Assembly (NCBI GenBank): GCA_001940895.1
Contig: MSGY01000004.1
Span: 1 to 35,107, forward strand
Direction: 5' to 3'
DNA: 35,107 nt
Origin: Christensenellaceae bacterium Phil10
GTDB lineage: Bacteria; Bacillota; Clostridia; Christensenellales; CAG-917
Positions 1-35,107 of this stretch are shown here, in pieces. The stretch's first letter is position 1, and every line of letters begins with the position of its first letter. Under the pieces are notes generated by a model. It did not search any database. It was not told the DNA's origin and saw only the letters and a list, made by a program, of their open reading frames with translations. A program made the position numbers and the translations under genes.

Positions 1-2
1 AT

Positions 3-380
3 ATTCTCATACAATGCAAGCATTTCACAATCACAATAGGCAAAGACATATTGCGAAATCTTGGATTCCCCACTCACATCTGCTTTCGTGTCAACTCGGC
101 AAGCAACTCATTTATCATACTCCCTTGTAAAGCAGAAGACGCAATGTCTTTCAAAGTTCCTGATGATATTTATCTTAATCATCATACTATTATGAGAATA
201 CGAAGCAAGGCGTTCCTTTCTCACATAATAGAAACAAACAACTTTGACTCTGAGCTTGTTTACTCTTACGGCGCTCATTTTATCAAAGAGAAAAATACTG
301 TATTGGTAAACCTATTACCTGAGAACTTACGTCGAGTAAGCACATTAGACAGAATGAAAGTTGAAATGCCCGTTGGGTAA
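3..380 (+). CDS. Unknown protein, C-terminal part (5' end outside window)
   Basis: The frame is open from the first bases of the window to a TAA at 378-380, so the true start lies upstream and at least 125 residues are visible. A TTG at 51 is the first start-like codon but has no ribosome binding site and is not needed. I do not recognise the protein; it has no transmembrane segment, no cysteine motif and no repeat, and looks like a soluble mixed alpha/beta domain. Its codons are clearly more AT-rich (many AAA, ATT, CTT) than those of the genes to its right, which favour GAC, GCG and CGC. That, plus its place beside a tRNA gene, would fit recently acquired DNA, but this is inference. A strong terminator follows directly. 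Confidence 0.6.
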   Translation: MLIQCKHFTITIGKDILRNLGFPTHICFRVNSASNSFIILPCKAEDAMSFKVPDDIYLNHHTIMRIRSKAFLSHIIETNNFDSELVYSYGAHFIKEKNTVLVNLLPENLRRVSTLDRMKVEMPVG

Positions 381-386
381 AAAAAT

Positions 387-421
387 AATCCTCTGATTAA
401 ACAAAATCAGAGGATTTTTCT
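387..421 (+). terminator. Intrinsic terminator of the left-edge gene
   Basis: A 12-bp perfect stem (AATCCTCTGATT at 387-398, AATCAGAGGATT at 405-416) with a 6-base loop is followed by a T-rich tail. It begins 6 bases after the stop codon of the partial gene. Confidence 0.9.
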
Positions 422-572
422 TTGTGAAAAAGGCTAAATTTTTTAATGTCGCAGGTTTGAACCCTATAAGTTGACAAAAATCGAGAAAAGACAGCTGTAA
501 ATTTACTACCTTTTGTCCACTTTTTTCTCTGCATAAATTTTACTAAAACTGAATAATATTCATAAAAAAGAC
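422..572. other. Non-coding stretch with a T-arm-like fragment
   Basis: No credible gene is seen here. The only notable thing is GCAGGTTTGAACCCT at 451-465, which resembles a tRNA T-arm (stem GCAGG, loop TTTGAAC) whose 3' stem strand is broken. It could be a leftover attachment site next to the AT-rich gene on the left, or chance. Confidence 0.3.
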
Positions 573-612
573 AAGAAAAAAAGCGAATATTGCATAAATA
601 CTCGCTTTTTGT
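573..612 (-). terminator. Terminator downstream of tRNA-Asn
   Basis: On the minus strand, stem AAAAAGCGA (610-602) pairs with TCGCTTTTT (586-578) and is followed by more T residues. A second small hairpin (GGACAG...CTGTCC, about 617-638) lies between it and the tRNA. Confidence 0.6.
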
Positions 613-641
613 GAAAGGACAGCTTTTTTGTCTGTCCAACA

Positions 642-716
642 TGGCTCCCCCTGTCTGGTTCGAACAGACGACCCTTCGGTTAACAGCCGAATGCTCTACC
701 GCTGAGCTAAGGAGGA
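642..716 (-). tRNA. tRNA-Asn (GTT)
   Basis: On the minus strand the 75-base cloverleaf runs from acceptor TCCTCCT (716-710) to AGGGGGA, discriminator G and an encoded CCA (644-642). The anticodon loop CTGTTAA gives anticodon GTT (Asn). The D-arm (AGCTCAGCGGTAGAGC) and T-arm (TCTGTTCGAACCAGA) are standard. A strong promoter lies just upstream at 746-774. Confidence 0.96.
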
Positions 717-745
717 ATATTTGCCGTTTTTTCGACAGCACGATT

Positions 746-774
746 ATTCTATAATATACAAAAAAGATTGTCAA
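746..774 (-). promoter_or_regulatory. Promoter of tRNA-Asn
   Basis: On the minus strand: -35 TTGACA (774-769), 17-base spacer, -10 TAGAAT (751-746). The predicted start falls about 22 bases before the mature tRNA. Confidence 0.8.
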
Positions 775-839
775 CCATTTTAAAAACAAAATATAAATAA
801 TTTTTCCCCCGTTTCGTATCGTCCCTTATGCGGAAATTA

Positions 840-868
840 TTGCTTAAAGCGTGATAATACTGTATAAT
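840..868 (+). promoter_or_regulatory. Promoter of the MATE gene
   Basis: TTGCTT (840-845), 17-base spacer, TATAAT (863-868). The start would give a leader of about 20 bases containing the ribosome binding site AGAGGT. Confidence 0.75.
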
Positions 869-893
869 TTTTATTGCAATAAGAGGTAAATTT

Positions 894-2288
894 TTGGAAA
901 AAACCGCAAAAAATCCCTTCGAAGGCAGCAGCGTTTCGCGCGCAATTCTGACGTTCGCCCTGCCTACGATAATAAGTCAGCTGATAACGACCGTTTACAA
1001 TCTTGCCGACACTTTCTGGGTCGGAAGACTCGGCGACCCCAATCAACTTGCGGCGCTTTCCGTCGTGTTTCCCATGCAACTGCTGATGACTGCGACGGGC
1101 AATCTGTTCGGGATAGGGGCGGGCACCTGCATTTCGGCAAAGCTCGGTGAAAAGGATTTTGACAAAGCAAAACTCGCGTCGGTCTTTTCTTTTTATTTCG
1201 GCGGGCTGACTGCAATATTGTTTGCAATTCTCGTTTTCTGTCTGAAAAAGCCGCTGATGACCGTTCTGGGGTCGACGGCGGCAATCGACGGTTTCGTCAG
1301 CGATTATCTTAATATCGTTATGGTATGCGGCGCAGTGCCCACGATATTTAATCTTACCGTCGCAAATATGCTTCGAGGAGAAGGGTTGTCGTTTGCGGCG
1401 AGCGCCGGACTGTCTCTGGGCGGATTGCTTAATATAATTCTGGACCCGTTTTTCGTGCTTCCCGGTTATCTCGGCATGAACGTAAAAGGCGCGGCCGTCG
1501 CAACGATGATATCCAATTGCGTAACGACTTTGTTCTTTGTGACGCTTCTCGTCGTACGGCGCAGGAAGACGGCGCTTTGTTTCAGACCCCGAATCTTCGA
1601 GGCGGCAAAAACGATGGGCGCTGCGGTTTTGTTTACGGGACTGCCCTCGGCCCTTATGATGTTGCTTTCGGCGGTATCGAATACGGTGCTTAACAAACTG
1701 ATGATACGATACGGCGAAACGGCCGAAGCTGCCGTCGGGATTACGAAAAAGATTGACGCCATTCCCTTCGGCGCGATTAGCGGACTTACTCAGGGAGTTG
1801 CGCCGTTAATTGCCTACGACTACGGCGCGAACAATCGCAAAAGGCTTAAAAAGACCGTTAAACTTTCTTTCGCATACAGTTCCGTTTTTGCGATAATAGT
1901 ATTGACGATAATTGAATGTTTGGCAAAACCCATAACTTCATTGTTCATAAACGACGCTTTAACAATCGATTATGCAACAAACTTTTTAAGACTGCATTGC
2001 GCTTCCCTGCCGTTTCTTGCCGTGACATTTTTGCTTATTTCTTTCTTTCAGGCGGTTGGCGCGAAGACAAGGGCGTTTTTACTTTCGATAATCCGTAAAG
2101 GCGCCGTAGACATTCCTCTTATGTTTTTGCTGGATTACGTTTATCCGGTATTCGGAATAATCCTGTGTCAGCCCGTAACGGACGTGATATCGGCGATAAC
2201 CGGGGCGCTGTTGTTTTTCGGCTGGCATAACAAACATCCGCTTGAAGACGATACGGAAATACATATTGACTATGAAAATATGGCGTAA
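894..2288 (+). CDS. MATE family efflux transporter
   Basis: This is a polytopic inner-membrane transporter of the multidrug and toxic compound extrusion family, which exports cationic drugs or metabolites in exchange for Na+ or H+. The 464 residues match the usual family length and form about 12 hydrophobic segments. The N-terminal signature (ALPTIISQLITTVYNLAD, around residues 24-41, then VGRLG) is typical, and the second half repeats the fold (GLPSALMML..., about residue 250 onward). The start is TTG at 894, placed 6-7 bases after AGAGGT; no in-frame ATG lies nearby, and the promoter at 840-868 leaves no room for an upstream start. The substrate cannot be told from sequence. RidA follows 39 bases downstream and may be co-transcribed. 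Confidence 0.93.
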   Translation: MEKTAKNPFEGSSVSRAILTFALPTIISQLITTVYNLADTFWVGRLGDPNQLAALSVVFPMQLLMTATGNLFGIGAGTCISAKLGEKDFDKAKLASVFSFYFGGLTAILFAILVFCLKKPLMTVLGSTAAIDGFVSDYLNIVMVCGAVPTIFNLTVANMLRGEGLSFAASAGLSLGGLLNIILDPFFVLPGYLGMNVKGAAVATMISNCVTTLFFVTLLVVRRRKTALCFRPRIFEAAKTMGAAVLFTGLPSALMMLLSAVSNTVLNKLMIRYGETAEAAVGITKKIDAIPFGAISGLTQGVAPLIAYDYGANNRKRLKKTVKLSFAYSSVFAIIVLTIIECLAKPITSLFINDALTIDYATNFLRLHCASLPFLAVTFLLISFFQAVGAKTRAFLLSIIRKGAVDIPLMFLLDYVYPVFGIILCQPVTDVISAITGALLFFGWHNKHPLEDDTEIHIDYENMA

Positions 2289-2327
2289 ACCGCCTTATAT
2301 ACAAATCAAATATCGGGAGACAGTATT

Positions 2328-2702
2328 ATGAAAAAAGAAATCAGCAGCCTTTCGGCGCCGAAAGCGATAGGTCCTTACTCGCAGGCAATCCTTTCGGGCG
2401 ACACTCTTTACGTATCGGGCAATATTCCCGTAAATCCTTCGGACGGCGGAATCCCCGACGGCATCGAAGCGCAGACGAAACAGGTCTTCGAAAATATGAA
2501 AGCCGTGCTTAAAGAAGCGGGTATGGACTTTTCGGACGTTGTGAAAACCACTGCGTTTCTCACCGACCTCGATAATTTCGCCGCGTTTAACGCGCTTTAT
2601 TCCGACTATTTTATCGCGCCTTATCCCGCAAGAAGCTGCGTGGAGGTTTCGAAACTTCCCAAAGGCGTTCTCGTAGAGGTGGAGTGCGTCGCAAAAAAAT
2701 AA
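2328..2702 (+). CDS. ridA: RidA family reactive enamine/imine deaminase
   Basis: A cytosolic 124-residue protein of the RidA/YjgF/Rid family, which forms trimers and hydrolyses 2-aminoacrylate and related reactive enamines released by PLP enzymes such as threonine or serine dehydratase. The family core is complete: GPYSQAI near residues 16-22, the LYVSGNIPVNP strand, the KTTAFLTDL strand, and the C-terminal PARSCVEVSKLPKGVLVEVECVA block with the substrate-carboxylate-binding Arg (in PARS) and the conserved Glu (VEVE). The ribosome binding site GGGAGA lies about 8 bases before the ATG. It follows the MATE gene closely with no terminator between, so the two may share a transcript. Confidence 0.95.
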   Translation: MKKEISSLSAPKAIGPYSQAILSGDTLYVSGNIPVNPSDGGIPDGIEAQTKQVFENMKAVLKEAGMDFSDVVKTTAFLTDLDNFAAFNALYSDYFIAPYPARSCVEVSKLPKGVLVEVECVAKK

Positions 2703-2709
2703 CCGCCGC

Positions 2710-2738
2710 TTGCGTTTTTTCCGTCAACGGGTTATAAT
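2710..2738 (+). promoter_or_regulatory. Promoter of the 241-residue unknown gene
   Basis: TTGCGT (2710-2715), 17-base spacer, TATAAT (2733-2738). The predicted start (about 2745) is only about 9 bases before the ATG at 2754, so the mRNA leader would consist of little more than the GGTGAG ribosome binding site. Confidence 0.7.
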
Positions 2739-2753
2739 GGTTTCGGTGAGCTT

Positions 2754-3479
2754 ATGAATATCGATTACAGCAACGAAGCGGTTGCCGCGTTTTCGGCGCA
2801 ATGCGACGAATTTATCGGCAGCAAACTGATAATGTCAAATCAGAAAATCCGTATGCTTTTAAAGTGTATGGCATATTACGACGCTCTTCGCAAACTCGTG
2901 GAGGACTGTCGTTTCAATTTCGATTACGATGCGGAATATAACCGTGCCATTGTCAATCTCGGTACGGCAACGGTTTTCAGACTTCCCTCGTCGCAAAGAA
3001 AGCGCGTCGCGTTAATCGTGTGTCTTCTGCTCGATTTTGACGAAGGTCGACGCGATTTCGTTCGATTTATTCAGGACTTTTACCGCGCGGAGGACAAAAA
3101 CGACAGTTACGTCGGGTTTATCAACGGGATTATCGCGCCGTTTAAAGAGGCGGTGCTCACTTTGCTTTCGGAAGACGATAAGGCCGATTTCGAAATAAGA
3201 GACGATAAACGCATAGAAGTCAACGCCGCGCTTGCCGAACAGGCGGAATATTTTATCAGAACGCAGATTTCGGCGGTAAAGGACAGCAAACTCGACCTCG
3301 ATACCCGGAAGGAGCTGGTTTTCGTGCTGGATAATTTTCTTACCGTCCTGAATATGCGCGACGCTCAGCTCATCAAAGCGTACTGGATAGGTCTTAAAAA
3401 TCTGCTGGCCACAAATAAGCAGTATTCCAAAAACGCAGACGCTCTTAACAACGTCGTAAAGGCATATATAGGAATGTGA
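2754..3479 (+). CDS. Unknown soluble protein, 241 residues
   Basis: I do not recognise this protein. It is soluble and predominantly helical, with no signal peptide, membrane segment, cysteine motif or recognisable catalytic signature. The middle (about residues 79-113) contains a basic SSQRKR stretch followed by a hydrophobic helix and an aromatic/acidic segment; the C-terminal half is a series of amphipathic helices rich in Leu and Lys. Codon use matches its neighbours, so it looks native. It has its own promoter with a near-minimal leader, and is followed by the promoter of the tRNA-Ala/Ile pair, so it appears to be a single-gene unit. Reading frame length, promoter, GGTGAG and ATG all agree, so that it is a real gene is fairly certain; its function is not. 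Confidence 0.8.
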   Translation: MNIDYSNEAVAAFSAQCDEFIGSKLIMSNQKIRMLLKCMAYYDALRKLVEDCRFNFDYDAEYNRAIVNLGTATVFRLPSSQRKRVALIVCLLLDFDEGRRDFVRFIQDFYRAEDKNDSYVGFINGIIAPFKEAVLTLLSEDDKADFEIRDDKRIEVNAALAEQAEYFIRTQISAVKDSKLDLDTRKELVFVLDNFLTVLNMRDAQLIKAYWIGLKNLLATNKQYSKNADALNNVVKAYIGM

Positions 3480-3532
3480 TTTTCCAAAAAGCGCCGTCGC
3501 CGCAAAAAAATTGTCAAATAGTAAAAAATTCG

Positions 3533-3561
3533 TTGACAAATTTTTTCTGCAATGCTATTCT
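3533..3561 (+). promoter_or_regulatory. Promoter of the tRNA-Ala/tRNA-Ile pair
   Basis: A consensus -35 TTGACA (3533-3538), 17-base spacer, -10 TATTCT (3556-3561), about 37 bases before the first tRNA. Confidence 0.85.
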
Positions 3562-3598
3562 TTATTAGCTGTCGGTAAACGGAGACGGCCAGACTCTC

Positions 3599-3674
3599 GG
3601 GGGTATAGCTCAGCTGGTAGAGCACCTGCTTTGCAAGCAGGGGGTCAGCGGTTCGAATCCGCTTATCTCCACCA
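3599..3674 (+). tRNA. tRNA-Ala (TGC)
   Basis: A 76-base cloverleaf: acceptor GGGGGTA (3599-3605) pairs with TATCTCC (3664-3670, two G-U pairs), discriminator A, encoded CCA 3672-3674. Anticodon stem CTGCT/AGCAG with loop TTTGCAA gives TGC. T-arm AGCGGTTCGAATCCGCT. It is followed 5 bases later by tRNA-Ile. The Ala-Ile pair often sits inside rRNA operons, but here it stands alone with its own promoter and terminator. Confidence 0.96.
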
Positions 3675-3679
3675 TATTC

Positions 3680-3756
3680 GGGATTGTAGCTCAGTTGGTT
3701 AGAGCACGCGCCTGATAAGCGCGAGGTCGGTAGTTCGAGCCTACTCAATCCCACCA
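3680..3756 (+). tRNA. tRNA-Ile (GAT)
   Basis: A 77-base cloverleaf: acceptor GGGATTG (3680-3686) pairs with CAATCCC (3746-3752), discriminator A, encoded CCA 3754-3756. Anticodon loop CTGATAA gives GAT. Co-transcribed with tRNA-Ala. Confidence 0.96.
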
Positions 3757-3786
3757 ACTCCCCAAATTTTTTGCGGGAGTTTTTTA
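3756..3786 (+). terminator. Terminator of the tRNA pair
   Basis: Stem AACTCCC (3756-3762) / GGGAGTT (3775-3781) followed by TTTTT. The stem begins on the last base of the encoded CCA. Confidence 0.85.
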
Positions 3787-3932
3787 CTGCCGAAATTGTG
3801 CTTTATCACTTGCAAATAGTTTTATATATTCTTCATTTTCGAAAACAAGCTTCGTTTTAAAATTTTTATTGTATTTTTATGTATAATAATATAAAATATA
3901 GTCGTACGAAAAAATTTAAATAAGGTGTTTTA

Positions 3933-5888
3933 ATGAAAAATAAAAAATTAATACTTTCCGTCATAGCGGTCGCGGCGATACTCGCTTTTTCTCTTACTTC
4001 GTTAGCAGGCTGCGCTCTTTTCAGAAAGAACGACATTAACGAACTTGCAGACGAACTGTTTCCGATGCTTTTCAGCAACGACGTTTTAAGTTCCAATTTC
4101 TTTTTCGAAGACGCAGATTCGGCACTTGGGTTAACGCCGAAAGCCGGGCTGTCCGCGCCGTCTACAAAAGAGGACTACTACGACGCTTACTCTTCATACA
4201 AAACGCAGGCGGCGCTTATGGCGACAACTTACCGCTACAGCAAAATGTCCGACGCCGATAAGGACTTGTTCACGTTTTTGCAGAATTTCTTTATCGACCA
4301 ATCCTTATTCGCCGATTTTTATTACCTGCAGGACGATTATATAGGAGGGTATTCGGGAATGCAGGCGTCTTTGCCCATATACCTTACCGAATACAAATTC
4401 CGCGACGAGCAGGATATTAAAGATTATATCGTAATTTGCAATCAAACGACGGACGTGTTTCCCACATGGATGGATTATGAAATCGACCGTATCGAAAACG
4501 GATACGCGCGCCCGCGTTTCGTATTGTTTTACGCAATAGAACAGGCTGAAAACTTTACGGGAGCAAAGATTCTCGGCGAAGGCGATACTATGTCGGAAAT
4601 GCTTCAGGCGCCCTCCCCCGACCCGGCCGACTACCCCAAAAACGACGATAATTTCGTTCTTAGAAACGCATTGCAGAAAATCGACGACTGCTCCTTCCTG
4701 AACGACGAACGGAAAACAAGTTATAAAGCGCAGATAACCGAAGCGGTAAAAACCATGATACGCGCCTACGTCCGACTCGGAAACGACATAAAAGACGTAT
4801 TAACAAATCCGACGTATCAAACTATCTTCGACAATATGAACGGCGGCCTTGCGATGTACGGTAAAACGGGCAGAGACTATTACGAGGCTCTTTTCAAATA
4901 TTCGACGGGTACGCGCGACGGAATTTCCGCTGCCGCAAAAACCGTGTATGCAGAATACGAACAAGCCGTCAAAGAACTTGACGCTTTAAGAAATCAACTT
5001 GCGTCGAAACTTTCCGAAAGCGGCATAACGACGGATGCTGACGCCTACGTCGTCGACTACTTCAACAACGACAAATGGGATTTGAGTTCTCTTTATTCCA
5101 CTATCGATACGCTTAAAGGAGTGCTTTCGCCCGACTTCCCCGCGTTTGCGGGAAACGCCGATAAGGTTACCCTGAAAATAGTCGACGAAAGCGTAAAAGA
5201 CAATTTTGCGCCCGCCGCCTATTTCGTATCACCTTTAGACAATCCCGATTCGTCCGAGACCATAATCATCAACAACTGGGACAGCACCGGTTATTTGTCG
5301 TACGACCTTCTGTCGCACGAGGGTATTCCCGGCCATCTTTATCAGTACAACTATCTTAAAAACAGCGATAAACACAATATAGTCAAGGTTTTGTGCCCTA
5401 CCGCTTATAAAGAGGGCTGGGCAACGTATGCCGAACACTACTCCGCCGAAAAATACGGCGCGCGCGACGGCATAGACAATCTCGTTATGCGTTATCAGGT
5501 CAAAAAAGTTCTCGTACAGGGATATATACGCGTGCTTGGCGATATGAAAGTCAATTACGACGGCGCGGGAACGGACGAACTCGAAAAATGGCTTGCGGAC
5601 ACTTTGAAAATCAACGAACACCCCTCTGTTCTCAGCAGTTTCACCGCGGACGAGGAGACGGGCAAACTGGTTTTAGTCAGAAGAACGGTTAAAGACTTTG
5701 CAAACAACGTCGCCGTAAACGCCGTGCTTGACCCCGCAAACGCCGCAACCTATTATTACAGTTATATACAGGTCAAAAACATAATAAGCGGCCTGCAGAA
5801 CAAAGGCTATTCGGTATACGACGCGCATAAGGCTTTTCTCGACAGCCCCTATACCTTTACGCAGATTAAAGAAAAGTACGGTTTATAA
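3933..5888 (+). CDS. DUF885 family lipoprotein (putative metallopeptidase)
   Basis: A 651-residue surface lipoprotein. The N-terminus has a basic start (MKNKK), a hydrophobic segment and a lipobox LAGC with the lipidated cysteine at about residue 27, so it should be anchored outside the membrane. The rest matches the DUF885 family, thought to be zinc peptidases: the C-terminal half holds HEGIPGH (around residue 464), an H-E-x-x-x-x-H metal-site motif, followed about 30 residues later by KEGWATYAEHY, whose Glu is the expected third ligand. Peptide hydrolysis is inferred from family resemblance; the substrate is unknown. The ribosome binding site AAGGTG lies 5 bases before the ATG. An AT-rich region upstream has a TATAAT (3882-3887) but no convincing -35. 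The HPr-like gene follows with its own promoter starting right at the stop codon. Confidence 0.88.
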   Translation: MKNKKLILSVIAVAAILAFSLTSLAGCALFRKNDINELADELFPMLFSNDVLSSNFFFEDADSALGLTPKAGLSAPSTKEDYYDAYSSYKTQAALMATTYRYSKMSDADKDLFTFLQNFFIDQSLFADFYYLQDDYIGGYSGMQASLPIYLTEYKFRDEQDIKDYIVICNQTTDVFPTWMDYEIDRIENGYARPRFVLFYAIEQAENFTGAKILGEGDTMSEMLQAPSPDPADYPKNDDNFVLRNALQKIDDCSFLNDERKTSYKAQITEAVKTMIRAYVRLGNDIKDVLTNPTYQTIFDNMNGGLAMYGKTGRDYYEALFKYSTGTRDGISAAAKTVYAEYEQAVKELDALRNQLASKLSESGITTDADAYVVDYFNNDKWDLSSLYSTIDTLKGVLSPDFPAFAGNADKVTLKIVDESVKDNFAPAAYFVSPLDNPDSSETIIINNWDSTGYLSYDLLSHEGIPGHLYQYNYLKNSDKHNIVKVLCPTAYKEGWATYAEHYSAEKYGARDGIDNLVMRYQVKKVLVQGYIRVLGDMKVNYDGAGTDELEKWLADTLKINEHPSVLSSFTADEETGKLVLVRRTVKDFANNVAVNAVLDPANAATYYYSYIQVKNIISGLQNKGYSVYDAHKAFLDSPYTFTQIKEKYGL

Positions 5889-5917
5889 TTGACAAACAAT
5901 ATCATAAATGCTAAAAT
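5889..5917 (+). promoter_or_regulatory. Promoter of the HPr-like gene
   Basis: TTGACA (5889-5894), 17-base spacer, TAAAAT (5912-5917), beginning immediately after the DUF885 stop codon. The leader would be about 35 bases. This promoter sits inside the longest open frame, which supports the internal ATG at 5959 as the true start. Confidence 0.85.
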
Positions 5918-5958
5918 TTTCACGAAAAATGAAATTATTCAGCAGGAGATATATATTA

Positions 5959-6185
5959 TGAAATCGGTTACTTTGAACCTTGACACGGCGGAAAGCGTAA
6001 AGCACTTTGTAAACGTCGTCAATAAATTCGATTACGATATGGATTTAAGAAGCGGCAGACATGTCGTTGACGCAAAATCCATTCTCGGTATTTTCAGTCT
6101 CGACCTTTCCACCCCCGTCGTACTCGAAGTATTCAGCGACAACTGCGGCGACCTTATCGAAGCTCTCGGGCCCTTTATCGACTGA
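5959..6185 (+). CDS. HPr-like protein lacking the phosphorylatable histidine
   Basis: A 75-residue protein with the HPr fold. Aligning it without gaps to Bacillus HPr from the KF/KY at the end of helix 1 to the Ser46 region puts Ser46 at S41, inside a conserved KSILGIFSL block, but His15 falls on T10 and Arg17 on E12. It therefore cannot act as a PEP-dependent phosphocarrier, while the regulatory serine loop recognised by HPr kinase is intact. By analogy with Crh, which also lacks His15, a regulatory role is possible; that is inference. It is shorter than HPr (about 85-88) because the N-terminus and final helix are trimmed. The start at 5959 is supported by AGGAGA and the promoter at 5889-5917. 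No other PTS gene is in the window. Confidence 0.8.
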
Positions 6186-6210
6186 TTGCAACGACAAAAC
6201 TTTCAACAAG

Positions 6211-6240
6211 AAAGCCCTTCGGAAATCCGAAGGGCTTTTG
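6211..6240. terminator. Bidirectional terminator between the HPr-like gene and gcvPB
   Basis: A 12-bp perfect stem AAAGCCCTTCGG (6211-6222) / CCGAAGGGCTTT (6227-6238), 4-base loop, with T tracts on both strands. It serves the two convergent units. Confidence 0.92.
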
Positions 6241-6259
6241 TTAACCGTCAAAACGTATT

Positions 6260-7684
6260 TTATTGTTTTCTGACTTTCGGTTTTCTTGCGGCAAGAACCT
6301 CGTCGGGACGCGATATAGGAGTAGACGCGGGACAAGCCTTTACCGCGTCGGGATTGCTTTTCGCTTCCTCGTAAATTTCACGCATAACGTCTCTGCACGC
6401 TTCCAGCGTTTCGCGGCTTTCGGTCTCCGTCGGCTCGAACATAAGCGCCTCGTGTACGATAAGCGGAAAATACATCGTCGGCGGGTGAATACCCTTGTCG
6501 ATTAACGCTTTTGCCACGTCCATCGCGCTGACGCCCGTTTCATCGTGAAATTTTTCGAGACTCAGAACGAACTCGTGCATACAGGTGCGCGAATACGCCG
6601 TTTTGAAATACGGCTCAAGCAGTACCCTGAGATAGTTTGCGTTCAGAACGGCGTTTTCGGAGGCTTCTCTTATTCCCTCCTTGCCCAAAGTAAGAAGATA
6701 TGCGTACGCTCTTAAAACAACGAGGAAGTTGCCGTAAAAAGCTTTAACTTTTCCTATGCTGTTTTCTCTTTCCGCAAAACGGTATCTGTTCCGTACGCGC
6801 ACGACCGCGGGGTCCGGCATGAATTGCACCAGTTTCTTTTTGCATCCTATCGCGCCCGAACCGGGACCGCCTCCGCCGTGCGGCGTCGAGAAAGTTTTGT
6901 GCAAATTAAGATGCACCACGTCGAAACCGAGGTCTCCGGGACGGATTACTCCCATAACCGCATTGAGATTCGCTCCGTCGTAATAGACGAGTCCGCCCGC
7001 CTTATGAACGACAGAAGTGATTTTTAAGATATGTTCGTCCAGAAGTCCCAGCGTATTGGGATTTGTGAGCATCAGCGCTGCAGTATCGTCACCGACAGAC
7101 TCTTTCAGCGCTTTAATATCTACGTTACCGCGCTTGTCGCTTTTAACGTTGATTATCTCGAAACCGCACATTGCGGCGCTTGCGGGATTAGTTCCGTGCG
7201 CGCTGTCGGGCACGATTATTTTATTGCGCTTACCGTCTCCCCTCGACAAATGGTATTTTCTGATTATCTGCAAACTCGTGTATTCGCCGTGTGCGCCAGC
7301 GGCGGGTTCCAGCGAGATTTCGTCCATACCCGTGATTTCCGCAAGTATTTTCTGCGTTTCGTACATTACTTCAAGCGCGCCCTGAACGGTTGATTCGGGC
7401 TGTAACGGATGCAGATTCGTAAACGCGGGATTTCTTGCAATCACCTCGTTGAGTTTAGGATTATACTTCATCGTGCAACTTCCGAGGGGATAGAACACGT
7501 TGTCGACGCCCACGCATTTGCGGGATAATCCGATATAGTGCCTTACAAGGTCGACTTCGGCTACTTCGGGCAGAACGGCAGGCGTTTCGCGAAGATATTT
7601 TTTATCGAACGAATATTCCTTTACGTCGCATTCGGGAAGAGTTACGGCACGGCGGCCCTCAACCGATTTATCGAAAATCAACAT
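6260..7684 (-). CDS. gcvPB: Glycine dehydrogenase (decarboxylating) subunit 2
   Basis: This is the PLP-bearing beta half of the two-subunit P protein of the glycine cleavage system. With GcvPA it decarboxylates glycine and passes the aminomethyl group to the lipoyl arm of GcvH. The PLP Schiff-base lysine is K263 in LNLHKTFSTPHGGGGPG, preceded by the expected PLP-contacting regions AHGTNPAS (around 162-169) and YYDGAN (234-239). Length (474) is normal for the split form. The gene ends the gcv operon; its ATG follows the gcvPA stop by a single base and its GGAGGAA ribosome binding site is formed by the last codons of gcvPA, so the two subunits are likely translationally coupled. Confidence 0.97.
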   Translation of the reverse strand: MLIFDKSVEGRRAVTLPECDVKEYSFDKKYLRETPAVLPEVAEVDLVRHYIGLSRKCVGVDNVFYPLGSCTMKYNPKLNEVIARNPAFTNLHPLQPESTVQGALEVMYETQKILAEITGMDEISLEPAAGAHGEYTSLQIIRKYHLSRGDGKRNKIIVPDSAHGTNPASAAMCGFEIINVKSDKRGNVDIKALKESVGDDTAALMLTNPNTLGLLDEHILKITSVVHKAGGLVYYDGANLNAVMGVIRPGDLGFDVVHLNLHKTFSTPHGGGGPGSGAIGCKKKLVQFMPDPAVVRVRNRYRFAERENSIGKVKAFYGNFLVVLRAYAYLLTLGKEGIREASENAVLNANYLRVLLEPYFKTAYSRTCMHEFVLSLEKFHDETGVSAMDVAKALIDKGIHPPTMYFPLIVHEALMFEPTETESRETLEACRDVMREIYEEAKSNPDAVKACPASTPISRPDEVLAARKPKVRKQ

Positions 7685-7685
7685 A

Positions 7686-8990
7686 TCACAATTCCTCCCG
7701 AAGAATTCTTACGGCGTTATCGATTTCGGCTTTCGTGTTCATTTCGGTAACGCACCACAACATATCGCGACCGTTAAGCGGCAATCCCGCCAAAATGCCG
7801 TGTTTTTGAAGTTTATCGACAATTTTTGAAGTATCAACGTCGCTTTCTGTAACAAACTCGTTAAAGAATTCGCCTTTGTATTTTAAGCCGAAACCTTTTA
7901 TGCGCGAAATTTCTTCGGCCATATAATGCGCTTTCGACGCGCATTGCAACGCCACTTCCTTAATGCCTTCTTTGCCCGTTGCCGAAAGATAAATCGCCGA
8001 CGTAAGGGCGCAAAGAGCCTCGTTACTGCAGATACTCGAGGTCGATTTTTCACGCCTTATATGCTGTTCGCGAGCCTGCAAAGTAAGCACGTATGCCGTC
8101 CTTCCGTCGTGGTCGACGGTTTCGCCCACGATACGTCCGGTGAGTTTTCGCATCATGTTTTCCTTGCATGCAAGAAGCCCGAGATACGGCCCGCCGAAAG
8201 CAAGAGGAAGACCGAGCGACTGTCCTTCTCCCGTCGCTACGTCGGCGTCGCACTCTCCGGGCGTTCTGAGTATCCCCAAAGCAACGGGATAACACGCCAT
8301 AACGAATTTTGCGCCGCCGTCATGAGCTATTTTTCCTATTTTTCCGGCGTCCTCGATAAGTCCGAAATAGTTTGGTTGAGCTATGCACACGGCGCCCACT
8401 TCCGAATCGATAAGCTCTTTAAGCGCGTCCTCGTCGGTAACTCCGTTTCTTAGCGGCGCGTACACGACCTCTATTCCGTGCGGCACGAGATAAGTTTCGA
8501 TAACCCGCTTATATTCGGGATTAAGCCCGTCGGACACAACGGCTTTCGATTTGTTGCCCATGCACATAAGAATGCCGTCGGCCGTAGCCGTTGCCCCGTC
8601 GTAGTGCGACGCGTTGGACGCGTCCATTCCCGTAAGATTGCATATCGCAGTCTGGTATTCGAATATCGACTGCAATATTCCCTGACTCATTTCGGCCTGA
8701 TACGGGGTATAAGCCGTTACGAATTCCTCCCGCGACGCGAGTTCGCGCACTACGGGCGGGATGTAATGATTGTATGCGCCGGCACCCAGAAACACAGTGT
8801 CGAACACTTTGTTTTTTGCGCCGAGAGCCGCGATTAATCTTTCGACCTCAAGTGGCGATTTGCCCTTTTCAAGACGCAAATCGGCCTCGCACCCTTTCGG
8901 CACGTCGAATAAATCCGAGATTTTTTCCACGCCGATTTTTTCGAGCATTATCGCCCTGTCGGCCGGAGTATGCGGTACGTAGGAAGCCAT
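7686..8990 (-). CDS. gcvPA: Glycine dehydrogenase (decarboxylating) subunit 1
   Basis: The alpha half of the split glycine decarboxylase (P protein). It pairs with GcvPB but lacks the PLP lysine. It has the normal N-terminus (YVPHTPADRAIML), the family block GAGAYNHYIPPVV (around residues 69-81) and the SQGILQSIFEYQTAICNLTGMDASNASHYDGATA segment that contributes to the active site of the heterotetramer. The length of 434 is usual. It begins 11 bases after the gcvH stop with AAGGGGA as ribosome binding site, and its last codons carry the site for gcvPB. Confidence 0.97.
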   Translation of the reverse strand: MASYVPHTPADRAIMLEKIGVEKISDLFDVPKGCEADLRLEKGKSPLEVERLIAALGAKNKVFDTVFLGAGAYNHYIPPVVRELASREEFVTAYTPYQAEMSQGILQSIFEYQTAICNLTGMDASNASHYDGATATADGILMCMGNKSKAVVSDGLNPEYKRVIETYLVPHGIEVVYAPLRNGVTDEDALKELIDSEVGAVCIAQPNYFGLIEDAGKIGKIAHDGGAKFVMACYPVALGILRTPGECDADVATGEGQSLGLPLAFGGPYLGLLACKENMMRKLTGRIVGETVDHDGRTAYVLTLQAREQHIRREKSTSSICSNEALCALTSAIYLSATGKEGIKEVALQCASKAHYMAEEISRIKGFGLKYKGEFFNEFVTESDVDTSKIVDKLQKHGILAGLPLNGRDMLWCVTEMNTKAEIDNAVRILREEL

Positions 8991-9001
8991 TTCTCGTCCC
9001 C

Positions 9002-9370
9002 TTATTTGCAGATTTTCTCATACGCCGCGGCGTCGAGAAGTTTATCGGACAGCGCGGTGATTTCTACCTCGACGAACCATGCGTCGAACGCGTCGTCGTT
9101 AATCATTTCGGGAGCGTCCTCGAGAGCGCCGTTTACTGCGATAATTTTTCCGGAAACGGGACTGTTTACCGGCGAAACCGCTTTAACCGATTCGACGTTT
9201 GCGAATTCTTTATCCGCAACAACGCTCTCTCCTACCGCGGGAAGTTCGACGAATACGATATCGCCGAGTTCGTTCTGAGCGTAATCGGTAATGCCTATGC
9301 GCGCGACGTTGCCGCAGATTTCGACCCATTCGTGTGATTCGAGATATTTGAGGTTTTCTCTGATTTCCAT
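9002..9370 (-). CDS. gcvH: Glycine cleavage system H protein
   Basis: The lipoyl-carrying shuttle protein of glycine cleavage (122 residues). The lipoylation lysine is K63 in NVESVKAVSPV, in the standard beta-turn position, and the flanking YLESHEWV (9-16) and YAQNELGDIVFVELP (30-44) segments are typical. It accepts the aminomethyl group from GcvPA/PB, hands it to GcvT, and is reoxidised by a dihydrolipoamide dehydrogenase that is not encoded here. It lies 25 bases after gcvT, preceded by AAAGGAGAAA. Confidence 0.97.
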   Translation of the reverse strand: MEIRENLKYLESHEWVEICGNVARIGITDYAQNELGDIVFVELPAVGESVVADKEFANVESVKAVSPVNSPVSGKIIAVNGALEDAPEMINDDAFDAWFVEVEITALSDKLLDAAAYEKICK

Positions 9371-9395
9371 ATATGTTTCTCCTTTTGGTATTTAC

Positions 9396-10472
9396 TTATT
9401 TGTTCCTTTTATAAAAAGGAAGTTCGACTTTCTCGGCGCGGAGTTTTTTTCCTCTGACGTCCACGAAAAGGTTGTTGAGGTCGGCGTTTGCGTCCACTCT
9501 TGCCATCGCGATTGATTTGCCGAGCGTAGGCGACATGGTTCCCGACGTTATTTCTCCGATTTTCAGATTGCCCGAATATACTTCCGCGTGTTCTCTCGCT
9601 ATGCCTCTGTCGACAAGTTCGATACCTATCCGCCGTTTCGCGGGCGCCTGTTCGAGAAGAGCCTCTTTTCCTATAAACGACGGTTTATCAAACTTAATAT
9701 AAGCGTCAAGTCCTATTTCGGTAGCAAGAGTGTTTTCGTTCATTTCGTGTCCGTAAAGGGGCATCGCGCCTTCGAGTCTTAAAGTATCGCGCGCGCCCAA
9801 GCCGCACAATTTCAGTCCGACGTCTTTCCCGGCAGCGATTACTTTATCAAACAGGCCTTTTGCGTCGGATACGTCGCAATAAATTTCAAACCCGTCTTCC
9901 GCCGTGTATCCCGTGCGGGAAACGATAACCTTTTTCGAAAATACTCCGTCGACGATTTTAAAGGAATAATACTTGTCGGGAATATCGTTTTCCTTAAAAA
10001 TCTTTCCGATAACGTTTATTGCGGAAGAGCCCTGCACCGCAAGCTGAGCGGTATCGTCCGACAGATTTTTCGCCGTCGTGTTTTTTTCGAGATGCGACGA
10101 TATCCATGCAAAGTCTTTATCGGCGTTCGAGGCGTTCACGCATACGAGATACGTTTCGTTTTCCTTTATGCAGTAAACGAGAACGTCGTCCACTACTCCG
10201 CCGTTTTCGTTAAGCATCAGCGAGTATCTGACGCGTCCCGCTTTAAGCGTTTCGTAATTGTTTGTAAAGACCTTTTGAAGGGTTGCGAGCGCGCCCTCTC
10301 CTTCGATAAGGACTTCGCCCATATGCGACACGTCGAATAATCCGACGTTTTCGCGTACCGCCTTGTGTTCGGCAAGGATTCCTTCGAATTGCACGGGCAT
10401 GTCGTATCCCGCAAAATCGACGAATTTACCGCCCATTTCTTTCAGAATTCCGCAATACGGAGTGCGTTTCAT
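9396..10472 (-). CDS. gcvT: Aminomethyltransferase, glycine cleavage T protein
   Basis: The T protein transfers the methylene carbon from aminomethyl-lipoyl-GcvH to tetrahydrofolate, releasing ammonia. The 358 residues include the family N-terminus (FVDFAGYDMPVQFEG), FDVSHMGE around residues 46-53, the SRTGYTAEDGFEIY folate-site strand (about 191-204) and GLGARDTLRLEGAMPLYGHE (about 225-244). It is the first gene of the operon gcvT-H-PA-PB, with AAGGAGA before the ATG. The 75-base gap to the upstream gene holds a terminator and an AT-rich stretch with TATAAT close to the ribosome binding site. There is no space for a glycine riboswitch, so regulation must be of another kind. Confidence 0.97.
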   Translation of the reverse strand: MKRTPYCGILKEMGGKFVDFAGYDMPVQFEGILAEHKAVRENVGLFDVSHMGEVLIEGEGALATLQKVFTNNYETLKAGRVRYSLMLNENGGVVDDVLVYCIKENETYLVCVNASNADKDFAWISSHLEKNTTAKNLSDDTAQLAVQGSSAINVIGKIFKENDIPDKYYSFKIVDGVFSKKVIVSRTGYTAEDGFEIYCDVSDAKGLFDKVIAAGKDVGLKLCGLGARDTLRLEGAMPLYGHEMNENTLATEIGLDAYIKFDKPSFIGKEALLEQAPAKRRIGIELVDRGIAREHAEVYSGNLKIGEITSGTMSPTLGKSIAMARVDANADLNNLFVDVRGKKLRAEKVELPFYKRNK

Positions 10473-10500
10473 ATTATATCTCCTTATTATATTTTCCGTT

Positions 10501-10535
10501 TAAAAAACACACTCCCGAATTTCAGTCTTCGGGAG
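10501..10535 (-). terminator. Terminator between the DUF2804 gene and gcvT
   Basis: On the minus strand the stem CTCCCGAA (10535-10528) / TTCGGGAG (10519-10512) is followed within a few bases by TTTTTT (10507-10502). It would separate the DUF2804 transcript from the gcv operon, or attenuate read-through into it. Confidence 0.8.
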
Positions 10536-10546
10536 CGATAATTATT

Positions 10547-11578
10547 TTACCACTTATTATGAACTTTCTCGGCAAAGCCGATCATGTCTTTCACTTCTAT
10601 AACCGTACCGTCGTCGAGTACCGCCGTTCCGTTGAAGCGACCGAACACCTGATGAGGCAACATGCATATTACGCCTATGTTAAGAGGTGCCTGTCTGTCG
10701 AGAATGGGAGTAAAGTTCATATTGAACCGATTATCGTTGCTCGTGAACGTCCACGGACTCATATAATCGTCCTTTCCGTCCTTTTGCGGAATATTGAAAG
10801 TAACCTCGTCGAGCTTATGCGATTTTCCGTTATAGAACAGCATGTTTTCGGTAGCGGCGGAGGTGTTGCCGAAACCGTAACCGACGTTCCAGCCGAAACG
10901 GCTGCCGTCGTCGAGATATCCTTGCAGACTCCCCCAGTACCAGGTATTGTCGTATGTCCATACGCCTCGTCCCCAGTCGAGAGTGCCCATACTGTCGGAC
11001 TTATCGAAAACGTATTCTTTATCGCCGATTTTCACGACGCCTTCGGCGCGCATGCAATTGATTTTCTGATTGAAATAAAAATGCGCGTCCTTATCGAAAG
11101 GCGTTGCTATAACCATGGATTCCTCGGGAAAATCGGTAAGCGTGATATCGAAAGTAAGGTCTTTGCCCTTTTCGAAATCCGCATGTACGCCTTTAAGTCT
11201 GCGCGTCGTGCCGTCGTTTAAAAACTCGTAAGTGGATTTACCCTGAGTGTAGCGGCTGTCGCCTTTTTCGGACGTTTCGGGAAGTTTCATCTTTCCGAGC
11301 GGGAAAAGGACAAGCGCCGTTTTGGTAACGTCGTACGGTTTTTCAAACTCGAGAACGGATACGGACAGCGCGCCCGCAAAACCGTTGTCGCCTATTGTCA
11401 GCGCGATTGCGTAACGGGGATTACTTACGTAATAATAATCCCATTCCTTTATGCGCCAGTCGGACGCCTTGATATCGGCGCGATGGTACTCGTAAAGCAT
11501 TTTTTTTGCAAATCCCGGTTCGGCAATATTGCCGTTTTTATCGAGAAGCCTTGTGGGAGACGTAATCTCGTGTTGCAT
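10547..11578 (-). CDS. DUF2804 family protein
   Basis: A 343-residue soluble protein of the DUF2804 family, whose biochemical function is not established. The family hallmark is the central MGTLDWGRGVWTYDNTWYW stretch (around residues 203-221) followed by a glycine-rich GWNVGYGFGN strand; the fold is expected to be a beta-rich, lipocalin-like barrel. There is no signal peptide. The start ATG follows an AGGAGGA site. Its promoter overlaps a perfect 17-bp palindrome. It points the same way as the gcv operon but is separated from it by a terminator. A second, divergent member lies at 25612-26694, so this genome keeps at least two. Confidence 0.85.
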   Translation of the reverse strand: MQHEITSPTRLLDKNGNIAEPGFAKKMLYEYHRADIKASDWRIKEWDYYYVSNPRYAIALTIGDNGFAGALSVSVLEFEKPYDVTKTALVLFPLGKMKLPETSEKGDSRYTQGKSTYEFLNDGTTRRLKGVHADFEKGKDLTFDITLTDFPEESMVIATPFDKDAHFYFNQKINCMRAEGVVKIGDKEYVFDKSDSMGTLDWGRGVWTYDNTWYWGSLQGYLDDGSRFGWNVGYGFGNTSAATENMLFYNGKSHKLDEVTFNIPQKDGKDDYMSPWTFTSNDNRFNMNFTPILDRQAPLNIGVICMLPHQVFGRFNGTAVLDDGTVIEVKDMIGFAEKVHNKW

Positions 11579-11606
11579 ATTTTCCTCCTGAACGGTCTTA
11601 CAATAT

Positions 11607-11623
11607 AGTATTATGATAATACT
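11607..11623. promoter_or_regulatory. Perfect 17-bp palindrome, candidate operator
   Basis: AGTATTATGATAATACT is a perfect 8-1-8 inverted repeat overlapping the -10 region of the DUF2804 promoter. Its core has the 7-1-7 geometry of Fur/PerR-family boxes but matches the published PerR consensus at only 5 of 7 bases per half. The regulator is unknown. Confidence 0.6.
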
Positions 11624-11642
11624 TATTTTAAGAAAAAGTCAA
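11613..11642 (-). promoter_or_regulatory. Promoter of the DUF2804 gene
   Basis: On the minus strand: TTGACT (11642-11637), 18-base spacer, TATCAT (11618-11613). The -10 lies inside the palindrome 11607-11623. A 15-base spacing to TATTAT is an alternative. Confidence 0.6.
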
Positions 11643-11699
11643 TTGAAATAACTATCCGCGCGCAGGTTTTCGCATTTTAAACGGAGGGCGTCAAAAAAC

Positions 11700-11728
11700 T
11701 TGACAAAAAAGCCGTTTTTGTTTATATT
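11700..11728 (+). promoter_or_regulatory. Promoter of the DegV gene
   Basis: TTGACA (11700-11705), 17-base spacer, TATATT (11723-11728). This gives a leader of about 98 bases, unusually long for this window. Confidence 0.8.
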
Positions 11729-11757
11729 TATGAAAGAGTAATTTTTACGCGCAAGGG

Positions 11758-11784
11758 GGATTGACTTTCGGTCATTCCTTTTTT
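11758..11784 (+). terminator. Terminator-like hairpin inside the DegV leader
   Basis: GGATTGAC (11758-11765) pairs with GTCATTCC (11771-11778) with one T-T mismatch, and six T residues follow (11779-11784). It lies within the transcribed leader, before the coding start at 11834, so it could act as an attenuator. No known riboswitch or T-box pattern is visible. Confidence 0.4.
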
Positions 11785-11833
11785 AGTTGTAAAAATCACG
11801 CGCCGCAAATACCGTTTCAGAAAGAGGTTTTCA

Positions 11834-12703
11834 ATGTCACACGAATACGTTATACTGTCAGACGCTACGTGCAATCTTCCGAAAGAGTTTTACGAGGACG
11901 ATTTTGCGATTATTCCGATGGACGTAATCATCGACGGCAAAGCGTACGACTCGGACAAAATAAACAGAAAGGAATTTTACGACAAAATGCGCGACGGCGC
12001 TATGCCTACGACTTCCCTGATAAACGAAATGACGGCCGAGGAATTTTTTACGCCTTATCTCGAAAAAGGTCAGGACGTTTTTTTCGTATGTTTCTCTTCA
12101 AAACTTTCGGGTTCGTACAAAGAGATTTGCGAAGCGCGCGATAATCTTTCTGCAAGATTTCCCGACAGAAAAATATGCGTTATCGACAGCAAGGCGGCGT
12201 CGGGCGGCGAGGGAATGCTCGTATATTACTGTCTGAAAAAACGCGCCGAAGGTCTGTCTTTCGACGAACTCGTGAAATTTGCGGAGGAATTCCGCGACGT
12301 ATGCCACCACGATTTTACGGTAAACGACCTTATGCATCTTTACCGGGGCGGAAGGCTTACGAAAACGGCCGCAATCGTAGGAACGGCAATCCAGGTAAAA
12401 CCTATGCTGATTGTAGATCAGGAAGGTTATCTCGTTCCTATATCGAAGGTTATGGGTCGAAAAATGGCCATTAAAGCCCTTTTTGATAAAATGTGCGAAA
12501 AATCCGAAGGTATCGATAACTCCGAATTCGTCTATATCGAACACGCCGATTGCGAAGCGGACGCCGTAACGCTTAAACACAGAATCGAGGAAAAATTCGG
12601 ATATAAAAACATATATATCAACGAATTGAGTCCCATAATCGGCACCCACTTGGGTCCCGACAGCATTACTCTTTTCTATATAGGAAAAGACAAAGCAAAA
12701 TAA
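11834..12703 (+). CDS. DegV family fatty-acid-binding protein
   Basis: A 289-residue cytosolic protein of the DegV/FakB family. Members bind a single fatty acid and, as FakB, present it to the kinase FakA for phosphorylation and entry into phospholipid synthesis. The N-terminal SDATCNLP (residues 9-16), the TTSLIN block, the FSSKLSGSY segment and the VNDLMHLYRGGRL stretch (around 158-170), which contacts the lipid headgroup, are all present, as is the C-terminal SPIIGTHLGPDSITLFYIG. No FakA partner lies nearby, so the partner and lipid are unknown. AGAGGT precedes the ATG. The long leader with a terminator-like hairpin suggests regulated expression. Confidence 0.93.
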   Translation: MSHEYVILSDATCNLPKEFYEDDFAIIPMDVIIDGKAYDSDKINRKEFYDKMRDGAMPTTSLINEMTAEEFFTPYLEKGQDVFFVCFSSKLSGSYKEICEARDNLSARFPDRKICVIDSKAASGGEGMLVYYCLKKRAEGLSFDELVKFAEEFRDVCHHDFTVNDLMHLYRGGRLTKTAAIVGTAIQVKPMLIVDQEGYLVPISKVMGRKMAIKALFDKMCEKSEGIDNSEFVYIEHADCEADAVTLKHRIEEKFGYKNIYINELSPIIGTHLGPDSITLFYIGKDKAK

Positions 12704-12722
12704 AGTAGGTGGTCTGAAACAT

Positions 12723-12751
12723 AAAAGCCTTCCCGGTCGGGAAGGCTTTTT
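12723..12751. terminator. Bidirectional terminator between degV and the nuclease-like gene
   Basis: Stem AAAAGCCTTCCC / GGGAAGGCTTTT (12723-12734, 12739-12750) with a GGTC loop and T runs on both sides. It ends both convergent genes. Confidence 0.9.
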
Positions 12752-12760
12752 CGTTTGTCA

Positions 12761-13975
12761 TTATTCCGTTATCTCGTCGTCTTCGTCATCCGTGCGCTCC
12801 GGCGAATCCGTATCTACGTCATATTCGTTAGCGTCGATAATCGCCTTTCCGGCCGCTTCTTTGACAACGTTTTTATATTCTCTGAACACCTTTTCGAATT
12901 CAATCATCGCTTTCGTGAGAAAACCCGAAACGTCCTGCCACGAATTCGTATCCAAAAACGACAGTTCTGCATTTTTTATCGATATTCTCGATTGTTTTCT
13001 GTCGTCAAGTCTTTCCCATCTTATCTTATAGTCGGGCATCTTGCTCTCTATCTCTTCGCGGTAATTATAAAGAGCGTCAAAAATAGCTTTATTGAGCGCT
13101 TTACTTCCCGCGTCTATGCACAGTTCGACGCCGCTGTAAGAGTTGCAGGCAAGAAAAGCGTAATGAACGTTTCCTCTCATACCCGCGCTGACGGCAAGCC
13201 AGTGGTCTTTCTTATTGTAGTATCCTATGCTCTTGTATAACGGGCTCTCGAGATTGAATCCCGGCATGAAATATTCCCAGAATCTCGCTCTCAAATCTTC
13301 GGCCTTTTTAATCTTTTCGCTCTGCTGATGTTCGGCTTCTGCTTTTTCCTGCATTTTCATCGTATAGTCTTCGGAACTTCTGCAGGGATATATCGTATCC
13401 AAATCGAGATAAAGGGCGTCGCCGTCCTTATAAGGCGTTATCTGCACGCAGGATATGTCGATTTTGAATTTTCTGAGCCATACTGCGGCCGAAACGACTT
13501 CGTTTCTGAATTTACGGGCAACGAGAATTATCCTTTGCGAATTTTCCGTATTGAAGTCCTTTATTTCGTCGAATTCCTTGTTCAGAAAATCGCCTATGAC
13601 TCTTTTCGCGTCCTCGGTCGAATTGTTGCCTTTGAGGTACGAATCGAGTAATTCCGCCGTTTGTTCCAGCGTCAGCGTCGAAACGTACGATGCGTATTTG
13701 ATGGCCTGCCATACCGCGTCGCGTCCCGAATCGTCGGTCTTATTTTCGATAACGACGAGCTTTCCTTTTTTATCGAGCGCCAGAACGTCAAGCCTTTCGT
13801 TCGTCTTATCCCAACCCGAAAACTCCTTCTGAACAATAAGAAGTTCCTCGCCGAGGATTTTGGGATTGCTTACAAGCCATTCCTGTAAATCCGTTCTCTC
13901 TTTGCAATTCATTTCTTTCAGCGTTACCTCGTTTATTTCTGCAAGTTCTTTGGTTTCGAAATTAACTTTATACAT
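12761..13975 (-). CDS. PD-(D/E)XK nuclease-like protein with DUF4268 C-terminus
   Basis: A 404-residue soluble protein. Residues 25-100 have the layout of a PD-(D/E)XK endonuclease core: D63 in RLDVLALD, E77 and K79 in VVIENKTD, and a Q90-x3-Y94 helix (WQAIKYASY), the pattern seen in NucS-like and restriction-type nucleases. Residues about 245-375 match the DUF4268 domain, common in restriction-associated and other putative nucleases. The last 30 residues are strongly acidic (DTDSPERTDDEDDEITE) and may shield the protein or bind a partner. It is the second gene of a minus-strand unit, 62 bases after the coiled-coil gene, with AAGGAGA before its ATG. The operon is driven by a promoter covered by a palindromic operator. 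A role in DNA defence is possible but not shown. Confidence 0.82.
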   Translation of the reverse strand: MYKVNFETKELAEINEVTLKEMNCKERTDLQEWLVSNPKILGEELLIVQKEFSGWDKTNERLDVLALDKKGKLVVIENKTDDSGRDAVWQAIKYASYVSTLTLEQTAELLDSYLKGNNSTEDAKRVIGDFLNKEFDEIKDFNTENSQRIILVARKFRNEVVSAAVWLRKFKIDISCVQITPYKDGDALYLDLDTIYPCRSSEDYTMKMQEKAEAEHQQSEKIKKAEDLRARFWEYFMPGFNLESPLYKSIGYYNKKDHWLAVSAGMRGNVHYAFLACNSYSGVELCIDAGSKALNKAIFDALYNYREEIESKMPDYKIRWERLDDRKQSRISIKNAELSFLDTNSWQDVSGFLTKAMIEFEKVFREYKNVVKEAAGKAIIDANEYDVDTDSPERTDDEDDEITE

Positions 13976-14037
13976 CGGATGTTCTCCTTAAAATTTCTTT
14001 CATTTTAAACTGATTTGCGTTGTCGTTCAAAAATCCG

Positions 14038-14295
14038 TTACCACCTGTTTCCGCCGTTACGACTGGCCTCGTTGCGAAGTTCCCTTTCGTAATCGTCTGC
14101 TTTTCTTTGATAATCGTTTTCCTGCCTTCTGCAATCGTCAGCTTTTTTCCGATATTCTTTTTCTTGCCTTTCATAGCTGTCCGCGCCTCTATCGATATTG
14201 TCGTATTGTCTCATCTCCCGGTCGATTCTGCGACGATAGTCTTCGATTTCCCTGTCGCACTGTTCGATTTGCTGTTTGTACATTAAACTACTCAA
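14038..14295 (-). CDS. Small, highly charged coiled-coil protein
   Basis: An 85-residue protein made almost wholly of charged and polar residues (Arg, Lys, Glu, Asp, Gln, Tyr). It looks like one long helix with repeating units that resemble R-(R/K)-x-(E/D)-x-(D/E)-Y-x-R-K, for example YRKKADDCRRQENDYQRKAD, so a coiled coil is expected. There is no membrane segment. The TTG at 14295 is chosen as start because GGAG lies about 8 bases upstream; the in-frame ATG at 14283 would sit too far from it. No known family is recognised. Being first in the operon with the DUF4268 protein, and under the twin-operator promoter, it is a natural candidate for a structural partner, adaptor or inhibitor of that protein; this is inference. 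Confidence 0.75.
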   Translation of the reverse strand: MSSLMYKQQIEQCDREIEDYRRRIDREMRQYDNIDRGADSYERQEKEYRKKADDCRRQENDYQRKADDYERELRNEASRNGGNRW

Positions 14296-14310
14296 AAATT
14301 TTCTCCTTCT

Positions 14311-14338
14311 TTGATAGCGTATTGCTATATTTTATAAT
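14311..14338 (+). promoter_or_regulatory. Promoter of the HTH regulator
   Basis: TTGATA (14311-14316), 16-base spacer, TATAAT (14333-14338). The -35 overlaps operator 14313-14329. The second operator lies just after the predicted start, so bound protein would block it. Confidence 0.55.
14313..14329. promoter_or_regulatory. Operator copy 2 (inverted repeat)
   Basis: GATAGC-GTATT-GCTATA, a 6-5-6 inverted repeat with one imperfect outer pair. It shares the arms (T/G)ATAGC...GCTATA with the copy at 14344-14360; the centres are 31 bp apart, close to three helical turns. Confidence 0.7.
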
Positions 14339-14339
14339 A

Positions 14340-14368
14340 ATTATATAGCCGTTGGCTATAATTGTCAA
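14340..14368 (-). promoter_or_regulatory. Promoter of the coiled-coil / DUF4268 operon
   Basis: On the minus strand: consensus TTGACA (14368-14363), 17-base spacer, consensus TATAAT (14345-14340). One of the strongest promoters in the window by sequence; its spacer and the edge of the -10 are filled by the operator at 14344-14360, as expected for a promoter that is normally repressed. Confidence 0.85.
14344..14360. promoter_or_regulatory. Operator copy 1 (perfect inverted repeat)
   Basis: TATAGC-CGTTG-GCTATA, arms perfectly complementary (and extendable by C/G inside). It fills the spacer of the minus-strand promoter. Confidence 0.75.
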
Positions 14369-14377
14369 TGACACCGT

Positions 14378-14584
14378 ATGAGCATTTTTTCTAAAAGACT
14401 TCTTGATTTAAGAAAGCAACACAACCTTACGCAACGCGACGTTGCGGATTATCTCGGCATAGCGCAACCGTCGTATCTGCGCTACGAAAACGGCAAGGCG
14501 GAACCCACTCTCGAAAACCTTGCGAAACTTGCCGACCTTTTTGACGTATCCGCCGATTATTTTCTCGGCCGCTCCGAATACTGA
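14378..14584 (+). CDS. Small XRE-family HTH transcriptional regulator
   Basis: A 68-residue protein that is a single Cro/CI-type helix-turn-helix domain. The HTH spans about residues 18-42: TQRDVADYLGIAQPSYLRYENGKAEP, followed by the usual PTLENLAKLADLFDVSADYFLGR tail, which makes up the rest of the five-helix fold. It has no sensor or protease domain. It is divergent from the coiled-coil/DUF4268 operon, and the shared 82-base region holds two matching inverted repeats, so it very likely binds them and represses both itself and the operon. No Shine-Dalgarno sequence is visible before the ATG and an in-frame stop lies three codons upstream, so the start is fixed and translation is probably weak. 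Confidence 0.92.
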   Translation: MSIFSKRLLDLRKQHNLTQRDVADYLGIAQPSYLRYENGKAEPTLENLAKLADLFDVSADYFLGRSEY

Positions 14585-14632
14585 TTATAATTTAACCCTT
14601 TCGATGCACCGTTTAAAGGACATAAACAAAAA

Positions 14633-14665
14633 CGGACCGATTTTTTTTCGGTCCGCTTTCTTTTT
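14633..14665. terminator. Bidirectional terminator between the HTH and sirtuin genes
   Basis: Stem CGGACCGA (14633-14640) / TCGGTCCG (14648-14655) with a T7 loop and T-rich tails in both directions. Confidence 0.85.
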
Positions 14666-14670
14666 TTCTT

Positions 14671-15381
14671 TTACAGATTTTTGAATTCGGTAAGCAGATT
14701 TTCGTGCGAAAGATAAGTCGCGCGACGGTCGTAAGGAGTTTTAGAGGCGTTTATTATGCAAAGATTTTTCCCCGAAAACGAATCCACGAGACCCGCCGCT
14801 GGATAAACGTTAAGACTGCTGCCTCCGACTATCAGAGTATCGGCCTTTTCAATCTCTTCAAACGCTTTGCCCCACGTCTCGCCGTCGAGAGGCTCCTCGT
14901 ACAAAACGACGTCGGGCTTTATCACGCCGCCGCAATCGCATACGGGCACGCCCTTGCCGGACAGAACGTAATCGAGGTCGAAAAACCTGCCGCATCTCGT
15001 ACAATAATTTCTGAATACGCTGCCGTGCAGTTCCAGTACGTTTTTACTGCCGGCCTTCTGATGAAGTCCGTCGATATTCTGGGTAAGCACAGCTTTGATT
15101 TTTCCTTCTTTTTCGAGCCTTGCAAGCGCCGTATGCACCTCGTTCGGCCGGGCGTCGGGATAAACCATATATTTTTTGTAATAGTCGTAAAAATCTTTCG
15201 TGCGACGCACGAAGAACGAGTGAGATATTATCCTTTCGGGAGGAAGCCCCCATTCGTTTTCGGTATTGTAAATTCCGTTCGCACCGCGAAAGTCGGGAAT
15301 GTTGCTTGCCGTCGATACGCCCGCGCCGCCGAAAAACACCGCGTACCTGCTGTTATCAATTATTTCTTTTAACGTGCTCAT
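14671..15381 (-). CDS. Sir2 family NAD-dependent protein deacylase
   Basis: A 236-residue sirtuin that removes acyl groups from lysines using NAD+. All catalytic elements are present: GAGVSTASNIPDFRG (residues 19-33) for NAD binding, TQNIDGLH (100-107), the catalytic His119 in ELHGS, and a four-cysteine zinc site (C127, C130, C148, C150, the last pair spaced C-x-C rather than the common C-x2-C). The C-terminal GGSSLNVYPAA and NAS motifs complete the Rossmann fold. The start is fixed: an in-frame TAA lies three codons before the ATG at 15381. The promoter at 15388-15416 puts the transcript start on or next to this ATG and there is no ribosome binding site, so the mRNA appears leaderless. Confidence 0.93.
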   Translation of the reverse strand: MSTLKEIIDNSRYAVFFGGAGVSTASNIPDFRGANGIYNTENEWGLPPERIISHSFFVRRTKDFYDYYKKYMVYPDARPNEVHTALARLEKEGKIKAVLTQNIDGLHQKAGSKNVLELHGSVFRNYCTRCGRFFDLDYVLSGKGVPVCDCGGVIKPDVVLYEEPLDGETWGKAFEEIEKADTLIVGGSSLNVYPAAGLVDSFSGKNLCIINASKTPYDRRATYLSHENLLTEFKNL

Positions 15382-15387
15382 AGCGAT

Positions 15388-15416
15388 ATTTTAGCACCGC
15401 AAATCATTATTATCAA
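15388..15416 (-). promoter_or_regulatory. Promoter of the sirtuin gene
   Basis: On the minus strand: TTGATA (15416-15411), 17-base spacer, TAAAAT (15393-15388). Only 6 bases separate the -10 from the ATG. Confidence 0.75.
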
Positions 15417-15506
15417 GCGAGCCGTATCGAAAACGGCGATTTTTGCGAAAAACTGCCCGCTGTTTAAAACAGGTTTGCTTTTCCTTAAAAAACCTCTTAA
15501 AAACGC

Positions 15507-15535
15507 TTGCTACAAATTAAATCTTGTGATATATT
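15507..15535 (+). promoter_or_regulatory. Promoter of tRNA-Gln
   Basis: TTGCTA (15507-15512), 17-base spacer, TATATT (15530-15535) with an extended -10 TGA in front. The same TTGTGATATATT block occurs before mscL. Confidence 0.75.
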
Positions 15536-15561
15536 TTTATCGAACTTAAAAGTTTCTCCGA

Positions 15562-15635
15562 TGGAGCATGGTGTAGTGGCAGCACATAGGCCTCTGACTC
15601 CTATGGTGTAGGTTCGATTCCTACTGCTCCTGCCA
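15562..15635 (+). tRNA. tRNA-Gln (CTG)
   Basis: A 74-base tRNA with acceptor TGGAGCA (15562-15568) and TGCTCCT, discriminator G, encoded CCA 15633-15635. The anticodon loop CTCTGAC gives CTG (Gln). T-arm GTAGGTTCGATTCCTAC is perfect. Two oddities: position 1-72 is T-T rather than the usual U-A of tRNA-Gln, and the last anticodon-stem pair (31-39) is C-T. The rest of the fold is sound and a promoter and terminator flank it. Confidence 0.88.
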
Positions 15636-15639
15636 AAGG

Positions 15640-15670
15640 TCCCGCCGCACGGCGGGATTTTTATTTTATT
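15640..15670 (+). terminator. Terminator of tRNA-Gln
   Basis: Stem CCCGCC / GGCGGG around GCAC (15641-15656) followed by ATTTTTATTTT. Confidence 0.85.
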
Positions 15671-15681
15671 GCTATTTAATA

Positions 15682-15711
15682 TTGATTTTTTGCTTTCCCG
15701 TGTGCTATATT
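15682..15711 (+). promoter_or_regulatory. Probable promoter of the MFS transporter
   Basis: TTGATT (15682-15687), 18-base spacer, TATATT (15706-15711) with a TGC extended -10. Confidence 0.5.
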
Positions 15712-15737
15712 TTTATTGATATTACAGGAGGAGAATT

Positions 15738-17117
15738 ATGACGGAAAAAAACAAATCCACAAAACTCGGTTTCAGAATCTGGTTTTCGGCGATTGCTTTC
15801 GGCCTTGTGGGACAAATTGCCTGGGTGGTCGAAAATATGTATTTTGCAACCTTCGCGCAGGACATTTACACCAATTCCGGGCGCAAAGACATGGCGTTTA
15901 TCGTAACTACGCTTATGGTTATCTTCTCGGCGATAACCGCAACCGCAACGACTATTTTCGCGGGCGGATTAAGCGATAAACTCGGTAAGCGCAAACCTTT
16001 CGTTTCATACGGTTATATCGTATGGGGTATTACGATAATGCTGTTTGCCGCAATACCTATGAAAGTCTCGGCAGGTTCGCTTGCGATTATAGGATTTCTT
16101 CTCGTGTTGTTCGACTGCATAATGACTCTTGCGGGTTCTACTGCAAACGACGCCGCCTTCAACGCCTGGATAACCGACGTTACCGACGACACAAACCGTG
16201 GCAGAGTCAACACCGTGCTTTCGATACTGCCCGTTTTCGCAACCGTCATCGTATTTATAGGACTTGGCTCGTTATACAATTCGAAAAGCGACGACAACCG
16301 CCTGTTCTTCATTGTTCTCGGACTGATTCCCGTCATCTTCGGCATTATCGCCGTATTCGTTATGAAAGACAGCCCGTCGGTCGTGAAAAACGCCAACCCG
16401 GATTACCTGAAAGAAACCTTTTACGGCTTCAGAAAAGACGTTATAAAAGAAAACAAAATGCTGTACGTCTGTTTGTTTGCGATATGCTTCCTCGGGATTT
16501 CACAGCAGACGTTCTTTTCGTATCTTATTAACTTTGTGCAGAATACCTTGAAACTCGGCGACAATTTCGTGATACCTCTGGCGGTTATTATCGTGGGTTC
16601 GGCCGTGTTTACGGGCGTTATGGGCGTATTGTTCGATAAATTCGGAAGAAAGCGTTTCTATATGCCGTTGCTCACGGTAGTCGTTGTTGCAACTCTCGTA
16701 TTTTATTGTCTGGGCTTTATGAACGAAAAAGTATGGCTTTACGTATTGTATCCCGTGGGAATATTGATGTTCGGCTCTATGTTAAGTCTCGGCGCCGCCT
16801 TGATGTCCTCCTTCCAGGACTATATCCCAACGGGAAAAGAGGGTCGCTTTCAGGGCGTCAGAATGTGTTTCAGCGTGCTTATCCCGATGATTGTCGGTCC
16901 GTTGATTACTTTGGTTATCGGACTTAAAGACACCGATACGAGCGCCGTGGGCTTTGCTCCGCCGTTTTCGATTTTCCTTGCGTCGTCGGTAATTGCGGTG
17001 CTTGCGTTTATACCCTTGTACTTCGTGCGAAAAGACAGCGACAGACTTCGCGCCGCATTAAGCGAAAGCCGCATGAACAAAGAAAATTCCGAAACGCCCC
17101 AGGAAGAACAATCGTAA
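15738..17117 (+). CDS. MFS transporter
   Basis: A 459-residue major facilitator superfamily transporter with about 12 hydrophobic segments. The loop between TM2 and TM3 carries the family signature GGLSDKLGKRKPF (around residues 76-88), and the symmetrical GVLFDKFGRKRF appears in the second half (about residues 295-306). The layout, with an early AFNAWITDVTDD stretch (about 144-155), resembles the GPH sugar:cation symporter branch, but the substrate cannot be assigned. The ATG follows AGGAGGAGA at ideal spacing. The C-terminus ends in a hydrophilic tail rich in Glu and Gln. It stands alone with its own terminator; no sugar genes adjoin. Confidence 0.9.
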   Translation: MTEKNKSTKLGFRIWFSAIAFGLVGQIAWVVENMYFATFAQDIYTNSGRKDMAFIVTTLMVIFSAITATATTIFAGGLSDKLGKRKPFVSYGYIVWGITIMLFAAIPMKVSAGSLAIIGFLLVLFDCIMTLAGSTANDAAFNAWITDVTDDTNRGRVNTVLSILPVFATVIVFIGLGSLYNSKSDDNRLFFIVLGLIPVIFGIIAVFVMKDSPSVVKNANPDYLKETFYGFRKDVIKENKMLYVCLFAICFLGISQQTFFSYLINFVQNTLKLGDNFVIPLAVIIVGSAVFTGVMGVLFDKFGRKRFYMPLLTVVVVATLVFYCLGFMNEKVWLYVLYPVGILMFGSMLSLGAALMSSFQDYIPTGKEGRFQGVRMCFSVLIPMIVGPLITLVIGLKDTDTSAVGFAPPFSIFLASSVIAVLAFIPLYFVRKDSDRLRAALSESRMNKENSETPQEEQS

Positions 17118-17139
17118 AAACAATAAATCTTACAAACAC

Positions 17140-17166
17140 AAAACCCTCGCGATTTGCGAGGGTTTT
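17140..17166. terminator. Bidirectional terminator between the MFS and PAP2 genes
   Basis: Stem AAAACCCTCGC (17140-17150) / GCGAGGGTTTT (17156-17166), 5-base loop, effective on both strands. Confidence 0.9.
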
Positions 17167-17181
17167 GGTTTATCACGGATT

Positions 17182-18210
17182 TCAGGCCGCCGTTTCGATA
17201 TCGGGAATTACGGGTTCTTCCTCTTTTCTTTTCGCCTTTCCGAAAAGCGCCTTGAAATGAGCGCCCTTGAATATAACGATTTCGCGACCTATCATCGTAA
17301 ACAGGAATGCGAGCGTTCCGCCGAACAGAACGTCGCTCATATAGTGCGCGCCCGCAGCGATACGGCTGATTGCAACAAGTCCCGTGAACGTTATCGTCGC
17401 CGCATAAATGACGGGACGGGTCCACTTTTTATCGCCGATACTTTTAACAAGGTCGGGCAGGCATATAAGCGTATATACGAGACCCGCCGAATATGTATGT
17501 CCCGAAGGGAACGACTTGCACTGGTCGGACGGCAAATCGGCGTAAGGTTTGCGCTTGCCGTTGGATACCCACCAATCGGTGAATTGCGAAAACGCGGAGT
17601 CTTTGACGTTCATCGTTCTGAAGCGCATACGACCCACGGGGCCTTTGACAAAATGCACGACGAGATAACCGGCCATAGCGATAACGATAACGAACACCCA
17701 TCTGAAAAGCGCGTCGTTGGTTTCGGGTTTGACGTGCGCCCAGGCAAATATCAGACACGCTCCCTCGGCTATCGCCACAACCGCGCTTATCAGCATAGTA
17801 TAAAAACCGCCTTTGACTTCGGCTTCGACGGGAATTCCTCCGTTCATAGAGGCCGTAAGCGCCTCGGTATAATATTCGAAGACGTCTTTAAGCGTCATGA
17901 AGAATCCCACGAACACGAGGACGGCGGATATTACCGACAACCAGATTTTTTTATGCCTGATACCCCACCAGAAAAGAATGGCGCCCGCCACGGACACTAC
18001 GAGATAAATAGGACAACTTCCCATCGCCTCGAAAAACAACGTGAACACGCTCGTCGAAATATATGCGCCTTCGGGCAACGTGTTTTTCGTCAGAATCTGC
18101 GAAATTTTAAGGTCGCAGAACGAGGCGACGACCGTAAGCGCGGCAAATACCGCCGCAAACAGAACGAAAGAGATAACGGTCTTTGCCCTCATAGATAATT
18201 TATTTGTCAT
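17182..18210 (-). CDS. PAP2 superfamily membrane phosphatase
   Basis: A 342-residue integral membrane lipid phosphatase of the type-2 phosphatidic acid phosphatase superfamily. The three active-site motifs are present in order: KGPVGRMRFR (about residues 190-199), FPSGHT (about 235-240) with the catalytic His, and SRIAAGAHYMSDVLFG (about 287-302) with the nucleophilic His and its Asp. Several hydrophobic helices surround them, and the N-terminal half has four extra membrane segments. Likely substrates are undecaprenyl pyrophosphate, phosphatidate or phosphatidylglycerophosphate; sequence does not decide. The C-terminal tail is cytosolic and basic/acidic (KAKRKEEEPVIPD). It begins 18 bases after gltX with AAGGAGGAAA, so it is the last gene of the radC-gltX-PAP2 unit. 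Confidence 0.9.
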   Translation of the reverse strand: MTNKLSMRAKTVISFVLFAAVFAALTVVASFCDLKISQILTKNTLPEGAYISTSVFTLFFEAMGSCPIYLVVSVAGAILFWWGIRHKKIWLSVISAVLVFVGFFMTLKDVFEYYTEALTASMNGGIPVEAEVKGGFYTMLISAVVAIAEGACLIFAWAHVKPETNDALFRWVFVIVIAMAGYLVVHFVKGPVGRMRFRTMNVKDSAFSQFTDWWVSNGKRKPYADLPSDQCKSFPSGHTYSAGLVYTLICLPDLVKSIGDKKWTRPVIYAATITFTGLVAISRIAAGAHYMSDVLFGGTLAFLFTMIGREIVIFKGAHFKALFGKAKRKEEEPVIPDIETAA

Positions 18211-18228
18211 AATTTCCTCCTTATGGCA

Positions 18229-19665
18229 TTAAAACAATGTTAATGCATACTTAATTCGTTTTAAAGTCTCGTTCTTGCCAAGAATGTCCATCAGTTCGGT
18301 CGCGCCTCCGGGAGTTACGTCCCGACCTGCAACGGCAACTCTGACCGCCCAGAACACCTGTTGTTTTTTATATCCGTTTGCGGCGGCGAAGGCTTCGGAG
18401 CATGCAAACAGATTATCGTTCGTCCACTCGCCGATTTCCTCGTAAACAGGTAAAATCTTTTCGAGAATTTCTTTTGCAAGCGGCGCAGTGGTTTTGGATT
18501 TCGCGTGTTCGAACAGCGAGGTATCGAAGGGGCCGTATTCGTCGAGGAATGCGATTTTTTGGGGTATTTCCGAAAATATTTCTATACGCGTGCAAAGTAT
18601 TTTTCCAAGCTTTTCATAGTCGTACTTATCCTTCGCAATACTTTGGTCGAAATAGGGACGGGCGTACTCCATAAATTTTTCGAAAGGAAGTTCCTTGATA
18701 TACTGCTGGTTAAGCCAGCGCATTTTCGCCTCGTCGAAAATACTTCCGCTTTTACTGATGCCCGCCGTATCGAATTTTTCGATAAGTTCCTGCATGGTCA
18801 TCTTTTCGGAATTGTCTTTCGGGCACCAGCCGAGAAGCGCTATATAATTCACGATTGCCTCGGTCAGAAAGCCCTTTCTGACAAAATCGTCAAAGTTGGC
18901 GTCGCCGTAACGTTTGGACAGTTTATGCGACGCGTCTTTCATTATCGGCGGCAGATGCATATATTCGGGTCTTTCCCATCCGAACGCGTCGTAAATAAGG
19001 TTGTATTTCGGCGTGCTTGAAAGATACTCCACTCCCCTGATAACGTGCGTGATTTTCATCAGATGGTCGTCGACCACGTTTGCGAAATTATAAGTGGGCA
19101 TACCGTCCGATTTAATGAGAACGTTATCCTCGAGTTCGGAATAGTCGACGGAAATGTCTCCGTAAATCATATCGTGATAGGTGCCCGTGCCCTCTTTAGG
19201 GATATTCTGACGAATGACGAAAGGCACCCCGTTTTTCAGGTTTTCCTCGATTTCCTCTTTTGAAAGGCCGAGACAATGTTTATCGTACGTTCTTACGCCG
19301 TTTTCGTCGGTAAGACTTTCGAGCCGTTCCTTCGTGCAGAAACAGTAATATGCGCCGCCGAGTTCTATCAGCTTTTTGGCGTATTCCATATAAATCGCCT
19401 TTCTTTCGCTCTGTACGTACGGGCCGTATCCGCCGTCTTTGTCGGGACCCTCGTCGTGAACGATTCCGGCCTTTTCAAGAGTGCTGTAAATAAGTTCTAC
19501 CGCACCCGGAACGATTCTCTCCTGGTCGGTATCTTCGATACGAAGAATAAGAGTACCGTTTCGTTGTTTTGCGAAAAGATAAGCGTACAGGCATGTTCTC
19601 AGATTGCCTATATGAATAAATCCCGTGGGGCTGGGTGCAAATCTTGTTCTCACCGTTTTTTCCAT
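18229..19665 (-). CDS. gltX: Glutamyl-tRNA synthetase
   Basis: This class I aminoacyl-tRNA synthetase charges tRNA-Glu, and in many Bacillota also tRNA-Gln, which is then amidated by GatCAB. The 478 residues contain the HIGH-type motif in FAPSPTGFIHIGN (residues 9-21) and the KMSKS-type motif as HKLSKRYGD (about 242-250), separated by a normal connective domain with CFCTKERL and the YGDISVDYSELED region. The C-terminal anticodon-binding domain is complete. The ATG follows the radC stop by one base, so translation is probably coupled. No T-box leader is present; expression depends on the radC promoter. Confidence 0.97.
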   Translation of the reverse strand: MEKTVRTRFAPSPTGFIHIGNLRTCLYAYLFAKQRNGTLILRIEDTDQERIVPGAVELIYSTLEKAGIVHDEGPDKDGGYGPYVQSERKAIYMEYAKKLIELGGAYYCFCTKERLESLTDENGVRTYDKHCLGLSKEEIEENLKNGVPFVIRQNIPKEGTGTYHDMIYGDISVDYSELEDNVLIKSDGMPTYNFANVVDDHLMKITHVIRGVEYLSSTPKYNLIYDAFGWERPEYMHLPPIMKDASHKLSKRYGDANFDDFVRKGFLTEAIVNYIALLGWCPKDNSEKMTMQELIEKFDTAGISKSGSIFDEAKMRWLNQQYIKELPFEKFMEYARPYFDQSIAKDKYDYEKLGKILCTRIEIFSEIPQKIAFLDEYGPFDTSLFEHAKSKTTAPLAKEILEKILPVYEEIGEWTNDNLFACSEAFAAANGYKKQQVFWAVRVAVAGRDVTPGGATELMDILGKNETLKRIKYALTLF

Positions 19666-19666
19666 A

Positions 19667-20380
19667 CTAATATTTCAATCCATCCTTTAAGAAATTATTG
19701 ACGTTTTCGAAAATAAGGTCGCCGAGACCGTCCTCCGCGAAGGAATAATATCCGACGTCGCTGAAAATACAATGGTCGGCAAGTCTTACTTTTATCAGTT
19801 TAAGCGCGGCGGCTATCGCCCGCGTAAGTTCGATGTCTTCGTGACTCGGCGATACGTCGCCCGACGGGTGATTGTGCGCGATTACGACGCTTACCGCCTT
19901 ATATCTCAGCGCGACGTCCACAACGTCCCTTACGTCCACGCGCACTTCCTGCGGGATACCGCGCTTTTCTACAAGTTTTAAGATATTACTCTGCGCGTCC
20001 AGACACAGTATGCAGAATTTTTCGGTTTTGTCACCGAAAAACACGGGGCTTAAATATCTCACGAGGTCGCCGCGGTTTCTGATTGACGATTTTTCTTTCA
20101 GCGCGTCTGCCGAGTAAACCTTGAAAATTCCCTTCATCTCCGAAATCAGCAGGGCGGCGTTTTTCGTCATCCCCTTTACGTCCAGAAGATTTTCGTAATC
20201 GGCCGAGAATACTTCGGAAATTCCGCCGAACCTGTTTATCAGTTCGTGCGCAATTTCGTTCGTATCCTTTCTCGGGATGGCGTGATAAAGAAGATATTCG
20301 AGAATTTCGTGCGGTTGCAGGTTTTCTGTTCCCTCTTTTAAAATCCGCTCGCGCATTCTTTCGCGATGTCCCTCATGCAT
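19667..20380 (-). CDS. radC: RadC family JAMM-domain protein
   Basis: A 237-residue member of the RadC/UPF0758 family. The C-terminal MPN/JAMM domain carries the complete zinc motif H169-x-H171-x7-S179-x2-D182 (HNHPSGDVSPSHED), and the N-terminal part is a helix-hairpin-helix-like region (LLDVKGMTKNAALLISEMKG, about 65-84). The family was linked to DNA repair, but its true activity is unsettled. It is the first gene of the radC-gltX-PAP2 operon. AAAGAGG precedes the ATG at a longer distance than usual, and the codons before it are AT-rich. Confidence 0.93.
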   Translation of the reverse strand: MHEGHRERMRERILKEGTENLQPHEILEYLLYHAIPRKDTNEIAHELINRFGGISEVFSADYENLLDVKGMTKNAALLISEMKGIFKVYSADALKEKSSIRNRGDLVRYLSPVFFGDKTEKFCILCLDAQSNILKLVEKRGIPQEVRVDVRDVVDVALRYKAVSVVIAHNHPSGDVSPSHEDIELTRAIAAALKLIKVRLADHCIFSDVGYYSFAEDGLGDLIFENVNNFLKDGLKY

Positions 20381-20401
20381 AAATTTTTTGCCTCTTTAAA
20401 G

Positions 20402-20429
20402 TTCACATTTTATATAATTAGTGTATAAT
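20402..20429 (+). promoter_or_regulatory. Promoter of the M20 dipeptidase gene
   Basis: TTCACA (20402-20407), 16-base spacer, TATAAT (20424-20429). It overlaps the divergent radC promoter. Confidence 0.6.
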
Positions 20430-20440
20430 AATAAGGTAAA
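20412..20440 (-). promoter_or_regulatory. Promoter of the radC-gltX-PAP2 operon
   Basis: On the minus strand: TTTACC (20440-20435), 17-base spacer, TTATAT (20417-20412). The sequence fully overlaps the divergent promoter 20402-20429. Confidence 0.5.
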
Positions 20441-20487
20441 AAAAACAAACGTTTTGATAAATTAAACCACTTTTTTTCGGAGGTATT

Positions 20488-21777
20488 ATGAAAAATTACC
20501 AATCCGCCCTTTTAAAGGACCTTTTAGAGCTTCTTTCTTTCGACGGCGAAGAACGCGAAGGAAAAGCGGGCGCGCCTTTCGGACAGGGAAATCTCGATTG
20601 CCTTAACTGGTATCTCGCAAAAGCCGCGTCTTTCGGCTTCGACGTTAAAAATCTCGACGGTTACTGCGGTTACGCCGACATCGGAAACGGCGATACTTTC
20701 GGCGTGCTCGGCCATCTCGACACCGTTCCCGCAGGCGACGGCTGGACCCGCAATCCGCACGGCGAAATCGACGGCAACGTAATTTACGGCCGCGGTGTGC
20801 TTGACGACAGAGGCCCTATGCTCGCCTGCCTGTACGCCGTAAAAGCTCTTCTCGACGAAGGTCTTACGCCGAAAAAACGCATTCGTTTTATCGTAGGCTG
20901 CAACGAAGAAACGGGCTGGCGCTGCATCAAACACTATAACTCCGTCGAACAAATGCCCGATACGGGATTTTCTCCCGACGCGGATTTTCCCGTCATTAAC
21001 GGCGAAAAAGGCATAGCCACGATTACTTTTGAAAAAAAATACGACGGTAATATCGAAATAAAAGGAGGAACGCGCCCAAACGTCGTGCCCGATACGTGCG
21101 TCGCAAAAATTCCCGACACTCCCGAAAATCGTTTGCTCGCCGGGCAGTCGGGTCTCGACTTCAGCGTCGGGAACGGGCGCATACTGCTTACGTCCGCGGG
21201 AAAGTCGGCTCACGCCGCAATCCCCTCTCTCGGCGAAAACGCAATCGTCAAAATGCTTGCCGTTCTCGGAGAAATCGACGTGGACATGAAAAAAATTCAC
21301 GACCTTTTCGAATATACCGACGGACGCGGCGCGGGCCTCGATTTATCCGATGATTTATCGGGCGATCTGACGGTAAACCTCGGGGTAATATCGTCGTCCG
21401 ATACGCTGCGTTTCACAATAAATATACGCTACCCCGTAACCGTGCCTAAAACCGTACTTACCGACATACTCGACAAACGTCTGTTTGAATACGTAATTGC
21501 AGAATCAAACTTTCAGGAACCGCTTTACGTCGATAAAAACGACGATTTGGTAAAAACTCTTCTTAAAACCTACAACGACGTTACCGGCGAAAACCTCGAC
21601 GCGGTTACGATAGGCGGCGGCACTTACGCCCGCGCGCTCAAACACGGCGTCGCTTTCGGTCCCGAATTCCCGGGAGTCGAGTCCACCATTCATATGCCCG
21701 ACGAAAGAACCGGCGTCGACGACTTTATGAAGATGGCGACCATTTATAAAGAAGCGCTCAGACGACTTTGCTTTTAA
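20488..21777 (+). CDS. pepV: PepV-type M20 dipeptidase
   Basis: A 429-residue cytosolic zinc dipeptidase of the M20 family (PepV/Sapep branch), which cleaves unblocked dipeptides. The two-metal site is complete: H76 and D78 in GHLDTVP, D106 in GVLDDRGP, E140 (catalytic) and E141 in GCNEETG, D164 in SPDADFP, and a C-terminal His in ESTIHMPDER. The lid domain is inserted after NGEKG as usual, although the protein is somewhat shorter than Lactobacillus PepV (about 470). GGAGG lies 6 bases before the ATG. It has its own promoter and its stop codon overlaps that of the convergent amidase gene. Confidence 0.93.
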   Translation: MKNYQSALLKDLLELLSFDGEEREGKAGAPFGQGNLDCLNWYLAKAASFGFDVKNLDGYCGYADIGNGDTFGVLGHLDTVPAGDGWTRNPHGEIDGNVIYGRGVLDDRGPMLACLYAVKALLDEGLTPKKRIRFIVGCNEETGWRCIKHYNSVEQMPDTGFSPDADFPVINGEKGIATITFEKKYDGNIEIKGGTRPNVVPDTCVAKIPDTPENRLLAGQSGLDFSVGNGRILLTSAGKSAHAAIPSLGENAIVKMLAVLGEIDVDMKKIHDLFEYTDGRGAGLDLSDDLSGDLTVNLGVISSSDTLRFTINIRYPVTVPKTVLTDILDKRLFEYVIAESNFQEPLYVDKNDDLVKTLLKTYNDVTGENLDAVTIGGGTYARALKHGVAFGPEFPGVESTIHMPDERTGVDDFMKMATIYKEALRRLCF

Positions 21778-22523
21778 AGAGTGAACAGATAACCCATACA
21801 CGCGCTGAACAATACGTAACTCAACTCCTTGCGGAAGTCCTCGTCCGCAAGGAGTTTTTCGTCCTCGGCATTGCTTAAAAATCCGCATTCCACTATGACG
21901 GCAGGCGCCGGACTGCGGTTTATAATATAAAAATCTCCCGAAAGAGCCGAAAACGCGCGCCCTCCGTAATTATTGTTTATATCTCTGTTGAGTTTTTCCT
22001 GAATGCTTTCGGCAAGTCCTCGCGAGAGCGGATTTTTCAAATCGTAAAACACCTGCGCGCCCCTTCTCGACGGTTGCGGTTTATAAGAATTCATATGTAT
22101 GCTGATAACGAGGTCGGGCTCGGCTTTTTCTATAATTTTTATTCTTTCGGCGAAATCGCTTTTTTTGAAATCAGAGCCTTCGCTCGTGAGCGCACGGGAG
22201 GTTTTCCGGGTCAGCACGGTTTTTACGCCCGCGGATTTAAAATATTCGGCCAGCGTTTTTGCGGTAAAAAGATTGAGTTCGCTTTCTAAAACACCCGTAT
22301 TTACGCCGGTAACGCCTCCGTCGGGGATACCGTGTCCGGCGTCTATGACAACGACGTACGACAACTCGTTTCGGGCAAAATTCATCGCCTCTTTTGCCGT
22401 TATCGAGGTAAAAACGACAACTAAGACCAAAACGAACGATAAAATCGTAAATTGCAAAATAAACTTTTTTTTCAATGAGTTATCCACTTCCGAAAAGCCC
22501 CGACATTTATTCAATAATTGCAT
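21774..22523 (-). CDS. cwlD: CwlD-type N-acetylmuramoyl-L-alanine amidase
   Basis: A 249-residue membrane-anchored amidase_3 enzyme that cuts the amide bond between muramic acid and the stem peptide; CwlD does so when spores make muramic-delta-lactam in the cortex. A short basic N-terminus and one hydrophobic segment (about residues 19-41) form an uncleaved anchor. The zinc ligands are in IDAGHG, ESELNL and SIHMNS, and the catalytic Glu in VECGFLSN. The start is uncertain: ATG at 22523 has only a weak CCGGG upstream, and GTG at 22487 is possible. One of the three DnaA boxes lies within its first codons. Its last codon overlaps the stop of the convergent dipeptidase gene. That the host sporulates is possible, not shown. 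Confidence 0.87.
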   Translation of the reverse strand: MQLLNKCRGFSEVDNSLKKKFILQFTILSFVLVLVVVFTSITAKEAMNFARNELSYVVVIDAGHGIPDGGVTGVNTGVLESELNLFTAKTLAEYFKSAGVKTVLTRKTSRALTSEGSDFKKSDFAERIKIIEKAEPDLVISIHMNSYKPQPSRRGAQVFYDLKNPLSRGLAESIQEKLNRDINNNYGGRAFSALSGDFYIINRSPAPAVIVECGFLSNAEDEKLLADEDFRKELSYVLFSACMGYLFTL

Positions 22524-22556
22524 AAAACGGCCCGGTTATCCACCGAGTTATCCACA
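22480..22556 (+). promoter_or_regulatory. Cluster of three DnaA boxes
   Basis: TTATCCACT (22480-22488), TTATCCACC (22536-22544) and the consensus TTATCCACA (22548-22556), all in the same orientation, the last two 12 bp apart. They lie in and just before the cwlD start. This may titrate or bind DnaA, or regulate the flanking genes. Confidence 0.6.
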
Positions 22557-22572
22557 ATACCACTATTTTATG

Positions 22573-22600
22573 TTGACAACCCGCCCGTAATTCGTTAAAT
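22573..22600 (+). promoter_or_regulatory. Possible promoter of the PRC-barrel gene
   Basis: TTGACA (22573-22578), 16-base spacer, TTAAAT (22595-22600), 17 bases after the last DnaA box. The leader to the gene at 22795 would be about 190 bases and includes a small CCCGC/GCGGG hairpin (22669-22686) and a second copy of the 13-mer CCGCCCGTAATTC (22581-22593 and 22658-22670). Nothing else is seen in this non-coding stretch. Confidence 0.4.
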
Positions 22601-22794
22601 TTTTGTCGAACTTTGACTTTATTTTTTCTTTGCGTTTTGCGCTGTTTTCAGACTTTTCCGCCCGTAATTCCCGCAAAGATGGCGGGTATTTTACTCTATC
22701 CTGATAATTCACACTCTCTTTTACCGTTTTTTGCGACATAAAACCCGCGTTTTGTAAATATCCTTGATAATAGGAAAATCAATCGGGGGTTTTT

Positions 22795-23529
22795 ATGCGA
22801 AAAGTCAGTTCTTATATCCGTCTTCCTGTAATTTCGGCCGAACAAAACAGTATTCTGGGCACTATTACGGGCGTTTTGTGCGACAAACGCCTGAAAAACG
22901 TACATTATTTTATTTTCGAGGACGTTTCTTCTCCCCTTTCCGAGCGCCGCTACGTCGCGCAGAGAAGCCTTAAAATAATTGCAGACGAATCGGTGATTTT
23001 GTCTAACGTTTTATGCATAAAAAACGACGCGGACGTATCCCCTTGCGACCTTGTAAGACTACCTCTCGGCGAACCCGTTTTTTCTTCCGACGGCAGAAGA
23101 AAAGGAGTTCTCGAAGACGTATGTTTTTCGGATTCGTCCAAAAAAACCGAATGCCTCGTGGTAAACGGAGGCCATATTCTGCCCGAACGGGTCGCCGACG
23201 TAAGCGAACAAGGCGTCGTATTGCTTCCCGACGGCAAAAAAAGATTGCGCCGCGCGGCGCCGCCGCGTACCGTAAATAAACCCGACGAGGACTTTTCCGT
23301 TCAATTGTTCGACGAATCCCAAACGAAAAACGGCGACGCGTCTTCTTTCCTTCCCGTCAGACTTTTATCGAATTACCGTTTTCTGGTCGGAAGGGTGGCA
23401 ACCGCAAACGTTTACGACGAAAACAAAAAACTCATTATTAAAACGGGCACTCTTATTACCACCGAAACCGTAATAAACGCGCATAAAGCAAACCGTCTCG
23501 TTGCGCTTACTCTCGCCAGCCGTCCGTGA
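22795..23529 (+). CDS. PRC-barrel domain protein
   Basis: A 244-residue soluble protein with two PRC-barrel-like units: residues about 4-60 (SYIRLPVISAEQNSILGTITGVLCD) and about 83-150 (DLVRLPLGEPVFSSDGRRKGVLEDV...GGHILPERVADVSEQGVVLLP). The PRC barrel is a small beta fold found in RimM, photosynthetic reaction centre H subunit and the Bacillus YlmC/YmxH proteins of sporulating Firmicutes. A C-terminal segment (about 200-244, FLVGRVATANVYDENKKLIIKTGTLITTETVINAHK) looks like a further small domain that I cannot name. A run of five G lies 6 bases before the ATG. Its role is unknown; the neighbouring CwlD-type gene makes an envelope or spore connection plausible but unproven. Confidence 0.78.
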   Translation: MRKVSSYIRLPVISAEQNSILGTITGVLCDKRLKNVHYFIFEDVSSPLSERRYVAQRSLKIIADESVILSNVLCIKNDADVSPCDLVRLPLGEPVFSSDGRRKGVLEDVCFSDSSKKTECLVVNGGHILPERVADVSEQGVVLLPDGKKRLRRAAPPRTVNKPDEDFSVQLFDESQTKNGDASSFLPVRLLSNYRFLVGRVATANVYDENKKLIIKTGTLITTETVINAHKANRLVALTLASRP

Positions 23530-23544
23530 TTTAACATAAAATCC

Positions 23545-23573
23545 TTGAATTCCTGAAAAAAATACAATATAAT
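23545..23573 (+). promoter_or_regulatory. Promoter of glycerate kinase
   Basis: TTGAAT (23545-23550), 17-base spacer, TATAAT (23568-23573). It gives a leader of about 80 bases. Confidence 0.75.
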
Positions 23574-23580
23574 TATGAAA

Positions 23581-23649
23581 GCGGCAAAGCGGTCGTCGCG
23601 ATTACTTTGCCGCAAATAACTTATATGGCGGAATTTCACGGTTTCCGCC
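23581..23649 (+). promoter_or_regulatory. Two stem-loops in the glycerate kinase leader
   Basis: Hairpin 1: GCGGCAAAG (23581-23589) / CTTTGCCGC (23605-23613), a perfect 9-bp stem with a 15-base loop, starting right at the predicted transcript start. Hairpin 2: GGCGGAA (23627-23633) / TTCCGCC (23643-23649). They fill most of the leader and no clear ribosome binding site follows. I do not recognise a known riboswitch. Confidence 0.5.
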
Positions 23650-23661
23650 GCACGGATTCAG

Positions 23662-24774
23662 ATGCACACTTCAAAACAAATCGTTATCTGCCCCGACAGT
23701 TTCAAAGGCACGCTTCCGGCAGACGTAGCCGCCGAAATTATAGAACGCGCGGTTAACGACGCGGTTCCTTCGACAAAAACCTTTGCTATGCCGATAGCAG
23801 ACGGGGGCGAAGGTACGCTCGACTGTTTCAGACGCGCGCTTTCGGGCAGAATTATCGGCGTTCAGACGAGAAACGCCAACTTCAGACCCTGCAACGCAAC
23901 CTACCTGCTTACGCCGCAATGCGCGGTAATCGAAAGTGCGAAAGCGATAGGCCTCGCTTCGACGGAATTCAGAAATCCTGCCCGTACCACCTCTTACGGC
24001 GTGGGTCTTATGATGGCGGACGCTTTGAAGCGCACCAAAGCGATAACTCTTGCTTTGGGCGGAAGTTCGACCAACGACGCGGGCGCGGGTATCGCGGCGG
24101 CTCTCGGCGCAGTGTTTTACGATGAAAAAGGAAACCCGTTCGTTCCGACCGGCGGCACTCTCATAAACGTGAACTCGATAGATATTTCGGCCATTCCTCC
24201 GGCGGACGTCACGTGTATGTGCGACGTGGATAATCCCCTTTACGGAGAGAGAGGCGCCGCTTACGTTTTTTCTCCACAGAAAGGCGCCGATTACGCAATG
24301 GTAAAAAAACTCGACGACGGACTGAAACATTTTGCAGACGTAATAAAACGCGACGTCGGCTCAGACGTATCGGAAATTCCCGGAGGAGGAGCCGCAGGCG
24401 GTATAGCTGCGGGTCTTGTGGCTTTTTGCGGCGCAAAACTTAAGTCCGGTATAGATATTATGCTTGACCTTACAAAGTTCGACGACCTGCTGGAAACGGC
24501 AAGTATGGTGGTTACCGGGGAAGGTCGGCTCGACAGCCAGTCGACGGGAGGCAAAGCGATAAGCGGCATAGTGCGTCGCGCCGCCGCGCACAACGTACCC
24601 GTTATTGCAATCTGCGGGCAGATAGAGCCGGGTTTCGACCTTGAAAAATCGGGGCTTTCTCTCGCGATAGCGACCTCCCCTTTCAACACGCCTCTTTCAC
24701 CCGGCCGCAACTATGCGAAAGAACTTTACGATACCGCTTATAATCTGTTTGCCGAAACTCTTAAAAAACAATAA
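23662..24774 (+). CDS. Glycerate 2-kinase (GarK/GlxK family)
   Basis: A 370-residue cytosolic kinase that phosphorylates D-glycerate with ATP, giving 2-phosphoglycerate for lower glycolysis. The type I glycerate kinase family features are complete: CPDSFKGTL near the N-terminus, ADGGEGTLD (about 46-54), ALGGSSTNDAGAG (about 132-144) and VTGEGRLDSQSTGGKA (about 289-304). Length is normal. The ATG at 23662 has no clear Shine-Dalgarno sequence, and a folded leader of two stem-loops precedes it, so translation may be controlled. It is a single-gene unit with a strong terminator. It might use glycerate from serine or hydroxypyruvate metabolism, but no partner enzyme is close. Confidence 0.94.
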   Translation: MHTSKQIVICPDSFKGTLPADVAAEIIERAVNDAVPSTKTFAMPIADGGEGTLDCFRRALSGRIIGVQTRNANFRPCNATYLLTPQCAVIESAKAIGLASTEFRNPARTTSYGVGLMMADALKRTKAITLALGGSSTNDAGAGIAAALGAVFYDEKGNPFVPTGGTLINVNSIDISAIPPADVTCMCDVDNPLYGERGAAYVFSPQKGADYAMVKKLDDGLKHFADVIKRDVGSDVSEIPGGGAAGGIAAGLVAFCGAKLKSGIDIMLDLTKFDDLLETASMVVTGEGRLDSQSTGGKAISGIVRRAAAHNVPVIAICGQIEPGFDLEKSGLSLAIATSPFNTPLSPGRNYAKELYDTAYNLFAETLKKQ

Positions 24775-24794
24775 ATTATTTGAATGCAGATAAA

Positions 24795-24831
24795 CAGATA
24801 ACCCCGCGTTTTGCGGGGTTATCTGCTTTTA
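24795..24831 (+). terminator. Terminator of glycerate kinase
   Basis: A 13-bp perfect stem CAGATAACCCCGC (24795-24807) / GCGGGGTTATCTG (24813-24825) followed by CTTTTA. Confidence 0.9.
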
Positions 24832-24862
24832 GGGGGATTGGAAATTATGTTAAAATCGAGAC

Positions 24863-25291
24863 TTACTCGATTGTTATCGAATGCGTTTTTTGGGTTTTAT
24901 CCTGCTGTTTAGGAATATAAAGTGCCAGTACGCCATTTTCGTATTTTGCTTTGATAGATTCTTCCTCTACCTCGCCGACGTAGTAACTGCGCGAACAACT
25001 GCTGCTTCTTTCCTGACGGATATATCCGTTTTTCTCCTCGTCGGATTTTTCCTCCTTGCGGGCGCTCACGGTAATGTAACCGTCCTCGTAATTTACCGAG
25101 ATATTGTTTTTATCGTATCCGGGTACTTCGATATCGAGAATGTATTCCTTGTCGTTTTCCTTGACGTCGGTGCGCATAATATCGCCGTCGTACATCGGCC
25201 TCATAAAGTTATCCATCATCGCACTGAAATTGTTGCCGAAATTGTCGAGACCCTTTTCGAATTTGTCCCATCTTGTTAAACTGTTTTTCAT
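24863..25291 (-). CDS. Small heat shock protein (Hsp20 / alpha-crystallin family)
   Basis: A 142-residue ATP-independent holdase that keeps unfolding proteins soluble. The alpha-crystallin domain covers about residues 40-130: MRTDVKENDKEYILDIEVPGYDKNNISVNYEDGYITVSARK, then RSYYVGEVEEESIKAKYENGVLALYIPK, with the typical G-x-L motif (NGVLAL) near the end, and a C-terminal SITIE that resembles the I-x-I oligomer anchor. The start at 25291 follows AAGGAGTG; the frame remains open to an upstream ATG at 25339, but that falls in the operator region and has no binding site. A near-consensus CIRCE element sits at the transcript start, so the gene should be repressed by HrcA. Confidence 0.95.
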   Translation of the reverse strand: MKNSLTRWDKFEKGLDNFGNNFSAMMDNFMRPMYDGDIMRTDVKENDKEYILDIEVPGYDKNNISVNYEDGYITVSARKEEKSDEEKNGYIRQERSSSCSRSYYVGEVEEESIKAKYENGVLALYIPKQQDKTQKTHSITIE

Positions 25292-25319
25292 AATATGCAC
25301 TCCTTTTATTACAATATTG

Positions 25320-25346
25320 TTAGCAGTCGTATTGTGCAAGTGTTAG
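25320..25346. promoter_or_regulatory. Degenerate second CIRCE-like element
   Basis: TTAGCAGTC (25320-25328), 9 bases, then AAGTGTTAG (25338-25346). The halves match CIRCE at 8 of 9 and 6 of 9 bases and share the last 4 bases with the good element at 25343-25369. Confidence 0.4.
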
Positions 25347-25369
25347 CACTCGCTTTCCTTGATTGCTAA
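25343..25369. promoter_or_regulatory. CIRCE element (HrcA operator)
   Basis: TTAGCACTC (25343-25351) - 9 bases - GATTGCTAA (25361-25369), against the consensus TTAGCACTC-N9-GAGTGCTAA (one mismatch). It begins 4 bases after the -10 of the hsp20 promoter, at the predicted transcript start. Confidence 0.92.
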
Positions 25370-25373
25370 ATAC

Positions 25374-25401
25374 ATTATACACCCGTTTTCACGTTTGTCA
25401 A
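25374..25401 (-). promoter_or_regulatory. Promoter of hsp20
   Basis: On the minus strand: TTGACA (25401-25396), 16-base spacer, TATAAT (25379-25374), immediately upstream of CIRCE. Confidence 0.88.
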
Positions 25402-25556
25402 TAGTTATTATGAAATTTTTTTATTCTTTTTTTCAACTTGTAATATATGGTTTTCGCGCCTCCGTATCAGTTTCGAAAAACCGATTATTTTTTTCTAAAC
25501 GCACGTCGGACGGGCGGATTGTGTTGCGGTTTTTTTACAAATGTGTTAATATTACA
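25402..25556. other. Non-coding stretch between hsp20 and the second DUF2804 gene
   Basis: T-rich, with no credible gene. The only structure is GGTTTTCG (25449-25456) facing CGAAAAACC (25474-25482) with a T run after it, a terminator-like hairpin with no identified plus-strand gene in front of it. Confidence 0.3.
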
Positions 25557-25585
25557 TTGTATTTATTTAAGTACGGATATTATAT
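25557..25585 (+). promoter_or_regulatory. Probable promoter of the second DUF2804 gene
   Basis: TTGTAT (25557-25562), 17-base spacer, TTATAT (25580-25585), about 27 bases before the ATG. Confidence 0.5.
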
Positions 25586-25611
25586 GGTATTATTATGAGA
25601 AGGAGAATATT

Positions 25612-26694
25612 ATGAGCAACGACCCCAAAATCAGCGAAAAACGCTATCCCGCAAAAACGCCCCGCTCGATTGTCGAGAACGGGGAAGCCCATTTCGGCAC
25701 TTTCGACGCGCCTTTTGAAAATCTTAATCTGCTCGACTGCAAAAAACCCTGTTTTATCGGCCTGCCCGCGTTTATGAAGCGCGCGCGTCTTACCGAATGG
25801 GAAGCTTTCGAGGTAAATATGGACGAAGGCTCTCTTATAAGCGCGGTATATAACGTAGGTCCCATAGGTTTTTCCATATTCGTCTGGTACGAAAAGGCCG
25901 AAAAGAAAATTTATGCCTGGAGAAATCTCGTCCCCGTAAAACGCGCGCACGTTGCAAAACAGCTTATCAGCGACAACTGCTACTGCAAAACCAAAAAAAG
26001 CGAGTATTCCATCGTCAACGATTTTCTTAACGGAAAAGCGCAATGCAAAGGCTATACGAAAGGAAAATCGGGCGAATTCGGAATCGATATTTCTTTCGAG
26101 CGTCTTTCTCCTCTCGCAAACGGCGTAATGCCCCTCAAGAAAAACAAGGACGGCACCTTCCGCAATCCTCTTTACAGCGAAAAAGACTTTTTCAAGGCAA
26201 CGGGAACGATTACCGTTAACGGCAAAACATATAAGACGAACGAAAGGTCGGTAGGCATTATCGACGACCACAAGGGTTTTTATCCCTGGTACGCGCATTA
26301 CGACTGGCTGACCACGATGGGAAAAACGGTTATCGACGGCGAAGAAAAATTCTTTGCGTTCAACCTTACGAGAAACCAGTCCGCAGACCAATACAATTAT
26401 AACGAAAATGTAATATGGCTCGAAGGCAAATCCTTCCCCATGCCTCCCGTCGTTTTCACCCATAAGGACGGAAAGAAAAAAACGGACGAATGGTACGTTC
26501 GCGACGAAGAAGGCAAGGGAATCGTGGATATAACTTTCAAAATCGAAAAGGTTTTCTATATGCCCATTCCCGGAATAGTTTATTACGCCCTCCCTTACGG
26601 CAAAATTTACGGCTACGTTACAGACCCCGACGGCAAAAAATACGTCGTGGACGGAATGGTAGGCATCGGCGAAGACAAAACTACCAGAGTATAA
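25612..26694 (+). CDS. DUF2804-like protein, divergent paralogue
   Basis: A 360-residue soluble protein related to DUF2804. Like the gene at 10547-11578 it runs from an N-terminal NLLDCKKP...LTEWEAFEV region through a beta-rich body to a central aromatic block (IIDDHKGFYPWYAHYDWLTTMG, about residues 216-237) that corresponds to the DWGRGVW region of its paralogue, then ends with YVVDGMVGIGEDK, parallel to EVKDMIGFAEK in the other. Direct identity is low, so they are old duplicates or separately acquired. No signal peptide is present. The start ATG at 25612 is preceded by AAGGAGAA; earlier in-frame starts lack such a site. Function is unknown; a lipocalin-like ligand-binding barrel is a guess. 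Confidence 0.75.
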   Translation: MSNDPKISEKRYPAKTPRSIVENGEAHFGTFDAPFENLNLLDCKKPCFIGLPAFMKRARLTEWEAFEVNMDEGSLISAVYNVGPIGFSIFVWYEKAEKKIYAWRNLVPVKRAHVAKQLISDNCYCKTKKSEYSIVNDFLNGKAQCKGYTKGKSGEFGIDISFERLSPLANGVMPLKKNKDGTFRNPLYSEKDFFKATGTITVNGKTYKTNERSVGIIDDHKGFYPWYAHYDWLTTMGKTVIDGEEKFFAFNLTRNQSADQYNYNENVIWLEGKSFPMPPVVFTHKDGKKKTDEWYVRDEEGKGIVDITFKIEKVFYMPIPGIVYYALPYGKIYGYVTDPDGKKYVVDGMVGIGEDKTTRV

Positions 26695-26705
26695 TCTGCC
26701 GACAA

Positions 26706-26738
26706 AAAACCCCGGATATCCTCCGGGGTTTATTTTTG
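26706..26738. terminator. Bidirectional terminator between DUF2804-like and lipid kinase genes
   Basis: Stem AACCCCGGA (26708-26716) / TCCGGGGTT (26722-26730), T-rich on both sides. Confidence 0.88.
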
Positions 26739-27608
26739 CTATTTTACGAACATTTTCAAAGTGTTTTTTACGACTCGGATATTGAGTTCTCTGTCGTCGA
26801 TTATTTCACCGTCGAGTTCGAACTTACTGTCGTCAAGAGCTTCGATTTTTACTTCCTCCGCACGCAATTCCTCCACTGCGGAATCTTCGACGTGTTTTCC
26901 TTTAAGAAATTTCAGCAACAGCGCGGGAATTTTTCGTTTTTTGACTTCGTTGCAGATTACGATATCCAGAAGTCCGTCGTCGGTAACAGCGTTGGGACAA
27001 ATGGGCAATCCGCCGCCGATATACGCTCCGTTTCCCACGCCAATCATAAACACGCTTTTGTCTTCAGTACGGCCGTTTGCGGTAATGCGAAGTTTATGGA
27101 AACGGGTATGAAGCAACGTATACATTAGCGCCGCGTTATATGCCGCTGACCCCTTTAATTTTTTATAGGTATAGTATTTAAGCAGTACGTCGACGTCCAT
27201 ACCGCCGCCCGCAACGTTGAGACAACGGGTCGTGCCGAGATCCATAAAATCGACGTATCCCGTTTTACCGGCAAGAATTACTTCAAGCGCCTCGTTTACG
27301 TCTTTCGGATGCCCCGAGCGTTTTATAAAATCGTTGCCGCTTCCGCACGCTATAAGACCAAGCGTAACGTTTTCGAAATTTTCTATGCCGCACAGCACTT
27401 CGTGAAAGGAACCGTCTCCTCCCATTGCAATGATATCCGTACCGGGGGTTTTGGAAAGTTCTCTTGCGATTTCGGCGGCGTGATTGACGCGTTCGGTTTT
27501 ATGCACCTCGTATCCGACGCCCTTTGAGTCCAGTACGGACGTAACTTTTTCAAGCGCTTTCGCACTTTCTCCCTTTCCTCCGACAGGATTTATAATTATA
27601 TGATACAT
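26739..27608 (-). CDS. Diacylglycerol kinase family lipid kinase (YegS/DagK)
   Basis: A 289-residue soluble or peripheral lipid kinase that transfers phosphate from ATP to diacylglycerol or a related lipid, returning it to phospholipid synthesis. Family elements: IINPVGGKG (residues 5-13), the nucleotide loop MGGDGSFHEV (about 62-71), GLIACGSGNDF (about 83-93) and the C-terminal DGLLDIVIC and FELDGEI segments that help bind Mg2+. The length fits DagK. The start ATG is preceded by CGGAGAA, and a near-consensus promoter lies at 27640-27668. It is a single-gene unit ending at a shared terminator. YegS-type members can phosphorylate other lipids, so the exact substrate is open. Confidence 0.92.
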   Translation of the reverse strand: MYHIIINPVGGKGESAKALEKVTSVLDSKGVGYEVHKTERVNHAAEIARELSKTPGTDIIAMGGDGSFHEVLCGIENFENVTLGLIACGSGNDFIKRSGHPKDVNEALEVILAGKTGYVDFMDLGTTRCLNVAGGGMDVDVLLKYYTYKKLKGSAAYNAALMYTLLHTRFHKLRITANGRTEDKSVFMIGVGNGAYIGGGLPICPNAVTDDGLLDIVICNEVKKRKIPALLLKFLKGKHVEDSAVEELRAEEVKIEALDDSKFELDGEIIDDRELNIRVVKNTLKMFVK

Positions 27609-27639
27609 AAGCGTTCTCCGTTCGATTTATTTATATGTT

Positions 27640-27668
27640 ATTTTATCATTGCCTTATAACCATGTCAA
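27640..27668 (-). promoter_or_regulatory. Promoter of the lipid kinase gene
   Basis: On the minus strand: consensus TTGACA (27668-27663), 17-base spacer, TAAAAT (27645-27640). Confidence 0.85.
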
Positions 27669-27736
27669 CTTTTGACGAAAAACAGGATTTCTCTCGGTCA
27701 ATCGGTTTACATCGTCGAAAAATTTCCGCTATTCGC

Positions 27737-27765
27737 TTGCATTGCCGGAAGGCTTGTGATATATT
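27737..27765 (+). promoter_or_regulatory. Promoter of mscL
   Basis: TTGCAT (27737-27742), 17-base spacer, TATATT (27760-27765) with extended -10 TGA. It resembles the tRNA-Gln promoter. It lies inside the longest open frame and so supports the start at 27792. Confidence 0.7.
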
Positions 27766-27791
27766 ACCTTTCGTACGAAAGGAGACGCTTT

Positions 27792-28361
27792 ATGAAGAAA
27801 AAACACGAATTTAAGCTTTGGAAAGAATTCAAAGCGTTTATCAACAAAGGCAACGCGCTGGACCTTGCCGTAGGTATGATTATCGGCAGCGCTTTCACCG
27901 CCATCGTTAACTCGCTGGTAAAGGGAATACTTCAGCCTCTTATAAACATGATTCCCCTTGGCGCATCGGGCAACAGTCTGCAGGTGGTATTGAAAGCCCC
28001 CGTGGTTGACGCGGCGGGTACGGTAATCAAAGAAGCCGTCATTATGGACTTCGGCGCCGTCATCAGCGCGATTATCACTTTCCTGCTTACCGCGCTCGTT
28101 CTTTTTGCCGTTATCAAAGCGATTAACAAGGCGAAAGAAGTAGGCGCGAAAGAAAAAGCAAGAATCGATTCCTTGCTCTCGCACGATAAAAAGGACGTTT
28201 CCGAAGACGCGCCCGTTGAAGAAGCGCCCGCCGAAGAACCCGCTCCCGTCGCGGCTCCCGTCGAAGAACCCGTCGCCGTTTGCGAGGATAAAACGCAGGA
28301 ACTGCTCGAAGCCATTCTTGCCGAACTCAAAGCACAAAACTCCGCAAAAGATAAAGAATAA
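27792..28361 (+). CDS. mscL: Large-conductance mechanosensitive channel with long acidic tail
   Basis: A 189-residue pentameric membrane channel that opens under high tension to release solutes on osmotic downshock. The N-terminus KLWKEFKAFINKGNALDLAVGMIIGSAF leads into TM1, the gate helix, and the second membrane helix is around residues 93-115. The usual C-terminal bundle follows (INKAKEVGAKEKARIDSLL). This copy then has about 50 extra residues: an Ala/Pro/Glu repeat (EEAPAEEPAPVAAPVEEPVA) and a final amphipathic helix (KTQELLEAILAELKAQ). Typical MscL is 130-150 residues. The ATG at 27792 follows GAAAGGAGA; the longer frame upstream contains the promoter and is not coding. Confidence 0.94.
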   Translation: MKKKHEFKLWKEFKAFINKGNALDLAVGMIIGSAFTAIVNSLVKGILQPLINMIPLGASGNSLQVVLKAPVVDAAGTVIKEAVIMDFGAVISAIITFLLTALVLFAVIKAINKAKEVGAKEKARIDSLLSHDKKDVSEDAPVEEAPAEEPAPVAAPVEEPVAVCEDKTQELLEAILAELKAQNSAKDKE

Positions 28362-28381
28362 TAAGGTACGAATGAAGTACG

Positions 28382-28412
28382 ACGCCCCGCACTCAAAAAT
28401 GCGGGGCGTTTT
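28382..28412 (+). terminator. Terminator of mscL
   Basis: Stem ACGCCCCGCA (28382-28391) / TGCGGGGCGT (28400-28409) followed by TTT. Confidence 0.88.
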
Positions 28413-28438
28413 GCGTTGTTTCCCCGCGCCCGTTAAAA

Positions 28439-28468
28439 TTGACAAAGCGACGCACCGCGGAGTATAAT
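28439..28468 (+). promoter_or_regulatory. Promoter of the beta-mannosidase gene
   Basis: TTGACA (28439-28444), 18-base spacer, TATAAT (28463-28468). The leader is about 22 bases with AAAGGCAG. Confidence 0.8.
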
Positions 28469-28496
28469 ATTATAAATCAAAAGGCAGTATTAACAT

Positions 28497-31118
28497 ATGA
28501 AACTCGATTTAACAGGAAAATGGCTTTTTAAAACGGGATACGATAAGGAATTTTCGGAATGCGTCGTTCCCGGCACCACCATCTGCGACATGATTGCGCA
28601 AAACAGGATAAAAAATCCTTTGTTCAACCCCTTTAAAGGCGTATCCGACGATAAGGACGCAACCTTCGCAAACCTCGGACTTACCGATTTTATTTACAAA
28701 AAGAGTTTTTCCGTTTCGGAAGATTTCCTGAAGGCAAAAAAAATATATCTCGTATCGAAATGCCTCGATACACTTGTTCTTATATATCTTAACGGCCGTG
28801 AAGTAACCCACCACGAAAACGCGTTTACCGAATTCAGGGACGAGGTAAAAGAATTTCTCGTTCCCGGCGAAAACGTGCTCGAATACCGTTTCTGCGCCCC
28901 CGAAGGTTTCGCTCGCGGAGCCGCGAAACTGGTAAGCACGCCGAAAAATTTCAACGGTCTTACGGGAATAGTGCATATCAGAAAACCGCAGTATCATTTC
29001 GGCTGGGACTTTGCGCCCTATCTCCCCGTTTCGGGAATTAAAGACGACGTATACCTGGAATGCGGAGACGTTGCCCGAATATCCGATTTCAGAATCACGC
29101 AAAAGTTCAATTCCGACAATAGCGTAACTCTTTCTCTCGTATGCACGGCCGAAAACTTTTCCGATAACGAAATCGACGCCGTGTTTTCCGTTCTTTCGCC
29201 CGATGGGACGGAATACGGAGCGGCGGGAGTTCCCGTCGGCAACGGTGAATTTAAAGCGGATATCGAAATAGTCAATCCCGAATTATGGCAGACGCACGAC
29301 AGAGCCGATAAAAGGGAGCAACCCCTCTACGAGGTCATCGCAAGCCTTACGTCGGCGGGGGAAATCGTCGACGGCCGCATTGAAAAAACCGGCCTCCGAA
29401 AAATCAAGCTCGATACGGCGCCCGACGAATATGGCAAAAACTTCCGTATTATCCTTAACGACGTCCCCCTGTTTGCAAAAGGCGCTAATTATATTCCTCC
29501 CGATATCGTTTACACAACCGATAAGAAACGCATAACCGACACCCTCGACGCCGTAACTTTTGCGGGAATGAATATGCTGAGGGTATTCGGAGGTTCTGTA
29601 TACCCCGACGATTTTTTCTTTGAAGAATGCGACAGAAGAGGAATTCTCGTCTGGCAGGATTTTATGTTTGCATGTCAGGGCTATCCCTTCTTTCTTCCGA
29701 CTTTCGAGGAAAACTGTAAAAACGAAGCGGTCTTTCAGATTAAACGGCTGAGAAATCACCCTTCGCTTGCGCTCTGGTGCGGTAATAACGAAGTCGAACA
29801 AATGTCGATAGGATGGATTGCAAAATCAAAATACGCCGACAGTATCGGTAAATACTTTTACGAAACGTTGCCGGCGCTCGTCAGAACGTACGACGACAGA
29901 GACTATACGCCCGGAAGCCCGTGCGGAGTCGATTATCTGTTCGGATTTGACGCCGACAATACGGGAGACTGTCATATATGGTCGGTATGGCACGGATTGC
30001 AACCGGTATCCTATTACGAAAAACGACTGCCCCGCTTTGCAAGCGAATTCGGAATGATGAGCCTTCCCGACGAAAAAACAATCGACGGTTTCTTCGAAGA
30101 CAACGAAAAGAAGGTCGTTGACGCAAAGTCTCTGAAACTGCGCGACCGAAGCCACGGCGGCATCAGACTCATAAAATATTATTCTCTTTCGCGATTCAAT
30201 ATTCCCCGCGACCTCGGCGGTTGGATTTATGCGTCGCAACTTTCGGTTGCCGAAAGTCTGTACGAAGCGGTTTCTCATTTCAGACGCAACAAAGGCAGAG
30301 TAAACGGCACCCTCATTTGGCAGATGAACGACGTATGGCCGGGTATAAGCTGGTCGCTTACGGACTATTTCGGAAGATACAAGGCGGCGTTGTACGCTCT
30401 AAAACGCGCCTATGCCCCCGTCGCGGTAAACGTTAAAAAAACGGACGGAGGATTTTACGTTTACGTATTTAACGATACGGATAAAGAGATTTCGGCAAAT
30501 CTGACGTTTCAAGTATGCAATTACGACGGTAAAGTGCTTTTAGAGAAAGTATCCGGCATTAACGCAGCGCCCGGCGAAAACAAATTGCTTTTCGGAAAAG
30601 GTATGGCGGCGGTAAGAAATCAAAACAAAAAACTGCGTTGTTACGCGCTTGCAAAAATGACCGTCGAAGGAAAGGAATATACGGATACGGTGCTTTTAAG
30701 ACGTGAAAAATACGCAAAGTTGCCCTCTCCCGAAATATCCGAATCGTTTGAATTCATAAGCGACGGCGTGCTTGAAATCAGACTTGTTTCAAACGTATAC
30801 GCACACGGAGTGCGGCTTATAAACAATATCAACGACGCGCCTTTTTCGGATAACTGGTTCGACCTTATTCCCGGTCGGGAAAAAACCGTAACCGTTAATC
30901 TCGGCCGCACTTGTCCTATTGAAAACATCGGGGAAAAAATTACCGTTTCTTCGTGCGCCGACCTGAAAACGCGCGGCGGAGCGTTTGCCGCGTTCTTCAG
31001 AAGGCTGGGAATAAAACTCGTTCCTCTGCACTTTGTAAACTATATCGCCGCAAAAAGACCGCCGAGAGACGTTAAGAAAAAATACGTCGATTTTTATTCG
31101 AAAGAAGACGAAATTTAA
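28497..31118 (+). CDS. GH2 family beta-mannosidase
   Basis: An 873-residue retaining glycoside hydrolase of family 2 that releases beta-linked mannose from the ends of manno-oligosaccharides. There is no signal peptide, so it acts on imported sugars in the cytosol. Domain order is as expected: jelly-roll sugar-binding domain (1-190), with the GWDFAPYLPVSGI block (169-181) typical of beta-mannosidases; an immunoglobulin-like domain (about 191-305); the TIM barrel (about 306-640) with acid/base E432 in WCGNNEVEQ and nucleophile E517 in FASEFGMMS; and C-terminal beta domains. Gaps in family resemblance near the end suggest some divergence. It is a single-gene unit with its own promoter; no mannan transporter or regulator adjoins. 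A related beta-galactosidase or glucuronidase activity is less likely given the barrel signatures. Confidence 0.9.
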   Translation: MKLDLTGKWLFKTGYDKEFSECVVPGTTICDMIAQNRIKNPLFNPFKGVSDDKDATFANLGLTDFIYKKSFSVSEDFLKAKKIYLVSKCLDTLVLIYLNGREVTHHENAFTEFRDEVKEFLVPGENVLEYRFCAPEGFARGAAKLVSTPKNFNGLTGIVHIRKPQYHFGWDFAPYLPVSGIKDDVYLECGDVARISDFRITQKFNSDNSVTLSLVCTAENFSDNEIDAVFSVLSPDGTEYGAAGVPVGNGEFKADIEIVNPELWQTHDRADKREQPLYEVIASLTSAGEIVDGRIEKTGLRKIKLDTAPDEYGKNFRIILNDVPLFAKGANYIPPDIVYTTDKKRITDTLDAVTFAGMNMLRVFGGSVYPDDFFFEECDRRGILVWQDFMFACQGYPFFLPTFEENCKNEAVFQIKRLRNHPSLALWCGNNEVEQMSIGWIAKSKYADSIGKYFYETLPALVRTYDDRDYTPGSPCGVDYLFGFDADNTGDCHIWSVWHGLQPVSYYEKRLPRFASEFGMMSLPDEKTIDGFFEDNEKKVVDAKSLKLRDRSHGGIRLIKYYSLSRFNIPRDLGGWIYASQLSVAESLYEAVSHFRRNKGRVNGTLIWQMNDVWPGISWSLTDYFGRYKAALYALKRAYAPVAVNVKKTDGGFYVYVFNDTDKEISANLTFQVCNYDGKVLLEKVSGINAAPGENKLLFGKGMAAVRNQNKKLRCYALAKMTVEGKEYTDTVLLRREKYAKLPSPEISESFEFISDGVLEIRLVSNVYAHGVRLINNINDAPFSDNWFDLIPGREKTVTVNLGRTCPIENIGEKITVSSCADLKTRGGAFAAFFRRLGIKLVPLHFVNYIAAKRPPRDVKKKYVDFYSKEDEI

Positions 31119-31122
31119 CATG

Positions 31123-31155
31123 AAAAAACCCGCCGCATTGCGACGGGTTTTAATT
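31123..31155. terminator. Bidirectional terminator between beta-mannosidase and hypA
   Basis: AAAACCCG / CGGGTTTT stem extended by CGC/GCG with one C-A mismatch (about 31126-31151), T runs on both strands. Confidence 0.88.
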
Positions 31156-31161
31156 TATCGT

Positions 31162-31524
31162 TTATTCGTTTTCCGCGCTGTCCACGACTTCGATTTCCTT
31201 AATGCTGATTTCGTTGCCGCTTTGTAAAACGGTATTCTCGCTTTTGCAAAACGGACATATTTTTCCGTACCGCACGGTAGGATAAGTTTTTCCGCAATCG
31301 TTGCATATCGTGACGGCAGGGATATTTTCGACAATCATTTGCGCGCCGCGCAGGACGTCCGATTTTTTAACGGCCCAGTTCCAGCAATCAATCAGATAAT
31401 CGGGCACTACGGTAGAAACCTCTCCTATCTGAAGCGTTACCGAATTGACGCGGGCGACGTTATTTTGTTTTGCAACGTCTTCAACGCTGTTAACGATATT
31501 GAAAACTATGCCGAGTTCGTGCAT
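31162..31524 (-). CDS. hypA: HypA family nickel metallochaperone
   Basis: A 120-residue protein of the HypA/HybF family, which with HypB inserts nickel into [NiFe] hydrogenase and, in some species, other nickel enzymes. The nickel-binding N-terminus MHE (M1, H2, E3) is intact, and the zinc site C74-x2-C77-x12-C90-x2-C93 is complete. The last 20 residues are acidic. It is the third and last gene of the hypB-flavoprotein-hypA operon: its ATG follows the upstream stop by only 2 bases, with AAAGGCAG as ribosome binding site. No hydrogenase structural gene or hypC/D/E/F lies in the window, so its client is not known. Confidence 0.93.
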   Translation of the reverse strand: MHELGIVFNIVNSVEDVAKQNNVARVNSVTLQIGEVSTVVPDYLIDCWNWAVKKSDVLRGAQMIVENIPAVTICNDCGKTYPTVRYGKICPFCKSENTVLQSGNEISIKEIEVVDSAENE

Positions 31525-31526
31525 AA

Positions 31527-34277
31527 TCAGTCTGCCTTTTTACCGCCGGTAAGTTTTTTCTTGACAATGCGGACCATTGTTTTGGGAATGTTGCCGACGA
31601 TAACTTTGATTTTATCTTCGGTAGGAATCATCGTGCTGCATTCGGGACGTTCGCGGAAAAGATGTATCGCGTCGAAGGAGCATTTCGTCGTGCAGACTCC
31701 GCAACCTATGCACTTGTTGGGGTCGACAATCGACGCGCCGCATCCGAGACAACGCGCGGTTTCGATTCTGACCTGTTCTTCCGTGAAAGGTTTCAGCGGG
31801 TCGCGGAAAGGATTCTTCCCGATTTCCTCGTCAACGGCGGGCGTCTGGCGGGCGCTCGTATCGTAACTTCCGACGCTGATATTGTTCTTATCGAGTTCGA
31901 TATACCGACGTCTGTTGCGCCCTATCGTAAGACTTGCGTTCTGAACGTAACGGTGAATTGACTCCGCGCCTTGTTTGCCCGCCGCAATGGCGTCGATGGC
32001 AAATCTCGGTCCCGTATAAATATCGCCGCCTACGAATACGTCTTCCTGCGCGGTCTGATATGTAAGGTTGTCGGCAACCGCAAGTCCGCGCTGCACTTCC
32101 ACCTTGCTGCCTTTGAGCAGGTCGCCCCAGTCGGCGCACTGACCTATACTGAGGTACACGTGTTCGCAAGGAACGGTAACGGTATCGTTTTCATCGTATA
32201 CAGGGGCAAACTTTCCGTTTGCGTCAAGATGGTTCAGACACTTCTTAAGCACGACGGCCGTAGCGCGTCCGTTTTCGGTAACGATTTCCTTAATGCCGTA
32301 ACGACAGGTAATTTCGACGCCGTCCTCTCTCGCCTCTCTGACTTCGTCAACGCTTGCGGGCATATGCGCCTCGTCTTCGAGACAATACATTTTCACGCTG
32401 TTTGCGCCGAGGCGTTTTGCCGTTCTCGCAACGTCAATCGCGACGTTACCGCCGCCTATTACGACCGCGTCGCCGCTTATCGGAGTTTTATCGAACGTAA
32501 CGCTCTTTAAGAAATCGACGGCGGACATTACGTTTTCGGCGTCCTCGCCTTTGACGTTTGCTTTGCGGGAACCCTGGCAACCTATCGCAACGTAGAATGC
32601 CTTGTATCCGAGATTGCGAAGGGCGTCGAGAGTTACGTCTTTTCCGACTTCGATGCCGCAAATAATCTCGACGCCGAGTTGTTTTATAACGTCGATTTCG
32701 GCGGCGACCACGTCTTTTTCGAGCTTATAAGAAGGTATTCCGTAAACGAGCATACCTCCGGGTACGTCGTTCTTCTCGAAAACGGTAGGCTTGTATCCCA
32801 TTATCGCAAGATAGTTTGCGCACGAAAGACCCGCAGGTCCGCCGCCTATTATCGCGACTTTTTCTTTGAATTCGCCGTGATTCGACGGTACGACTTTTTC
32901 GGGGATAAATCTCGTCTTCGAATCGAGGTCTTTCTGAGCGATGAATTTTTTCACCTCGTCGATAGCTACCGCGCGGTCGACAGTGCCTCGCGTACAGGCG
33001 TCTTCACATTTTCTGTTGCATATGTGTCCGCATACTGCGGGAAACGGGTTCTCGCGCTTGATGAGTTGCAGCGCCTCGCGATATCTGCCCTGAGCCGCCA
33101 TTTTGAGATATCCCTGAACGGCAATGTGTGCGGGGCACGCGGTTTTGCAGGGTGCAGTACCCGTATCGTAACAGTTGATGCGGTTATTATCGCGGTAATC
33201 CCAGTCCCATTTCTTTTTGCTCCACCACGTGTCATCGGGGAGGTCGTGAACGGGATACCTGACTTCTTTTCCGTCCTTCGCACAAAGTTTTTGTCCGAGT
33301 TTAACGGCACCTGCGGGGCAGTTTTCAACGCAACGGCCGCACGCGACGCATTTCTCTTTATCGGTATGAGCGACGTATGCCGAGCGGGACATGTTGGGAG
33401 TATTGAACAATTGAGACGTACGAAGCGCGTTGCATATATTGACGTTACAGTTGCAGATTGCGAAAATTTTGTTTTCGCCGTCAATATTGGTAATCTGATG
33501 AACGTAACCGTTGTCTTCGGCGCGTTGAAGTATCGCCATAACCTCGTCGTACGTCGCATAACGTCCTTTTCCCGTTTCAACACAGTAATCGGCCATATCT
33601 CCGAGGCCTATGCACCAGTCGTCGCAATCGTCGGCGCAACCTTCGCCGATTTGTTTACGGCCGTACCGGCAGGAACACATCCCCACCGAATACTTGCCTT
33701 CGTATTTTTTGAGCCAGTATGACAAATGCTCCACGTCGGCGGTAACGTTTTCCATTTCGATAGCCCTTTCCACGGGAATAACGTGCATTCCTATACCCGC
33801 GCCGCCCGCGGGAACGAAAGGAGTTATTTTTTCGAGAGGAAGAAACGTCATTCTTTCAAAGAAATGTGCCAGTTCGGGATGAGCTTCCATCTGGTCCTTT
33901 CTCATATTGGTAAACTCGGCGCTTCCCGGAACAAACGGAGGTAAAACGTATTGTTTTTCGCGTTTTTCGTTTTCACGGTTGTACTCGAGCAGACCGACAC
34001 GGCACATCTCAAACAGAAGTTTTTCAAGTTCCTCGGGATTGCGCTTTGTCTTTTTTGCGAGTTGCTCCAGCGTGACGGGTTTTCTTACGTCCATCTTCAA
34101 CGCGACTTCCGCCATCTCGTCGGTAACAACGCAGGCAAGACCCCAGTATTCGGGGTCGTTTACCGTAACCTTGTGTCCGATACGGTCGGTAATCTTCTGA
34201 GCGAGTTTAAGAATCAGCTTGCGGGGCGGCTCGTCCGCCGAATGAGGATGGCACTCATAAATACTTGTATCAAACAT
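31527..34277 (-). CDS. Large Fe-S / FAD / NAD(P)H oxidoreductase (GltD-like fusion)
   Basis: A 916-residue cytosolic electron-transfer protein built from several modules. Residues 1-110 look like a winged-helix region (VTDEMAEVALKMDVRKPVTLEQLAKKTKRNPEELEKLL). Residues 195-290 form a Cys-rich segment (C201, C203, C214, C218, C222, C232, C275, C277, C282). A [4Fe-4S] site follows (C310, C313, C316, C320). Residues about 377-450 carry the N-terminal Fe-S domain of GltD-type proteins (C377, C381, C416, C420, C424, C428). FAD binding: AIIGGGPAGLSCANYL (475-490); NAD(P)H binding: VVIGGGNVAIDVA (605-617). The C-terminus has further clusters (C843, C846, C856, C859, C862, C866). It resembles the NADPH-glutamate synthase small subunit fused to ferredoxin-type domains, but no large subunit is present. 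It lies between hypB and hypA, starting 3 bases after the hypB stop. Confidence 0.85.
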   Translation of the reverse strand: MFDTSIYECHPHSADEPPRKLILKLAQKITDRIGHKVTVNDPEYWGLACVVTDEMAEVALKMDVRKPVTLEQLAKKTKRNPEELEKLLFEMCRVGLLEYNRENEKREKQYVLPPFVPGSAEFTNMRKDQMEAHPELAHFFERMTFLPLEKITPFVPAGGAGIGMHVIPVERAIEMENVTADVEHLSYWLKKYEGKYSVGMCSCRYGRKQIGEGCADDCDDWCIGLGDMADYCVETGKGRYATYDEVMAILQRAEDNGYVHQITNIDGENKIFAICNCNVNICNALRTSQLFNTPNMSRSAYVAHTDKEKCVACGRCVENCPAGAVKLGQKLCAKDGKEVRYPVHDLPDDTWWSKKKWDWDYRDNNRINCYDTGTAPCKTACPAHIAVQGYLKMAAQGRYREALQLIKRENPFPAVCGHICNRKCEDACTRGTVDRAVAIDEVKKFIAQKDLDSKTRFIPEKVVPSNHGEFKEKVAIIGGGPAGLSCANYLAIMGYKPTVFEKNDVPGGMLVYGIPSYKLEKDVVAAEIDVIKQLGVEIICGIEVGKDVTLDALRNLGYKAFYVAIGCQGSRKANVKGEDAENVMSAVDFLKSVTFDKTPISGDAVVIGGGNVAIDVARTAKRLGANSVKMYCLEDEAHMPASVDEVREAREDGVEITCRYGIKEIVTENGRATAVVLKKCLNHLDANGKFAPVYDENDTVTVPCEHVYLSIGQCADWGDLLKGSKVEVQRGLAVADNLTYQTAQEDVFVGGDIYTGPRFAIDAIAAGKQGAESIHRYVQNASLTIGRNRRRYIELDKNNISVGSYDTSARQTPAVDEEIGKNPFRDPLKPFTEEQVRIETARCLGCGASIVDPNKCIGCGVCTTKCSFDAIHLFRERPECSTMIPTEDKIKVIVGNIPKTMVRIVKKKLTGGKKAD

Positions 34278-34280
34278 AAT

Positions 34281-34958
34281 TTACTCCTTTGTGTTTTTCC
34301 ACGTATCTGTCTGACCCGAAAGCCAGTTAATCCATTGTTCAAAACCCTCGCCCGTTCTCGCACAGACGGGAATAATCACGGCGGAGGGATTGCGCATTGC
34401 GATATATTCTCTGCATTTTTCCATATCGAAGTCGAAATAAGGCAGAGTATCGATTTTGTTTATCAGCACGACGTCGCACACCGAAAACATAAGGGGATAT
34501 TTAAGCGGCTTGTCGTGTCCTTCGGGGACGGAAAGAATCATCGCGTTTTTAACGGCACCGGTATCGAATTCGGCGGGGCAAACGAGGTTGCCGACGTTTT
34601 CGAGAATTGCTATATCGAGTCCGTCGGTCGATAATTCGTCAAGTCCCTGTTTCGTCATCGACGCGTCGAGATGACACATTCCTCCCGTGTGCAACTGAAC
34701 GGTTTTCGCTCCCGTCTCGGATATGGCGCGCGCGTCGACGTCGCTGTCGATGTCGGCCTCCATTACCCCTATTTTATAACGCGACGAAAGCATCTGTACG
34801 GTACGTTTGAGCGTAGTCGTTTTTCCGCTTCCGGGAGAAGACATAAGATTTAAAAGAAATACGCCCTTCTTTTTAAGTTCCTCGCGGAGTTTTGCGGCCT
34901 CGGCGTCGTTATTTGCAAGCACGTTTTGTTTTACTTCGATAATTCTGACTTTATCCAT
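34281..34958 (-). CDS. hypB: HypB family nickel-insertion GTPase
   Basis: A 225-residue SIMIBI-class GTPase that delivers nickel to hydrogenase precursors together with HypA. The P-loop SPGSGKTT (41-48), the Mg2+/switch ADIDSD (68-73), ENVGNLVCPAEFD (120-132) and the base-specificity NKID motif (about 174-177) are present. The metal-binding residues of the G domain, C95-H96 in GGMCHLD and C127 in LVCPAE, match those needed for nickel or zinc binding. The N-terminal His-rich storage stretch and CxxCGC motif of some HypB proteins are absent. It is the first gene of the operon; GGCTG-type pairing precedes the ATG weakly. Its last codons contain the AAGGAG site for the flavoprotein gene. The promoter carries a Rex-type operator. 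Confidence 0.95.
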   Translation of the reverse strand: MDKVRIIEVKQNVLANNDAEAAKLREELKKKGVFLLNLMSSPGSGKTTTLKRTVQMLSSRYKIGVMEADIDSDVDARAISETGAKTVQLHTGGMCHLDASMTKQGLDELSTDGLDIAILENVGNLVCPAEFDTGAVKNAMILSVPEGHDKPLKYPLMFSVCDVVLINKIDTLPYFDFDMEKCREYIAMRNPSAVIIPVCARTGEGFEQWINWLSGQTDTWKNTKE

Positions 34959-34979
34959 ATTCAGCCTCTTTTCTGTACA

Positions 34980-34997
34980 TTGTTAATAATATAACAA
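34980..34997. promoter_or_regulatory. Rex-type redox operator
   Basis: TTGTTAATAATATAACAA matches the clostridial Rex consensus TTGTTAA-N4-TTAACAA at 13 of 14 fixed positions. It covers the -10 of the hypB promoter exactly, so binding would block transcription. Rex releases DNA when NADH is high, from established family knowledge. The rex gene itself is not in the window. Confidence 0.75.
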
Positions 34998-35014
34998 TAT
35001 TATTTGTTTGTAAA
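34986..35014 (-). promoter_or_regulatory. Promoter of the hypB operon
   Basis: On the minus strand: TTTACA (35014-35009), 17-base spacer, TATTAT (34991-34986). The -10 lies inside the Rex-type palindrome. Confidence 0.8.
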
Positions 35015-35073
35015 GTTTTATATAAATTTTACATTATTTTACTTGATTTGATAGCGTTTTGAGGAAAACATAA

Positions 35074-35102
35074 CAAAAAAACGCGCCCCTTACGGGACGC
35101 GT
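35074..35102 (-). terminator. Terminator of a gene to the right of the window
   Basis: On the minus strand ACGCG-TCCC pairs with GGG(G)-CGCGT and is followed by a run of seven T (35080-35074). It ends a leftward gene outside the window, so the hypB operon is a separate three-gene unit. Confidence 0.8.
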
Positions 35103-35107
35103 CTTAT

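Follow-up and report, generated by a model that had tools for sequence, protein, structure and literature searches.

The cassette studied here raises the question of whether a small coiled-coil protein, a nuclease-like protein and a divergently encoded repressor form a conserved three-part system, or whether the nuclease belongs to a known family and has only a regulator of its own. The original prediction had suggested that they may form a compact self-regulated unit, matching no described system that it recognised, with the coiled-coil protein activating, tethering or restraining the nuclease. The 35-kb stretch analysed (35,107 nucleotides, hereafter the window) lies on contig 4 of an assembly of 1.0 Mb that is 55% complete. 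All three predicted open reading frames were found, with the coiled-coil gene first and the 404-aa gene second on the reverse strand, and the XRE gene divergent from them (Table 1). The reading that we favour, as rather probable, is a horizontally acquired, self-regulated defence cassette in which a single-gene nuclease of the S11 family is placed under a private repressor.

Table 1 Features of the cassette and its surroundings (window positions) and regions of the nuclease (residues)
Feature	Position	Strand	Basis or remark
Putative DUF2804-type ORF, 343 aa	10547-11578	-	Divergent from degV
degV, left neighbour	11834-12703	+	Pfam
Terminator-like hairpin	12723-12750		12 bp stem, gap between degV and nuclease gene
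PDC-S11 nuclease gene, 404 aa	12761-13975	-	ORF, Pfam, PADLOC
Coiled-coil gene, 85 aa from TTG	14038-14295	-	ORF; ATG at 14283 would give 81 aa
XRE gene promoter-like site, TTGATA-16-TATAAT	14311-14338	+	11/12 matches
Putative operator O2, GATAGCGTATTGCTATA	14313-14329		Over -35 and spacer of XRE promoter
Operon promoter-like site, TTGACA-17-TATAAT	14340-14368	-	12/12 sigma-70 matches
Putative operator O1, perfect palindrome TATAGCCGTTGGCTATA	14344-14360		In operon promoter spacer, touches -10
XRE/Cro-C1 family repressor gene, 68 aa	14378-14584	+	ORF, Pfam HTH_3
Terminator-like hairpin	14628-14660		Gap between XRE and Sir2 genes
Sir2 gene, right neighbour	14671-15381	-	Pfam
tRNA-Gln (CTG)	15562-15635	+	About 1 kb from cassette
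DUF2804-type protein	25447-26691	+	Pfam match
NucS-like PD-(D/E)XK domain	Residues ~25-195		D63, E77, K79, Q90, Y94
Linker helix	Residues 199-243
Acidic tail	Residues 385-404		Low confidence in model

The 404-aa protein has a full-length family match to the PADLOC model PDC-S11 (PDLC04913, E 1.4e-121, residues 1-373), which describes a single-gene phage defence candidate with DUF4268. Pfam placed DUF4268 (PF14088) at residues 228-368 (E 2.5e-23, 83.1 bits against a gathering score of 27) and NucS_C at residues 28-99 (E 1.3e-5), the two domains being matched in 41 and 27 of 42 aligned S11 homologues, respectively. Across these homologues, which come from several phyla and share 27-45% identity with the query, the PD-(D/E)XK layout read from the sequence (D63, E77-x-K79, Q90-x3-Y94) is invariant, as are E26, R27, R61, D81 and G84, so that D, ExK and QxxxY are conserved in the order of the NucS/RecB-type motif. 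The start methionine is kept in all aligned homologues, and a Shine-Dalgarno AAGGAG lies 8 nt upstream. When the domain alone was aligned with Pyrococcus abyssi NucS by HMMER, the match was weak (E 0.41); it places D63 on D160 and E77-x-K79 on E174-x-K176, and the same constant offset of 97 also puts Q90 on Q187 and Y94 on Y191. These are the NucS site residues listed in a review (D160, E174, K176, Q187 and Y191; PMC7343888). Thus, the nuclease layout and the DUF4268 domain named in the original prediction were both borne out, and its acidic tail is real, although present in few homologues. Searches of PDB sequences gave no match with either the full-length nuclease or the profile. We assign the protein with high confidence to the NucS-type PD-(D/E)XK nucleases, and it would be expected to act as a metal-dependent enzyme.

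The AlphaFold model of the nuclease (pLDDT 89), built on a 35-row alignment from which plasmid-derived rows were excluded, agrees with this assignment. The top structural match, clearly above the others, is EndoMS (5gke, Z 13.4, 2.4 A over 113 residues), with the D/E/K/Q/Y active site in register, followed by NucS (2vld, Z 13.0). Other PD-(D/E)XK nucleases come next, among them Shedu SduA at Z 7.6 and Hachiman HamA at Z 7.2. DUF4268 aligns in the model with class I type III secretion chaperones and YbjN, where the best match reaches Z 8.3 at 4.2 A; these Z values are borderline, while many entries of this fold recur among the matches. A DUF4268 fold near that of the chaperones and YbjN is, as modelled, a lead only.

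The distribution of the family is that of an accessory gene. PDC-S11 is spread over Bacillota, Bacteroidota, Proteobacteria and plasmids; a profile found S11 in 25 of 398 genomes of the phylum, a sequence search in 5 of 396 genomes of the order, this one included, and the remaining genomes sampled from the same family all lacked it. In a scan of genome contigs the single-sequence query returned 0 matches, and the alignment query 445 relatives. Moreover, S11 occurs on 361 plasmid records, and one subtype was found in 57 of 5,426 E. coli genomes. The closest plasmid homologues, in E. coli, Vibrio, Paracoccus and Raoultella, are located between hsdS and hsdR of type I restriction-modification (R-M) operons, in the order hsdM-hsdS-S11-hsdR, an order also seen in viral contigs, and in a Cereibacter plasmid locus S11 stands alone. 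Among 90 genomic or viral S11 loci, hsd genes are at most five genes away in at least 19 and hsdR at most two in at least 13, both counts being lower bounds, since the labels come from BLAST against few reference proteins. Restriction-helicase and REase_I models are the commonest families among the operon neighbours. The expected recurrence of this PD-(D/E)XK and DUF4268 family with restriction systems is therefore seen, with S11 beside or inside type I R-M operons.

This arrangement also lends itself to the alternative that S11 is no independent nuclease but modulates type I R-M enzymes or serves them as an accessory subunit, the copy in the window being an orphan. We consider this unlikely: no hsd gene was recognised near 71 of the 90 loci (about 79%, a figure in which divergent hsd genes may be missed), no Hsd, Mod or Res match was obtained in the 35-kb window, and invariant catalytic residues are expected only if S11 cuts. 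Two findings count against the defence cassette that we favour, in which S11 would serve as an auxiliary restriction enzyme, on its own or next to R-M systems: the scanned proteins of the window included no further recognisable defence gene, and most homologue loci have no hsd gene nearby. Linked systems may be absent from view given the 55% completeness of the assembly.

The private repressor is suggested by the 82-bp gap that separates the XRE gene from the operon. The XRE protein carries HTH_3 (Pfam, E 3e-19), and within the gap two palindromes of the pattern ATAGCN5GCTAT, with centres 31 bp apart, about three helical turns, overlie the two opposed promoter-like sites, that is, the XRE gene's own promoter and the divergent one. 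When the gap was shuffled 200,000 times at the mononucleotide level, at least one such palindrome appeared in only 12 of the shuffles, and the real gap has two. The pattern occurs three times in the genome, the third copy lying inside an aminotransferase-like ORF and taken as chance. A repressor dimer bound to two operators, closing opposed promoters, is a standard autoregulated layout. As far as the sequence goes, an XRE dimer on the putative O1 and O2 would shut both promoters, and the self-regulation that had been predicted gains support from the two palindromes and the consensus promoter.

The same switch could have been left by a prophage or satellite, with the XRE protein as a phage-type repressor and the operon as its early genes, as the opposed promoters with two palindromes and the resemblance to RstR and phage repressors would allow (NCBIfam phage_RstR, 76.0 bits, just under the cut-off of 80). 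We regard such a remnant as distinctly unlikely, given that the scan of window proteins recognised neither an integrase nor any further phage gene, that terminator-like hairpins isolate just three genes, and that S11 is almost absent from phages (one match among 50,697 phage records).

Regarding the coiled-coil gene, it is a probable and not a certain gene: its frame is the best of six for codon usage, yet scores 0.17 bits per codon against 0.44-0.46 for other genes, a weaker score on which this caution is based. The TTG start has a good Shine-Dalgarno sequence 7 nt upstream, and the product, described beforehand as almost wholly charged, which was overstated, contains 51% D/E/K/R with a hydrophobic period of 3.5 residues. 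The model (pLDDT 76) predicts a helical hairpin (H3-27/H31-76, in the 81-aa numbering). No homologues were found in relatives, 388 genomes of the phylum, plasmids, phages or viral contigs, the search giving nothing beyond marginal matches (E about 1e-3) that lie within long open frames. Adjacency of the coiled-coil and nuclease genes had been named beforehand as a test of the partnership, and it fails, as none of about 100 S11 homologue loci has a comparable small neighbour. By these searches the gene is lineage-specific, confined to this genome and not a conserved partner; an activating, tethering or restraining role is not supported, confidence in any role of the protein is low, and the evidence so far does not make it a partner of the nuclease. 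The conserved trio of XRE, coiled-coil and S11 genes is, for the same two reasons, rejected. As for the trio being undescribed, its nuclease was already in PADLOC as PDC-S11. One locus (L143) looked like a second trio, with an XRE gene upstream of S11; the intervening gene, to judge from its sequence, encodes a GIY-YIG/T5orf172-looking protein, and the XRE gene there faces another operon.

A distinctly improbable reading is that of an inducible S11 defence variant whose coiled-coil protein evolves fast as a partner of DUF4268; the borderline similarity to the chaperone/YbjN fold would make DUF4268 a dimerising or peptide-binding sensor triggering the NucS-like nuclease. A toxin-antitoxin module, with the nuclease as toxin and either the coiled-coil or the XRE protein as antitoxin, we judge very unlikely. 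The layout, with a small gene preceding a nuclease that could be toxic, an autorepressor and a pair of palindromes, does resemble toxin-antitoxin autoregulation; however, a conserved adjacent partner is missing from the homologous loci, the coiled-coil gene has no homologues found, and in many genomes and plasmids S11 stands alone or in R-M operons without a small partner. Very improbable as well is a NucS-like repair nuclease for branched or mismatched DNA, since, although NucS/EndoMS is the best fold and motif match, the N-terminal DNA-binding domain of NucS is missing, the NucS equivalog model gives 35.9 bits against a cut-off of 216 with only positions 123-236 of 250 aligned, and S11 is very patchy, plasmid-borne and found beside R-M genes, not universal.

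Returning to the proposed acquired defence cassette, its left flank bears on its origin. The DUF2804-degV pair is kept in several same-family genomes, and matches to S11, XRE or coiled-coil genes are absent from those loci, in line with a lineage-specific gain downstream of degV. In those genomes Sir2 does not adjoin degV, and the empty site is matched on its left flank only. The terminator-like hairpins on both flanks make the cassette look isolated on both sides, and the tRNA-Gln is not an obvious attachment site, as the cassette lies on its 5' side. In base composition the nuclease gene closely resembles degV, which indicates that the gene is well ameliorated or came from a similar donor.

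A simple scheme would be that the XRE protein, on two operators in opposed promoters, represses the nuclease operon and itself, and that a very strong promoter would be freed once the repressor is lost, for instance on entry into a naive cell or in response to an infection signal. The effector would be a NucS-type metal-dependent nuclease fused to DUF4268, where DUF4268 probably recognises foreign DNA or licenses the attack on it and the N-terminal domain cuts or nicks; the coiled-coil protein, encoded by the first gene of the operon, would be lineage-specific and have no conserved role. We hold a DNA-targeting defence role of the nuclease with moderate confidence. In the literature searched no experimentally tested S11 member was found, and PDC-S11 is a candidate label; among 10 P. 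aeruginosa strains it correlates with resistance to phages, which is weak evidence (PMC10855318).

Compared with known systems, the protein shares with typical PDC-S11 members the same two domains, the invariant residues and the full-length match, and differs in its XRE-regulated operon, orphan coiled-coil gene, acidic tail and lack of an R-M operon. With NucS/EndoMS it has the PD-(D/E)XK core in common, whereas a C-terminal DUF4268 and an accessory distribution set it apart. Shedu (SduA) is likewise a single-gene PD-(D/E)XK defence nuclease, but with another accessory domain; the resemblance in fold is limited to the nuclease domain, and no Pfam (SduA/DUF4263) or PADLOC Shedu match was obtained here at E up to 1. 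DUF4268 has been reported as an extra domain in some type IV GmrSD proteins (PMC4619093), while neither DUF262 nor DUF1524, as in GmrSD restriction enzymes, is present here. Foreign defence genes inside type I R-M operons are exemplified by TgvAB (PMC11411939), which parallels the S11 homologues located there, and by DarTG2 (PMC12255303). In the type I R-M/DarTG2 island, RptR is a small autorepressor with several operators over the defence operon promoter (PMC12255303); its targets are serial 6-bp repeats and its control extends to the whole island, whereas the cassette here has longer palindromes, a single nuclease and a regulator of the XRE family. The nuclease is thus an additional member of an already catalogued candidate defence family, with a private switch. 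For PDC-S11, the analysis supplies a likely active site, a NucS-type fold assignment and a fold lead for DUF4268, together with a case of an S11 gene cleanly regulated outside an R-M operon, and it makes directly testable whether S11 acts as a restriction nuclease by itself or as an accessory of R-M systems.

Several minor observations were made on the family. In several Bacillota a DUF6884 gene lies directly downstream of S11 (L038 8411-11004, L043 8611-10961, L081 7962-10527), a possible recurrent pair. Shortened homologues (L043 8611-9525, L050 11719-12156) lack the part that joins the nuclease domain to DUF4268 and may represent either genuine compact variants or genes in decay. Also, the S11 gene of L143 (8001-9119) is broken by an in-frame stop and that of L197 (2915-4026) is split over two frames, which suggests decay in some lineages or sequencing errors. 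In one genome (G461) the same S11 neighbourhood is found on two contigs in opposite orientation, with one end rRNA-like (L195 and L196), likely a duplication or an assembly effect. Finally, in the structural search Gp54 of Bacillus phage G aligned with the S11 model over 359 columns, the greater part of its length (E 5.4e-10), and this phage may carry an S11-like protein.
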